DNA of 64,000 nt from assembly GCF_900698975.1 (NCBI RefSeq), contig NZ_LR217722.1, positions 1 through 64,000 of the forward strand, given 5' to 3'. Positions 1 to 64,000 of the stretch are shown here, piece by piece. Below the pieces are notes generated by a model, which ran no database searches, had not been told where the DNA came from, and worked only from the letters and a program-made list of their open reading frames with translations. The position numbers and the translations under genes are program-made. Origin of the DNA: Buchnera aphidicola (Cinara splendens) (GTDB lineage Bacteria > Pseudomonadota > Gammaproteobacteria > Enterobacterales > Enterobacteriaceae). Position 1 is the stretch's first letter. Each line of letters opens with the position of its first letter.

Positions 1-127
1 TTTATATATTTATATATTTATATATATTAATATATATAACTATATAGTTATATAGATATAAATTTATTAGATGTATAGATAAATATATAAATAAATAAAT
101 ATTAATTAAGTATTTTAGGAAAAAGAA
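1..127. other. AT-only leader of mnmG with a 22-bp palindrome
   Basis: This stretch is almost pure A and T before the mnmG ribosome-binding site (taggaaaaag, just before the ATG at 128). A perfect 22-bp palindrome lies at 33-54, centred on ctatatag, and is flanked by tatata runs. In enterobacteria and Buchnera the replication origin is placed beside mnmG, so an AT-rich unwinding role is possible. I see no TTATNCACA DnaA box on either strand here. The origin role is inference. Confidence 0.4.
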
Positions 128-2020
128 ATGGTTTTTTATAAAAAATTTGATATTATTGTAATAGGAGCAGGACATGCTGGTACAGAAGCAGCTTCTGCTT
201 CTTCAAGAATGGGTCATAAAACTTTGTTATTAACACATAAAATTAATACCATTGGTGCATTGTCATGTAATCCAGCTATTGGTGGTTTAGGTAAAAGTCA
301 ATTGGTAAAAGAAATTGATGCAATGGGTGGTTTGATGGCAAGAGTAACCGATTATGCAGGTATTCAATTTAGAATTTTAAATTCAAGAAAAGGATCTGCC
401 GTACAATCTACACGAGCACAGACAGATAGACTTTTATATCAAAAAAAAATACAGTCTTTTTTAAAAAATCATGATAAATTAATAATTTTAGAAGCAGAGG
501 TATCAGATTTAATTATTAAAAATTATCAAATATATGGTGTTTTGACTGTTGATGGTATTCGTTTTAAAAGTTCTGTTGTTATATTAACTGCTGGAACTTT
601 TTTAAATGGAAAAATGTATATTGGTTCTAAAATTATTTCTGGAGGTAGAAGAGATGATTCAAATTCATCAATATTAGCTGAAAATTTAAAAAAATATTTT
701 TTTAGAACTGGGCGATTAAAGACAGGTACACCACCACGTTTACATGCAAAAACGATTAATTTTAATAATTTAGAACAACAATGGGGGGATATTCCTACTC
801 CTGTTTTTTCTTTTATGGGGTCTGTTTCACATCATCCAAAACAAGTACCGTGTTATATTACGTATACAAATGTGAATACGCATAATTTAATTAAAGATAA
901 TTTATGTTACAGTCCGATGTATAGTGGTTTTATTCATGGAGTTGGTCCTCGATATTGTCCATCTATTGAAGATAAAATAGTTCGATTTCCTGATAAATAT
1001 CGTCATCAAATATTTTTAGAACCTGAAGGTATTGACAGTGAGATAATTTATCCAAACGGAATTTCTACAAGTCTTCCTTTTTCAATACAAAGAAAAATGA
1101 TTCACTCAATTTCAGGATTAGAAAAATCAGAAATTATTCACCCTGGATATGCCGTAGAATATGACTATTTTGATCCTAGAGATTTGCATATGACACTAGA
1201 ATCTAAAATTATCAAAAATTTTTTTTTAGCCGGTCAAATTAATGGAACTACTGGTTATGAAGAAGCTGGTGCTCAAGGTTTAATTGCAGGTATAAATGCC
1301 GCATTATTAGTTAAAAATGAAGATCCTTGGTTTCCTAAAAGGAATGAGGCATATATTGGTGTATTAATAGATGATTTATGTAATAAAGGTACTTCTGAAC
1401 CTTATCGTATGTTTACTTCACGAGCAGAATATAGATTGTTATTACGAGAAAATAATGCTGATGATCGTTTAACAGAAATTGGTTATAAACTTGGTTTAGT
1501 TACTAACGCACAGTGGATGCTGTTTTCTAAAAAAAGAGATAAAATTTCGCAAGAATGTGAACGATTAAAAAATATTAAAATTACATCTAAATCTATTAAT
1601 TCTTTTTTTAAAAATAAAAATTTTAATATTACTTTGAAAAAAGATTGTTCTGCTTTTGATTTTTTACGTCGACCACAAATTACATATAATGTTTTAATGG
1701 ATTTTCTCAATCAGAATATAGTTGATAACTGTGTTGTTAAAAATAAAGCTGTTATACATGAAATTGAGACACGGAGTAAATATTACGGATATATTGAACG
1801 TCAAAAAAAAGAAGCTAAAAGAAGTATTCGATATGAAAATATAAAATTATCATTTATAAAAGATTATAAGGATATTACTGGTTTATCAAATGAAGTAATT
1901 ATAAAATTAAATGAATATCGTCCTTGTTCTTTAGGGCAAGCTTCACGTATTTCTGGTATTACTCCAGTAGCAATTTCTATATTGCTTGTTTTTCTAAAAA
2001 AACACAATCTTGGTTTTTAG
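128..2020 (+). CDS. mnmG: MnmG (GidA), tRNA uridine-5-carboxymethylaminomethyl modification subunit
   Basis: FAD-dependent partner of MnmE that installs the carboxymethylaminomethyl group on U34 of tRNAs reading split codon boxes, in the cytoplasm. The N-terminal FAD motif GAGHAG lies at residues 13-18 and the SCNPAIGG block with conserved Cys47 at 46-53. The [10 protein letters not shown] block and the [11 protein letters not shown] block with the second conserved Cys follow in the middle. The 630-residue length matches the 629 of E. coli, so the protein looks intact. The ATG is preceded by AGGAAAAAG. It is transcribed away from gyrB, and its partner mnmE is also in this window (9647). In relatives the ATP synthase operon follows; here gyrB does, in opposite orientation. 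Confidence 0.97.
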
Positions 2021-2061
2021 TTTTCTGAATTTAAAATTTTTCAATATATATTTTTGATGTA

Positions 2062-2098
2062 TTTTGGCAGGTTTTATTTGATTTATTTCCTGCCGAAA
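2062..2098. terminator. Hairpin between convergent mnmG and gyrB
   Basis: ttttggcagg (2062-2071) pairs with cctgccgaaa (2089-2098), ten base pairs with one G-U, around a 17-nt loop. The GC-rich core is conspicuous in this AT-rich DNA. It lies between two genes that converge, so it may serve both strands. No clean U-tract follows on either strand, so efficiency as an intrinsic terminator is uncertain. Confidence 0.5.
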
Positions 2099-2160
2099 TT
2101 AACAAATATATGAATTTTAAAATTTATGTATGTTGTGTATGCGATGTATGTTATGTGTAT

Positions 2161-4575
<2,415 letters not shown>

Positions 4576-4619
4576 TTATCCTTTTTTTTGTATATGAAAA
4601 ATTAATTTTAAATTGAAAA

Positions 4620-5726
4620 TTATAGTTTTAAAGGCATAATTATATACTTGGTTTCTTTTTGCGTATCTGATTGAATTTGAATACTTGAAATTGGAGTGTC
4701 AAAAATAATATTAATTGTAGGAGTATTCAGAGCATTTAGAACATCTAATAAATAAAAAACATTTATAGAAAATGAAACATTTTTTTGCTGATATTTTATG
4801 TAAAAAGAATCACATGATTCTTCATCATCTTGATTGTTTGATGTTATTTTTAATAAATTTTCTGAAAAATTTAAAAAAACACCTTTAAAAGTAGTATTAC
4901 ATAAAATAGATGTTTTTAATAATGATTCTTTTAGTTGTTCTGTATGTAGTAAAATAGAGTGAGTATGTTTTTTTAAAATTACATCATGATAATTAGGAAA
5001 ATTACCATTTAATAATTTTGTTATTAACAAATTTGTATCGAATTGAAATGAGACATAATTAGAATCAATAGTCATGGAAATTAAGTCGTTTACATAAGTT
5101 AATAATCTGTTTAATTCTAATACAGCTTGTTTATTAACGATTATAGAAAAAGAAGATATCTCAGCATTTAACATAACAGTATACATAGATAACCTATGTC
5201 CATCAGTTGTGACTGTGTATAAATAAGATTTTTTATATTCAATTAACATTCCGTTTAAAGAATTTCTGACATCATTATGTGCTATGGAAAAATAAATTGA
5301 TGAAATGATTTTTTTTAATATTGTTTGTGAAATAAAAAATTTTTTTGTTTTTTGAATTTTTTTAAATTTTGGAAATTTTTTTTGTGATAAAGTATTTAAT
5401 TTAAATAAACTGTTAAATATTTTTATATGCATTTTTTTGTTGATTAAATGAAAATGTAATTCTTCATTGCGTTTGATATTACGACAAATACTAAATATTT
5501 TTTTTCCAGATATTGTAACGCATCCTGAAGTATAGAAGATAAAGTATTTTTTGCGTATATATGTATGTAATTCAATTTCTAATGTAGAACTAGTTAATTG
5601 TAATATATTTTCATTAATTTTGATAATTACATTTTCTAATATTGGAAATACGGCATTTTTAGTAATGATTCTATTGATTTTTTTAAAAGAATTTAAAAAA
5701 TCATTGTTTTTAATTTTGAATTCCAT
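4620..5726 (-). CDS. dnaN: DNA polymerase III beta subunit (sliding clamp)
   Basis: Ring-shaped processivity clamp that tethers polymerase III to DNA. At 368 residues it equals the E. coli length (366). The C-terminal MPLKL matches the conserved MPMRL end that lines the partner-binding cleft, and TTDGHRLS in the middle is a family signature. The N-terminal third is strongly diverged. The start lies three bases beyond the dnaA stop, so the two are probably translationally coupled, as in E. coli. Confidence 0.95.
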   Translation of the reverse strand: MEFKIKNNDFLNSFKKINRIITKNAVFPILENVIIKINENILQLTSSTLEIELHTYIRKKYFIFYTSGCVTISGKKIFSICRNIKRNEELHFHLINKKMHIKIFNSLFKLNTLSQKKFPKFKKIQKTKKFFISQTILKKIISSIYFSIAHNDVRNSLNGMLIEYKKSYLYTVTTDGHRLSMYTVMLNAEISSFSIIVNKQAVLELNRLLTYVNDLISMTIDSNYVSFQFDTNLLITKLLNGNFPNYHDVILKKHTHSILLHTEQLKESLLKTSILCNTTFKGVFLNFSENLLKITSNNQDDEESCDSFYIKYQQKNVSFSINVFYLLDVLNALNTPTINIIFDTPISSIQIQSDTQKETKYIIMPLKL

Positions 5727-5729
5727 ATT

Positions 5730-6662
5730 TTATATGTTTAATTGATTGAATAAGTATAAAAAGTCGTAATAAATTTTATTTTTTTTTTTTTTTAAATAAT
5801 TGATTTTTTTACAAGCGTGTAATACAGTAGTATGATTTTTTTTGCCAAAAGCTTTTCCTATTTCGGAATAGTTATAGTCAGTTAACTTTTTTATTAAAAG
5901 CATAGCAATTTGTCTAGGCTCTACAATAGATTTTCTTCTCTTAGAAGAAATAATGTCTGATTTTTTAATATTAAAATAAGCAGCAACTTTTTTTTGAATT
6001 AAATATATATTCATGCTTTTTTTTTTGTTTTTTTTTAATTGATTTATTTGTTTTTTTATGAAAATTTTTGTCATTTTTTTTTTTTTAAGAATTAATTTTA
6101 AATGTATTTTTTTTAAAAAAAATATTAATTCTTTTATATTAGCACACATTTTTTGTGAAATATATTTTGCCATTTTATATGATAATTTAATATTATTATT
6201 ATGAGCTTTATTTAATAAAATATGTATTTTAGTTATTAACTCCGGCGGATTAATTGATGTGATTAATCCTGATTTAAATTGAGATGGTAAATTTTGTGAT
6301 ATTTTTTTTATTTGATTTATACTAAAATTTGTCGTTAACACAATTTTTTGATTTTTTTGTAAGAATTTATTTAATATATTAAATATTTTTTTTTTTTTTT
6401 TATAAAAGAAATATTGAATATCATCTATTAATAAAGTTTCTATAGAACTATAGAAATTTTTAAAATGGATTATAGAATTGTTTTTTAATGAAAAAATCAT
6501 ATTACGAATAAAATTTTTTGCATGTATATAAATTATTTTATGATTATGATTTTCTGTTAAGATTTTATTGCCTATAGCATGAAGTAAATGTGTTTTTCCG
6601 CATCCAGCATTTCCACATAAAAATAATATGTTAAAAAAATTTTTTGATTTTTTAGAAAACAT
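5730..6662 (-). CDS. dnaA: DnaA, replication initiator, N-terminally eroded
   Basis: Recognisable domains III and IV of the initiator ATPase. Walker A GNAGCGKT is at residues 17-24, Walker B LLIDD at 77-81, and the C-terminal box-binding signature NHTTVLHA at 276-283. Family length is about 450-470; here only 310 residues follow the first ATG. The frame is open to 6779 and homology runs to about 6728, reading NNFIEGTSNQLAR before the ATG, so the ATG falls inside the AAA+ domain. No ATG, GTG or TTG lies between 6662 and the in-frame stop at 6780-6782. Domain I (DnaB/DiaA contact) and the domain II linker are missing. The residue aligned with arginine finger R285 is Gln128 and that aligned with R281 is Asn124. 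It may be a reduced initiator or a gene on its way out. Confidence 0.8.
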   Translation of the reverse strand: MFSKKSKNFFNILFLCGNAGCGKTHLLHAIGNKILTENHNHKIIYIHAKNFIRNMIFSLKNNSIIHFKNFYSSIETLLIDDIQYFFYKKKKKIFNILNKFLQKNQKIVLTTNFSINQIKKISQNLPSQFKSGLITSINPPELITKIHILLNKAHNNNIKLSYKMAKYISQKMCANIKELIFFLKKIHLKLILKKKKMTKIFIKKQINQLKKNKKKSMNIYLIQKKVAAYFNIKKSDIISSKRRKSIVEPRQIAMLLIKKLTDYNYSEIGKAFGKKNHTTVLHACKKINYLKKKKNKIYYDFLYLFNQLNI

Positions 6663-6782
6663 GTATGCTGCATAACGCGCTAATTGATTTGATGTACCTT
6701 CAATAAAATTATTAAACTGATAGTTAAGTTGAATGTCATTTTTTGAAAGTAGTTTTTTTTTGATAGTTTTAATATTATTTTA

Positions 6783-7386
6783 AATTTTTAATTTTTTAGT
6801 TTGTACTGATTTTTGTTTTTTAATATTAAAAATCTCATATAAAAATATGTTTTATGTTATAAAATGGTCATTATCTATATTATTTAATATGATGATTTTT
6901 AGATTTTTTGATATTTTACGTTACGATTAATATATATATAATTTTTTTAAATGTATATAATAATAATTATATTTTTGATTTTTTTTAAAAGTTTTGATGT
7001 GTTGAATTTTAGTAGTGAATGTTATTTTAAAAATTATATTAAATATATATTAATAATAGATATGTGATGTTGTTTTTTTATGATATTCTGTCAATTATTT
7101 AAATATTTTAATTTAATTAAAAATCAAGATAAATAATTATTATCTTAGTATTTTTATACTAATAATATATTTATTTTTTAGATTGTTATTTTTGTGTATT
7201 TTTGAAAAAATATTATTATAATAATATTTTATTTATATTAAAAATATTTTTTTAATAAATCTAATTTAATCAATTTAAACATGTTATTGTATATCATGAT
7301 ATAATTATCACATAATATACAGATATTTTATTGTTTAATCGATACATACTTGTGTATGTTGCTTGTATAAAAATAGGAATACTTAT
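6783..7386. other. dnaA-rpmH divergent spacer holding a possible dnaA relic
   Basis: About 600 bases without an intact gene. On the minus strand, short frames just beyond the dnaA stop read like an eroded linker, with several stops in all frames, consistent with decayed dnaA domains I-II. A 7-bp hairpin TTAGTAT/ATACTAA with a 4-nt loop lies at 7145-7162. The last 30 bases hold the rpmH ribosome-binding site AATAGGAAT. I found no TTATNCACA box on either strand. Confidence 0.5.
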
Positions 7387-7521
7387 ATGAAACGTACTTT
7401 TCAACCTTCTAATATTAAACGTAATCGTACACATGGTTTTCGTGCTCGTATGTCATCTAAAAGTGGCCGAGATATTTTATCGCATAGACGTTCAAAATTG
7501 CGTTCAGTATTATGTGTATAA
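7387..7521 (+). CDS. rpmH: 50S ribosomal protein L34
   Basis: Small basic large-subunit protein of 44 residues (46 in E. coli). It begins [20 protein letters not shown] and ends [10 protein letters not shown], close to the family throughout. A good Shine-Dalgarno AGGAA lies eight bases before the ATG. It heads the conserved rpmH-rnpA-yidC order, divergent from dnaA, with rnpA starting 18 bases after the stop. Confidence 0.97.
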
Positions 7522-7539
7522 AATAATTTTATAAAAGTA

Positions 7540-7917
7540 ATGAATATGTCACGATTTTCTTTAAAAAAAAAATCACGTTTATTATTAAACGTTCAATTTC
7601 AAACAATTTATAATAAAAATTATAAAATTCATACAAAAAATTTTTTGATGTTTATGTATACAAATTATTTACAATTTCCTAGATTAGGAATTTCTATTTC
7701 TAAAAAAAATGTTGCACGGTCACATGATCGTAATCGAATTAAACGTCTTGTTAAAGAAAGTTTTCGATTAGTACAACATAATTTATTATTGATGGATTTT
7801 ATAATAATTGTTAAAAAAAATATTCATTTATTAAAAAATAATAAAATATTTTTTTTTTTAAAAAAATTATGGTCTTACAAAAGCAAAAATAATGTCTTGA
7901 ATATAAATAGATTATAA
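7540..7917 (+). CDS. rnpA: Ribonuclease P protein component
   Basis: Protein cofactor of RNase P, which helps the rnpB RNA remove tRNA 5' leaders; rnpB is in this window at 63273-63654. The RNR signature, KKNVARSHDRNRIKRLVKES, lies about residues 53-72, and LMDFIIIVKKN follows as in the family. The length is 125 residues against 119 in E. coli. Start at 7540 or, two codons on, at 7546; neither has a clear Shine-Dalgarno. It sits between rpmH and yidC. Confidence 0.95.
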   Translation: MNMSRFSLKKKSRLLLNVQFQTIYNKNYKIHTKNFLMFMYTNYLQFPRLGISISKKNVARSHDRNRIKRLVKESFRLVQHNLLLMDFIIIVKKNIHLLKNNKIFFFLKKLWSYKSKNNVLNINRL

Positions 7918-7981
7918 CATAAATTTATATATCATTAATTTTATGATAATTTTTTTTAATTTTAAGTAGTGAGAAAATTTT

Positions 7982-8311
7982 ATGATATATCTGAAACGTA
8001 TTTTTTTTATAATATCTTGTATTGTTTTTTCTTTTTTGGTGTGGAACTTTTGGAATACACATGCTTCTATAAATCAAAATAATATAAAGATAAATAGTTT
8101 TGTACATAAAATTTATGACATTAAAAATAATAGTAATATTCAATTGAATAATATATTGAACGATTTAATTTTCTTGAATATTAATTTATTAAGAAATCTA
8201 TCTGGATCTTTAAATACATTAAAAAATAGTGATTTTTTAAATAAAAAATATTTAGTAATTGATTTTACAATTATAAAAAATTTTTTTTATGAAATAACTA
8301 GTAAAACATGA
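7982..8311 (+). pseudogene. yidC: YidC N-terminal fragment (first membrane segment and start of periplasmic domain)
   Basis: 109 codons from an ATG. The first 30 residues, rich in I, F and W (FFIISCIVFSFLVWNFW), match the first transmembrane segment of YidC in sequence and place. What follows resembles the start of the P1 periplasmic domain, then a TGA stop at 8309-8311. The footprint from here to the end of the next entry is 530 codons, about the full YidC length in relatives (548 in E. coli). So this is the broken front of yidC rather than a separate gene. Whether the peptide is still made is unknown. Confidence 0.75.
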
Positions 8312-8707
8312 AATAAAAATAATTTCAATATTACAAAAAATAAAATTATCGCACAGTGTAAAACATTTTACTTTATGTATATTGTTGTTTATTTTTTGAA
8401 AATAAAAATGTTAATACAACAAAATTTTATTTATAATTTTTTCAATAAAAATTAATTCTTTAGTACATTATTTGTATGGCATAAGAATAGATGGTATATT
8501 TTATACAATAATATACATTTAATATATAATTTTTTACGGGGTATATTATAAGAAATTTTTTAATTAATATTTTTTAAAAAGTTTTATATATAAAGAATTA
8601 TCAAGTAACTGTTTTTAATACTTATAGATATTATTAAAATTTTATTTTTAGTAATATTTGGTATAAAAAATATACATATCATAATTAACATTAACTGGAT
8701 AGTTATA
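8312..8707 (+). pseudogene. Decayed YidC periplasmic (P1) region
   Basis: About 400 bases between the two readable parts of yidC. The frame stays open for about 43 codons after the TGA, then fails. A second frame near 8580 reads VLYIKNYQVTVFNTYRYY, like the KRGDYAVNVNYNVQ stretch of E. coli P1. All frames are interrupted by several stops, so this region cannot be translated through. ggatag at 8697-8702 could serve as the ribosome-binding site for the downstream insertase part. Confidence 0.6.
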
Positions 8708-9571
8708 ATGCAAAGAAAATTTTTAACAATTTGGATTTCTCATATTTATAATCAATTTGTCATTTTTGTAAATAAAGTTAATAGTAGTATTACATTAATT
8801 AAATTATTGTCAAAAATATATCATTTTCAATTTTATTATCTTTATAAATTGTTTAGTAATGCGTGGTTAAGCACTATAGTAAAAAATGTTGTGTTATTTT
8901 TTTCAAAAAATTTGCAATTTATAACAAAATACGCAAAATTAAATATAATTTCCTACCCTATTTTCAGGTTGTTGGTCTTTTTTTATGGGTTTTTTCATAA
9001 TTGGGGTATAACTATTATTTTTGTAACTATTTTAGTAAAGATAATTATGTATCCGTTAACTAGATTACAATATGTATCTACGTTACATATGAAAGCTTTA
9101 CAACCAGAAATACAGAAAATAAAAAATCAATTTTGTAATGATTCAAGAGTAATAAATAAAAAAATTTTATCTTTATATAAATTTAAGAAAATTAATCCTT
9201 TTTTTAGTTTTTTATCTATAATGTTACAAATACCTATATTTTTATCATTTTACTATGTATTAGTTTCTTCAGTAGAATTAAAGAACGCGCCTTTTATTTT
9301 TTGGATTACAGATTTATCTAGTTACGATCCGTATTATGTATTACCGATTTGTGTGATTTTGAGTATTTTATTAACTCAATATCATGAATTAAGTTATAAT
9401 AATATTATCAAAAAGAAAAATTTTTTATGTATCATGCCATTTTTATGTACTTTTTTTTTATTTTGGCTTCCATCTGGTTTGATCTTGTATTATATAACGA
9501 GTAATTTAATGACTTTTTTGCAGCAATGGATTATACGTAGAAATTTTTTTAAAAATAATAAATATAATTAA
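8708..9571 (+). CDS. yidC: YidC C-terminal insertase domain, now separately encoded
   Basis: Membrane insertase core in the inner membrane. Residues from about 80 match E. coli YidC from TM2 to TM6, with hydrophobic segments near 95-112, 160-185, 200-220 and 235-275. IMYPLTRLQYVS, LQPEIQKIKNQF, SVELKNAPFIFWITDLS, DPYYVLPI and WLPSGLILYYITSNL are all family blocks. Lys111 aligns with the groove arginine R366, a conservative change. The first 80 residues are a poor P1 remainder. The ATG at 8708 follows GGATAG by six bases, so independent translation is plausible, giving an Oxa1-like minimal insertase. Confidence 0.85.
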   Translation: MQRKFLTIWISHIYNQFVIFVNKVNSSITLIKLLSKIYHFQFYYLYKLFSNAWLSTIVKNVVLFFSKNLQFITKYAKLNIISYPIFRLLVFFYGFFHNWGITIIFVTILVKIIMYPLTRLQYVSTLHMKALQPEIQKIKNQFCNDSRVINKKILSLYKFKKINPFFSFLSIMLQIPIFLSFYYVLVSSVELKNAPFIFWITDLSSYDPYYVLPICVILSILLTQYHELSYNNIIKKKNFLCIMPFLCTFFLFWLPSGLILYYITSNLMTFLQQWIIRRNFFKNNKYN

Positions 9572-9646
9572 TAATATTTATATAAATAAAAATTAATTAT
9601 TATATTAAGCAAATAATTTTTTATATTTTTAGAGTATGAATAAAGT

Positions 9647-11011
9647 ATGATATTTAATGAAACTATTGTAGCTCCAGCTACGGCTTTTGGTCGATCAGGT
9701 ATTGGAATTATAAGAATTTCTGGTTCTTCTGTTTTAAAAATAATGAAAAAATTTTTAAATATCTCCATGAAAGAACGTTTTGCACATAACGTATCGTTTT
9801 TAGATTTTCAAGGAAATATTATTGATCATGGCATTGCATTGTTTTTTCCTGCCCCTAAGTCATTTACTGGAGAGGATATTTTAGAGTTTCAAGGTCATGG
9901 AAATCCATTTTTATTAGATATAATTATAGAAAATATAGTACGTATGAATGACGTTCGCTTAGCACGTCCGGGTGAATTTTCGGAAAGAGCTTTTTTAAAT
10001 AAAAAAATAGATTTAATTCAAGCTGAAGCAATTAGTGATTTAATTAATGCACAATCTAGATTATCAATACAAGCTTCTTTACTTTCTTTATCTGGTAGCT
10101 TCTCAAAAAAAATATGTTTAATTATTGACTTATTAAAAGTTTTTTATTCGCAAATAGAAGCTATTATTAATTTTCCCGATGAGATGGATGCTCCTTGTGA
10201 TCGCTTAGATTTCATGCCTAATTTGACTAAAATTATTGTATTATTACAAAAGCTGACAGATACAGCGCGAAAAAGTCATGCTTTACAAAAAAGTATAAAG
10301 ATTGTAATTGCTGGACTACCTAATGTAGGTAAATCTAGTTTATTTAATTATTTATCTGATCAACAAATTTCTATTGTTACGGATATTCCGGGTACTACAC
10401 GTGATTTAATGTGCAAAGAGGTATGGTCAAATGGTATATGTTATGAACTTATAGATACTGCAGGTTTACGTAAAAGTCAAGATGTTATTGAAAATATAGG
10501 TATCCAGTTAGCAGAAAAAAGTATTTGTAGCTGTGATCATATTTTTTTTGTTTTGGATACTTTGCATAATCAGAAAGAAAATAACAAAATTATATTAAAG
10601 AGTATTAAAAATTTACGTATTAATCAAACTATTACATTTATTTTCAATAAAATAGATCTTACTGAACAAAAACCACGTTTAGAAACTATATATCAGAAGT
10701 TTCAATGTATTTATCTTTCAGTTAAAAAAAAATTAGGGTTAAATAAATTAAAAAAAGTAATTAATACAATTTTACATACTAACAATAATGTTGAAAGTGT
10801 TTTCTTGGCAAGACGTAGACATGTTTTGGAGTTAGAAAAATCGTTAAAATATTTAATGCAAGGAAAAAAAGATTGGTATAGAAGTAATAATATTGAATTA
10901 TTGTCAGAAAATATACGTTTGTCGATGAATTGTTTGTTGGGGATTACAGGTCATTTTAGTAATGATGATTTATTAAATAAAATTTTTTCTGATTTTTGTA
11001 TTGGAAAATAA
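9647..11011 (+). CDS. mnmE: MnmE (TrmE), tRNA modification GTPase
   Basis: K-loop GTPase that with MnmG modifies U34 of tRNA using a tetrahydrofolate one-carbon unit. The N-terminal folate-binding part begins ETIVAPATAFGRSGIGIIRI. The G domain shows GLPNVGKSSL (about 222-231), TTRD, DTAG and NKID. The C-terminal motif is CIGK with the essential cysteine as in the family (CIGK). The length of 454 equals E. coli, so it appears fully functional. It ends 34 bases before the convergent tRNA-Phe gene. Confidence 0.97.
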   Translation: MIFNETIVAPATAFGRSGIGIIRISGSSVLKIMKKFLNISMKERFAHNVSFLDFQGNIIDHGIALFFPAPKSFTGEDILEFQGHGNPFLLDIIIENIVRMNDVRLARPGEFSERAFLNKKIDLIQAEAISDLINAQSRLSIQASLLSLSGSFSKKICLIIDLLKVFYSQIEAIINFPDEMDAPCDRLDFMPNLTKIIVLLQKLTDTARKSHALQKSIKIVIAGLPNVGKSSLFNYLSDQQISIVTDIPGTTRDLMCKEVWSNGICYELIDTAGLRKSQDVIENIGIQLAEKSICSCDHIFFVLDTLHNQKENNKIILKSIKNLRINQTITFIFNKIDLTEQKPRLETIYQKFQCIYLSVKKKLGLNKLKKVINTILHTNNNVESVFLARRRHVLELEKSLKYLMQGKKDWYRSNNIELLSENIRLSMNCLLGITGHFSNDDLLNKIFSDFCIGK

Positions 11012-11045
11012 AAAATTTTTATGAATGAATATGTTTATATAAATA

Positions 11046-11118
11046 TGCCCGGAGGCGGAATTGAACCACCGACACGGGGATTTTCAGTCCCCTGCTCTAC
11101 CGACTGAGCTATCCGGGC
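11046..11118 (-). tRNA. tRNA-Phe (GAA)
   Basis: Reads as a 73-nt cloverleaf on the minus strand. Acceptor GCCCGGA pairs with TCCGGGC, the anticodon loop is CTGAAAA with GAA, and the T loop is TTCAATT. The discriminator is A and no CCA is encoded. The same tRNA sits between mnmE and groES in Buchnera. Confidence 0.97.
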
Positions 11119-11504
11119 ATTAAAATGATTAAACATTAAAATGTTTGTTTTGTCAATATTTTTATGAAATAAAATTTTTAAAGTCGTACCATGAAACCCT
11201 GTTTACAGTAATGTGCTGATTAAATTGTTAGTAGAATTTTATGTGATATAAAATCTATTTTTTTTTAATATATGCATTATGTGGTTATATTTGAAAATAT
11301 AGTTGATATATGTAAACATATCATTAATTTTTTTTAATTTTCTGATGGTTTTTTTAAAAAATTAAATAAAAATTAAATATACCCTTGAAATTCTTAATAT
11401 AGGTCCATATATTCTTAAAATACAAGAGTATATTAACAAAAATATTGGTTTACTCACTGATTACGTAACACGACAACGCGTATTTTACTAGAGAGGATCA
11501 TATT
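11119..11504. other. tRNA-Phe to groES spacer
   Basis: 386 bases without a gene. The left part carries the tRNA-Phe promoter region, which I could not pin down. The right part holds the heat-shock promoter entered separately and, at 11490-11495, the groES ribosome-binding site GAGAGGAT. I see no relic coding sequence. Confidence 0.6.
11384..11410 (+). promoter_or_regulatory. Sigma-32 (heat-shock) promoter of groES-groEL
   Basis: CTTGAA at 11384-11389 is an exact sigma-32 -35 core, preceded by CC. gtCCATAT at 11403-11410 matches the CCCCATnT -10 element in six positions. The 13-bp spacer is in the allowed 13-15 range. It lies about 95 bases before groES, the usual place. rpoH is present at 17003, so the regulon partner exists. 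I saw no inverted-repeat CIRCE element. Confidence 0.8.
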
Positions 11505-11798
11505 ATGAAGCTTCGTCCATTGCATGACAGAGTAATTGTTAAACGTAATGAAGCTGAATCAAAATCTGCTGGTGGTATTGTTTTAACTGGATCTGCAGCT
11601 GGAAAATCTACTCGAGGAGTAGTTTTATCAGTAGGTAAAGGTCGAATTTTAGATAGTGGAATTATTAAAAAATTAGATGTAAAAATCGGTGATGTTGTTA
11701 TATTTAATGAAGGTTATGGTGCAAAAACTGAAACTATTGATAATGAAGAAATATTAATTCTGACTGAAAGTGATATTTTAGCAATTGTAGAAGAATAA
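11505..11798 (+). CDS. groES: Co-chaperonin GroES
   Basis: Ten-kDa lid of the GroEL chamber, 97 residues as in E. coli. [14 protein letters not shown] at the N-terminus, the mobile-loop region [15 protein letters not shown] at about 18-32 and the C-terminal [18 protein letters not shown] are typical. GAGAGGAT precedes the ATG. It is first in the heat-shock operon with groEL 51 bases downstream. Codons are less A/T-extreme than in neighbours, as expected for a highly expressed gene. Confidence 0.98.
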
Positions 11799-11831
11799 TA
11801 ATTTCATAATCATATTAACTAAAAATTTTAA

Positions 11832-13502
<1,671 letters not shown>

Positions 13503-13588
13503 GTTTTTTAATTTTAAATGAATTAAAAATTTTACTACAGTAAAAATAGAAATAATGTAATTACACTATTTTATATATACTGATAGTC

Positions 13589-13626
13589 TCCTTGTTCTCT
13601 GTAATAAATAAATATGAGAACAAGGG
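13589..13626 (+). terminator. Hairpin after groEL
   Basis: tccttgttctc (13589-13599) pairs with gagaacaaggg (13616-13626), ten Watson-Crick pairs plus one G-U, with a 16-nt loop. The following bases attatatttatatt are A/T only with few T runs. Position between groEL and efp fits an operon terminator, possibly leaky. Confidence 0.6.
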
Positions 13627-13654
13627 ATTATATTTATATTGTGAGATATATGTT

Positions 13655-14224
13655 ATGACAACTTATAGCGGTACTTCTTTAAAGTCGGGTTTAAAAATTT
13701 TAATAAAAAATCAACCATATGAAATTCAATATAGTGAATTTATAAAACCAGGAAAAGGACAAGCATTTGTTAGAATTAAATTAAGACAATTATTGACTGG
13801 AAAGATATTTAGTAAAACTGTTAAAGCAACAGATGTTTTTTATTCTACTGATATTACAGAAATTACTGCAATTTATTTATATAATAATGGATTTATTTGG
13901 GTATTTATGAACAAGAAAAATTTTGAACACGTCCATGTTTTAAAAAAGTTTTTATATGGGTGTGAAAAATGGTTAATAAATTCTTCTAGTTGTAAAATTA
14001 TTTTATGGAATAATTCTCCTATTTCTGTTCATACCAATACATTTATAAATTTAAAAGTTCAAGATATTGATATTACAGTAAAAGGAGATACTATGAATTC
14101 TACTAGCAAATTAGTTTTTGTAGAAACAGGCGCTTCTATTCGTGTTCCTTTATTTATTAAAAAAGGTGATTTTATTAAAATAGATACTCGTCTTGGAAAA
14201 TATATATCTCGTATAAATCATTAA
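13655..14224 (+). CDS. efp: Elongation factor P
   Basis: Translation factor that relieves stalling at polyproline, 189 residues (188 in E. coli). The modified-lysine loop reads KPGKGQAF with Lys34 retained, as in the beta-lysylated enterobacterial protein. The three beta-barrel domains align along the whole length and the C-terminal IDTRLGKYISRI is typical. The frame extends upstream to 13592 through the groEL terminator hairpin, but family alignment puts the start at MTTYSGTSLKSG. Whether the EpmA/EpmB modifiers exist cannot be seen here. Confidence 0.95.
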   Translation: MTTYSGTSLKSGLKILIKNQPYEIQYSEFIKPGKGQAFVRIKLRQLLTGKIFSKTVKATDVFYSTDITEITAIYLYNNGFIWVFMNKKNFEHVHVLKKFLYGCEKWLINSSSCKIILWNNSPISVHTNTFINLKVQDIDITVKGDTMNSTSKLVFVETGASIRVPLFIKKGDFIKIDTRLGKYISRINH

Positions 14225-14254
14225 TGCAATGGTTATAATATTTATTATTAATAA

Positions 14255-14989
14255 TTAATGTTGGTTTATTTGTACATTTTTTCTATAACTCTCCCATTCA
14301 AATGTTAACCATAAACTATTTCCTAAACTCATTCTATCGAGAACTCTTTCCCCCAATAGACTATTTAATTTTTTATGGTTTAAATTAGACAAAATACCAG
14401 TAGGTTTTTGAGAAGATGATCTTCTATCTATAATCTGGTTAATAATCATTTTTTCATATCTAGATTCTATTTGCATTCCAATTTCATCGATTATAAGTAA
14501 GTCTACTGTGCTAAAGTTATGCAATAATTTTTCTTCAGTTATCTTTGAAGACGTCTGATTAAAAGTACTTTTAAGGGTTGACATAAGATCTGCAACTGTG
14601 ATGATTAATATATTATTTCCTCGTAAAATTAAATAATTTCCAATAGCTGAAGCTAAATGATTTTTTCCTGTTCCAGGTCGACCTGAAAATATAAAACTAG
14701 AAATACTATTTTTAAAATTTTCAGCATATCTTCGGGCAGCACACAGAACTGTTTTATGTCCTTCATGATTTATTTTATAGTTTTCGAAAGAACAATTTTT
14801 ATATAATTCTCGTATTCCAGATCGACCTAAAATTCTTTGTATTTTTGTAGCTTTATTTTTTTGAATAACAGATTCAGAATATTTTTTTCCTTGTTCTTGG
14901 TTCCAAGATAATAACTCCTTATCATTAAAAAATTTTGGTTCTATATAGGAAGGCATGATTTTTTTTAGTTTTTTTAAAAAATTATTCAT
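14255..14989 (-). CDS. dnaC: DnaC, helicase loader
   Basis: AAA+ protein that loads the DnaB replicative helicase at the origin, 244 residues (245 in E. coli). Walker A is the DnaC-type GRPGTGKN at 103-110 and Walker B DLLIIDE at 163-169. INQIIDRRSSSQKPTG and LLGERVLDRM match the family, including the DRR and arginine-finger region. It appears intact, in contrast to dnaA. It converges on efp, with only 30 bases between the stops. Confidence 0.96.
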   Translation of the reverse strand: MNNFLKKLKKIMPSYIEPKFFNDKELLSWNQEQGKKYSESVIQKNKATKIQRILGRSGIRELYKNCSFENYKINHEGHKTVLCAARRYAENFKNSISSFIFSGRPGTGKNHLASAIGNYLILRGNNILIITVADLMSTLKSTFNQTSSKITEEKLLHNFSTVDLLIIDEIGMQIESRYEKMIINQIIDRRSSSQKPTGILSNLNHKKLNSLLGERVLDRMSLGNSLWLTFEWESYRKNVQINQH

Positions 14990-15226
14990 TTATAGTATTT
15001 ATTTCTCCATGTTTTATTAGTGCTAATATTTATAGTAATTTTTAAAAATTTTTTTTATTTCTTCTTTAAAACATAATTTTAACTATAACTTTTATGATAT
15101 AATAATTTTTAATTGACGATTGTTTTATGTGAATGTTATTAATTATATGTTATTATAATCATAAACATAAGATTTTATTAAATGTATAGTATATGTAATT
15201 TTATAGATTATATTTGATGTACTTTA

Positions 15227-15805
15227 TTAAATTATATAATTTTTTATATAAAACAATGAAAATGATACTATTCCTATTTTTTTATTTTTTATTAATTTCC
15301 ATGTTTTAGGTATATAAATATTATTATCTATGTGTTCAATATATATGATGGAATCTTTATTAATCCAATTATATTGTTCTAAATACTGAATAGATTTATT
15401 AAGCAATATTTTATTGTAGAAAGGTGGATCCAAATAAATAATATCATATGGTGTACCATTTTTCTTTAACCACCATAAAGTATTAGTATGAAAAACTGAT
15501 ATATTGGTAATAGAAAAAATTTTTAGTGTTTTTTTTAGTTTATTAACTAGAATATACTTTTTTTCTAAAGCTGTAACTGATGTAGCTAATCGAGATACTG
15601 ATTCTATACTTAAGTTCCCGCTTCCAGAAAAACAATCTAAACATATGGAGTTTTTTATATATTGCTGTAACCAATTAAATAATACTTGTTTAATACGATT
15701 TCTAGTTGGTCTTACATTTATTTTATTAACTGAATGTAATACTCTATTTTTTAAAAATCCACCAGTAATACGAATTTTTTTTTGTCTTTTTTTTTGTTTT
15801 TTCAT
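15227..15805 (-). CDS. rsmD: 16S rRNA (guanine(966)-N2)-methyltransferase
   Basis: Methylates G966 of 16S rRNA using S-adenosylmethionine. The SAM motif DCFSGSGNLS is at 57-66 and the catalytic DPPF at 126-129. The RPT box (VRPTRNRIKQVLFNWL) near the N-terminus is typical. The length is 192 against 198 in E. coli. The lysine-rich N-terminus is probably unstructured. It is divergent from ftsY, its usual neighbour. Confidence 0.93.
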   Translation of the reverse strand: MKKQKKRQKKIRITGGFLKNRVLHSVNKINVRPTRNRIKQVLFNWLQQYIKNSICLDCFSGSGNLSIESVSRLATSVTALEKKYILVNKLKKTLKIFSITNISVFHTNTLWWLKKNGTPYDIIYLDPPFYNKILLNKSIQYLEQYNWINKDSIIYIEHIDNNIYIPKTWKLIKNKKIGIVSFSLFYIKNYII

Positions 15806-15877
15806 TTTTGTAATTTTTTGTAGAATTTTTTAAATAAAATATTGTAAATATTATAATAATAAAAAATTGAGGTTTAT

Positions 15878-16923
15878 ATGTGTAATAAAAAAAAAATTTT
15901 TTTTCTAGTTTAAAATCTTTTTTTAAAAAAAAAAATCAGAATAATACTTCTGAAAATAAAAAAAAAACCTGTTTAAAAGATTCTTCTTCAAATTCATCTA
16001 ATTATAAAATTAGTTCTTTTTTTAATAGTTATGTACATAGTACCAAAAATTTTTTTATTAATAAAATAAATAGTATTTTTTATGCACCAAAATTAGATGA
16101 ACAGATGCTTAAAGAATTAAAAAATTTATTATTGTCATCTGATTTTGGAATAACTGCTACTGAAAAAATTTTGCATATATTCAAAAAACATATTAAAAGA
16201 AAAAATTTAATAAATTCTAAAAAAGCTATTATATATTTTAAAAATTTGTTATTAAATATGTTAGTTGTATCTAAAGATAAACGTTGTAGTATTTCTGAAG
16301 CTAAAATGCCATTTATAATTTTAATTATTGGAGTTAATGGTGTAGGAAAAACTACTGTTGCTACAAAATTAGCATATTATTATAAAAAACTTGGTTATTC
16401 TACTATGGTTGCTGCAGGTGATACTTATAGATCTGCTGCAATTGATCAATTAATGGATTTAGGTGCATTACATGGAATTCCAGTTTTTTCTAAACCTCTA
16501 GGTTCAGATCCTGCTTCAGTTGTATTTGACGCAATTAAAGAATCCATAAAACAAAAAAAGAATATTTTGATTATTGATACTGCTGGTCGTTTACATAATA
16601 AAAATCATTTAATTCAGGAATTACAAAAAATTAATCGAGTAATTAATAAATGTCATCCTACAGCGCCTCATGAAATATTTTTAGTACTAGATTCTGGAAT
16701 TGGTCAAAATTCTATAGAACAGGCTAGAGTTTTTTCTTCCAATCTTCCTGTTACAGGGTCGATTATTACTAAATTAGATGGTACAGCTAAAGGTGGAATT
16801 ATTTTTTCAATTGCTCATGAGCTAACAATTCCTATTTGTTTTGTTGGTACAGGAGACAAAATAACAGATTTTTCATCTTTTGATAGTACAAAATTTGTTG
16901 ATAGTTTTTTTAATATTAGTTAA
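15878..16923 (+). CDS. ftsY: FtsY, signal recognition particle receptor, frameshifted at a poly(A) tract
   Basis: SRP receptor GTPase that delivers ribosomes to the translocon. As written, the ATG at 15878 meets a TAA at 15911 after 11 codons. One added base in the A10 run at 15887-15896 (followed by T8) restores one frame of 348 residues, starting MCNKKKNFFSSLKSFFKKK and running to the normal C-terminus. The intact part holds the N domain (about 70-150) and G domain with GVNGVGKTT, DTAGR, TKLDGTAKGG and GTGDKI. The N-terminal A domain is short and Ser/Asn/Lys rich. In-frame internal ATG at 16105 would cut into the N domain, so it is an unlikely true start. Slippage rescue is inferred from known Buchnera behaviour. 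Confidence 0.85.
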
Positions 16924-17002
16924 ATCATATTAATTTGTTAATTTGTTAGTGGATTCATGGTTTAATCAGAATGCACAGTTTATATTGTACTTTTAGGATA
17001 AA

Positions 17003-17878
17003 ATGAAAAAAATAAAACATCAAGTTCAAACAATCAGTTTTTTAAATATTGGCAGTTTAGATGCCTATATTCGTATGGCAAATTCTTTTTCTATATTATC
17101 GTCTAAAAAAGAAAAATTACTTGCAGAAAAATTGTTTTTTTACAGAGATATAGAGTCAGCAAAATTATTAATTTTATCAAATTTGAGATTTGTAATTCAT
17201 GTTGCTAAAAATTATTCAGGATATGGTTTGCCACAAGCTGATTTAATTCAAGAAGGAAATATTGGTTTAATGAAAGCTATTAGGCGTTTTAACCCTAATA
17301 TTAATGTTCGCCTAGTTTCATTTGCTGTACATTGGATAAAATCTGAAATTCATGAATATGTTTTAAAAAATTGGCGAATAGTAAAGGTTGCTACCACTAA
17401 AGCACAACGAAAATTGTTTTTTAATTTAAGGAAATCTAAGAAAAGATTAGGCTGGTTTAATCTTCATGAAATAGATGTTGTTGCACGTGAATTAGGTGTT
17501 AGTAGACAAGAAGTAAAAGAAATGGAAGCAAGAATGTCTGCTCAAGATATAACTTTAGATATTACACCCTCAGATTCTCAATCCGATTATTCTACAAATA
17601 ACACACGCTCTTCTCTTTACTTAGAAGATAAAAAATCAAATTTTGCGATGAAAGTTGAACAAGATAACTGGGCCTTACATGCTTCTAATAAATTAAGTAA
17701 TGCGTTACTAATATTAGATGAAAGAAGCCAACAAATTATTAAAAGACGTTGGTTAAATAAAAATAGTTCTAAAATTACATTACAGGCTATTGCTCAAGAT
17801 TACGGAATTTCAGCTGAAAGAGTTCGTCAGTTAGAAAAAAATGCTATGAAAAAATTAAAAATAGCAATTGAAGCATAA
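17003..17878 (+). CDS. rpoH: RpoH, heat-shock sigma factor 32
   Basis: Directs RNA polymerase to heat-shock promoters such as the one before groES. Region 2 reads [34 protein letters not shown] in separate recognisable blocks, with the -10-reading segment [16 protein letters not shown]. Region 4 shows [21 protein letters not shown]. The length is 291 against 284. The extra residues lie in a Ser/Asn-rich stretch near 190-210. TAGGATAAA precedes the ATG. It follows ftsY; ftsE and ftsX, between them in E. coli, are absent. Confidence 0.96.
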
Positions 17879-18492
17879 TTATTATTAATAACGTATTTTT
17901 TTGGATTGTTAGTATTTATTCTTGAATTTCTATTTCTTTTTTAAAAATAGTTAATCTATAAACATATTTCTTTAATATATGTATTTATATAAAGATTTTA
18001 ACAATTTTTTTTCTTTTGATTTTTTATCATATTATAGCAAAGTATTGATTGCTGATTTTAGTAAAATCAATATATTTTTTACTATCAGTATGTTTATAAT
18101 TTTATATTATTTAGAATAATATATTTTTTATAATATTAAATATTTTTTAAGTATTATAATATTTATAATGGTTTATTATAAATATTTACATAATAAATTA
18201 AATTTTGAGAGATTATATTAACAAGTAATCTTGTTTTTTTTAAATAAATAATTAATATTTTTTAAGTATTAATGAATATTAGGCGATAAAAGTACATATT
18301 ATATATTTTAATATGTATTAATAATATTAATTGAAAAATATTTGATATCGATAAATTATATTAGAAATTTTTTATAATAATATTTTTTATGTATGTATGA
18401 AACTAATAGTTATCCATTTTAGATAACTTAAATAGTTAATTATTTTGGTGTTTGTTGTTTTTTGCATGAATATTAAAACAGGAAAAACATGT
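17879..18492. other. Gene-free stretch between rpoH and metE
   Basis: About 610 bases with no credible coding sequence. An 18-nt direct repeat aatattttttaagtatta occurs at 18139-18156 and 18254-18271. The metE ribosome-binding site acaggaaaa lies at the right end. An in-frame upstream ATG for metE at 18469 adds residues that are not in the family. Other Buchnera carry genes here, but I cannot name the relic. Confidence 0.55.
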
Positions 18493-20775
18493 ATGGCTAT
18501 AAAAAATCATGTACTAGGATTTCCCAGAATTGGTACGCATCGTGAATTAAAATTTGCTTTAGAAAATTATTGGTCAAAAAAAATTACTTTACATGATTTA
18601 TTAACAGTAGGTAAAACTATTAGACATAGCAACTGGAAATACCAAGCTGATTGTGGTTTAGATTGTGTAACTGTAGGTGATTTTGCATGGTATGATCATG
18701 TTTTAAACGTTAGTATGATGATTAATAATGTTCCTAAAAGACATCAAATAGATAAGTCTAAGTTAGACTTAGATACTTTATTTAGAATTGCTAGAGGGTC
18801 AAAAGTAATTGATAAAAATTGTTCTGCTTCTGAGATGACTAAGTGGTTCGATACAAATTATCATTTTATTGTACCTGAATTATCTTGTAATCAAAATTTT
18901 TATTTTGCCTGGAAACAGATTTTAGAAGAAACCGATGAAGCATTGTCATTAGGATATACAGTAAAACCAGTTTTATTAGGACCGCTTACATATTTATGGT
19001 TAGGTAAAGTTAAAGGAACTAACTTCTCTAAGTTAGACCTTTTAGAGAAAATATTACCTGTTTATAAAGAAGTATTAATGGAATTATCTAATAGAAATAT
19101 TGAGTGGATCCAAATTGATGAACCTATTTTAGTTTTAGATATTCCTATAAAATGGAAGAAAGCTTTTATTGATGTTTATAAAGTATTAAAAAATAATAAA
19201 ATAAAAATTATGTTATCTACATATTTTGGTGATATACATAATAATATAGATATAATTAATAAGTTATCAATTGATGGTTTACATATTGATTTAGTTGCAG
19301 GAAGATATGACATATGTCAATTACACAATTATTTTAACAAAAAATTCTTGTTATCATTAGGAATAATTAACGGACGTAACATTTGGAAAACAGATTTATT
19401 AAAATGGTATACGAAATTAAATTTATTTAAAAAAGTTAAACGCATCTTTTGGATTAGCACATCTTGTTCACTTCTACACGTTCCTTTAGATATATCACTA
19501 GAAGATAATTTAACAGATTTTGTGAAATCCTGGTTTGCATTTGGAATGCAAAAGTGTTTAGAAATATCTATTTTGTCTCGCGTACTAAATAAAAATTTAG
19601 ATATAGAAGAAATACATCGTTGGATTGAACCTATTAATGCATATAAATCATCTAATATAGTTAATAATGTTGTAGTGCAAAAACGCGTATTGCAAATTTC
19701 TTCTGATCAAATGAAAAGAGAGCATGATTTTACTGCACGTTCGATTATTCAAAAGAAAAAATTAAATTTATCAATTTTACCTACTACTACAATTGGTTCT
19801 TTTCCGCAAACTACAGACATTAGAAAGTTAAGATTAGATTATAAAAATAAGAAGATTAGCCAATCAGATTATGAGAATAGTTTAAAAATACATATTAAAA
19901 ATAATATTATTCAACAGGAAAAACTAGGATTAGATGTTTTAGTACACGGTGAACCAGAAAGAAATGATATGGTTGAATATTTTAGTGAGTATTTAGAAGG
20001 TTTTGTTTTTACTCAATACGGTTGGGTACAAAGTTATGGTTCGCGATGCGTTAAACCTCCTGTTATTGTAGGAGATATTAGTCGGATTACTCCTATTACG
20101 GTTATGTGGTCAAAATTTGCTCAATCATTAACTAATAAACCAGTTAAAGCTATGTTAACAGGACCAGTTACAATTTTATGTTGGTCTTTTCCTCGCGAAG
20201 ATATTTCTAAAGAGTGCATAGCTCAGCAAATTGCTTTAGCCTTGAGAGATGAAGTATTAGATCTAGAAAATGCTGGTATTAATATTATTCAAATTGATGA
20301 GCCTGCTTTACGAGAAGGATTACCTTTAAGAAAATGTTACTGGGATTATTATTTATCATGGGCAGTTAAAGCATTTAAGTTATGTTCATCCGGAGTAAAA
20401 GATAGTACACAAATTCATACACATATGTGTTACTGTGATTTTCATGATATTATGCCTGCAATAGTAGATTTAGATGCTGATGTGATTACTATTGAAACAT
20501 CTCGTTCAGATATGGATTTATTAGAATTTTTTAAAACATTTAAATACCCTAATGATATTGGTCCAGGAGTATATGATATTCATTCTCCAAACATTCCTAC
20601 GGTTGATTGGATTGAAAAATTATTAATTAAAGCAGTAGAATATATTCCTATACAACAGTTATGGGTAAATCCAGATTGTGGTTTAAAAACTCGTAATTGG
20701 ATGGAAACATTATTAGCTTTACAAAATATGATACAAGCTACTAAAAATGTTCGAAAAAAATTTTCAAAAGAATAA
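18493..20775 (+). CDS. metE: Cobalamin-independent methionine synthase
   Basis: Transfers a methyl group from 5-methyltetrahydrofolate to homocysteine. 760 residues against 753 in E. coli. The catalytic C-terminal half keeps the zinc ligands: H and C in THMCYC, the Glu of ETSRSDM and the Cys of NPDCGLKTR. TTTIGSFPQT and IQIDEPALREGLPL are family blocks. The start MAIKNHVLGFPRIG is preceded by AGGAA. metF at 34175 supplies its methyl donor. It needs homocysteine from outside this window. Confidence 0.97.
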   Translation: MAIKNHVLGFPRIGTHRELKFALENYWSKKITLHDLLTVGKTIRHSNWKYQADCGLDCVTVGDFAWYDHVLNVSMMINNVPKRHQIDKSKLDLDTLFRIARGSKVIDKNCSASEMTKWFDTNYHFIVPELSCNQNFYFAWKQILEETDEALSLGYTVKPVLLGPLTYLWLGKVKGTNFSKLDLLEKILPVYKEVLMELSNRNIEWIQIDEPILVLDIPIKWKKAFIDVYKVLKNNKIKIMLSTYFGDIHNNIDIINKLSIDGLHIDLVAGRYDICQLHNYFNKKFLLSLGIINGRNIWKTDLLKWYTKLNLFKKVKRIFWISTSCSLLHVPLDISLEDNLTDFVKSWFAFGMQKCLEISILSRVLNKNLDIEEIHRWIEPINAYKSSNIVNNVVVQKRVLQISSDQMKREHDFTARSIIQKKKLNLSILPTTTIGSFPQTTDIRKLRLDYKNKKISQSDYENSLKIHIKNNIIQQEKLGLDVLVHGEPERNDMVEYFSEYLEGFVFTQYGWVQSYGSRCVKPPVIVGDISRITPITVMWSKFAQSLTNKPVKAMLTGPVTILCWSFPREDISKECIAQQIALALRDEVLDLENAGINIIQIDEPALREGLPLRKCYWDYYLSWAVKAFKLCSSGVKDSTQIHTHMCYCDFHDIMPAIVDLDADVITIETSRSDMDLLEFFKTFKYPNDIGPGVYDIHSPNIPTVDWIEKLLIKAVEYIPIQQLWVNPDCGLKTRNWMETLLALQNMIQATKNVRKKFSKE

Positions 20776-20989
20776 GTTGTAACATACATTCCACTTAATG
20801 CGATTTGATAAAATGTTAATTGTGTTTAGTGGTTTGTTTATAGTTTTTGTATATAACATATTTACTGAAGATTGCTGATTGTTTTTTATCTCATTAAACA
20901 TATAATATATATTATATTTTTTATTTATTTTTATTTTTTATCTTTAGTAATATAAATATTATTTATATATTTTAATATAATATAAAATA

Positions 20990-21015
20990 TCGAGCTGTTC
21001 ATACAATCAGCTCGA
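20990..21015 (-). terminator. Terminator at the end of the rpoBC operon
   Basis: tcgagctg (20990-20997) pairs perfectly with cagctcga (21008-21015) around a 10-nt loop. It lies ten bases past the rpoC stop on the minus strand and is followed there by ATATTTTATATTATATT. It also separates convergent metE, so it may act on both strands. Confidence 0.75.
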
Positions 21016-21025
21016 ATTTATATAA

Positions 21026-24000
21026 TTATAAATTATTATTGATTTTTTCAGTAGCATTTAATAATTCGGATAAATTTGCTGCTGCTTCTTCAGGACTAAT
21101 AGACGTAGTATTTTTTTTTCGTTGTGAGGAATTTTTGATTTTTGTTTTTAATCTTTTTTTATGATATTTATATCCTGTTCCAGCTGGAATTAATCTACCA
21201 ACAATTACATTTTCTTTTAATCCGCGTAATTTGTCTTTTTTTCCAGCTACAGCAGATTCTGTTAACACACGTGTAGTTTCCTGAAATGATGCTGCCGAAA
21301 TAAATGATTCAGTAGCTAAAGATGCCTTTGTAATACCAAGTAAATCACGAGAAAACCTTGCTATTTTTTTCTTTTTAGTTATGAGTTTTTTGTTTTCTAA
21401 CATAATACTAGAATACTCTGTTTGTTCACCTGGTAAAAAATTAGAATCACCAGAATTTGTTATCGTAGCTTTTCGCAACATTTGTCTAATTATGACTTCA
21501 ATATGTTTATTATTTATTTTTACACCTTGCAATCGATATACTTCTTGTACTTCGTTTACTATATAGTTAGTAACAGCTTGTATACCTCTTAATCTTAAGA
21601 TATCATGTGGAGATTCTGGTCCATCGGAAATAGTATCTCCTTTTTCGACTCTTTCCCCTTCAAAAACATTTAATTGTCTCCATTTTGGTATCATTTCTTC
21701 ATAAACGTTATTTCCGTTAAGAGGAGTTATAATTAATCTTCTTTTTCCTTTGGTTTCTTTTCCAAAAGAAATAATTCCATTAATTTCAGCTAAAATGGCT
21801 AATTCTTTAGGTTTTCTAGCTTCAAATAAATCTGCTACTCGGGGCAAACCTCCTGTAATATCTTTTGTTCCTGCTGATTCTTGAGGAACTCGAGCTAATG
21901 TATCTCCTGAAGATATTTTCATTCCATTATCTAACTGTACAATTGATTTTCCAGGTAAAAAATATTGAGCCGGCATATCAGTACCGGGTATAAATATATC
22001 AGAACCTGTTTTGTTAATAATTTTTAAAGAAGGTTTTAAATCTTTTCCTTGTACATTTCTTTCTGATGTGTCAAGTATGACAATAGAAGATAAACCTGTT
22101 AATTCATCGGTTTGTTTTGTAACACTTTGTCCATCAATTATATCAATAAATTGAATATATCCGCTTACTTCAGTAATTACGGGAATGGTGTGTGGATCCC
22201 ATCGTGCAATTATTTCTCCGGATTTAACTTCTTCACCTTCTCCTTTTGTTAATATTGATCCATATGGTATTTTGTAACTTTCCTGTGTTTTTCCTGCTTC
22301 ATCTATCATTTTTAATTCAACATTTCTTGAAATTATGACGATTTTTCCATCTGAGTTTATTACGGATTTTGCTCGATTTAAATGAATTAATCCATTTTTA
22401 CGAATTTGAATACTAGATTCAGCAGCTACTTTGGAAGCAGCTCCCCCAATGTGAAATGTACGCATAGTTAATTGTGTTCCAGGTTCACCAATAGACTGAG
22501 CAGCAATAACACCTATTGCTTCCCCTTTATGAACTAATTTTCCTCTAGCTAAATCACGTCCATAGCAATGTGAGCATACTCCAAAATTTGTTTCACAGTG
22601 TACCACTGACCTTACCTTGATTGTTTCTATGTGATTTTTTTCTAAAATATTACACCATGTTTCATTTAATAATGTATTTTGTGGTATTAAAATTTTTTTG
22701 GAATCTGTATAATGAATGTCTTCTACAGTTATACGTCCTAAAACTCTTTCTCTAAGGGGTTCTTTAACATCGCCTCCTTCAATTAAAGGACTCATTAAAA
22801 TTCCTTCGCGAGTTTTACAATCAGTTTCTGTAACTACTAAATCTTGTGCTACATCGACCAGTCTTCTAGTTAAATAGCCTGAGTTAGCAGTTTTTAAGGC
22901 AGTATCAGCTAATCCTTTTCTTGCTCCATGAGTAGAAATAAAATATTGTAGTACGTTTAATCCTTCTCTAAAATTTGCTGTTATTGGTGTTTCTATGATA
23001 GACCCATCAGGTTTTGCCATTAGTCCACGCATTCCAGCTAATTGTCTAATTTGAGCAGCAGAACCTCTTGCTCCAGAATCAGCCATAATGAAAATATTGT
23101 TAAAGGATTTTTGTTTTATTTCTTTTTGATTTTTGTCATAAAAAATATCATGTGATAAATTTTTCATCATAGCTGTTGCAATATTTTCATTTGCATCAGC
23201 CCATATATCTATTATTTTGTTATATCGTTCGCTCGAAGTCACCAATCCAGTCTGAAATTGTTTATGTATTTCAGAAACTTCTTTTTCTGCTTCTAATAAA
23301 ATATTCTTTTTGTTTTTTGGTATAATAATATCGTTAATTCCAACAGAAACACCAGATTTTGCTGCATATGAAAATCCAGTGTACATAATTTGATCAGCTA
23401 AATTAACTGTTTCTTTTAATCCTAAAACTCGATAACAAATATTCAAAATATTAGATATATCTATTTTTTTTAATGTTTTATTTATTATTTTAAATGGTAA
23501 TCCTTGAGGTATAATAGTCCAAAAAATAGCTCTACCTATAGTAGTTTTGACGATTTTTTTTTGTTCTATTAGATTATTGTCATTATTTTTAATATACTCG
23601 GATATACGAATATTAACGATAGAATGTAAATCGACTGATCCTAAAGCATACATACGCTCAGCTTCCTTAGAAGAAGAGAGTAACATACCAGATCCTTTTC
23701 CGTTGATTTTTTTTCGTGTCATATAATATATACCTAGAATTACATCTTGAGATGGAACAATTATAGGTTCTCCATTAGCTGGAGATAATATATTTTTGGT
23801 CGACATCATTAGTGATCGTGCTTCTTTTTGAGCTGATTTTGTTAATGGAATATGAATAGCCATTTGATCTCCATCAAAATCAGCATTATATGCAGCACAC
23901 ACTAATGGGTGTAACTGTATTGCTTTTCCTTCTATTAAAATAGGTTCAAAAGCTTGTATTCCTAATCGATGTAACGTAGGTGCGCGATTAAGTAAAATAG

Positions 24001-25258
24001 GATGTTTACGAATAATCTCTTCTAATATATCCCAAACAACAGGTTCTTCTTGTTCTACCATTTTTTTTGCAGATTTAATCGTTGTAGCAAGATTTCTTTG
24101 TTCTAGTTTTCCGTATATAAATGGTTTAAATAATTCTAAAGCCATTTTTTTAGGTATTCCACATTGATTTAAATGTAAATATGGACCTACGGTAATTACT
24201 GAACGACCGGAATAATCTACTCTTTTTCCTAATAAATTCTGTCGAAATCTACCTTGTTTTCCTTTAATCATATCAGCTAAAGATTTTAGAGGTCTTTTAT
24301 TTGAACCTGTAATAGATCGACCGCGTCTTCCATTATCTAATAGTGCGTCAATTGCTTCTTGTAGCATTCTTTTTTCATTTTTTATTATTATATCTGGAGC
24401 TGATAATTCTAATAATCTTTTCAATCTATTATTTCGATTAATTACTCTTCTATATAAATCATTTAAATCAGAAGTTGCAAATCTACCGCCATCTAGGGGA
24501 ACTAAAGGTCTTAGATCTGGGGGCAAGATAGGTAATACAGTTAAAATCATCCATTCTGGTTTATTTTTAGAAATTAGTAAAGATTCAATAAGTTTTATTC
24601 TTTTAGTAACTTTTTTTCTTTTTGTTTCGGAATTAGTTTTAAGTAGTTCTTTTTTTAATTTTAAGCAAATGTTTTTTAAATTCATTTTTTTTAAAATCTT
24701 TTGTATAGCTTCTGCACCCATTTTTGCTTCAAAATCATCCCCAAATTCGTCTATTGCTTGTATATACTGGTCTTCAGTTAGTACTTGATATTTTTCTAAA
24801 CTAGTCATTCCGGAATTTATTACAATATATGATTCAAAATACAATACTCTTTCTATGTCTCGCAAGGGTATGTCTATTAGTAGACCTATTCTAGAAGGTA
24901 AAGATTTTAAAAACCATATATGTGCAATAGGAGCAGCTAATTCAATATGCCCCATTCTTTCTCGACGAACTGTACTTTTTGTAACTTCAACACCGCATTT
25001 TTCACACACTACACCTCTGTGTTTTAAACGTTTATATTTTCCGCATAAACACTCATAATCTTTTATAGGTCCAAAAATACGTGAACAAAATAATCCATCA
25101 CGTTCAGGTTTAAAAGTTCGATAGTTTATTGTTTCAGGTTTCTTGACCTCTCCAAAAGACCAAGATCGTATAATTTCTGGGGATGCTAATGAAATTTGAA
25201 TGGAATCAAATTCTTCGATTTTGTTTTTTTTTTTAAAGATTTTTAATATGTCTTTCAT
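21026..25258 (-). CDS. rpoC: RNA polymerase subunit beta'
   Basis: Catalytic subunit of RNA polymerase with the active-site Mg motif NADFDGDQM. The N-terminal zinc ribbon shows [20 protein letters not shown]. The second zinc site CKTREG...[13 protein letters not shown] is in the C-terminal half. The trigger-loop region includes [10 protein letters not shown]. The length is 1410 against 1407, so it looks complete. It is the last gene of the secE-nusG-rplKAJL-rpoBC run, 95 bases after rpoB. Confidence 0.98.
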
Positions 25259-25353
25259 GGATTATTTCTTATAAAATATATAAATAGTTAGTAAAATAGG
25301 ATGATAATAAAAATTTATATCTATGATTGAGTATTAAAAATAAATTTTTTATA

Positions 25354-28300
25354 TTAATCATTGTTTAAGTCAATATTAATTCCTAAGGAACGTATTTCTT
25401 TTATGAGAACATTGAATGATTCTGGCATTCCTGGTTCCATTTTATATTTTCCGCTAACTATATTTTTATACATTTTAGTTCTTCCAGATACGTCATCAGA
25501 TTTTACTGTTAACATTTCCTGTAATGTATGTGATGCACCATATGCTTCTAAAGCCCATACTTCCATTTCTCCAAATCTTTGTCCTCCAAATTGTGCTTTT
25601 CCACCTAAAGGTTGTTGTGTAATCAAGCTATACGAACCGGTTGATCTTGCATGCATTTTGTCATCTACTAAATGATTTAGTTTTAACATATACATGTACC
25701 CTACAGTTACTTTTCGCTCAAATTTTTCTCCTGTACGTCCGTCAAATAAAGTAATTTGTCCCGAGGTAGAAAAATTTCCCATTTTTAATAATTCTTTTAT
25801 TTCATTTTCTTTTGCTCCATCAAATACTGGAGTAGCCATCGGCATGCCATTACTTAAATTTCGTGCTAATTTTAATATTTCTTTATCTGAAAATTCATGT
25901 AAATTAATTTTTTGATATGTATCATTTCCAAGATCATATGCTTTTTGTAAAAATTGACGAATGTTTGAAATTTTTTTATTTTTTTGGATCATATTATTTA
26001 TAATATTCCCGATTCCTTTTGCAGCTAGACCTAAGTGTGTTTCAAGAATTTGACCTAAATTCATACGTGATGGAACACCTAATGGATTTAAAACTATATC
26101 TATTGGTATACCATCTTTATCATAAGGCATATCTTCAACAGGATTAATTTTTGAAACAACTCCTTTATTACCGTGTCGTCCCGCCATTTTATCTCCGGGT
26201 TGTATTTTTCTCTTTACCGCTAAATAAATTTTTACAATTTTTAAAATTCCTGGTGACAATTCATCACCTTGTTTTATTTTTTTGGTTTTTTCGTTAATTT
26301 TTTTAGCGAAATTTTTTTTTAATTTTTGATATTGATTTTTTAATGTATTTATTTCTTTTTCTATATGATTTGTGTATTGTATTTTTTTTTTGAAATAATC
26401 GTCTAATGATATGGTATTAAAATTATTTATAGATATGTTTGAATTAATTAATATATTTTTTATTCGAGTAATAATATTTATTTCAAAAATTTTTAATTCT
26501 TCATGAAAATCTTTTTTTGCTGTTTCTAAAAGCATCTCTTCTATTTCTAGTGTTCGTAGATCTTTTTTTATTCCATCACGAGTAAATATTTGTACATCAA
26601 TAACTGTTCCGTTGACTCCGTTAGGTACTCGTAATGATGAATCTTTTACATCTGAAGCTTTTTCACCGAAAATAGCTCTTAATAATTTTTCTTCTGGTGT
26701 TAATTGAGTTTCTCCTTTAGGGGTAACTTTTCCTACTAATACATCTCCACTTGACACATCAGCGCCCACATAAATAATTCCTGAAGCATCTAATTTTAGT
26801 AAAGCAGTTTCACTTACATTTGGTATATCAGCAGTTATTTCTTCAATTCCTAGTTTAGTATCACGACATATACAGGATAATTCTTGAATATGAATAGAAG
26901 TAAATCGATCTTCTTTTACTACTTTTTCAGAAATAAGAATAGAATCTTCAAAATTATATCCATTCCAAGGCATAAAAGCTACACGCATATTTTGTCCAAG
27001 AGCCAATTCCCCTAAATCAGTAGATGGTCCGTCAGCAAGAACATCACCTTTTTTTATAGTATCGTTAATATTTACACATGGTATTTGATTAATACAGGTA
27101 TTTTGATTAGATCTAATATATTTAGTTAATTTATATATATCTATTCCTGATTGATTTGCAGTAATATCTGTATGATTAACATTTATAATAATTTTTGAAG
27201 CATCTACATACTGAACAAAACCGCTTCTTTTAGCAATTACGGTAACTCCTGAATCTATAGCTACTGATCTTTCCATGCCTGTGCCTACTAACGGTTTTTC
27301 TGATTTTATTACAGGGACAGCTTGTCTTTGCATGTTTGCACCCATCAGTGCTCGATTAGCATCATCATGCTCTAGAAAAGGTATTAGTGATGCTCCTACA
27401 GAAACTATTTGCTGGGTAGATACATCCATATATTGTGCTTGTTTTTTGTGGAATAAACCAAATTCTCCTTTATGACGACATGTTACAAAATTTGTACAAA
27501 ATTTACCTTTTTTATTGATTTTTGTATTGGCTTGTGCAATAATATAATTACCTTCTTCTATGGCAGATAGATACTTTATTTCATATGTAACTACTCCGTT
27601 TTTTATGATCCTATATGGTGTTTCTAGAAATCCATATTGATTAGTTCTAGCATATATAGATAAAGAATTAATTAATCCTATATTCGGTCCTTCTGGTGTT
27701 TCTACTGGACATACTCTTCCATAATGGGTTGGATGTACATCTCTTACTTCAAAACCAGCTCGTTCTCTTGTTAGTCCTCCAACTCCTAAAGCAGAAATTC
27801 TACGTTTGTGTGTAATTTCAGCTAATGGATTGTTTTGATCCATAAATTGAGATAACTGACTAGATCCAAAAAACTCTTTAATTGCAGAAGAAATAGGTTT
27901 AGCATTAATAATATCTTGTGGCATCAATGTTTCTAAGTCACTTGATGATAATCTCTCTCGCACTGCTCTTTCAACTCGAATTAATCCTATTCTAAATTGA
28001 TTTTCTACCATTTCTCCAACAGATCGAACACGGCGATTTCCTAAATGATCAATGTCATCAATTTCTCCTTTTCCATTGCGTATATTTATTAATTTTTTTA
28101 CTACATCTACTATATCTTTTTTGTCTAAGGTTCCAGATCCATATGTAGTATTACGACAAAGTGATTTATTAAACTTCATCCTACCTACTGGCGATAGATC
28201 ATATTTTTCTTTAGAAAAAAATAAATTATTAAATAAATTTTCTGTAGCTTCTTTAGTTGGTGGTTCTCCCGGTCTCATCATTCTATATATTTCAATTAAA

Positions 28301-29385
28301 GCTGTATGTCTATCCTTGGTAGAGTCAATTTGTAGTGTATCTGAAATATATGATCCATGATCACGATCATTAGTAAATAAAATGTGTATTTTCTTATAGT
28401 TAAATTTTTTTATTTTTTTAAAATCTTCTTTGGTTAATTTAGTATTCGCGGAAATAAAGATTAATCCTGTATTCGGATCTATGTAGTTTTTGCTAACTGT
28501 TTTTCCGTAAATATATTCTTTTGGAACGTGAAGAGAAGTAATGTTGTTTTTTTTAAATTCTTGAATATGTTGATTAGTTATACGAGTACCTTTTTTAAAA
28601 TATTTTTTTTTGTTTTTTATAACATCAAATGGTATTATTTGTCCTAACAATCTTTCTGGAACTAAGTCTATAGTGATTTTATTTTTTTTTATGTGACAAA
28701 TATCGTGTTTAAAAAATTTTTCAAGAATTTTTTCAGTACTAAGATTTAAAGCATGTAATATAACTGTGATTGGTATTTTTCTACGACGATCTATTCTCGC
28801 AAACAAATGGTCTTTAGGGTCAAATTCAAAATCTAGCCAAGATCCTCTATATGGTATAATTCTTGCGTTATATAATACTTTTCCTGATGAATGTGATTTT
28901 CCTTTATCACTATCAAAAAAAACACCAGGACTTCTATGCAACTGAGAGACTACTACTCTTTCTGTTCCATTAACAATGAATGTTCCGTTTTTAGTCATTA
29001 TCGGTAATTCACCCATATATACTTCCTGTTCTTTAATATATTTAACTATGGTATTTTTTGAATCTTTTTCGTAAACAATTAATCTTAGTTTCACTCTTAA
29101 CGGAACGGAGTATGTTGTACCTTTAATCTGTGACTCTTGCATATCAAATATTTTTTTTCCCAGTGTATAAGATACATATTGTAATTCAGCACATCCGTTA
29201 TAGCTTCGAATTGGAAAAATAGATTGAAAGGCAGATTCTAATCCTTGATGTTCTTTCGATTTAGACTGAATAAATTTTTTAAATGAATTAATTTGAATAG
29301 ATAAAAGATATGGAATTTCTAAAATTTTTTTTTGTTTACCAAAATTTTTTCGTATACGTTGTTTTTCAGTGTGAGAGTAAACCAT
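25354..29385 (-). CDS. rpoB: RNA polymerase subunit beta
   Basis: Second large core subunit of RNA polymerase, 1343 residues against 1342. The rifampicin-pocket region [25 protein letters not shown] is normal, with the usual S, D and H residues. The C-terminal [35 protein letters not shown] block is present in pieces. The [12 protein letters not shown] loop is intact. A hairpin separates it from rplL (29551-29574). Confidence 0.98.
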
Positions 29386-29550
29386 TATTTTCCCAGTGTA
29401 TATGTTATAATGAAAATAAAAAATCTTTATTATATTTAATGTGTTTAAAATATAAATTTTAATGAAAATTAAAAATTGATTTTTAATTTTTATGATATTT
29501 TATACAAATAAATAATATTATTAATAGATTATATGTGTGTAAGGTAACGA

Positions 29551-29574
29551 ACTGGTGACTTAATAATCACCAGT
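29551..29574 (-). terminator. rplL-rpoB attenuator or processing hairpin
   Basis: actggtga (29551-29558) pairs with tcaccagt (29567-29574), loop of eight. A second overlapping palindrome, accagt-c-actggt, follows, so two alternative folds exist. E. coli has a partial terminator and an RNase III site in the same rplL-rpoB spacer, so a role in lowering rpoB relative to rplL is likely. No U-tract follows on the minus strand. Confidence 0.6.
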
Positions 29575-29620
29575 CACTGGTATATTGTATACTTTAATAA
29601 ATTTAAACATTAATTGTATT

Positions 29621-29989
29621 TTAATTAATTTCTGCTGTAGCGCCAGATTCTATTAACATTTTACATATATTTTCTGCACTTTCTTTAGTTATATTTTCTT
29701 TAATAATTGTAGGAGCAGATTCTACTAAATCTTTAGATTCTTTTAATCCTAATCCTGTAGTACTACGTATTATTTTTATAATCGAAACTTTATTAGAACC
29801 TATGGTTTTTAACTTAACATTAAAAGAAACTTTTTCTTCTTTGGTTGATTCAACAGAATTATTGGCAGTGTTTAAAGGAATATTAGATGATATGTTAAAT
29901 TTTTTTTCTATCATGGAAATTAATTCCATAATTTCTTTTACTGGCATTTCAGAAATTGTATGTAAAATTTCTTCTTTATTAATTGACAT
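29621..29989 (-). CDS. rplL: 50S ribosomal protein L7/L12
   Basis: Stalk protein that recruits translation GTPases, 122 residues (121 in E. coli). The N-terminal dimerisation part begins MSINKEEILHTI; a short Asn/Ser/Glu hinge near 38-52 follows. The C-terminal domain has KVSIIKIIRSTTGLGLKESKDLVE. AGGAATAACACTAATG supports this start over an ATG eight codons upstream. It is coupled to rplJ, which binds its dimers. Confidence 0.97.
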   Translation of the reverse strand: MSINKEEILHTISEMPVKEIMELISMIEKKFNISSNIPLNTANNSVESTKEEKVSFNVKLKTIGSNKVSIIKIIRSTTGLGLKESKDLVESAPTIIKENITKESAENICKMLIESGATAEIN

Positions 29990-30037
29990 TAGTGTTATTC
30001 CTAAAATAGTCAAAAATATGTGAAAAAGTGTTGATTC

Positions 30038-30529
30038 TTATTTTAATTTACATGTAATTTGGTGGAGTAATCGTAGAAATTTTCCTAATGATATCTCTTT
30101 TAATAATAATACAAATTTTGTAATAGCTTCTGTGTGTGTTGGAAGCAAAGCTAAATCATTTATTTCTTTTAAATTAAGTATTTTATTTTCACAAATTGCA
30201 TTTTTTATTTTAAAATGAGGATTTTTTTTATTAAATTTTATGAACAATCGACTAGCACTACCTGGATGTTGTAGAGAAAAAGCTACTAAAGTTGGTCCAT
30301 TTAATGCACTAATAAGTTTAGAAAAATTTGTTTTTATTAAAGATTTTTGCAGAAGCGTATTTTTTACTACATATATTTTTACATTTAATAGTATGGATTT
30401 TTTTCGTAGTTTATTAATTTTATTTACTTCTATTTTGGATGGATTAGCTGTAATTATAGATAATGATTTTTTTGCAATATTATTAATTTTTTTAATTATT
30501 TCTCTTTTTTTATTTCTATTTAATGCCAT
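30038..30529 (-). CDS. rplJ: 50S ribosomal protein L10
   Basis: Stalk base that anchors L7/L12 dimers and, in E. coli, represses its own operon by binding the leader. 163 residues (165 in E. coli). The N-terminal MALNRNKKREIIKKI, VKNTLLQKSL and LNGPTLVAFS blocks match; the C-terminal helix that carries L7/L12 is diverged. The 171-base spacer to rplA could hold the autoregulatory leader, though I could not draw it. Confidence 0.94.
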   Translation of the reverse strand: MALNRNKKREIIKKINNIAKKSLSIITANPSKIEVNKINKLRKKSILLNVKIYVVKNTLLQKSLIKTNFSKLISALNGPTLVAFSLQHPGSASRLFIKFNKKNPHFKIKNAICENKILNLKEINDLALLPTHTEAITKFVLLLKEISLGKFLRLLHQITCKLK

Positions 30530-30700
30530 TTTTTTATCCTATTTTATTATAATGTTTATAAATAATTATAAATAATTTATGTTATAAATGTAAGAATAGG
30601 AATATTTTATTGTTTATGATTATAGTTATACATTATAGTTAATTGTAAATGAGTTTTTTTATATAATAATATTAGTAATGATTACATACAATTGTATATT

Positions 30701-31390
30701 TTACAGAGTTAAACAATTAATAGAAATACCTGGACTCATAGTAGTAGATACACTGATTTTTTTATATAAAAATCCTTTTAATTGATTAGGTTTAGATTGT
30801 TTAATATTATTGTATAATGTTAAAAAGTTTTCATACAAATGAATTTCAGAGAAATTTATTTTTCCAAAGTTACTGTGTATAACACCGTTTTTATCGTTTC
30901 GGTAGTTTACTTTTCCTTGTCGTGCTTCTTGTATTGATTGTTTTATGTTTTCTGTTACTGTTCCGAATTTTGGGTTAGGCATAATACCTTTAGGTCCTAA
31001 TATAGGTCCTAATTTTCCTACTATTTCCATAGTTTCTGGTGATGCAATTATTAAATCAAATATAATTGTTTGTTTTTTTATAATACTGGCTAGATCTTCC
31101 ATTCCTACAAAATCAGCTCCATATTTTTTTGCTATTTCTACATTCTTTCCTGTAGCGAATACACCTATTTTTATTTTTTTTCCAGTTCCGTGAGGGAGTA
31201 ATATAGATCCACGAATATTTTGTTCAGATTTTTTAGGATTAATATTTAAATGAAATGCAGCGTCAACGCTTTCTACAAAATTAGCAGATTTCATTGTTTT
31301 TAATATTTTTATTGCGGATTGAATAGTATAAGTTTTTTTTTGGTTTCTTAGTTTTTGATTGAATTTTTTTTTTTTTGATATTTTTGTCAT
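30701..31390 (-). CDS. rplA: 50S ribosomal protein L1
   Basis: Binds 23S rRNA at the mobile L1 stalk and in enterobacteria represses rplKA translation. 229 residues against 234. GPILGPKGIMPNPKFGTVT is the family signature, and GKVNYRNDKNGVIHSNFGK follows as normal. It starts two bases after the rplK stop, so the pair is translationally coupled. Confidence 0.97.
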   Translation of the reverse strand: MTKISKKKKFNQKLRNQKKTYTIQSAIKILKTMKSANFVESVDAAFHLNINPKKSEQNIRGSILLPHGTGKKIKIGVFATGKNVEIAKKYGADFVGMEDLASIIKKQTIIFDLIIASPETMEIVGKLGPILGPKGIMPNPKFGTVTENIKQSIQEARQGKVNYRNDKNGVIHSNFGKINFSEIHLYENFLTLYNNIKQSKPNQLKGFLYKKISVSTTMSPGISINCLTL

Positions 31391-31392
31391 AA

Positions 31393-31824
31393 TTATTCCT
31401 GTATTACGGTAATTCCCATTGATGTAGCGGTCCCTTCAATAGTTTTTGCTATTTTATCAATATTTGATCCAGTCATATCTATCATTTTTTTTTTTGCAAT
31501 TTCATATATTTGTTTTTTTGTAATTTTTCCTACAAATTCATGCTTAGGTGTTTTTGATCCATTTTTAATAGATAAACATTTTTTTAATAAAATAGAAGTA
31601 GGTGGTGTTTTAATAATAAAAGTAAATGTTTTATCGGAATATACAGTAATAACGACAGGAGTAAGAATTCCTTTTTCTAGTTTAGAAGTTTGTGAATTAA
31701 AATTTTTACAAAATTCCATTATATTAATTCCTTTTTGTCCTAATGCAGGACCTACTGGAGGACTAGGATTTGCCATTCCAGATAATACTTGTAATTTGAT
31801 ATAGGATGTGATTTTTTTTTTCAT
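31393..31824 (-). CDS. rplK: 50S ribosomal protein L11
   Basis: Binds the GTPase-associated region of 23S rRNA. 143 residues against 142. The N-terminal [20 protein letters not shown] with its paired prolines (thiostrepton-site helix) and the C-terminal RNA-binding domain ending [12 protein letters not shown] are normal. First gene of the rplKA pair, 67 bases after nusG. Confidence 0.97.
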
Positions 31825-31890
31825 TATTATATTCTTTATTTGAAATGTGTATGATTTTTATTAACTAGCTTTATAAGTTTGTTTTTTTAT

Positions 31891-32433
31891 TTAATATTTT
31901 TCAACTTGTCTAAAATCTAATTCTACAGGAGTAGAACGTCCGAATATTGATACAGATACTGTTAATCGATTTTTTTCATAATCTACAGTTTCAACGGTTC
32001 CATTGAAATCTGAAAAAGGTCCATCATTAACACGAATGTTTTCTCCTGGTTCAAATATTTTTTTTGGTCTAGGTTTATTACCAATTTTTTTTAATTTTTT
32101 AAAAATAATCTGGATTTCATGATTACTCATAGGAGTCGGTTTTTCAGAAGTACTACCTACAAAACCTAATACTTTCGGTAAACTTTTAATTAAATGCCAA
32201 CTGTAATTATTCATAATCATTTCAATTAAAATATATCCTGGAAAAAATTTATAATCACTTTTTTTTCTTTTTCCTTTTCTTATTTCGATAACCTCTTCAG
32301 AAGGAACAATTATTTTTCCGAATATATTTTTCATTTTTTTTATTTTTTCGTTACTCAGTATTGACTGAGCTACTCTATTTTCAAATCCTGAAAAAGCTTG
32401 TAAAACATACCATTTTTTTTTATCTACACACAA
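31891..32433 (-). CDS. nusG: Transcription antitermination/termination factor NusG
   Basis: Binds RNA polymerase and links it to Rho or the ribosome. 180 residues (181 in E. coli). The NGN domain begins [20 protein letters not shown]; the KOW domain shows [22 protein letters not shown] and ends [17 protein letters not shown], nearly identical in pattern to the family. Twelve bases separate it from secE. Confidence 0.97.
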
Positions 32434-32445
32434 TTTTTATAACCT

Positions 32446-32823
32446 CTATGTTAGTATCCAAGATATAGCATGAAGTATGATTCCATCTAACATCCATAAA
32501 AATATAGATGTTAATGTTATTAACAATAACACCATTCCAGTTGTTTTACATGTTTCTTTATAAGAAGGCCATATTATTTTTGATAATTCTATGTTTACAT
32601 CTTTGGTAAAAATAATTATTTGTTTTCCAGTGAATGTACTTAAAAATATACTAAGTAATAGTATGCTGTATATAATAAAAAATATAATTTTTATATTTTT
32701 AGAATACTGATGAATAAAAAAAATATAATTTAATATCATGCAACTAATAATTATTGTTATACATAACCACTTGATTCTTTCTGTATATTTAGTGTATATG
32801 TTATATAATTTATGAATATGCAT
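32446..32823 (-). CDS. secE: Preprotein translocase subunit SecE
   Basis: Clamp subunit of the SecYEG channel in the inner membrane. 125 residues (127 in E. coli) with three hydrophobic segments near 19-38, 44-65 and 97-118, as in the enterobacterial three-helix form. The conserved cytoplasmic helix is ELSKIIWPSYKET. tufB, which precedes secE in E. coli after the tRNA cluster, is missing here; the 236 bases before it are empty. Confidence 0.94.
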   Translation of the reverse strand: MHIHKLYNIYTKYTERIKWLCITIIISCMILNYIFFIHQYSKNIKIIFFIIYSILLLSIFLSTFTGKQIIIFTKDVNIELSKIIWPSYKETCKTTGMVLLLITLTSIFLWMLDGIILHAISWILT

Positions 32824-33059
32824 AATTATAGTGCTCGAGTAAGTATATTTATATAAATATATTGTATTGAATATAATGATTTATTTTATTATTAATAATT
32901 TTATATTTAATAAAAATTAAACCTTTTTAATATATTAGTATTGATTTATTCATCATACAAACATATTGGATACTTAAACATAAGTAAGGAATTAAAGGAC
33001 GTATTTTTTGTGTTTGATTTGTAAAAAATTTTATAAAGAATATGATAAATATTTATTTT

Positions 33060-33133
33060 TGCTGATACCTAGATTTGAACTAGGGACCTCATCCATACCA
33101 AGGATGTGCTCTATCCAGCTAAGCTATATCAGC
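33060..33133 (-). tRNA. tRNA-Thr (GGT)
   Basis: 74-nt cloverleaf on the minus strand. Acceptor GCTGATA/TATCAGC, anticodon stem CATCC/GGATG with loop TTGGTAT, discriminator A, no encoded CCA. Equivalent of thrT, last in the four-tRNA run. Confidence 0.96.
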
Positions 33134-33186
33134 ATGATCTTTATTTATTATATAGAAAATTTCTATTTATAATAGATTTTTTATAT

Positions 33187-33258
<72 letters not shown>

Positions 33259-33261
33259 TTT

Positions 33262-33343
33262 TGGTGGGAGTAGGATTCGAACCTACGAAGTCAATGACGT
33301 CAGATTTACAGTCTGCTCCCTTTAACCGCTCGGGAATCCCACC
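33262..33343 (-). tRNA. tRNA-Tyr (GTA)
   Basis: 82 nt with the long variable arm of class II tRNAs. Acceptor GGTGGGA pairs with TCCCACC. The anticodon loop is CTGTAAA with GTA, and the T loop is TTCGAAT. Discriminator A, no encoded CCA. Only three bases separate it from tRNA-Gly, so the run is one transcript. Confidence 0.96.
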
Positions 33344-33350
33344 TTTATTA

Positions 33351-33423
<73 letters not shown>

Positions 33424-34174
33424 TTGAAAATTAGTTCATCACGTAAATTAATAATTATTATTATAAATAAATTGATGTAACTTAATATTGATTTTAGTTT
33501 ATATTAATAAAAATAACAAGTTTTATTAAAAAAAAATTTAAATTTAATTATTTCCTAAAAAAATTTTCTTAATTATAACATATTTTTTGTAAAAACATAA
33601 TTATTTTAGATTATGATAATATTTATAAACTCAAGAAATTTTTAAGTTAGCTTTATAATAATAAAATTATGTTTTAGAAGATTTATTTATTTTAAATAAA
33701 AAAATATATATGTATATTAAATTAAAAAAATTTTTTATATTGAATATGTAAATATATTTCGAGTATTTAAATAGTTCAATAAATGTTATAATTGTTAATG
33801 GAAATGATCTAATTTTTTTTTATTTTTTAATCAATAAAGAGTATTTTAAAATTTAAATAAATATATTATTTTTATTCTTAAATATATGACAGGAATATTT
33901 ATTAATAGATATTATTAGTGGATGAAATAACAATAAACATTGTATTTGTATATAAATACAAGATTTTTTATGACATTATATATATTTTTTTTAAAATTTT
34001 ATTTTAATTAAATTATTATCTTATACAGTTTGTAACTGTTATTACAGTTATTTTGAGTAAGTTTTTTTATGCGTAGTTTTATACACTATATTTTTGTAGT
34101 TATTATTACAAATAATAATAGTTCTTTATTGTTTATAATAATATTGATTTTAAATAATTATAATTAGGGTATAT
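33424..34174. other. 750-base gene-free stretch before metF
   Basis: No credible coding sequence on either strand. In relatives murB lies between this tRNA cluster and metF, so this is probably its graveyard. A perfect 7-bp hairpin TAACTGT/ACAGTTA with a 4-nt loop is at 34033-34050, followed later by a T7 run. The right end holds the metF ribosome-binding site TAGGG. The left end should hold the tRNA operon promoter, which I cannot place. Confidence 0.55.
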
Positions 34175-35056
34175 ATGATATATATAATTAAAGATAGTAA
34201 TAAGCCATATAATTATGAATCATATCATTTAAAAAATAAAATTAGAGTTTCCTTTGAAGTTTTTCCACCACAAAACAGTAAATTAGAAGAAAAATTATTA
34301 CGTTCAATATGTGTATTAAATCAAATTCATCCAGATTTTTTTTCAGTTACAAATAGTATACACGCAAAAAATCGAGATAAAACATTTTTTGTTGTACAAA
34401 AAATTCGCGCTTTAACTAAAGTGAATGTATTTGCACATTTTACAACTATTGGTTTAAATAAGTCAGAAATACAGAATATTGCTCGTAAGTATTGGGATTA
34501 CGGTATTAAACACATCATCGCTCTTCGTGGCGATTTACCAGATCAATATTCTCAAAAAATAATATATGCTAATGATTTAATTAAATTACTACAGTCGATA
34601 CATGATTTTGAAATATTAGTAGCAGCATATCCTGAATTACATCCTGAATCTTGTAATATACAAGAGGATTTAATTAATTTAAAAAATAAAGCAGATTTAG
34701 GTATAAAAAAAGCTATTACACAGTTTTTTTTTAGTGTAGAAAAATTTTTAAGATTTCGTGATAATTGTATTAATATGGGTTTACCAATTACTATAATTCC
34801 CGGAATATTACCAATTTTAAATATTAATCAATTGAAAAGATTTTCTTGTCTGACTAATGTTTATATACCTAAATGGATTTTTAGTGCTTTTGACGAATAT
34901 AAAGATGACTTGAATCAATGTATGGATTTAAGTGTTAGAATTGCTGTTAATTTAATTATTAGTTTATATAACGAAGGTGTTACAAATTTTCATTTATATA
35001 CATTAAATCAATCTACTTTAAGTTTTAAAATTTGTCATCAATTAGGTCTAATCTAG
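34175..35056 (+). CDS. metF: 5,10-methylenetetrahydrofolate reductase
   Basis: FAD enzyme that makes the 5-methyltetrahydrofolate used by MetE. 293 residues (296 in E. coli). VSFEVFPP carries the catalytic Glu. HIIALRGDLP, AAYPELHPES and AITQFFFSVEKFLRFRD are family blocks; the C-terminus ends NFHLYTLNQS as expected. It looks complete. The ATG follows TAGGG. In relatives argE and argC come next; here there are 239 empty bases and then argB. Confidence 0.96.
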   Translation: MIYIIKDSNKPYNYESYHLKNKIRVSFEVFPPQNSKLEEKLLRSICVLNQIHPDFFSVTNSIHAKNRDKTFFVVQKIRALTKVNVFAHFTTIGLNKSEIQNIARKYWDYGIKHIIALRGDLPDQYSQKIIYANDLIKLLQSIHDFEILVAAYPELHPESCNIQEDLINLKNKADLGIKKAITQFFFSVEKFLRFRDNCINMGLPITIIPGILPILNINQLKRFSCLTNVYIPKWIFSAFDEYKDDLNQCMDLSVRIAVNLIISLYNEGVTNFHLYTLNQSTLSFKICHQLGLI

Positions 35057-35295
35057 TTAACGAATAATTTAATTGTGTTAATTAACATATAATATTTAAC
35101 GTTTTTTTAAATAAATTGTTGTTAATATCAATTAAATTATATTTATTATTCAGATATTAAATATAATTGTATATATAGCATTTTTTAAGTTAGATACAAT
35201 AGATTTTTATTTTTAATAATATTCATATTAATGAACAATATTTTTAATAAATTTTATAAACTTTAATATTAAGTATTAAATATAAGGTTTTAATA
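35057..35295. other. Gap where argE and argC lie in relatives
   Basis: 239 bases, A/T rich with stops in all frames. From memory the Buchnera order is metF-argE-argC-argB-argG-argH, so two genes of arginine synthesis are gone from this site. The repeated intergenic word ttttttaagt occurs at 35181-35190. AAGG at 35284-35287 precedes argB. Confidence 0.5.
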
Positions 35296-36090
35296 ATGGA
35301 CGGTCCTTTAGTAGTTAAAATAGGTGGTATATTATTACATAGCAATAATGCTATTCAACGTTTATTTAAAGAATTAAATATATACAGTATATCAACTAAT
35401 ACCAATATAATATTAGTTAATGGTAGCGGAATGTGTAGTAATTTTATTTTTTCTAAATCTGATTTATATATGCGGAATAATGATTTTTTTTCTTTTAAAC
35501 AATTAAATACTAAAAATTTACTGCATTCTATAATACCAAATATAGTTAATGTACGTTTGTTAGCCTGGTCTAAAAAATATGGTATTGCAGGATATAGTAT
35601 GTTTTTGCCAGATTTTTTTAGTTATTTAAGAACTTTAAGTAATGAGTATTCAGTTATTAAAAAATTTTTAAATCAAAATAAAAAAGAAGTATTAAAATAT
35701 ATAAAAATTATTTCTTTTTTTTTAAGTCAGTGTTTTATTCCTTTTATTTTTTCTTCTGGATTAGATTTAGAAGGTAATTTTTTTAACATTAATTCTGATG
35801 TAGTTGCTATGATATTAACTATTATATTTAATGGTCGTTTAGTTATATTAACTGATGTACGCGCTGTTTTAAATGGTAAAGGACAACGAATTCCCACTAT
35901 TTTTTGTGAAGAAGTATATAGTTTGTGTAATGCAGGTATAGTTACTGATGGTATGATCATTAAATTACAGTCTGCTATGATAGTATCTAAATATTTAAAA
36001 AAATCAGTCGAGATAGCTAGTTGGCATAATCCAAATGATTTATTGAATTTATTTGAAGGACAATCAATTGGAACCAGAATCATAGAATAA
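35296..36090 (+). CDS. argB: Acetylglutamate kinase, degenerate
   Basis: Would phosphorylate N-acetylglutamate. Length 264 against 258, no stop, and both ends match: VVKIGGILLHSNNAIQRLF at the start, LTDVRAVLNGKGQRI, GIVTDGMIIKL and the final IGTRIIE. The middle is eroded. The substrate glycine loop HGGG reads NGSG, and the NGLRVT segment with the substrate-binding Arg is replaced by sequence around MRNNDFFSFKQ. The NVNAD motif is NINSD. The open frame may still be expressed, but catalytic ability is doubtful. argE and argC are missing upstream; argG follows after 22 bases. Confidence 0.85.
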   Translation: MDGPLVVKIGGILLHSNNAIQRLFKELNIYSISTNTNIILVNGSGMCSNFIFSKSDLYMRNNDFFSFKQLNTKNLLHSIIPNIVNVRLLAWSKKYGIAGYSMFLPDFFSYLRTLSNEYSVIKKFLNQNKKEVLKYIKIISFFLSQCFIPFIFSSGLDLEGNFFNINSDVVAMILTIIFNGRLVILTDVRAVLNGKGQRIPTIFCEEVYSLCNAGIVTDGMIIKLQSAMIVSKYLKKSVEIASWHNPNDLLNLFEGQSIGTRIIE

Positions 36091-36112
36091 CACAAACAGG
36101 TTAATAAACTAT

Positions 36113-37327
36113 ATGAAGAAAAATAATATTCAAAGAACAGTGGTGTTAGCTTATTCTGGGGGATTAGATACCTCTGCTATCATACCATGGATAAAAGATC
36201 ATTATAATTTTAATGTAATTGCATTTGTTGCAGATATCGGTCAATCTCGTCAAGATTTATATAATATTAAAGAAAAGGCTATTAGCTCTGGCGCATCTGA
36301 TTGTTACATAGCCGACTTGAAAAATGAATTTGTAGAGCAATATGTATTTCCTATGTTAAAGATGGGTTCTATTTATGAAGGACAATATTTTTTAGGTACT
36401 GCTATTGCAAGACCTTTAATTGCTAAAGCTCAAGTAGATTTTGCTAATAAAATTAATGCAATTGGATTAAGTCATGGCGCTACTGGAAAAGGAAATGATC
36501 AAGTTCGTTTTGAATTAACATATTCCGCACTTAATCCTAGTTTAATTGTTATAGCTCCGTGGAGAGAATGGGAATTTAAATCTAGAGAAGATGTTTTACA
36601 ATATGTACTTGAAAAAAATGTTATTACTAGTGTAACTAAAGAAAAAATTTATAGTCGTGATGAAAATATATTTCATGTATCTACTGAAGGAGGAATTTTA
36701 GAAAATCCCTGGAATGCTCCTGATGATAGTTGTTGGGTATGGACTCGGAATCCTAGTGATGCACCTGATAAACCAGAAAAAATACATTTGTTGGTTGAGA
36801 AAGGTTGTGTTAAACAAGTTAACTACGAATCTTTAAATGCATACAAATGTTTAAAAAAACTTAATAAAATAGGAAGTAAGCATTCTATTGGACGAGTTGA
36901 CATGATAGAAAATCGTCTTATCGGAATAAAATCTAGGGGTTGCTATGAAACTCCTGGTGGTACAATTATATACTGTGCTTTAAGAGGTTTAGAACAATTA
37001 ATATTAGACCGAGATAGTATGTATTGGAAAAACAAAATATCTTTAGATATGTCTTCAGTAATATATGACGGAAAATGGTTTACTCCGATTCGAGAATCGC
37101 TTCAACAATCTTCTGAAGTTTTATCAAATAGTATTTCAGGTGAAGTAATAATAGAGTTATATAAAGGATCTGTAACAGTTTTACAAAGAAAATCACAAAA
37201 TACATTATATTCTAAGGAATATGCTACTTTTAGTCAAGATGACGTTTATAGTCAATTAGATGCGCAGGGTTTTATTCGTTTATTCTCTTTGCCGTCACGT
37301 ATTCGAGCTTTAAATAGTAGAAAATAG
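36113..37327 (+). CDS. argG: Argininosuccinate synthase
   Basis: Joins citrulline and aspartate with ATP. 404 residues, the short bacterial form. The PP-loop AYSGGLDTSA is at residues 13-22. GATGKGNDQVRFE, IAPWREWEF and ENRLIGIKSRGCYETPGG are all normal substrate-site blocks. The gene looks fully intact, in contrast to argB. 41 bases separate it from argH. Confidence 0.97.
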   Translation: MKKNNIQRTVVLAYSGGLDTSAIIPWIKDHYNFNVIAFVADIGQSRQDLYNIKEKAISSGASDCYIADLKNEFVEQYVFPMLKMGSIYEGQYFLGTAIARPLIAKAQVDFANKINAIGLSHGATGKGNDQVRFELTYSALNPSLIVIAPWREWEFKSREDVLQYVLEKNVITSVTKEKIYSRDENIFHVSTEGGILENPWNAPDDSCWVWTRNPSDAPDKPEKIHLLVEKGCVKQVNYESLNAYKCLKKLNKIGSKHSIGRVDMIENRLIGIKSRGCYETPGGTIIYCALRGLEQLILDRDSMYWKNKISLDMSSVIYDGKWFTPIRESLQQSSEVLSNSISGEVIIELYKGSVTVLQRKSQNTLYSKEYATFSQDDVYSQLDAQGFIRLFSLPSRIRALNSRK

Positions 37328-37368
37328 CATATTATGTATTAATTTTATATTTTGAATGAGGTAAATAT

Positions 37369-38751
37369 ATGTCTTTGTGGGGTGGAAGATTTACTGAAGC
37401 ATCTAATGTAAAATTTAAAAAATTTAATAATTCTTTACGTATTGATTATCGTTTAATACAAGATGATATAAAGTCTTCTATAGCATGGTCAAAAATATTA
37501 TTGGATGTCGAAATATTAACTAATCAAGAACAACAGTTGATAGAAAAAACATTATGTTGGATTTTAAATAAATACATTAATAATGTTGAAAAAATAGTAA
37601 TATCAGATGCAGAAGATATACATAGTTGGATAGAAAAATTATTGATTGATAAAATTGGTTCTATTGGAAAAAAATTATATACAGGTAGAAGTCGTAATGA
37701 TCAAATTGCTACAAATTTAAAATTATGGTGTAAAAGAAAATCAAAGATTATTTTAAAAAAAATTGTTAAGTTGCAGCGTATTTTTTTAAATCAAGCATAT
37801 TTACATCAAAATACTATCATTCCTGGTTATACACATTTACAAAGAGCTCAACCAATTACATTTTCATATTGGTGTTTAGCATACATTGAGATGTTAGAAA
37901 GAGATCGACTACGAATTTTACATGTAATTCAAAATTTGAATCTTTCTCCTTTGGGATGTGGAGCTATAGCTGGAACTTCCTGGGATATTAATAGAAAAAA
38001 ATTAGCTTTGCTTATGGATTTTTCTGATTGTACAAAAAATGCTTTAGATAGTGTATCTGATCGAGATTTTATTATAGAGATTTTATCTGCAGCAGCGATT
38101 AGCATGATGCATTTGTCTCGTTTTTCAGAAGATTTAATATTTTATAATTCTGGTGAAGCTAATTTTATTGAATTATCCGATTCTATAACTTCTGGTTCTT
38201 CTTTGATGCCACAAAAAAAAAATCCAGATGTTTTAGAGTTAATACGAGGTAAGTGTAGTGGTGTGTATGGTTCTTTATTTTCTATTTTAGTCTTGTTAAA
38301 AGGATTACCATTATCTTATAATAAAGATTTTCAAGAAGATAAAAGATATCTATTCCAAGGAATAGACAGCTGGATAACATGTTTAGATATGAGTTGTATT
38401 GTATTAAATAATTTAAAATTAAATAAACTACGTTCTGAAAAATTAGCACAAGAAGGGTATAGTAATGCTACTGAGTTAGCCGACTATCTTGTGGTTAAAG
38501 GACTCTCTTTTAGAGATGCCCATCATATTGTCGGAAAAATTGTTGTAGAAGCTATTCGTCAAAATAAATATTTAGAAGAATTAGATTTATTATTTTTTAA
38601 AAAATATTGCGTGACTATAGAACAAGATGTATATAAATATTTAACTTTAAAGTCATGTTTAAAAAGAAAAAATGCAATTGGTGGAGTATCTCCGAAACAA
38701 ATTAAACATTCATTAGATGCAGTAAAAAAGCGCTTGCTTCATCTTTCATAA
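37369..38751 (+). CDS. argH: Argininosuccinate lyase
   Basis: Cleaves argininosuccinate to arginine and fumarate. 460 residues (457 in E. coli). WGGRFTEA at the N-terminus, TGRSRNDQIATN and the fumarase-superfamily signature GSSLMPQKKNPD at about 275-286 carry the catalytic serine. Intact. Last gene of the metF-argBGH run, closed by the hairpin at 38802. Confidence 0.97.
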   Translation: MSLWGGRFTEASNVKFKKFNNSLRIDYRLIQDDIKSSIAWSKILLDVEILTNQEQQLIEKTLCWILNKYINNVEKIVISDAEDIHSWIEKLLIDKIGSIGKKLYTGRSRNDQIATNLKLWCKRKSKIILKKIVKLQRIFLNQAYLHQNTIIPGYTHLQRAQPITFSYWCLAYIEMLERDRLRILHVIQNLNLSPLGCGAIAGTSWDINRKKLALLMDFSDCTKNALDSVSDRDFIIEILSAAAISMMHLSRFSEDLIFYNSGEANFIELSDSITSGSSLMPQKKNPDVLELIRGKCSGVYGSLFSILVLLKGLPLSYNKDFQEDKRYLFQGIDSWITCLDMSCIVLNNLKLNKLRSEKLAQEGYSNATELADYLVVKGLSFRDAHHIVGKIVVEAIRQNKYLEELDLLFFKKYCVTIEQDVYKYLTLKSCLKRKNAIGGVSPKQIKHSLDAVKKRLLHLS

Positions 38752-38801
38752 ATAAAGAATATTTTTTATAATATATGTTATGATAAAAATATTTTGTTAG
38801 T

Positions 38802-38830
38802 ATCACGCGATATTTTAAATATCGCGTGAT
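38802..38830 (+). terminator. Terminator after argH
   Basis: A perfect inverted repeat of 14-base arms around one base; the core atcacgcgat/atcgcgtgat is the most GC-rich palindrome in the window. It starts 51 bases after the argH stop. No T-run follows on the plus strand, so a role in 3'-end protection is also possible. Confidence 0.65.
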
Positions 38831-39571
38831 GTTATTAAAAATTATGTTAGATATATAGAAATTTTTGAACATAATTTAATTTTATTTTAATAAAATTTTT
38901 ATAAATATATATGATATATATGCATAATATATAAAATCTTTTACATCATTTACGATGTATAATGATGAAGTAGGATTTTTTTGATACTATTATATAGTTT
39001 TTGATTATATAAATATTATTTATATAAATAAAAAATATTATTTTAAGATTTTTATAAATAATTAAATATTGAGTATATATGGTTTTTAAAATATCATTAT
39101 TAATTTAAAATAAATTTTATGTAAAATATAAAGACAATTATTTTTGTTGTTTTTGGACATTTTTTAAAGTTATTTATTTTATTATAAATAATATTTTTAA
39201 TTTATTAAATAAAATTGTTTAATATATTTTAATAATTTTAGATGGTTTTTTAGATATTTTATTATTATTAATAATAAATGAAATATTTTTTGTGTAATTT
39301 TTTATTTATATACATGCATCAAATAGATATAAAATATATAAAAATATTTATTATACATGTTGTTTGTAAATGTTATTTTATTAACGCATTATCACTTTGA
39401 TGAATGTATTTTTTTAGGATTAAATACTGGTTAAATTATGATATATATATAACTTGTGTGTTTATTTTTTTTAAAATAAAATAGTATTTTTGTTTTTATG
39501 TATATATTGATATACGTCTAATTTTATTAGATTTTTATTTTTTTTATTAATTTTTATGTATAAACATACAC
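38831..39571. other. 740-base gene-free stretch between argH and rpoD
   Basis: A/T-only runs, short AT palindromes (for example 11-base arms near 39005-39027) and no credible frame on either strand. It separates the convergent argH and rpoD. Relatives carry other genes here; nothing recognisable is left. Confidence 0.55.
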
Positions 39572-41413
39572 TTAAGAATTATCTAAGAAACTTTTTAATA
39601 TTTCCGACCTACTAGGATGACGTAGTTTTCTAAGTGCTTTTGCTTCAATTTGACGAATTCTTTCACGGGTTACATCGAATTGTTTTCCAACTTCTTCTAA
39701 TGTATGATCAGTATTCATATCAATTCCAAATCTCATTCTTAATACTTTTGCTTCTCTCTCTGTTAATCCGGATAAAACATCATTAGTAATTGTTTTTAAG
39801 CTTTCTGACGTAGCTGATTCTAAAGGTAATTTTTGGTTAGTATCTTCGATAAAATCGCCTAAATGTGCATCATCATCTTCTCCTACAGGTGTTTCCATAG
39901 AAATAGGTTCTTTTGCAATTTTTAATACTTTTCTTATTTTTTCTTCTGGAATTAACATTTTTTCCGATAACTCTTCTGGCGTAGGTTCTCTTCCCGTTTC
40001 TTGCAATATTTGTCTAGAAATTCTGTTTAACTTGTTAATTGTTTCAATCATATGTACAGGAATACGAATAGTTCTCGCTTGATCAGCTATAGATCTGGTA
40101 ATAGCTTGTCGTATCCACCATGTTGCGTAAGTAGAAAATTTATAACCTCGACGATATTCAAATTTATCAACTGCTTTCATTAATCCAATATTACCTTCTT
40201 GAATGAGATCTAAAAATTGTAATCCTCTGTTAGTATATTTTTTTGCAATAGAAATTACTAATCTTAAATTTGCTTCTACCATTTCTTTTTTCGCTCTTCT
40301 AGCCATTTCCTCCCCTAGAGAGATTTTTTTATTTATATCTTTTACTTGTTTAATAGTCAATCCTGTTTTTTTTTCTAGCTTCAGTAGTTTTTTTATACTA
40401 TGATATATTTCTTTTTGTGCTATATATAGATTATCAGACCATGGTTTTTTTTTTTGAATAGCTATATTATACCATGAGTTACTAGTTTCTTGTCCTTTAA
40501 ATAGTTGTATAAAATTTTTTTTAGGCATTTTACATTTTCTTATGCATAATTTCATGACTTTTCTTTCATGTATTCGAACTTTTTTAATCATTTTCCTCAT
40601 ACTTCTTACTAAATAATTAAATTGTTTTGGAACTAGTCTAAATTGTTTAAATATTTCGGATAATTCATGAATTGCAGTAATGGAATCTTTATGATTTCTG
40701 TTTTTTTTTTTTATAGTTTTATGGACAGTATGATATTGTTTTTTTAATTGCAAAAATTTTCTTTGTGCTAATTTAGGATCAATATGGTTATAATCATCCA
40801 CTGCTTCTTCTATTGATGTAGTTTGCTTTTTTTTTTCATTTTTATTTTGGGATACATTAGTTAATGGAGTATCTCTAGTATTAGAGATGGTTTTTTTTAT
40901 ACTTAAATCTATAAAACCTGTAATTAATTCGGATAATCTGATGTCTCCTGATTCTACTCGAGTATATTGCTTTAGCAAATATAAAATTGCTTCAGGATAT
41001 TCAGATATAGAGGATTGTACTTGATGAATTCCTTCTTCAATTCTTTTAGCGATATCTATTTCTCCTTTTCGAGTCAAGAGTTCTACGGAACCCATTTCTC
41101 GCATGTACATTCGTACAGGGTCAGTTGTTCTTCCAATTTCTGTTTCAACATTTGATAATACTTGAGCAGTTGCTTCTGCCGTTTCTTCATCGGTATCAGT
41201 AGGCGCTGTATTAATAATAATTTCTTCTATCTCGCGTGCTTCTTCCACTACATGAATTCCGAGATCTTTTATCATTTGGATGATGTTTTTTATTTGATCG
41301 GAATCAGTGATTTCATTTGGAAGATGATCGTGTACTTCTGAATATGTTAAATATCCTTGTTCTTTTCCATGAGAAACTAACATTTTTAATTGTGATTTTG
41401 GTTTTTTCTTCAT
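39572..41413 (-). CDS. rpoD: RNA polymerase sigma-70 (RpoD)
   Basis: Primary sigma factor, 613 residues exactly as in E. coli. Region 1.2 has [11 protein letters not shown]; region 2 has [24 protein letters not shown] and [10 protein letters not shown]; region 4.2 has [20 protein letters not shown]. The acidic stretch of region 1.1 and the non-conserved 130-370 insert are present but lysine-shifted. Last gene of rpsU-dnaG-rpoD, 188 bases after dnaG; that spacer could hold an extra promoter. Confidence 0.98.
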
Positions 41414-41601
41414 AGGATGACATCCATTTATGTTGCTTAATTTGTTTAATAAGTAAATAATATATATTTTTTAAGTATAAAATTAACTGTATTTTATAAT
41501 ATTAATATATATGTTATTGTATATTAATAAATTACGATTTATCTTATAATATAAATTATTTGATATTTTTGAATATCAGATAAATTTTTTTAACTAGATG
41601 A

Positions 41602-43371
41602 TTATTTATTGTATTTAATTTTTATTATTTTTTTATTTATATGCCATAATTTATTTTTTTCTATAAGATTTAAGCCGTATTTTCTCTCTAAAGCAATTAA
41701 TTGATTATATTGATATTCTAAATGTTGTATTTTTAAATTACGTACTAACTCTTGTATTAAAGAGTCTATTTTATTTTTTTTAACCATGTATTCCCATGTA
41801 CTTAAGTATTTAAAAATTTTTTCTAATGGAGTATATCTATAAAATTCGAGTAAATGTCCTGTTTTAAGTATTTTTTTTTTACAAATTAATTGTATTAATT
41901 CTATTAAAATTTTTTTTCCAATTATATTAAATTTTTTAATTTTTTCTATTTTTTCAATTGTTTGAGCTAATTTTGGATTTTGAAGGATTAGACTAATTAA
42001 TAATCTCATGGTAGTAATTTTGAATGGTTTGTGTATTTTTTGATCTTTTTTGTTGTATGGTACAGTAACCAGTTTTTTTAATTGATAAGTATCCAGTATT
42101 CCAATTTTATTTCCTAATAATTTTCTTAAAAAAATTCTTACTGTTCGACTAGGTATTTTTTTTATTAAAGGAATAGTTATTTGACTCAATTTTATACAGT
42201 CATTAATACAGCTTAAATTCATGTTACTAGAAATATTTTTAAATAAATATGAATATAATGTTTTAGAATCTTTAATTCTATTTTCAAATTTTTCTTTGCC
42301 ATCTTTAATAATAAGACTGCTAGGATCCTCATTTTTTGGTAGTAACATAAAATTTATTGTATAGTTATCATATAAAAAATTTAATGATAAATTTAATGCA
42401 ATCCAGCTAGCTTGTTTACCAGCATGATCACCATCAAAACAAAAGATAATATTTTTACTGATTTTAAACAACATTCTTAATTGATATTGTGTAATTGTTG
42501 TTCCTAACAACGCTATTGAATAATTAATATTAAATTGTGCCAAAGAAATAACATCCAAATATCCTTCTACAACTAATAATTTTTCGGGTTTAGGATTATA
42601 ACAATTTAATTCATATATTCCATAAAGATTTTTTTTTTTTTGAAATGTTATTGTTTCTGGTGAATTTAAGTATTTTGGATGATTATATTTAGCTAATACT
42701 CTAGCTCCGAAACCTTGAATATAACCATATTTATTTTTTATTGGAAAAATAATTCTTTCTTTAAATCGATCACATAATTTTTGTTTTTTATCTTGAATAG
42801 TTACACCGCAATCCATTATAATAGATCTATTAGTGTATTTTTTTTGTATATAATGTGTAATTTGATAATTATGTGAGGTAGCAAAACCTAAAGAAAATTT
42901 TTTTATCGTGGTTATGTTGATTCCTCTTTTTATCAAATATTGGTATGCTTTGTTCGGTAAATTAAATAAATTTTTTATATAAATTTTAGATATCTGACAT
43001 AGTATATGATGAATCTTATTTTTATAAGAATGTTTTTTTATTAATTCACATTTATTTCGAAGAAATGAAATATTAATACCGTTTAAAGTAGTTAATTCAA
43101 TAATACTATTTAAAAAATCTAATTTTTCATATTTCATTAAAAAATCTATTACATTTCCATGTATTCCACATCCAAAACAATAAAAAAATTGTTTTTGTGG
43201 ACTGACAACAAATGAAGGTGTTTTTTCATTGTGAAAAGGGCATAATGTTTTATAATTGTTTCCAGATTTTTTCAGAGTAATATATTTATTAATCAATTCT
43301 ATTATATCAGTACGTTCTATTAATTCATGAATAAATGTTTGAGGAATTTTTCCGTATATTTTTTTAATCAT
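41602..43371 (-). CDS. dnaG: DNA primase
   Basis: Makes RNA primers for replication, 589 residues (581 in E. coli). The N-terminal zinc finger reads CPFHNEKTPSF and YCFGCGIHG. The RNAP-like core has GFGARVLA, the TOPRIM motif VVEGYLDVIS and FDGDHAGKQA. The DnaB-binding C-terminal part is diverged but of full length. It follows rpsU across a hairpin. Confidence 0.96.
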   Translation of the reverse strand: MIKKIYGKIPQTFIHELIERTDIIELINKYITLKKSGNNYKTLCPFHNEKTPSFVVSPQKQFFYCFGCGIHGNVIDFLMKYEKLDFLNSIIELTTLNGINISFLRNKCELIKKHSYKNKIHHILCQISKIYIKNLFNLPNKAYQYLIKRGINITTIKKFSLGFATSHNYQITHYIQKKYTNRSIIMDCGVTIQDKKQKLCDRFKERIIFPIKNKYGYIQGFGARVLAKYNHPKYLNSPETITFQKKKNLYGIYELNCYNPKPEKLLVVEGYLDVISLAQFNINYSIALLGTTITQYQLRMLFKISKNIIFCFDGDHAGKQASWIALNLSLNFLYDNYTINFMLLPKNEDPSSLIIKDGKEKFENRIKDSKTLYSYLFKNISSNMNLSCINDCIKLSQITIPLIKKIPSRTVRIFLRKLLGNKIGILDTYQLKKLVTVPYNKKDQKIHKPFKITTMRLLISLILQNPKLAQTIEKIEKIKKFNIIGKKILIELIQLICKKKILKTGHLLEFYRYTPLEKIFKYLSTWEYMVKKNKIDSLIQELVRNLKIQHLEYQYNQLIALERKYGLNLIEKNKLWHINKKIIKIKYNK

Positions 43372-43394
43372 TGTATATTTTATTGAATTTTTTT

Positions 43395-43421
43395 GACCGT
43401 TATTATTTATAATAGACGGTC
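43395..43421 (-). terminator. Hairpin between rpsU and dnaG
   Basis: gaccgt (43395-43400) pairs with acggtc (43416-43421); inside it tatta pairs with taata, with one bulged G. E. coli has an internal terminator in the same spacer that lowers dnaG and rpoD relative to rpsU. No U-tract follows on the minus strand, so it may act through processing. Confidence 0.5.
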
Positions 43422-43455
43422 TGAATATTTTTAGGATATAAAAAAGTAATAATTT

Positions 43456-43671
43456 TTAGTACATTCTGATACGTTTAGCATTTTCTCGAGCTATTTTTTT
43501 AGCTAATCTTTTTATTGCTGATGATCTTGCTCGCTTTCTTTTTGTTGTAGGTTTTTCATAAAATTCTCTACGGCGTATTTCAGCTAAAATACCGGCTTTT
43601 TCACAGGATCGTTTAAATCTTCTTAAAGCAACATCAAAGGGTTCGTTGTCTCTTATTTTAATAATTGGCAT
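43456..43671 (-). CDS. rpsU: 30S ribosomal protein S21
   Basis: Small basic protein of 71 residues, equal to E. coli. [20 protein letters not shown] at the start, [15 protein letters not shown] in the middle. The frame extends four codons upstream (MENT) but the family start is MPIIK. First gene of the rpsU-dnaG-rpoD operon, divergent from tsaD. Confidence 0.96.
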
Positions 43672-43758
43672 GGTATTTTCCATAATATTTATTTAATTAA
43701 TTTATCATAAATATGATAGTGATAGTATTTTTCGGATATAGTTTTATATAAATTTTTA

Positions 43759-43783
43759 CTAGATATTATAGTTTAATATCTAG
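43759..43783. repeat. Inverted repeat, first of two, in the rpsU-tsaD divergent spacer
   Basis: ctagatatta (43759-43768) and taatatctag (43774-43783), perfect 10-base arms with a 5-nt loop. It sits 88 bases before the rpsU start and 12 bases from the second inverted repeat. It may be an operator or a transcript-end hairpin. Confidence 0.55.
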
Positions 43784-43794
43784 ATAATAGTTTT

Positions 43795-43828
43795 TATATG
43801 TATGATATAAAATTATATCATACATATA
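43795..43828. repeat. 34-base palindrome, second of two, in the rpsU-tsaD divergent spacer
   Basis: Perfect 16-base arms around a 2-base centre; it contains tatgatataa and ttatatcata. It is the longest perfect palindrome I found. It lies between divergent promoters, 71 bases before tsaD. Confidence 0.6.
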
Positions 43829-43898
43829 GTACATGATTAGATAGATAATATATATTTAATAAACTTTGATAAAATTAATTACGTTAATGGATGAATAT

Positions 43899-44927
43899 AT
43901 GTGGATATTAGGAATTGAAACATCTTGTGATGATACTTCCGTGGCTATATATGATCAAAAATTAGGTTTAATATTTCATTCTACTTTGCATCAAAATAAT
44001 GTGCATGAAAAATTTCATGGTATTGTTCCTGAGTTGGCCGCACGGGCTCATTTAGATAATTTATTTTTTTTGATTAAAAAAGTTTGTGAAAAATATTTAT
44101 TTGATGATAAGTTTAATATTAAAAAAAATGTTTTTTGTGCGATTGCATATACAGTAGGGCCGGGCTTAGTGGGTTCACTTTTAGTAGGAGCTACAATTGC
44201 ACATACTTTATCTTTAGCTTTAGATATTCCATGTATTGCTGTCAATCATCTAGAAGGACATTTATTTTCAGCAATGTTAACTGAAACAAACTGTTCTTTT
44301 CCTTTTTTAGCTCTATTGGTATCTGGAGCGAATACACAAATAATTAAAGTTGATAATTTAGGTCAATATACGGTATTAGGTAAAACATTAGATGATGCTG
44401 TTGGTCATGTTTTTGATTATATAGCAAAGTTGTTGGGTTTAGGATATGGAGGAGGGAAAAAAATATCTTATCTGGCAATACGCGGTCAAACTGGAAAATA
44501 CTTTTTTCCTAGGCCTATGATCAAGCAGTCTAATTTGAATTTTAGTTTTTCTGGATTAAAAACACATGTTAAAAATGTTATCTTAAAATGTTCTAATTTA
44601 TCATATGAAAAATATAACATAGCTGCTTCTTTTGAAGAAGCTGTAGTAGATACATTAATAATAAAATGTAATATTGCTATTCAACAAAATAATTTAAAAA
44701 ATTTTTTGGTGTGTGGTGGTTTTAGTGCAAATAATTTATTAAGAAAAAAGATGAAAATTTTATTAAAAAAAAATAATATAAAAGGTTTTTTTTCTAAAGA
44801 AATCTTTTGTACTGATAATGCTGCTATGATTGCATATGTAGGTTTTTTGAGATATAGCTCAAATTTAATTTCTTGTGATAAATCCATAAAAGTATATCCT
44901 GCTCTATTGATTAATGATAGCATTTAA
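43899..44927 (+). CDS. tsaD: TsaD (Gcp/YgjD), tRNA N6-threonylcarbamoyladenosine synthase subunit
   Basis: Transfers threonylcarbamoyl to A37 of ANN-decoding tRNAs. 342 residues from MWILGIETSC (337 in E. coli); an ATG at 43887 is a less likely start because GGATGA precedes 43899. Metal ligands remain: HLEGH and the Asp in CTDNAAMIA. FSFSGLKT is normal. Odd changes: ETSCDE is ETSCDD, SGGHTQ is SGANTQ, GGVSAN is GGFSAN. Its partners TsaB/C/E are not in the window. Confidence 0.95.
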   Translation: MWILGIETSCDDTSVAIYDQKLGLIFHSTLHQNNVHEKFHGIVPELAARAHLDNLFFLIKKVCEKYLFDDKFNIKKNVFCAIAYTVGPGLVGSLLVGATIAHTLSLALDIPCIAVNHLEGHLFSAMLTETNCSFPFLALLVSGANTQIIKVDNLGQYTVLGKTLDDAVGHVFDYIAKLLGLGYGGGKKISYLAIRGQTGKYFFPRPMIKQSNLNFSFSGLKTHVKNVILKCSNLSYEKYNIAASFEEAVVDTLIIKCNIAIQQNNLKNFLVCGGFSANNLLRKKMKILLKKNNIKGFFSKEIFCTDNAAMIAYVGFLRYSSNLISCDKSIKVYPALLINDSI

Positions 44928-45133
44928 TTAATTTTTCTTTATGTGAACTTTTTTTGATTAATTTTTAAAAATTAAATATAGAAAAACAAGATAGTTATTT
45001 TTTCTATTTTAAAATATATATTTATTTATATAAATAAATATTACTTTATTTTATAAAGTTACAAATTTTAGATTTTTATAATTTTATTATCAATATATTT
45101 TAATGTACTTATGTTATTTTTATAGGCGGTATT

Positions 45134-46381
45134 TTGAAAATTTATTTAGTTGGTGGGGCTATTCGAGATCGTTTATTAGGTTTTCCCGTGCATGATCGGG
45201 ATTGGGTAGTTGTAGGAAGTACATCTGAAAAAATGTTAAAAAAAAGATATTTACAAGTAGGAAAAGATTTTCCAGTTTTTATACATCCAAAAACACGTGA
45301 AGAATATGCTCTAGCTAGAACAGAAAAAAAAAGTGGTTTTGGATATTCTGGATTTTTATTTGATTTTTCTTCAAAAATTACTCTACAAGAAGATTTAATT
45401 AGACGTGATTTGACGATAAATGCAATTGCTCAAGATAAAAAAGGAAACATCATTGATTTATTTAACGGTCAAAAAGATATTAAAAAAAGAATTTTACGGC
45501 ACGTCTCTTCTTCTTTTGTCGAAGATCCTGTAAGAGTACTACGTGTAGCGAGATTTGCTGCAACATTGTCACATTTAGGTTTTTATATTGCATCAGAAAC
45601 TTTGACATTAATGAAATTGATTTGCCAAAAAAAAGAATTATTATATTTAACTCCTGAACGAATTTGGAAGGAAACGTATAAAGGATTATGTACACGTAAT
45701 CCTCACGTTTATTTTAAAATTTTACATCGTTGTAATGCTTTGTTTTATTTATTTCCAGAAATTAATTTTTTTTACAGAAAAACTAGTTTTTTTGATTTTC
45801 ATTGTAATTATGTCAATATTTTACAATTAAGTTTAATGGAACTATCTAGAATTTCTAAATGTACTGCTGATGTTGACATTAGGTTTTCTTATTTTTTACA
45901 ATTTATAAGTTATATTTATTCTGTTTCAGAAATTGATATTAAACATTATTTTTTTTATAAAAAACCTATTTTTTTAATAAAAAGTTTGTGTATGCGATTA
46001 AAAATTCCTAAAGAGACACAAAAAATTTTAATTATTGTATGCGGTTTTCATAAATTTTTACAAACTATTAAAATTCAAAATTCTACATTAATTGTTGATT
46101 TTTTTGATATTGTTGATGTATGGAGAAAACCTGATAGATTAAAAAAATTGATGTATTTAGATTTTTATGATTTTACTACTTATAATATTAAAAATAATTC
46201 TTTTGTTTTGGGAAAATTGTTAATATCTATGTTTTCGGTGATTAAAGATATTTCGGTTCAAGCGTGTATAGATACAAAATTATTTCGGGGAATTGCTATT
46301 AAACATGAATTATATCGTTTGCGAGTAGATAGTTTAAATAAATGGAGAAAAAATAACAAAAATTTTAAAATATTTTTATAA
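45134..46381 (+). CDS. cca: CCA-adding tRNA nucleotidyltransferase
   Basis: Adds or repairs the 3' CCA of tRNAs. 415 residues (412 in E. coli). The head domain is intact: YLVGGAIRDRLLG, the catalytic DRD in VHDRDWVVVG, RRDLTINAIAQD and EDPVRVLRVARFAA. Translation probably starts at TTG 45134 after AGGCGG; E. coli uses GTG at the same position. The C-terminal HD phosphohydrolase domain has lost its CHDLGK motif (aligned residues about 250-263 read RFSYFLQFISYIYS). Essential here because none of the seven tRNA genes encodes CCA. Confidence 0.95.
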   Translation: MKIYLVGGAIRDRLLGFPVHDRDWVVVGSTSEKMLKKRYLQVGKDFPVFIHPKTREEYALARTEKKSGFGYSGFLFDFSSKITLQEDLIRRDLTINAIAQDKKGNIIDLFNGQKDIKKRILRHVSSSFVEDPVRVLRVARFAATLSHLGFYIASETLTLMKLICQKKELLYLTPERIWKETYKGLCTRNPHVYFKILHRCNALFYLFPEINFFYRKTSFFDFHCNYVNILQLSLMELSRISKCTADVDIRFSYFLQFISYIYSVSEIDIKHYFFYKKPIFLIKSLCMRLKIPKETQKILIIVCGFHKFLQTIKIQNSTLIVDFFDIVDVWRKPDRLKKLMYLDFYDFTTYNIKNNSFVLGKLLISMFSVIKDISVQACIDTKLFRGIAIKHELYRLRVDSLNKWRKNNKNFKIFL

Positions 46382-46535
46382 TTTATGACCGCTTAAGAAT
46401 AAATGTTATTTTTTTATATTTAAATATATTTAATATTTTTATAAATTTTATAAAAAAAACATATTAATTAATTTTATTAAAAAATATATTTTGTATGTTT
46501 ATTGTACATAATAGTATATAGATAAAATTTATATT

Positions 46536-46982
46536 TTATATAAAAGCTAATACTGTTATTCCTGCTTGTATTTTATGTGATTTTTTTTTTAAATTATTAA
46601 TTTTCTGTTTGCATATAATGTTAACTGTTGTTTCGAGATATATAGATTGATCATGCAAATTAGTATTATTTATTAAAAATAAAATTTTTCCTGCATAAAT
46701 GTTTATAGATTCTTTATTAATTGGAATATAAGCATATTTTTGATTTTTTTTCTTAAAAATTTTATTTTTTATTACAATTTGTGCACCGTATTCAGATTGA
46801 ATTATAAATTTTATTTTTTTAGGATAATAATTTTTTATTTGTCCATTGCATGGAGATACAATTATTTTTTTATTAGAATGAATTATTATTTTTTTTTGAT
46901 TTATGATAGTATTTTTTATGTCAAAAATATTTTGAATAATTCCAGTAATTGGTGATAAAATATATCTTTTTTTTTTATTCAT
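46536..46982 (-). CDS. crr: Relic glucose-specific EIIA (Crr) without catalytic histidines
   Basis: 148 residues against 169. The beta-barrel pattern of EIIA-Glc is visible: LSPITGIIQNIFDI, SNKKIIVSPCNGQI, FIIQSEYGAQIVI and AGITVLAFI align with APLSGEIVNI, GNKMVAPVDGTI, SIESDSGVELFV and VGETPVI. The two active-site histidines (NHAF and VHFG in E. coli) are both absent; the second site reads IKNK. The position before ligA is that of crr in relatives. ptsI and ptsH, its phosphate donors, are gone from the upstream side. Probably non-functional in phosphotransfer. Confidence 0.65.
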   Translation of the reverse strand: MNKKKRYILSPITGIIQNIFDIKNTIINQKKIIIHSNKKIIVSPCNGQIKNYYPKKIKFIIQSEYGAQIVIKNKIFKKKNQKYAYIPINKESINIYAGKILFLINNTNLHDQSIYLETTVNIICKQKINNLKKKSHKIQAGITVLAFI

Positions 46983-49195
<2,213 letters not shown>

Positions 49196-49232
49196 TATTT
49201 AAGTGTGTTTTTTAGTTATTTAGCAGATAATA

Positions 49233-49305
49233 TGGGTCGTGCAGGATTTGAACCTGCGACCAATTGATTAAAAGTCAACTGCTCTACCAACTGAGCTAAC
49301 GACCC
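49233..49305 (-). tRNA. tRNA-Lys (TTT)
   Basis: 73 nt. Acceptor GGGTCGT/ACGACCC, anticodon loop CTTTTAA with TTT, T loop TTCAAAT, discriminator A, no encoded CCA. It is the downstream member of a Val-Lys pair, as beside gltX in E. coli. Confidence 0.97.
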
Positions 49306-49310
49306 TTTTA

Positions 49311-49383
49311 TGGGTGATGACGGTTTTGAACCGCCGACCCTCTCCGTGTAAAGGAGAAGCTCTACCAACTGAGCTAATCACCC
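49311..49383 (-). tRNA. tRNA-Val (TAC)
   Basis: 73 nt. Acceptor GGGTGAT/ATCACCC, anticodon stem TCTCC/GGAGA with loop TTTACAC and anticodon TAC, discriminator A, no encoded CCA. Divergent from gltX. Confidence 0.97.
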
Positions 49384-49535
49384 GTATATATAACTATATT
49401 GTAGAACAGATATATTATGAGTCAATATATATTTTATATATATTTGTTTATTTGATTAAAAAATATACAATATTATATATATATATTATGTTTATAAATA
49501 TTTTTGACTATTTTGATTAATAATTTGAGTACTTT

Positions 49536-50951
49536 ATGAAAATTAAAACTAGATTTTCTCCTAGTCCTACAGGATTTTTACATATAGGTGGTGTACGAAC
49601 AGCTTTATATGCATGGCTTTTTGCTCGTAAAAACCATGGTTCATTTGTTTTGCGAATTGAGGATACTGATTCAAAAAGAGTAAGTAGTGATTTTGTTTCA
49701 GATGTTTTGAATAGTTTAACGTATTTAGGGTTATTGTGGGATGAGGGGCCTATTTATCAAAGTCATCGTTTAGAAATATATCAAGATATAATATTATTTA
49801 TGTTAAAAAAAGGTCTTGCATATAAATGTTATTGTTCACCAGAACGATTAGATACGTTAAGAAAAATTCAAATTCTGAATAGACAAAAGCCAAAGTATGA
49901 TCAAAAATGTTTAAATAATAATTGTATTTTTAAAAAATCTAATATTCCTTTTGTAGTACGTTTTAAAAATCCTTCTGAAGGGGTAGTAAAATTTACTGAT
50001 ATGATTAGAGGTGATATATCTATATCTAACTATGAATTAGATGATTTGATTATTCAGCGATCTAATGGTATGCCAACATACAATTTTTGTGTTGTAATTG
50101 ATGATTGGAAAATGAATATTACTCATGTAATTCGAGGTGAAGATCATATTAATAATACTCCTAGACAAATTAATTTATTGAATGCATTAAATGCTCCTAT
50201 TCCAAAATATGCACATGCATCAATGATTTTAGATTCTAACGGAGCTAAATTATCAAAGAGAAATACTTCAATGAGTATTTCTAGTTATATTAATGCAGGA
50301 TTTATTCCTGAAGCAATTTTAAACTATGTATTGCGTTTAGGTTGGTCTTATAAAAATCAAGAAATTTTTTCTGTTAAAGACATGAAAAATTATTTTAATT
50401 TACAAAATATAAGTCAGTCACCAAGTATTGTAAATGATAAAAAACTTTTATGGTTGAATCATTATTATTTAAGTAAATTACCAATTGAGACTACATACAA
50501 TTACTTAGTTTCTTACATGAATAAGAAAAAAATTTTTTTGGATAATAAAATTGATATTCGTGGTTTATTAAAAGAATTTTTAAAACATCATAATACTTTA
50601 AAAGAATTTATATCTTCATATGTTTACTTTTATAAAGATATTAATTTGTTTGACGTTAATAATATTGAAATATATTGTAGTATTATTAATATTAAGATAT
50701 TAAAATTTTTACATAAAAATTTTTGTTTATTAACTGATTGGAATAAATCAAATATTTTATTTTTAATTAAACAATCTGTATCAAAATTTAATGTATTTTT
50801 TAAAGATGTAGCGACTTTAATTAGAATCGGTATTTCTGGACGAGCTCATACACCTAATATTTCTACCATAGTTTTTTATTTAGGAAAAAATACATTTTTA
50901 TTACGAATACATAATTTTATTAAGTATATACAATTAAAAATGTATAAGTAA
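49536..50951 (+). CDS. gltX: Glutamyl-tRNA synthetase
   Basis: Charges tRNA-Glu. 471 residues equal to E. coli. The HIGH-type motif is in PSPTGFLHIGGVRTALY (about 9-25), the KMSKS-type motif is KLSKR. RIEDTD and IRGEDHINNTPRQI are normal. The anticodon-binding C-terminal third is diverged. The four-cysteine zinc site is partly visible (CYC, then C and C further on). Divergent from the Val/Lys tRNAs, its usual neighbours. Confidence 0.97.
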   Translation: MKIKTRFSPSPTGFLHIGGVRTALYAWLFARKNHGSFVLRIEDTDSKRVSSDFVSDVLNSLTYLGLLWDEGPIYQSHRLEIYQDIILFMLKKGLAYKCYCSPERLDTLRKIQILNRQKPKYDQKCLNNNCIFKKSNIPFVVRFKNPSEGVVKFTDMIRGDISISNYELDDLIIQRSNGMPTYNFCVVIDDWKMNITHVIRGEDHINNTPRQINLLNALNAPIPKYAHASMILDSNGAKLSKRNTSMSISSYINAGFIPEAILNYVLRLGWSYKNQEIFSVKDMKNYFNLQNISQSPSIVNDKKLLWLNHYYLSKLPIETTYNYLVSYMNKKKIFLDNKIDIRGLLKEFLKHHNTLKEFISSYVYFYKDINLFDVNNIEIYCSIINIKILKFLHKNFCLLTDWNKSNILFLIKQSVSKFNVFFKDVATLIRIGISGRAHTPNISTIVFYLGKNTFLLRIHNFIKYIQLKMYK

Positions 50952-51203
50952 ATATATACAATTATATATTTTGAGTGTGATTTTTGTTTCTATTAGATAT
51001 AGAAAATATAATTAAATTAAATAAAGTAGATACATATTATATATTTATATATAACACGATAGTAGTATTTTACTATGTATATTTAGTTGTACTAAACATA
51101 TAATATGTACATATAATAAACATGTAATTATATTACGTGATATTAATCGAATTAATAAAGAAAATTTTTGCCGCATTTTTAATAAAAATAGCTTTTTTAT
51201 GGT

Positions 51204-51476
51204 TTAAATTTGCATATTCATTATTTCTTCGTATAAACTAATTAATTTATTTTGTATTTTTAATAACATATTTATTTTATATTCTTGATTATTTTGTTTT
51301 ATTTTTGTTTTTTTTAAGTTAATTTTTTCTATGTTATTTTTTGTTTTTTTGGTATCTAATAATTCAGGTAGTGTATTTTTCCATATTTTTAAAAAATTTT
51401 TATTTTTTATATTTTTTGGGTGTGATGCAGAAGCTATTGTTTTGATTAATTGTGGTTGTATTGCATTTATTTTCAT
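51204..51476 (-). CDS. fliE: FliE, flagellar hook-basal body junction protein
   Basis: Links the MS ring to the proximal rod and is needed for export gating. 90 residues from MKINAIQPQLIKTIAS, preceded by TAGGACATATTTT; the frame starts seven codons earlier but alignment supports this start. The C-terminal IQNKLISLYEEIMNMQI matches VRNKLVAAYQEVMSMQV of E. coli. The middle is a poor Lys/Asn stretch. Divergent from fliF, as in E. coli. Confidence 0.88.
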   Translation of the reverse strand: MKINAIQPQLIKTIASASHPKNIKNKNFLKIWKNTLPELLDTKKTKNNIEKINLKKTKIKQNNQEYKINMLLKIQNKLISLYEEIMNMQI

Positions 51477-51651
51477 AAAATATGTCCTATTTTGCATATT
51501 ATTTTTATAATATAATTTTTATATTAACATATAAATATAGTATATTATTACATATTTAAACATTTTTTAAGTTATTATATATGTTTATTGTTATGATTGT
51601 TAGTTCGTACATTTTCATATTTATATAACAATTATTTTTTAGGAAAAAAGT

Positions 51652-53340
51652 ATGGATTTTATAAATATGTTGTATTCAAAAATACAAAAAAAATGGAAGT
51701 ATTTTTTGTTTTTTATATCACATAAAACAAAATTTGTTATCACTAGCTTTTTAGTAGTGATTTTTTTTCTATGTGCAGTTTTATTCTGGATGAATAAAGT
51801 TAATTATGTAGTATTGTACAATAATTTGTCTGATATTGATGGAAAATGGGTGATATCTAAATTAAAAGACATGAATGTTTCATATCAGTTCCATCATTCT
51901 TCTAAAAAATTATTAGTTCCTGAAGATAAAATTGATGAATTACGTTTTTCTTTAATGAATAAAAAAGATGTAATAAAAAAAAATGATGGTTTTGAGTTAC
52001 TCGATAAGGAAAAATTTAGTATTAGTCAATTTCATGAACATGTTAATTATCATCGAGGATTAGAAGGAGAATTATCACAAACATTAGAGTGCATATTTCC
52101 AATTCAGCATGCTCGAGTACATTTGGTGTGTAAAAAAGATACTGATTTTTTTAGAGATGATCAGGTACCATCAGCTTCAGTAGTTGTTACTGTTTTTCCA
52201 GATACACAATTAACTGAAGAACAAATAGATGCTATTGCTCTACTAATATCAGGCAGTGTACCAAATTTATCTGCTGATAATATTATTGTAGTTAATCAAT
52301 TTGGAAATATTTTAAATAAATTTACTTTAAATTATTCTAGATTTTTTAATAATAATAAATATAAAAAAATTAATATTTTAGAACAATATTATTGTGACCA
52401 TATTAATAATTTATTAACATCTATGTATGGATCAAAAAATTTTATTGTACATGTGCGCGCCAAAATAAAAAAAAATAATACTATTATTAATAATGTTAAA
52501 ATAGAAAAAAATAGTACTAACGGTCAATCTAAAAAACTATTAGATGATATGTCAGATGTTTTTTTAAATAATAAAAAGAATATGTTCTCCAGTAGTATTG
52601 TACATAAGTTATTTTTGATGAAAAAAATAAGTACATTAATTACCAAAAAAATTTTAATGAACAATATTAGTCAAATTAATTCAACTATTAAAAAAAAAAT
52701 CATCAATATAAATAATTATATGTTGTCTAGTAACATGAATACAATTCATAATGTTAATGACAAATTAATAAATCCTAATAAGATAGATAATCGTGCTGAT
52801 GATTTGTTTTCTGATTTAAGTAAATTAGATATTCAATGTTTAAATATTACAGTATTGATAAATTATAAAAAAAATGATGCAGGGATATATGTTCCTTGTT
52901 CTTTTCAAGAATTACAAGATTTAGAAAAATTAATTAAATCAGTAATAGATTTTTCTGATCACCGAGGTGATTGCATTAATATAATTAATTATAGATTTTT
53001 TTCTTCACATATTATTTCGAATCATGATATTTTTTCTGTATATAATTATTTAAATATGAATCATTTATTGTTTTTTTGTATCATTTTTTTTTTTATTTTT
53101 TTGTTTATTTTTATATTATTGAAAATTATTATGATAGATAATCAGAAAAAAAATTCCCTAACAACAGTTAGTAAGATTAGTAAAAATTCAAAAAATTATA
53201 ATTGTGCAAGTATTGATGAATTAAATTATAAAAAAAACGATTGTGCTGATAAAGATCATTGTCTCGTTAAGCATGATTTTTTAGATAAACATCCAAAAAT
53301 TATTGAACAAGTGATACGTTATTGGATAAATAAAAAATGA
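51652..53340 (+). CDS. fliF: FliF, flagellar MS-ring protein
   Basis: Forms the MS ring in the inner membrane and houses the export gate. 562 residues (552 in E. coli). Two transmembrane segments, about 26-48 and 465-485, flank the periplasmic ring-building domains. HVNYHRGLEGELSQTLE and ARVHLVC are family blocks. The C-terminal tail that binds FliG is kept. AGGAAAAAAGT precedes the ATG. Its TGA overlaps the fliG ATG by four bases. Confidence 0.95.
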   Translation: MDFINMLYSKIQKKWKYFLFFISHKTKFVITSFLVVIFFLCAVLFWMNKVNYVVLYNNLSDIDGKWVISKLKDMNVSYQFHHSSKKLLVPEDKIDELRFSLMNKKDVIKKNDGFELLDKEKFSISQFHEHVNYHRGLEGELSQTLECIFPIQHARVHLVCKKDTDFFRDDQVPSASVVVTVFPDTQLTEEQIDAIALLISGSVPNLSADNIIVVNQFGNILNKFTLNYSRFFNNNKYKKINILEQYYCDHINNLLTSMYGSKNFIVHVRAKIKKNNTIINNVKIEKNSTNGQSKKLLDDMSDVFLNNKKNMFSSSIVHKLFLMKKISTLITKKILMNNISQINSTIKKKIININNYMLSSNMNTIHNVNDKLINPNKIDNRADDLFSDLSKLDIQCLNITVLINYKKNDAGIYVPCSFQELQDLEKLIKSVIDFSDHRGDCINIINYRFFSSHIISNHDIFSVYNYLNMNHLLFFCIIFFFIFLFIFILLKIIMIDNQKKNSLTTVSKISKNSKNYNCASIDELNYKKNDCADKDHCLVKHDFLDKHPKIIEQVIRYWINKK

Positions 53341-54317
53341 TTTGTTTAAACGGTATACAGAAAAGTGCTTTATTATTAATATCTATGGACAAAAAAACTT
53401 CGGCGGCAGTTTTAAAAAATTTTACTAATTCAGAAATTAGTAGTTTTATTGATGCAATTTTAGCTTTAGATGCTAATGTTTTAAAATATACCGATACAGT
53501 ACTTTATGAATTTTATGATTTATTAAAAAAAAATAAAATTGTTAATTTTGATATTAAAAATCATATATCACAAATTATAGATCATACCTTAGGTTTAGAT
53601 TTATCTCGCAAGTTATTTAAAAAAAGTTTAATAAAAAACGATTTTATTCATAATATTACTATGTTAGAAAAATTAGGAGCAAAAAATATTTTTTTATTAA
53701 TTAAAAATGAGAATTTAAATATTGTAACAGCATTGTTAATGCATATGAATAAAAAGCTAACAACTGATATTTTGTCTTTTTTTAATACACAGAACAGATT
53801 AAACATTTTAAATCATATGGTAAATTTTACTGGTTTACATTCTTCTGGTTTTTTAGAATTAAATAAAATTATTTGTATGTTTTTATACACACAAAAATCT
53901 TCTTTAGTAGAAAAAGAAAGAATCAATAAAATTATATATATATTATCTTATTTTGTACAAGATAGCATTGTTCAGTTTATTTGTAAAATTAATACTCAAG
54001 ATAAAAATATTTTAAATAAACTAATAAGTAAATATTTTAATTTTAACGATATAATATATATTGAAGATAGTAGTATAAAATATATCATAGATAATACAGA
54101 TATAGATCATTTATGCGTTTTCTTGTGTAATATCGATGAATCTGTTCAAAAAAAATTTCTTTATAATATGTCATATAAGAAATGTCAGTATTTTAAAAAA
54201 ACAATGTTATTAAATAAATCAATTGCTTATAATATTATTTATTTTAAAAAAAAATTATTACTTAAAAATATTAAAAGATTTATACGGAATAATAAGATTA
54301 TCATAAAATCAGAGTAG
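53337..54317 (+). CDS. fliG: FliG, flagellar motor switch protein
   Basis: Switch-complex protein on the cytoplasmic face of the MS ring. 326 residues (331 in E. coli), start in the ATGA overlap with fliF. GIQKSALLLISMDKKTSAAVLKNF matches the N-terminal start in blocks. The middle and C-terminal domains are strongly diverged; the charged torque helix that faces MotA is not clear. Since Buchnera has no motor or filament, only the structural role is likely needed. Confidence 0.92.
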   Translation: MICLNGIQKSALLLISMDKKTSAAVLKNFTNSEISSFIDAILALDANVLKYTDTVLYEFYDLLKKNKIVNFDIKNHISQIIDHTLGLDLSRKLFKKSLIKNDFIHNITMLEKLGAKNIFLLIKNENLNIVTALLMHMNKKLTTDILSFFNTQNRLNILNHMVNFTGLHSSGFLELNKIICMFLYTQKSSLVEKERINKIIYILSYFVQDSIVQFICKINTQDKNILNKLISKYFNFNDIIYIEDSSIKYIIDNTDIDHLCVFLCNIDESVQKKFLYNMSYKKCQYFKKTMLLNKSIAYNIIYFKKKLLLKNIKRFIRNNKIIIKSE

Positions 54318-54326
54318 GCATAGTAT

Positions 54327-55016
54327 ATGAAAGTTTTTACTAATAATAATTTATGGAAAACATGGCGTTTTAAAAAATCTAAAAAAATATTTCATGTGAT
54401 AGGTACTCAAAACGTTGAAAAAGATAAAACTTTAAAGCGATCTGATTTTATTAAGAATAAAAATAATTCTTCATATTCTGATATATATCAGAAAGGGTAT
54501 CAAAAAGGTTTATTAGACGGGTACCGAAAAGGATATTATATTGGCTGGATGCAAGGATTTAATTATTCTTGTGATGCTGTTTTAAAAAATACCGAACAGT
54601 GTATTCAAGTACAGCTTTCAAATCTTCTTAGACAATTTAGAACTGCTATTGAGAAATTTAATTGTAATTTTTCGAAACGTTTGATCAATATCGTATTACG
54701 TATCTCAAAAATTTTTTTGGATGATGTATTATCAGTTAATAAGCAGTATTTGATTAAAAGAATAAAAAAGCTCATTAAACAATCAAGATATATATTTCAG
54801 AAATTACAATTACATGTTCACCCTGATCATTATCGAACTATAATAAATAAATTTGGATTTTTAATGAGTAAATATAAATGGACTGTTATTAGCGATAAAA
54901 AAATAGATATTTACAGTTATCGTATTATTACTGCTAAAGAAGAAATAGATGCTTCTTTGTCATCTTTTTGGTTTAGAATTAATGATGCAGCTAATTCATT
55001 AGATAAAGATATATAA
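54327..55016 (+). CDS. fliH: FliH, flagellar export ATPase regulator
   Basis: Peripheral stalk protein that holds the FliI ATPase at the export gate. 229 residues, length as in E. coli. The hallmark GxxxG-type repeats are seen as KGYQKGLLDGYRKGYYIGWM near residues 59-78. The C-terminal domain shows LHVHPDHYR. It lies between fliG and fliI as usual. Confidence 0.93.
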   Translation: MKVFTNNNLWKTWRFKKSKKIFHVIGTQNVEKDKTLKRSDFIKNKNNSSYSDIYQKGYQKGLLDGYRKGYYIGWMQGFNYSCDAVLKNTEQCIQVQLSNLLRQFRTAIEKFNCNFSKRLINIVLRISKIFLDDVLSVNKQYLIKRIKKLIKQSRYIFQKLQLHVHPDHYRTIINKFGFLMSKYKWTVISDKKIDIYSYRIITAKEEIDASLSSFWFRINDAANSLDKDI

Positions 55017-55030
55017 ATGGTGTATTAAAT

Positions 55031-56395
55031 ATGTGGTTTCATCGAATCAACAAGTTTGAAAAAAAAATATCATTTATTACTCGTGATTTTTCATATGGTC
55101 GAGTATTAAGTGTTAATAATTTAATTATTGAAGCAACAGGAATATATTTACCCGTAGGATATTTTTGTTTTGTAGAACGTATGTATCGTGAAAAATTGTC
55201 TAAAGTAGTGTGTAAAATTATAGGTTTTAAAGAAAAAATTATTTTTTTAATACCTATTACAAGTTTAGATGGTATTTTTCCGGGATCTAAAGTTTTTGCA
55301 GGATATCATGTCAATCGTAATATTTCTACATATACTAAATTTCCATTTGGAAAGCAGTTGTTAGGTCGCATATTAGATGGTTTTGGTCATCCCTTAGATG
55401 ATTTTGGAGAGATTAAATCAAAAAAAAAATCTTTTAGTTTTTTTAAATCATTTACTAATCCTTTGCAAAGAATTCCTATTACTAAAATTTTAGATACTGG
55501 TGTAAGAGCGATTAATAGTTTATTAACAGTTGGACGAGGTCAGAGAATGGGTATATTTTCTCAACCTGGTTTAGGAAAGAGTATGTTGCTCGGGATGATG
55601 TCTAGATATACTGATGCAGATGTAATTGTGGTTTCTTTAGTAGGTGAACGAGGCAGAGAAGTTAAGGAATTTATTGATAATGTTTTAGGTTTTAATAGTT
55701 TAAAAAAATCTGTTGTAATTGTTTCTCCAGCAGATGTTTCTCCTATATTTAAAATTCAGTCAGTTCAATATGCAACATCAATTGCAGAATATTTTTGTAA
55801 AAAAAATAATCATGTATTGTTAATAGTTGATTCGTTGACACGATATGCTATGGCATATCGAGAAATATCAAATGCAATGTATGAAGTTCCTGTTTTAAAA
55901 GGATATCCTGCTTCTATTTTTTCTAATATTCCTTATTTAATTGAACGAACAGGTAATGTAAATAGTAATGGTCGTGGTTCTGTTACTTCTTTTTATACCG
56001 TTCTAACTGAAGGAGATGAATATAATGATCCTATTTTAGATATAGCTAAATCTGTATTAGATGGACATGTAGTATTATCACATATTTTATCAGAAGAAGG
56101 ACATTATCCAGCAATTGATATTGAAAAGTCTATTAGTAGATCTATGCATTCAATTGTAAATTACGATCATTACAAAAAATCTATATATTTAAAAAAATTA
56201 ATTTCATGTTATCATCATCACAGTGACTTAATTAATTTAGGTGTTTATGCTTCCGGTAATAATAAATTATTAGATGAAGCAATAAGTATATGGCCGATTT
56301 TGAAAAAATTTTTACAACAGAATTTTTTAGAATGTTGCACTTATACTCAATCAATTATTGAATTGTCAAAATTATTAAAAAATTTTAATATATAA
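55031..56395 (+). CDS. fliI: FliI, flagellar export ATPase
   Basis: F1-beta-like ATPase energising type III export. 454 residues (457 in E. coli). The P-loop reads SQPGLGKS where E. coli has AGSGVGKS; Lys and Ser are kept. VVSLVGERGREVKEF, LLIVDSLTRYAMAYREI and the RGSVTSFYTVLTEGDE block are normal. Catalytic Glu in GERGRE is retained. It follows fliH and precedes the frameshifted fliJ by 13 bases. Confidence 0.96.
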   Translation: MWFHRINKFEKKISFITRDFSYGRVLSVNNLIIEATGIYLPVGYFCFVERMYREKLSKVVCKIIGFKEKIIFLIPITSLDGIFPGSKVFAGYHVNRNISTYTKFPFGKQLLGRILDGFGHPLDDFGEIKSKKKSFSFFKSFTNPLQRIPITKILDTGVRAINSLLTVGRGQRMGIFSQPGLGKSMLLGMMSRYTDADVIVVSLVGERGREVKEFIDNVLGFNSLKKSVVIVSPADVSPIFKIQSVQYATSIAEYFCKKNNHVLLIVDSLTRYAMAYREISNAMYEVPVLKGYPASIFSNIPYLIERTGNVNSNGRGSVTSFYTVLTEGDEYNDPILDIAKSVLDGHVVLSHILSEEGHYPAIDIEKSISRSMHSIVNYDHYKKSIYLKKLISCYHHHSDLINLGVYASGNNKLLDEAISIWPILKKFLQQNFLECCTYTQSIIELSKLLKNFNI

Positions 56396-56408
56396 AATGG
56401 TGATATAT

Positions 56409-56857
56409 ATGATATATAATATTTCTCGTATCTATATGTTTAAAAAAAAACAAAAATAGATATTAAAAAAAATATTCATTATGTAAAATTTTATAAAAAT
56501 AAAGAAAAACAAATACAGCAATATTTATCACAATTATATAAATATTATGACCAATATAATGTATATTTATATGAAAAATTTTTCCTTGGAGGTTCGCAAT
56601 ATATAATTAAGGTCTATATACAGTTTTTGCTGATGTTAAAAAAATTTATTTTTCAGCAACATATTTTTTTAAACTATTTTAAAAAAAAAGTTAAAAATAG
56701 ATTATTTATACATCATAAATTATATTTAAAATTAGAAACTTGGAAGAAATTAGAACTACGTATCAAGAATCGTATTGTACAAAAAAAAATATTAACAAAT
56801 CAGCGTGAAGATAGTTTAACATGTTCAAATATTTATGATTTTTTACATCGAACATGA
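56409..56857 (+). CDS. fliJ: FliJ, flagellar export chaperone, frameshifted at a poly(A) tract
   Basis: Central-stalk protein of the export ATPase. The ATG at 56409 runs into TAG at 56457 after 16 codons. One extra A in the A9 tract at 56442-56450 joins it to an open frame that continues to 56857, giving 149 residues (147 in E. coli). The restored protein shows KEKQIQQYLSQLYKYYDQYN and LETWKKLELRIKNR, matching the coiled-coil pattern of E. coli FliJ along its whole length. A TTG at 56627 would give only a 76-residue tail. fliK, which should follow, is absent. Confidence 0.8.
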
Positions 56858-56972
56858 ATAAAATTATTAATTTTTTTAGTTCTTTCAAATATAAATTATG
56901 ATATTATATATAAAATAATTTTTTTATTAGGAATAATTATTTCATATTTTATAAACAAAAAAGTTATATATT

Positions 56973-57605
56973 ATGTCTAGACAATCTAAATTTTTATATA
57001 AAAAATCTATAATGCATGTTTTACACCGTAAACATTTTATTAACTTTTTTTTAAAAAAACAAAAATTATTTTTTAAAGAATTATTTTTTGATTTTTGTTT
57101 TTTATTAAAAAAAAAATTTAATAAATGGTTTTATCATGATGTAAACATAGATTTTTATACTAGTAGTGTAGAATATAATCATGTATGTTTACATCAGATG
57201 TATTTAAAATTTATTGGTAAAAATTTTTTTTTAAATGTTCATTCCAATGAATGTTTGATATTAATTTCACGAGTTTTTGCTTCTATGTTTATAGGAAATA
57301 TATTTGGAAATTATAATATGTGTGTAAACATAAAATGTAGTAATTTAAAATTAACTAAAAATGAAATGACTGTTCTAGATGTATTGCTAGAAAAAATTTT
57401 TTTTATTTGTAATACAACTTTTTTAAAAAAAATTTCTTCTTCTATCATTAATACAGGTAAGTATATTACACAGGATTATTTATTATCAAGTAATTTTATA
57501 TCTAGTTCTTATGTGTGTTTTACTTTTCTAATTTATGTTAATAATCATCAGAATAGATTAAAAATATATTTTCCTAAATATATTTTGGGGGATTTACAAA
57601 AATAA
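56973..57605 (+). CDS. fliM: FliM, flagellar switch protein, truncated to its middle domain
   Basis: 210 residues against 334 in E. coli. It aligns with the FliM middle (CheC-like) domain: HSNECLILISRVFASMFIG, LTKNEMTVLDVLLEKIF and FISSSYVCFTFLIYV follow the E. coli pattern. The N-terminal CheY-binding peptide and the C-terminal FliN-like SpoA domain are missing; the 129 bases to fliN have stops in all frames. Loss of the CheY peptide fits a non-motile cell. Identification rests on pattern and place between fliJ and fliN. Confidence 0.75.
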   Translation: MSRQSKFLYKKSIMHVLHRKHFINFFLKKQKLFFKELFFDFCFLLKKKFNKWFYHDVNIDFYTSSVEYNHVCLHQMYLKFIGKNFFLNVHSNECLILISRVFASMFIGNIFGNYNMCVNIKCSNLKLTKNEMTVLDVLLEKIFFICNTTFLKKISSSIINTGKYITQDYLLSSNFISSSYVCFTFLIYVNNHQNRLKIYFPKYILGDLQK

Positions 57606-57734
57606 ATTTTTTAATTTATATAATTTTTTAAGCATATTTATTTTTAATAGAATTTATTTTAAATGTAGATATTTTAAATATTTGTAAAAAATTATTTAAT
57701 AAAAATTTATAAAATTGTTATTAAGGATATCATA

Positions 57735-58127
57735 ATGCAAGATGGTTTTGAAAAATTGAAAAATAATGACATAACACAAAAAATAAATTTTCTTGATACT
57801 AAAGATAAGATATCTACAACTGATACTGTAGATATTAATGGCAAAAACTTTAATCTGACAGATAATAAAAAAAAAATAATTGATGATCTTACATCATATA
57901 ATTTATCTTTTATGTCGATTCCCGTTAATATTACTATAGAATTGAGTAAAAAAAAAATTACTATTAAAGATTTATTAAGATTATCTAGTGGATCCGTATT
58001 AGAGTTAGAAGATAAAGTAGATGAACCATTAAATATTTATGCTAATAAGTGTTTAATTGCTGTAGGAGAACTAGTAGTTCATAATGATAAATATGGTGTT
58101 CGTATAATCAAATTATTACAAAATTAA
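57735..58127 (+). CDS. fliN: FliN, flagellar C-ring protein
   Basis: SpoA-domain protein of the lower C ring and docking site for FliH. 130 residues (137 in E. coli). The C-terminal SpoA domain is well kept: IPVNITIELSKKKITIKDLL, GSVLELEDKVDEPLNIYANK and DKYGVRI. The N-terminal 50 residues are Lys/Asn/Thr-rich. AAGGATATC precedes the ATG. Better conserved than fliM. Confidence 0.95.
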   Translation: MQDGFEKLKNNDITQKINFLDTKDKISTTDTVDINGKNFNLTDNKKKIIDDLTSYNLSFMSIPVNITIELSKKKITIKDLLRLSSGSVLELEDKVDEPLNIYANKCLIAVGELVVHNDKYGVRIIKLLQN

Positions 58128-58162
58128 TTATAACATAAACTTTTTAATCAAGTGGATAATTT

Positions 58163-58564
58163 ATGAAATTATATAGTTATATTCAATCAAGTTTAACTGA
58201 TGATATACTTCATGGAACAATAAATTATCTTTCTTACACAGATAAAATTGGTAATTTATGTATTTTTTTTTTCCTTTTCATGTTAGGTGTTTTTTTGTTA
58301 AAAAAAATTAAATTATTTTATTTTGCAAATACTTGTAGAAATAGAATGTATATAACGGATAAAATCTATTTGAGTCCTTCTCAATATCTTTGTATACTTC
58401 ATGTTGAAAAATTTAGATTTTTATTAAGTATTACAGTAAACTCTATTCGTGTTATTCAGATATTACCAGATAGTAAAGAAATTGTTTTAAAAAAAAATAA
58501 ACCTTGTTTAGGGTATATAAAACTGTTAAATATATTAAAATCTACATTCTTTTGGTTTAGGTGA
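58163..58564 (+). CDS. fliO: FliO, flagellar export assembly protein
   Basis: Membrane protein needed to assemble the FliP ring. 133 residues. One transmembrane segment at about 31-50 ([18 protein letters not shown]), then a cytoplasmic domain with [35 protein letters not shown] in family-like blocks. Poor overall conservation, as usual for FliO; position between fliN and fliP decides. GTGGATAAT precedes the ATG. Confidence 0.85.
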
Positions 58565-58571
58565 GGTTATT

Positions 58572-59306
58572 ATGTTATATAAAAATATAGTTTCTTTCTT
58601 ATCTATTGCCCCAATTTTTTTAACTAAAGGTATTTTGAATAATACAATAAATAATATAATTAACTCTGGAGTTGATATATTGAACTTTTCTATTCAGTCT
58701 TCTATGATATTAACACTATTAAGTTTTATTCCAGCATGTCTATTAATGATGACCTGTTTTACGCGTATTATCCTTGTTTTTGGTTTTTTAAGAACTGCAT
58801 TAGGAACTCCTTATTCTCCACCAAATCAAATATTAATTGGCTTGTCTTTATTTTTAACTTTATTTGTAATGTCTCCAGTACTAGATAAAATATATAAAAA
58901 AGCGATTATACCGTTTTATAAAAATGAGATTAATATAAGTGTAGCATTAACTAAAGCGATAAGACCATTACAACGTTTTATGATGAAACAAACGAGAAAA
59001 TCTGATGTTGCTGTTTTTTTACGTTTAGCTAAAATTTCGCCAACAAAAAATATAGAAAATATACCTATACGAGTACTATTACCTGCTTTTGTTATTAGCG
59101 AGTTAAAAACAGCTTTTCTAATTGGCTTTACAGTTTTTTTGCCTTTCGTGATTATTGACTTGGTTGTAGCTAGTATTCTGATGTCTTTAGGTATGATGAT
59201 GGTTCCACCATCTACAATTTCTTTACCTTTGAAACTAATATTATTTGTTTTATCAGATGGTTGGAAATTATTGATTATTTCGCTTTCAAAAAGTTTTTTT
59301 ATTTAA
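58572..59306 (+). CDS. fliP: FliP, flagellar export gate protein
   Basis: Core of the FliPQR export gate. 244 residues (245 in E. coli). An N-terminal hydrophobic signal is followed by four membrane segments. [34 protein letters not shown] is present as consecutive family blocks, as is [18 protein letters not shown]. Well conserved compared with fliG or fliM, which suggests real selection on export. GTGAGG precedes the ATG. Confidence 0.97.
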
Positions 59307-59342
59307 AAATTTGTTCTTTTTTTTATTTATATGGATGTTATT

Positions 59343-59609
59343 ATGGATCAAGAATTTTTAAGTACTTTGTTTCAAGATTCTATTAAATTTGCAGTATTAT
59401 TATCTGCTCCATGTTTGCTATCTGCTTTATTTAGTGGCATATTAATTAACATTTTTCAAACATCTGTACAAATAAACGAACAAACACTGTCATTTATACC
59501 TAAAATAATTTCAGTTATTATTTCTTGCATATTTTTTGGACCTTGGATGTTACAACTAACTTTAACGTATATAAAAAATATTTTTCATATAATATCAAGT
59601 GTTAATTAA
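59343..59609 (+). CDS. fliQ: FliQ, flagellar export gate protein
   Basis: Small two-helix gate subunit. 88 residues from MDQEFLSTLFQ (89 in E. coli); an ATG four codons upstream is less likely because GGATG precedes 59343. TSVQINEQTLSFIPKII is the family signature. It ends five bases before fliR. Confidence 0.95.
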   Translation: MDQEFLSTLFQDSIKFAVLLSAPCLLSALFSGILINIFQTSVQINEQTLSFIPKIISVIISCIFFGPWMLQLTLTYIKNIFHIISSVN

Positions 59610-59614
59610 TTATT

Positions 59615-60409
59615 ATGATAAATCAATTACTTAATCATCATGTTTTTTATATGAGTAGTACACTATTACTAATAATGATTCGTATTTTTTTTATACTTAT
59701 TTATTCTAATGTATTTCATTACACTGATACACATTTATCTATAAAAATTTTATTGATTTATTTGATAAGTTATTTATTAATGCCTTTTGTATCTACAAAT
59801 AATATCAGTAATATACATCATATAGATTTTTTTATAGTAATATGTAATCAAATATTAATAGGAATGATAATAGGATGGTTGTTTCAGTGTGTATTTTCTT
59901 GTATAATTTTTATAGGAGAAATTATTAGTGCTCAAGTTGGTTTATCGTTTTCTGTTTTTTTTAATTTTGGGCACCACATTTATTCTTTAATTTTTTCACA
60001 ATTATTAAGTATTTTTTTTTTATTTCTATTTTTTATAAATAATGGACATTTAAGGTTTATTGTTTTTATAATTAATAGTTTTAGTGTATTTCCGTTAAAC
60101 GGTATTTCTATATATAGAAATATTTGTTTATCTATTATTAATTTTTCTAATTTAATTTTTATAAATGGAGTATATTGTGTTTTACCAATTTTGTTTTTTT
60201 TTTTGATTTTATATATAGCATGTATGCTATTGAATAGAATTTTACCTAATATATCATTATTTTCTTCTTTTTCGGTTATTGTTTTTATTTTTGGTTTAAT
60301 TTTGTTTAAATATTTTATTTTTCGATTTTATTGGATTAGTACGATTTTAGTAAAAAATTTTTTTTATTATTTAAAAATATATATAATAGGATTATTACAT
60401 CGTCGATGA
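59615..60409 (+). CDS. fliR: FliR, flagellar export gate protein
   Basis: Gate subunit with six predicted membrane segments, 264 residues (261 in E. coli). Conserved spots include LIMIRIFFIL, FIGEIISAQVGLSFS and RILPNISLF. The rest is Phe/Ile-rich and diverged. Last gene of the fliF-R run; closed by the hairpin at 60520. flhA and flhB are not in the window. Confidence 0.92.
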   Translation: MINQLLNHHVFYMSSTLLLIMIRIFFILIYSNVFHYTDTHLSIKILLIYLISYLLMPFVSTNNISNIHHIDFFIVICNQILIGMIIGWLFQCVFSCIIFIGEIISAQVGLSFSVFFNFGHHIYSLIFSQLLSIFFLFLFFINNGHLRFIVFIINSFSVFPLNGISIYRNICLSIINFSNLIFINGVYCVLPILFFFLILYIACMLLNRILPNISLFSSFSVIVFIFGLILFKYFIFRFYWISTILVKNFFYYLKIYIIGLLHRR

Positions 60410-60519
60410 TTTTTATCATTAATATATATTTTTATTTTAAGTATTTTAATTATTATATATAAATTATTTTTATATTTTTTAAAAGTAAATATGAAAATAT
60501 TAATATAATATAGTTTATT

Positions 60520-60540
60520 GGAGATCTGCAGTAGATCTCC
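60520..60540. terminator. Bidirectional terminator between fliR and rpmG
   Basis: ggagatct (60520-60527) pairs perfectly with agatctcc (60533-60540), loop gcagt. It lies between convergent fliR and rpmG. The minus-strand continuation is A/T rich, but neither strand shows an uninterrupted U-tract. Confidence 0.7.
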
Positions 60541-60586
60541 GGTAAATACGTATAACATGTATTTTTATTACAAATATTTTAAAATT

Positions 60587-60754
60587 TTAGTTGATTTTTT
60601 TTTCTTCGTACATAACATGTTTTCCATAAATAGGATCATATTTTTTTAATTTCAATCTACTCGTTGTATTTCTTTTGTTTTTAGTCGTCGTGTAAAAGTG
60701 TTTACTTTTACTAGTAGACATTAGTTTTATTTTAATTCTATTAGATTTAGCCAT
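60587..60754 (-). CDS. rpmG: 50S ribosomal protein L33
   Basis: 55 residues, equal to E. coli. It begins [16 protein letters not shown] and includes [12 protein letters not shown] and [12 protein letters not shown]. This form lacks the zinc-binding cysteines, as does the E. coli protein. It follows rpmB by eight bases, the usual pair. Confidence 0.96.
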
Positions 60755-60762
60755 ATTTTTAC

Positions 60763-60984
60763 CTATATAATATATTTTTTGTATATTTTTTCAATTCCAA
60801 ATTTATTTATCATTCTTAATCCTTTTGCAGATATTCGTATTTTTATCTTTTTTTTTTCTTTTGGTAACCAAAATTTATGGTATTGTATATTAAGCGAAAA
60901 TTTTCTTTTAGTTGCATTCATGGCATGAGAACGATTTTGTCCTAACATGGATTTTTTTTTAGTCACTTGGCATATTTTTGACAT
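60763..60984 (-). CDS. rpmB: 50S ribosomal protein L28
   Basis: 73 residues (78 in E. coli). [29 protein letters not shown] at the start follows the family in two consecutive blocks, and [14 protein letters not shown] near the end is typical. The C-terminal five residues are lost. First gene of rpmB-rpmG. Confidence 0.96.
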
Positions 60985-61086
60985 AATGGTTATTCCAAAT
61001 AGTTACAATAATTATTGTTATGTGTTCAAATCAATATTTTATTTAAAATAAAAATATTAAAATTTTTATATATTGTATATTTTAAT

Positions 61087-61620
61087 TTATTTTTTATGGT
61101 ATCTTGCAACTGAACTATTAATTTCTTGATAAGCAAATTCAACATTTTTCCACCCTTGAATTTGCACAGATTTGTTTTTTTCTAGATTTTTGTAGTTATT
61201 AAAAAAATGAATGATTTGTTTTTTTAATAATTTTGATAGTTGATTAATATTATTAATTTCAATGTATTCTTGTGTAGTTTTTTTATGTGGAACTGCTAAG
61301 ATTTTTGTATCTATTCCTTGCTCATCTTCCATACTTAATAATCCAATAGGTCTACAACGGATGATGGATTTTGGTTGTAGAGGATATGGAGTAGGAATTA
61401 AAATATCTAATGGATCACCATCTAACGATAAAGTTTGATTTATAAATCCATAATTACACGGATAAAACATAGCTGTAGGTATAAATCTGTCTACATATAG
61501 TGCGTTAAAAGATTTATGTAATTCATATTTTACAGGATTAGAATAAGCAGGAATCTCTATAATTCCATATATATCGTAAGGTATATTTTTTCCTGCTGGA
61601 ATTTGAGAAAAATTTTTCAT
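61087..61620 (-). CDS. ppa: Inorganic pyrophosphatase
   Basis: Hydrolyses pyrophosphate from biosynthesis. 177 residues (176 in E. coli). The active-site DGDPLDIL with its three Asp, the N-terminal [13 protein letters not shown] and [15 protein letters not shown] are normal. Intact. Divergent from pmbA across 279 bases of A/T-rich DNA. Confidence 0.97.
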
Positions 61621-61899
61621 ATTTTTACCATAATTATAAGAATAAATAATTATTTATATTAATTAAGAGATTAATAGAATGACTTTTTTATCAATTAAGC
61701 CTGTAAATAAATATATTTAGAAATTTTAATGTAATTAATGTTTTTTAAAGATATGTTAATATATATTGAATATTTTCAATATTTTTATTATTAAATTATT
61801 TTGTAAAATATATAGAGTAGATTTTAGTTTTGCAATAAAAATTATTGATATAATATATATCATGTAGATAATATATGAATTTTTATTAAGGATATATTA

Positions 61900-63249
61900 A
61901 TGTTATTTTTTCATAATTTACAAAAAGATTTAAAATTTTTAATGCATAATATGCAACATGTTTTATTATTTTTAAAAAAAAAGTCTACTTTTGGTATTAT
62001 TGAGATAAAAAAAACATACTGTATTTCTATATCTAGTAGATATGGTACTATAGATGATATTGAATCATCTAATTGTACGAATCATGTAGTTACAGTTTAT
62101 AATAATTGTCGTCGGTCTTCTGTTTTTTCTAATGATATATCTATTTCAGGAATTTGTAAATCTATTGATAAATCAGTTGTTATGTCTAAATATATAGATG
62201 TTGATAAATATCTAATATTTCCAGATATAAATTTATTATATAAGAATAATAAAACAATCAGTACATTTTTTCCCAAGTTATTCAGTCTAAAGGAAATTAA
62301 GAATTTAGTCAATATTACTGATTTTTATGCTTTAAATTTTGATTCTAAAATTACTAGTACTGAAGGATCTGTTTTTGAATATTTTGTTGATTTAAAAATT
62401 TTAGGTAATAGTTGTGATTGGATTGGAACAAAAATGTCTACACGATATTACTTATCTAGTTGTGTTGTTGCCAGTAGTCAAGGTTGTATGGAAAGAGATT
62501 TTAGTTACACCACTGCAAGAGATTTTAAGGATTTAGACAAACCAGAGCAGATTGGAAAGAGTAGTGCTCAAAAAAGTATTGCAAAATTAAATTCAAAAAA
62601 AATTGCAACACAAATTTCTCCTATTATTATTAAATCAGATATTTCATATGAGTTATTTATTGATTTGAAGCGTGCTATTAATGGATATGCAGTATATAAA
62701 AAATCAACATTTTTATTAAATTATATGGATAAACAAATTTTTCCTACCTGGTTAAACGTCTTTGAAAATCCATTTTTAGATAAGGGTTTAGCATCTAATT
62801 TGTTTGATAATGAAGGTATAGCTACTATTTCTAGAAAAATTATTGATAATGGAGTGTTAAAAACTTGGTTATTAGATACATATTCAGCTAATCGTTTAAA
62901 TATGCTAACTACTGGACATTCTGGAGGAATATATAATTGGTTGATATCAACTAAAAGAAAGGTTATTCAATCATTCAATCAAATTCTAGATTTAATGCAT
63001 ACAGGTTTTTTGGTAACAGAGTTATTTGGAGATGGTGTAAATATAGTAACTGGAGATTATTCTAGAGGTGCGTGTGGTTTTTGGATAGATCATGGAAAAA
63101 TAAAATATCCAGTGCATGGTGTTACTATTTCTGGTAATTTGTTAAATATGTGGAATAACATGATAACTTTAGCAAATGATATTAATTCAAATAACTCAAT
63201 TCAGTGTGCATCAATATTAATTGATAAAGTACAAATTTCAGGTTTTTGA
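61900..63249 (+). CDS. pmbA: PmbA (TldE), metalloprotease-complex subunit
   Basis: Non-catalytic partner of TldD in a heterodimeric protease known for processing microcin B17 and CcdA. 449 residues (450 in E. coli). The C-terminal half is best kept: CASILIDKV, SRGACGFWIDHG and TTGHSGGIYNW. The first 130 residues are diverged. AAGGATATA precedes the ATG. tldD is not in the window. It ends 23 bases before the 3' end of rnpB, which converges on it. Confidence 0.93.
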   Translation: MLFFHNLQKDLKFLMHNMQHVLLFLKKKSTFGIIEIKKTYCISISSRYGTIDDIESSNCTNHVVTVYNNCRRSSVFSNDISISGICKSIDKSVVMSKYIDVDKYLIFPDINLLYKNNKTISTFFPKLFSLKEIKNLVNITDFYALNFDSKITSTEGSVFEYFVDLKILGNSCDWIGTKMSTRYYLSSCVVASSQGCMERDFSYTTARDFKDLDKPEQIGKSSAQKSIAKLNSKKIATQISPIIIKSDISYELFIDLKRAINGYAVYKKSTFLLNYMDKQIFPTWLNVFENPFLDKGLASNLFDNEGIATISRKIIDNGVLKTWLLDTYSANRLNMLTTGHSGGIYNWLISTKRKVIQSFNQILDLMHTGFLVTELFGDGVNIVTGDYSRGACGFWIDHGKIKYPVHGVTISGNLLNMWNNMITLANDINSNNSIQCASILIDKVQISGF

Positions 63250-63272
63250 GAAACAAATATGTATTTTTGCAT

Positions 63273-63654
63273 GAAGTTGATTTATAAGCCGGGTTCTGTT
63301 AAAAACAGTCATTTATCTAGATTAATAATTTCTTATTAATTCAAAAGCAGTCTACCCGAAGTAATGTGCGGGTCGCACTCTTCTACTTGACCTTGCTCCT
63401 GGTGGAAGTTTACCGAGCCAAAATTGTTACCAATTTTGCGGTGCGCTTTTACCGCACCATTTCACCTGTACCTATTTTAAATATTTTAAAAATATTTAAT
63501 ATTTATATAATATTTTTATATTTGGTAGTTTTTTTTCTGTTGCACTGGTCGTAAGATCACTCTTCCCAGGTGTTACCTGGCACCATACCCTAAGGAGCCC
63601 GGACTTTCCTCTGTTAATTATGTAAGCTTAAACAGCGACTGTTCAATCAACTTC
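63273..63654 (-). ncRNA. rnpB: RNase P RNA (M1)
   Basis: Catalytic RNA that trims tRNA 5' ends. P1 forms from GAAGTTGATT at the 5' end (63654) and AATCAACTTC at the 3' end (63273). The conserved core GAGGAAAGTCCGGGCTCC, ACAGAACCCGGCTTAT and the TCTAGATAAATGACTG segment are present. Length about 382 (377 in E. coli). The part corresponding to the P12 arm (about 63470-63535) is replaced by an A/T-only stretch. Its protein partner rnpA is at 7540. The 5' end overlaps the rsmI stop by 12 bases. Confidence 0.95.
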
Positions 63655-64000
63655 ATGTAATTTTTTTTTGATAATAGTATTATATAAAATATTTTTATTA
63701 AATCCACATATTTTTGCAGTAATTTTTATTGCCGTACTTTTCTGCATGATTTTTTCTAGAATGTAAAATGTTTTAAATACTCTTTTTGATATAATATTAG
63801 ATATTATAGGATTTGATCCATTAATAATAATAGTAATCTCTCCCTTTTTCCAATTTATTTCATTTTTAATTTTAGGTAACAATTTTTTAACAGTACCACG
63901 TTGAATATTTTCCCATGTTTTTGTCATTTCTTTAGCAATTGTAATTTTTCGATGTTCACCCATGATTTTTTTTATTAATTTCATAGTTTTTATTAATCTT
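63643..64000 (-). CDS. rsmI: 16S rRNA (cytidine(1402)-2'-O)-methyltransferase, C-terminal part
   Basis: The frame stays open to the window edge, so the gene continues upstream; the ATG at 63984 is internal. It matches the C-terminal RsmI region: GEHRKITIAKEMTKTWENI, WKKGEITIII and ICGFNKNILYNTI fit the E. coli blocks GESRYVVLARELTKTWE, RRKGEMVLIV and IHGVKKNALYKYA. RsmI methylates C1402 of 16S rRNA. The last four codons, including the stop, lie inside rnpB. Confidence 0.9.
   Translation of the reverse strand, partial: RLIKTMKLIKKIMGEHRKITIAKEMTKTWENIQRGTVKKLLPKIKNEINWKKGEITIIINGSNPIISNIISKRVFKTFYILEKIMQKSTAIKITAKICGFNKNILYNTIIKKKLHEVD

Follow-up and report, generated by a model that had tools for sequence, protein, structure and literature searches.

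The ftsY gene of Buchnera aphidicola (Cinara splendens) lies one base out of frame at an A10-T8 tract directly downstream of its start codon, and it is best explained, on the DNA evidence, as a further gene in a rare but already recognised type of rescue. The best explanation of how enough in-frame ftsY mRNA would be made appears to be slippage at the tract, probably by RNA polymerase, and we regard it as reasonably probable. The gene was found in the window, the 64,000-nucleotide stretch analysed here (positions 1 to 64,000 of contig NZ_LR217722.1), where domain matches place it between rsmD on the opposite strand and rpoH, the gene names being our own reading. ftsY is held to be essential.

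All features of the locus are on the plus strand. A Shine-Dalgarno sequence, GAGG (15869..15872), ends 5 nt 5′ of an ATG (15878-15880) that opens an 11-codon dead-end ORF, MCNKKKIFFLV (15878..15913), with its TAA at 15911-15913. The proposed slip site is the A10 tract at 15887..15896, which contains an in-phase A AAA AAA heptamer (15889-15895) and is followed by the T8 tract at 15897..15904, so that the one-base offset lies in an A/T run of at least 9 bases. The FtsY reading frame, 344 codons plus stop (15889..16923), is free of further lesions and is closed directly upstream by TAA TAA (15883..15888), and there is therefore no in-frame start further 5′. The preliminary description had given the ATG frame, its stop and both tracts, all of which were confirmed when the sequence was re-read, and had proposed that one base added in the A10 run gives a continuous FtsY of 348 residues. 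Frame reconstruction bore this out, the product being identified by a TIGR00064 match above the curated cut-off and by SRP54 GTPase and SRP54_N domains, while addition of two A's gave only 10 residues. One additional T in the T8 tract would be expected to restore the frame likewise. The residues immediately 3′ of the tract, FFSSL, are part of an N-terminal FFSxL motif common to E. coli FtsY, in which lysines precede the FFSxL, and both sides of this motif are kept across the break. Two further A tracts in the FtsY N-terminus (15925..15967), A11 at 15925 and A10 at 15958, are in frame in the window; by our reading, the A11 tract corresponds to the one broken in G012 and in genus g52, as described below.

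The ftsY locus was compared across 16 congeneric genomes, and the added-base reconstruction covered 14 of these, all but G008 and G014. A +1 offset at this one tract was common to eight of the 16 (G000, G001, G002, G004, G005, G006, G007, and G015), the tract being A10 in seven and A9 followed by G (A9-G-T8) in G005, and in every one of the eight the Shine-Dalgarno sequence and ATG were followed by a dead-end ORF of exactly 11 codons. GAGG was found 5–6 nt upstream of the ATG in all eight as well as in G003, G009, and G011. Two genomes required +1 at a later A tract, G012 at A13 and G010 at A8 or A10 (from a TTG start), and G013 required +2 or −1 at A8/T10, with an in-frame ATG at −123. In G011, the sister of G000 and G004, the tract is A9 and the start reads ATGTGTG; the frame of its ATG closes after 9 codons, and a GTG lying four bases past that ATG opens the whole of ftsY (346 residues, as P0002), a different way out of the same frame problem. 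The gene was in frame in four genomes, G003 (A11), G009 (A8), G008, and G014, the last two taken from the start listing, with no Shine-Dalgarno sequence matched in G014. The FtsY and RpoH tree put the eight offset genomes in two clades, both well supported, inside a fork that it left unresolved. One or two origins of the offset would be the simplest reading of this distribution, and repeated loss at a mutation-prone run may also account for it. The offset is thus both shared and recurrent, which goes beyond what the reading of a single sequence could show.

Given that A10 runs are error-prone, a sequencing or assembly error in the homopolymer was weighed as the source of the offset. The Cinara Buchnera libraries of one study were PCR-amplified Illumina libraries, according to the available part of PMC6908640, and it is our guess that the window genome came from that study. 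A full-length database FtsY, P0001 (348 aa, 100% identical over the query), comes from a record of 445,237 b compared with 445,216 b here, under a pairing of database records to genomes that is our own. By the same pairing, this difference of 21 b compares with exactly 20 b for six sisters (G001, G002, G003, G005, G006, and G015), 0 for four (G009, G010, G012, and G013), and 31 for G011, so that the P0001 record may hold one extra base somewhere, possibly in the ftsY tract, for the window genome alone. For G006, with its 20 b difference and A10 tract, the database also has a full-length 346-aa product (P0007), and FtsY there seems to have been annotated across the break. Both kinds of record exist for a G003-like genome: P0006 is full-length, and P0012, from a record 75 b shorter, comprises the C-terminal 253 residues of P0006. 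A simple A11 misread as A10, the outcome that the preliminary description had named as fatal to its proposal, is nevertheless made unlikely by the same offset in eight genomes, one of them with the interrupted A9-G-T8, the single database record leaving doubt for the window genome only. In addition, G003 reads A11 and is in frame, and the same assemblies read in frame through other runs of A11 or longer, 19 in G000 (over 124 kb) and 36 in G136 (over 120 kb), counted as distinct runs inside matched genes. This speaks against systematic undercalling, which would break those genes too, and we consider an error in the sequence very improbable as the cause of the offset.

A frame break in ftsY also occurs in a second genus, g52, where, in all six genomes, the ATG frame passes an FFSW-like motif before it is broken at an A tract further downstream. 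The tracts are A11G, A13, A13, A13, A16, and A16, and +1 is needed in each. A wider scan covered 53 ftsY loci, the six from g52 included, and 40 had an in-frame start located 130 or more residues upstream of the P-loop. Eight loci were without such a start, namely the g52 six, G177 (a contaminated draft), and G102, which has a short N-terminus with an in-frame start; the other five (G106, G140, G141, G114, and G032) were unmatched by the motif, and their in-frame starts are visible in separate listings. The G087 genus was represented by 36 genomes, and five of these (G144, G148, G158, G161, and G168) gave no locus and stand outside the 53-locus scan.

A shortened FtsY lacking the N-terminal segment, with the 5′ part of the gene dead, could be made by internal initiation, the second of the two options offered in the preliminary description. 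Internal starts are assigned in the database to FtsY proteins from several sisters (P0003, P0004, P0005, and P0010) and to the one from Ceratovacuna japonica Buchnera (P0122, 261 aa), and an in-frame TTG or ATG lies at −138 or −123 in G012 and G013. Such database starts call for caution, as automatic annotation assigns internal starts to several of these FtsY proteins. In the window, the first in-frame ATG of the FtsY frame, which is also the first of ATG, GTG, or TTG, is at 16105..16107, and a start there would shrink the SRP54_N match from profile positions 2-68 to 26-68, with loss of the first part of the N domain (positions 2-25). The first in-frame ATG, GTG, or TTG, listed for all 16 genomes, differs among the eight with the offset, and there is no common downstream start. 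The Shine-Dalgarno sequence, the ATG and the FFSxL motif just 3′ of the tract are kept in these eight genomes and the post-tract frame is retained, so that slippage at the tract is better supported than the truncated internal start. In addition, mid-gene breaks in nusG, described below, are beyond the reach of internal initiation. The offset itself, its sharing among genomes, the open frame after the tract, and the lack of a common alternative start are direct observations.

The post-tract segment was also examined for signs of selection. In a neutral simulation from one ancestor, the post-tract frame was open in all nine tips (one of them G011, in frame by its GTG) in 0 of 1000 runs, which argues against a dead 5′ part; when frame loss was placed separately in each subclade, the neutral chances of an open frame were 0.62, 0.084, and 0.085, making the open frames less telling. 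For the 72 codons from the tract to 16105, dN/dS was 1.42 between G000 and G004 and 1.53 and 1.06 in the comparisons with G011, values of about 1 or more that are on the side of internal initiation and count against slippage, while six pairs from other subclades gave 0.35–0.61. Between G000 and G004 the segment carries 7 amino-acid changes compared with a chance mean of 6.8, and the neutral chance of an open frame is 0.50. These 72 codons show no amino-acid constraint in the window lineage, and the G000-G004 comparison is compatible with neutrality. Since G011, which is in frame via its GTG, changes equally fast, the rapid N-terminal change may be linker behaviour. On balance, internal initiation is an improbable explanation of the locus. 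After 16105, dN/dS was 0.17–0.32 in nine pairs, indicating that ftsY is otherwise intact with its main part under purifying selection, its N-terminal segment being relaxed in the window lineage. This purifying selection also weighs against ftsY being a young pseudogene in the course of gene death, as do the presence of a second SRP54-domain gene, presumably ffh, and the offset being common to eight genomes. Buchnera does lose genes, and dnaA looks eroded in the same window and in relatives, but we regard gene death as the least probable of the readings considered.

Other genes were screened for breaks at A tracts in two ways. A start-to-stop comparison of 49 window ORFs in six genomes flagged ten, namely dnaA, two yidC pieces (7982 and 8708), groEL, rsmD, ftsY, and four ORFs that are small or lie at an edge (56973, 57735, 59331, and 63643); the groEL flag, due to the G011 value, is an artefact by our reading, and the rsmD flag reflects longer starts in relatives. 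The same comparison for the 28 genes found in at least six of 11 genomes flagged seven: ftsY (9/11), dnaA (5/6), yidC (5/11, all g1), nusG (5/11, the five g52 genomes), the rpoD C-terminus in one genome, and two ATP-synthase genes, which we read as fliI cross-hits. A scan for matches in two frames used 139 reference ORFs, 100 of which had matches in at least three of 11 targets, five targets being covered to 120–124 kb and six to 60–64 kb. It returned 14 gene-genome cases in five genes (nusG 5, dnaG 5, dnaA 2, rsmI 1, transaldolase 1), a lower bound, as the scan is blind to start-proximal breaks such as that in ftsY. All 14 cases needed +1, and a run of A10 or longer lay near the junction in 13. 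The transaldolase gene of G006 is broken without an A tract, unlike the tract cases, and looks further decayed.

The nusG and dnaG counts refer to five g52 genomes (G136, G135, G137, G133, and G066), the sixth, G134, having been taken for ftsY only. nusG is split mid-gene, at about codon 53-57, in all five (in G136 at L160:17281-17801, minus strand) at runs of A10–A13, with +1 needed each time; in G000 and G009 its frame is unbroken. Across the six pairs that four of the g52 genomes form, dN/dS was 0.12–0.31 before the tract and 0.07–0.11 after it, and both nusG halves are under purifying selection in the four genomes measured. dnaG is split between its core and C-terminal part in all five, again with +1 needed; the two frames overlap by only 13–52 nt, and every overlap contains a run of A11 to A22 with differing flanks. 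As separate observations, dnaA in the window (5730-6779, minus strand) has no in-frame ATG, GTG, or TTG until 6662 and carries runs of A16, A13, and A15 in the sense strand; it is further broken near A21 in G004 and near A14 in G002, is intact in G009, and had no match in the g52 stretches examined. Among six g1 genomes compared, YidC (window 7982-9571, plus strand) has 549 residues in G006 and is short in the other five, with 287 residues in three of them and 285 and 356 in the remaining pair, and a separate 109-residue ORF at 7982 precedes yidC in the window.

Under the slippage model, the genomic ftsY frame would have been one base short at the A tract, most simply since the ancestors of both subclades that carry the offset. 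Ribosomes would start at the conserved Shine-Dalgarno-ATG, and most transcripts, carrying A10, would yield the 11-residue peptide. In a minority, RNA polymerase would slip back and add one A (or one T in the T8 tract), giving full-length FtsY. FtsY is needed in small amounts, and the rescued minority could therefore suffice, with the offset tolerated or even kept. Slippage is favoured by the same offset in eight of 16 genomes and two subclades, by the +1 at a later tract in six of six g52 genomes, and by the mid-gene breaks in nusG and dnaG, where the halves are conserved and an alternative start would be of no help. The occurrence of slippage, its mainly transcriptional nature, and the amounts are our inference. 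RNA polymerase is favoured as the slipping machine by the run length, by the lack of structure beyond chance, and by the excess of A/T-run insertions in Buchnera transcripts, where, in the available part of PMC5574713, nearly all transcription insertions fell in A/T runs and most were of a single base. The same portion of that study counts against rescue in reporting no restored frame among the transcription errors of another Buchnera strain. As excerpted in a review (PMC5009743), 12–50% of the mRNAs from frameshifted genes were corrected by slippage in two endosymbionts, one of an aphid and one of an ant, and the sections available of PMC6260861 report that, in out-of-frame lacZ with 7–11 A's, insertion was at least twice as efficient as deletion. 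The latter source also describes bacterial RNA polymerase as relatively poor at bypassing indels, requiring at least 7 T's and even more A's, which slightly lowers the odds of slippage, while the ftsY T8 exceeds this minimum as quoted there. Breaks at short runs (A9 in G005; A8 or A10 in G010) also count against slippage.

The same MCNKKKNFFSSL product would be made if the ribosome, and not RNA polymerase, shifted, by −1 frameshifting or sliding on A AAA AAA. An added base and a −1 ribosomal shift give the same product, so that the two look alike in DNA. The heptamer at the tract is in phase, nearly all breaks need the +1 that equals a −1 ribosomal shift, and by our reading one run in G010 ends in an in-phase A AAA AAG. 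However, no downstream structure beyond chance was found in six folds (three in the window and one each in G002, G006, and G005), the best z being −1.61 with 14 of 200 shuffles as good. Shine-Dalgarno sequences of dnaX-type frameshift sites lie 10–14 nt upstream of the shift site, and the end of the sole one here, GAGG, is 16 nt from the heptamer, a wider spacing. The 13 A-tract breaks are all at A10 or longer, though shorter heptamers should serve ribosomes, a pattern that mutation bias could also explain. In the portion available of PMC4363877, E. coli cell-free translation gave a robust truncated product on A11, and the statement in PMC6260861, as excerpted, that bacterial RNA polymerase slips relatively poorly on A runs is likewise on the side of the ribosome. 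A shift by the ribosome is an unlikely reading, though one with a real share of the probability, and slippage by RNA polymerase is preferred. The +1 phase bias (13 of 13 A-tract breaks of the two-frame scan) could serve as a signature of which machine slips.

The closest counterparts are endosymbiont genes that carry A-tract frameshifts and are rescued through slippage in transcription, described by Tamas et al. (2008) and Wernegreen et al. (2010) as cited in PMC3017870 and PMC5009743. There, as far as the available text goes, a single-base offset likewise sits in a long A run of an otherwise intact gene and is conserved between species, and rescue comes, as is proposed here, from an altered number of bases in the transcript. 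In contrast to those cases as described there, ftsY is the SRP receptor gene, the break is directly 3′ of the start codon, it is found in eight of 16 congeneric Buchnera, and it recurs at another tract in a second genus. In Blochmannia vafer (PMC3017870, in part), homopolymer frameshifts including those in dnaX and dnaG likewise break information-processing genes at A/T tracts and are presumed rescued; that symbiont and its genes are different, with dnaG again broken at A tracts in g52 Buchnera. E. coli dnaX, with its A AAA AAG (PMC5009743, as excerpted, and general knowledge), likewise has a slippery A run and an in-phase heptamer; unlike dnaX, ftsY has neither structure beyond chance nor a well-placed Shine-Dalgarno sequence, and the shift would be needed for its only full product and not for a second one. 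No description of the ftsY case was found in a partial survey of the literature on frameshifts and slippage in Buchnera and other endosymbionts, Cinara and Ceratovacuna included.

The offset may be merely tolerated, or it may be kept by selection as a form of expression control. Selection reportedly maintains ancient frameshifts, in the words of the title of the 2010 paper by Wernegreen and colleagues. We tentatively suggest, as a somewhat doubtful proposal, that a few core genes in the Buchnera of two aphid lineages (ftsY in each, joined by nusG and dnaG in the hormaphidine lineage) carry obligatory, phase-conserved slip sites that are held one base short by selection, with the polymerase slippage rate setting expression. 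If so, the levels of the SRP receptor, NusG, and primase would be set by polymerase slippage, and NusG could regulate itself. These observations suggest that an essential gene can remain out of frame at one position across speciation, and ftsY offers a clean start-proximal case for the reliance of a reduced genome on slippage in transcription or translation.
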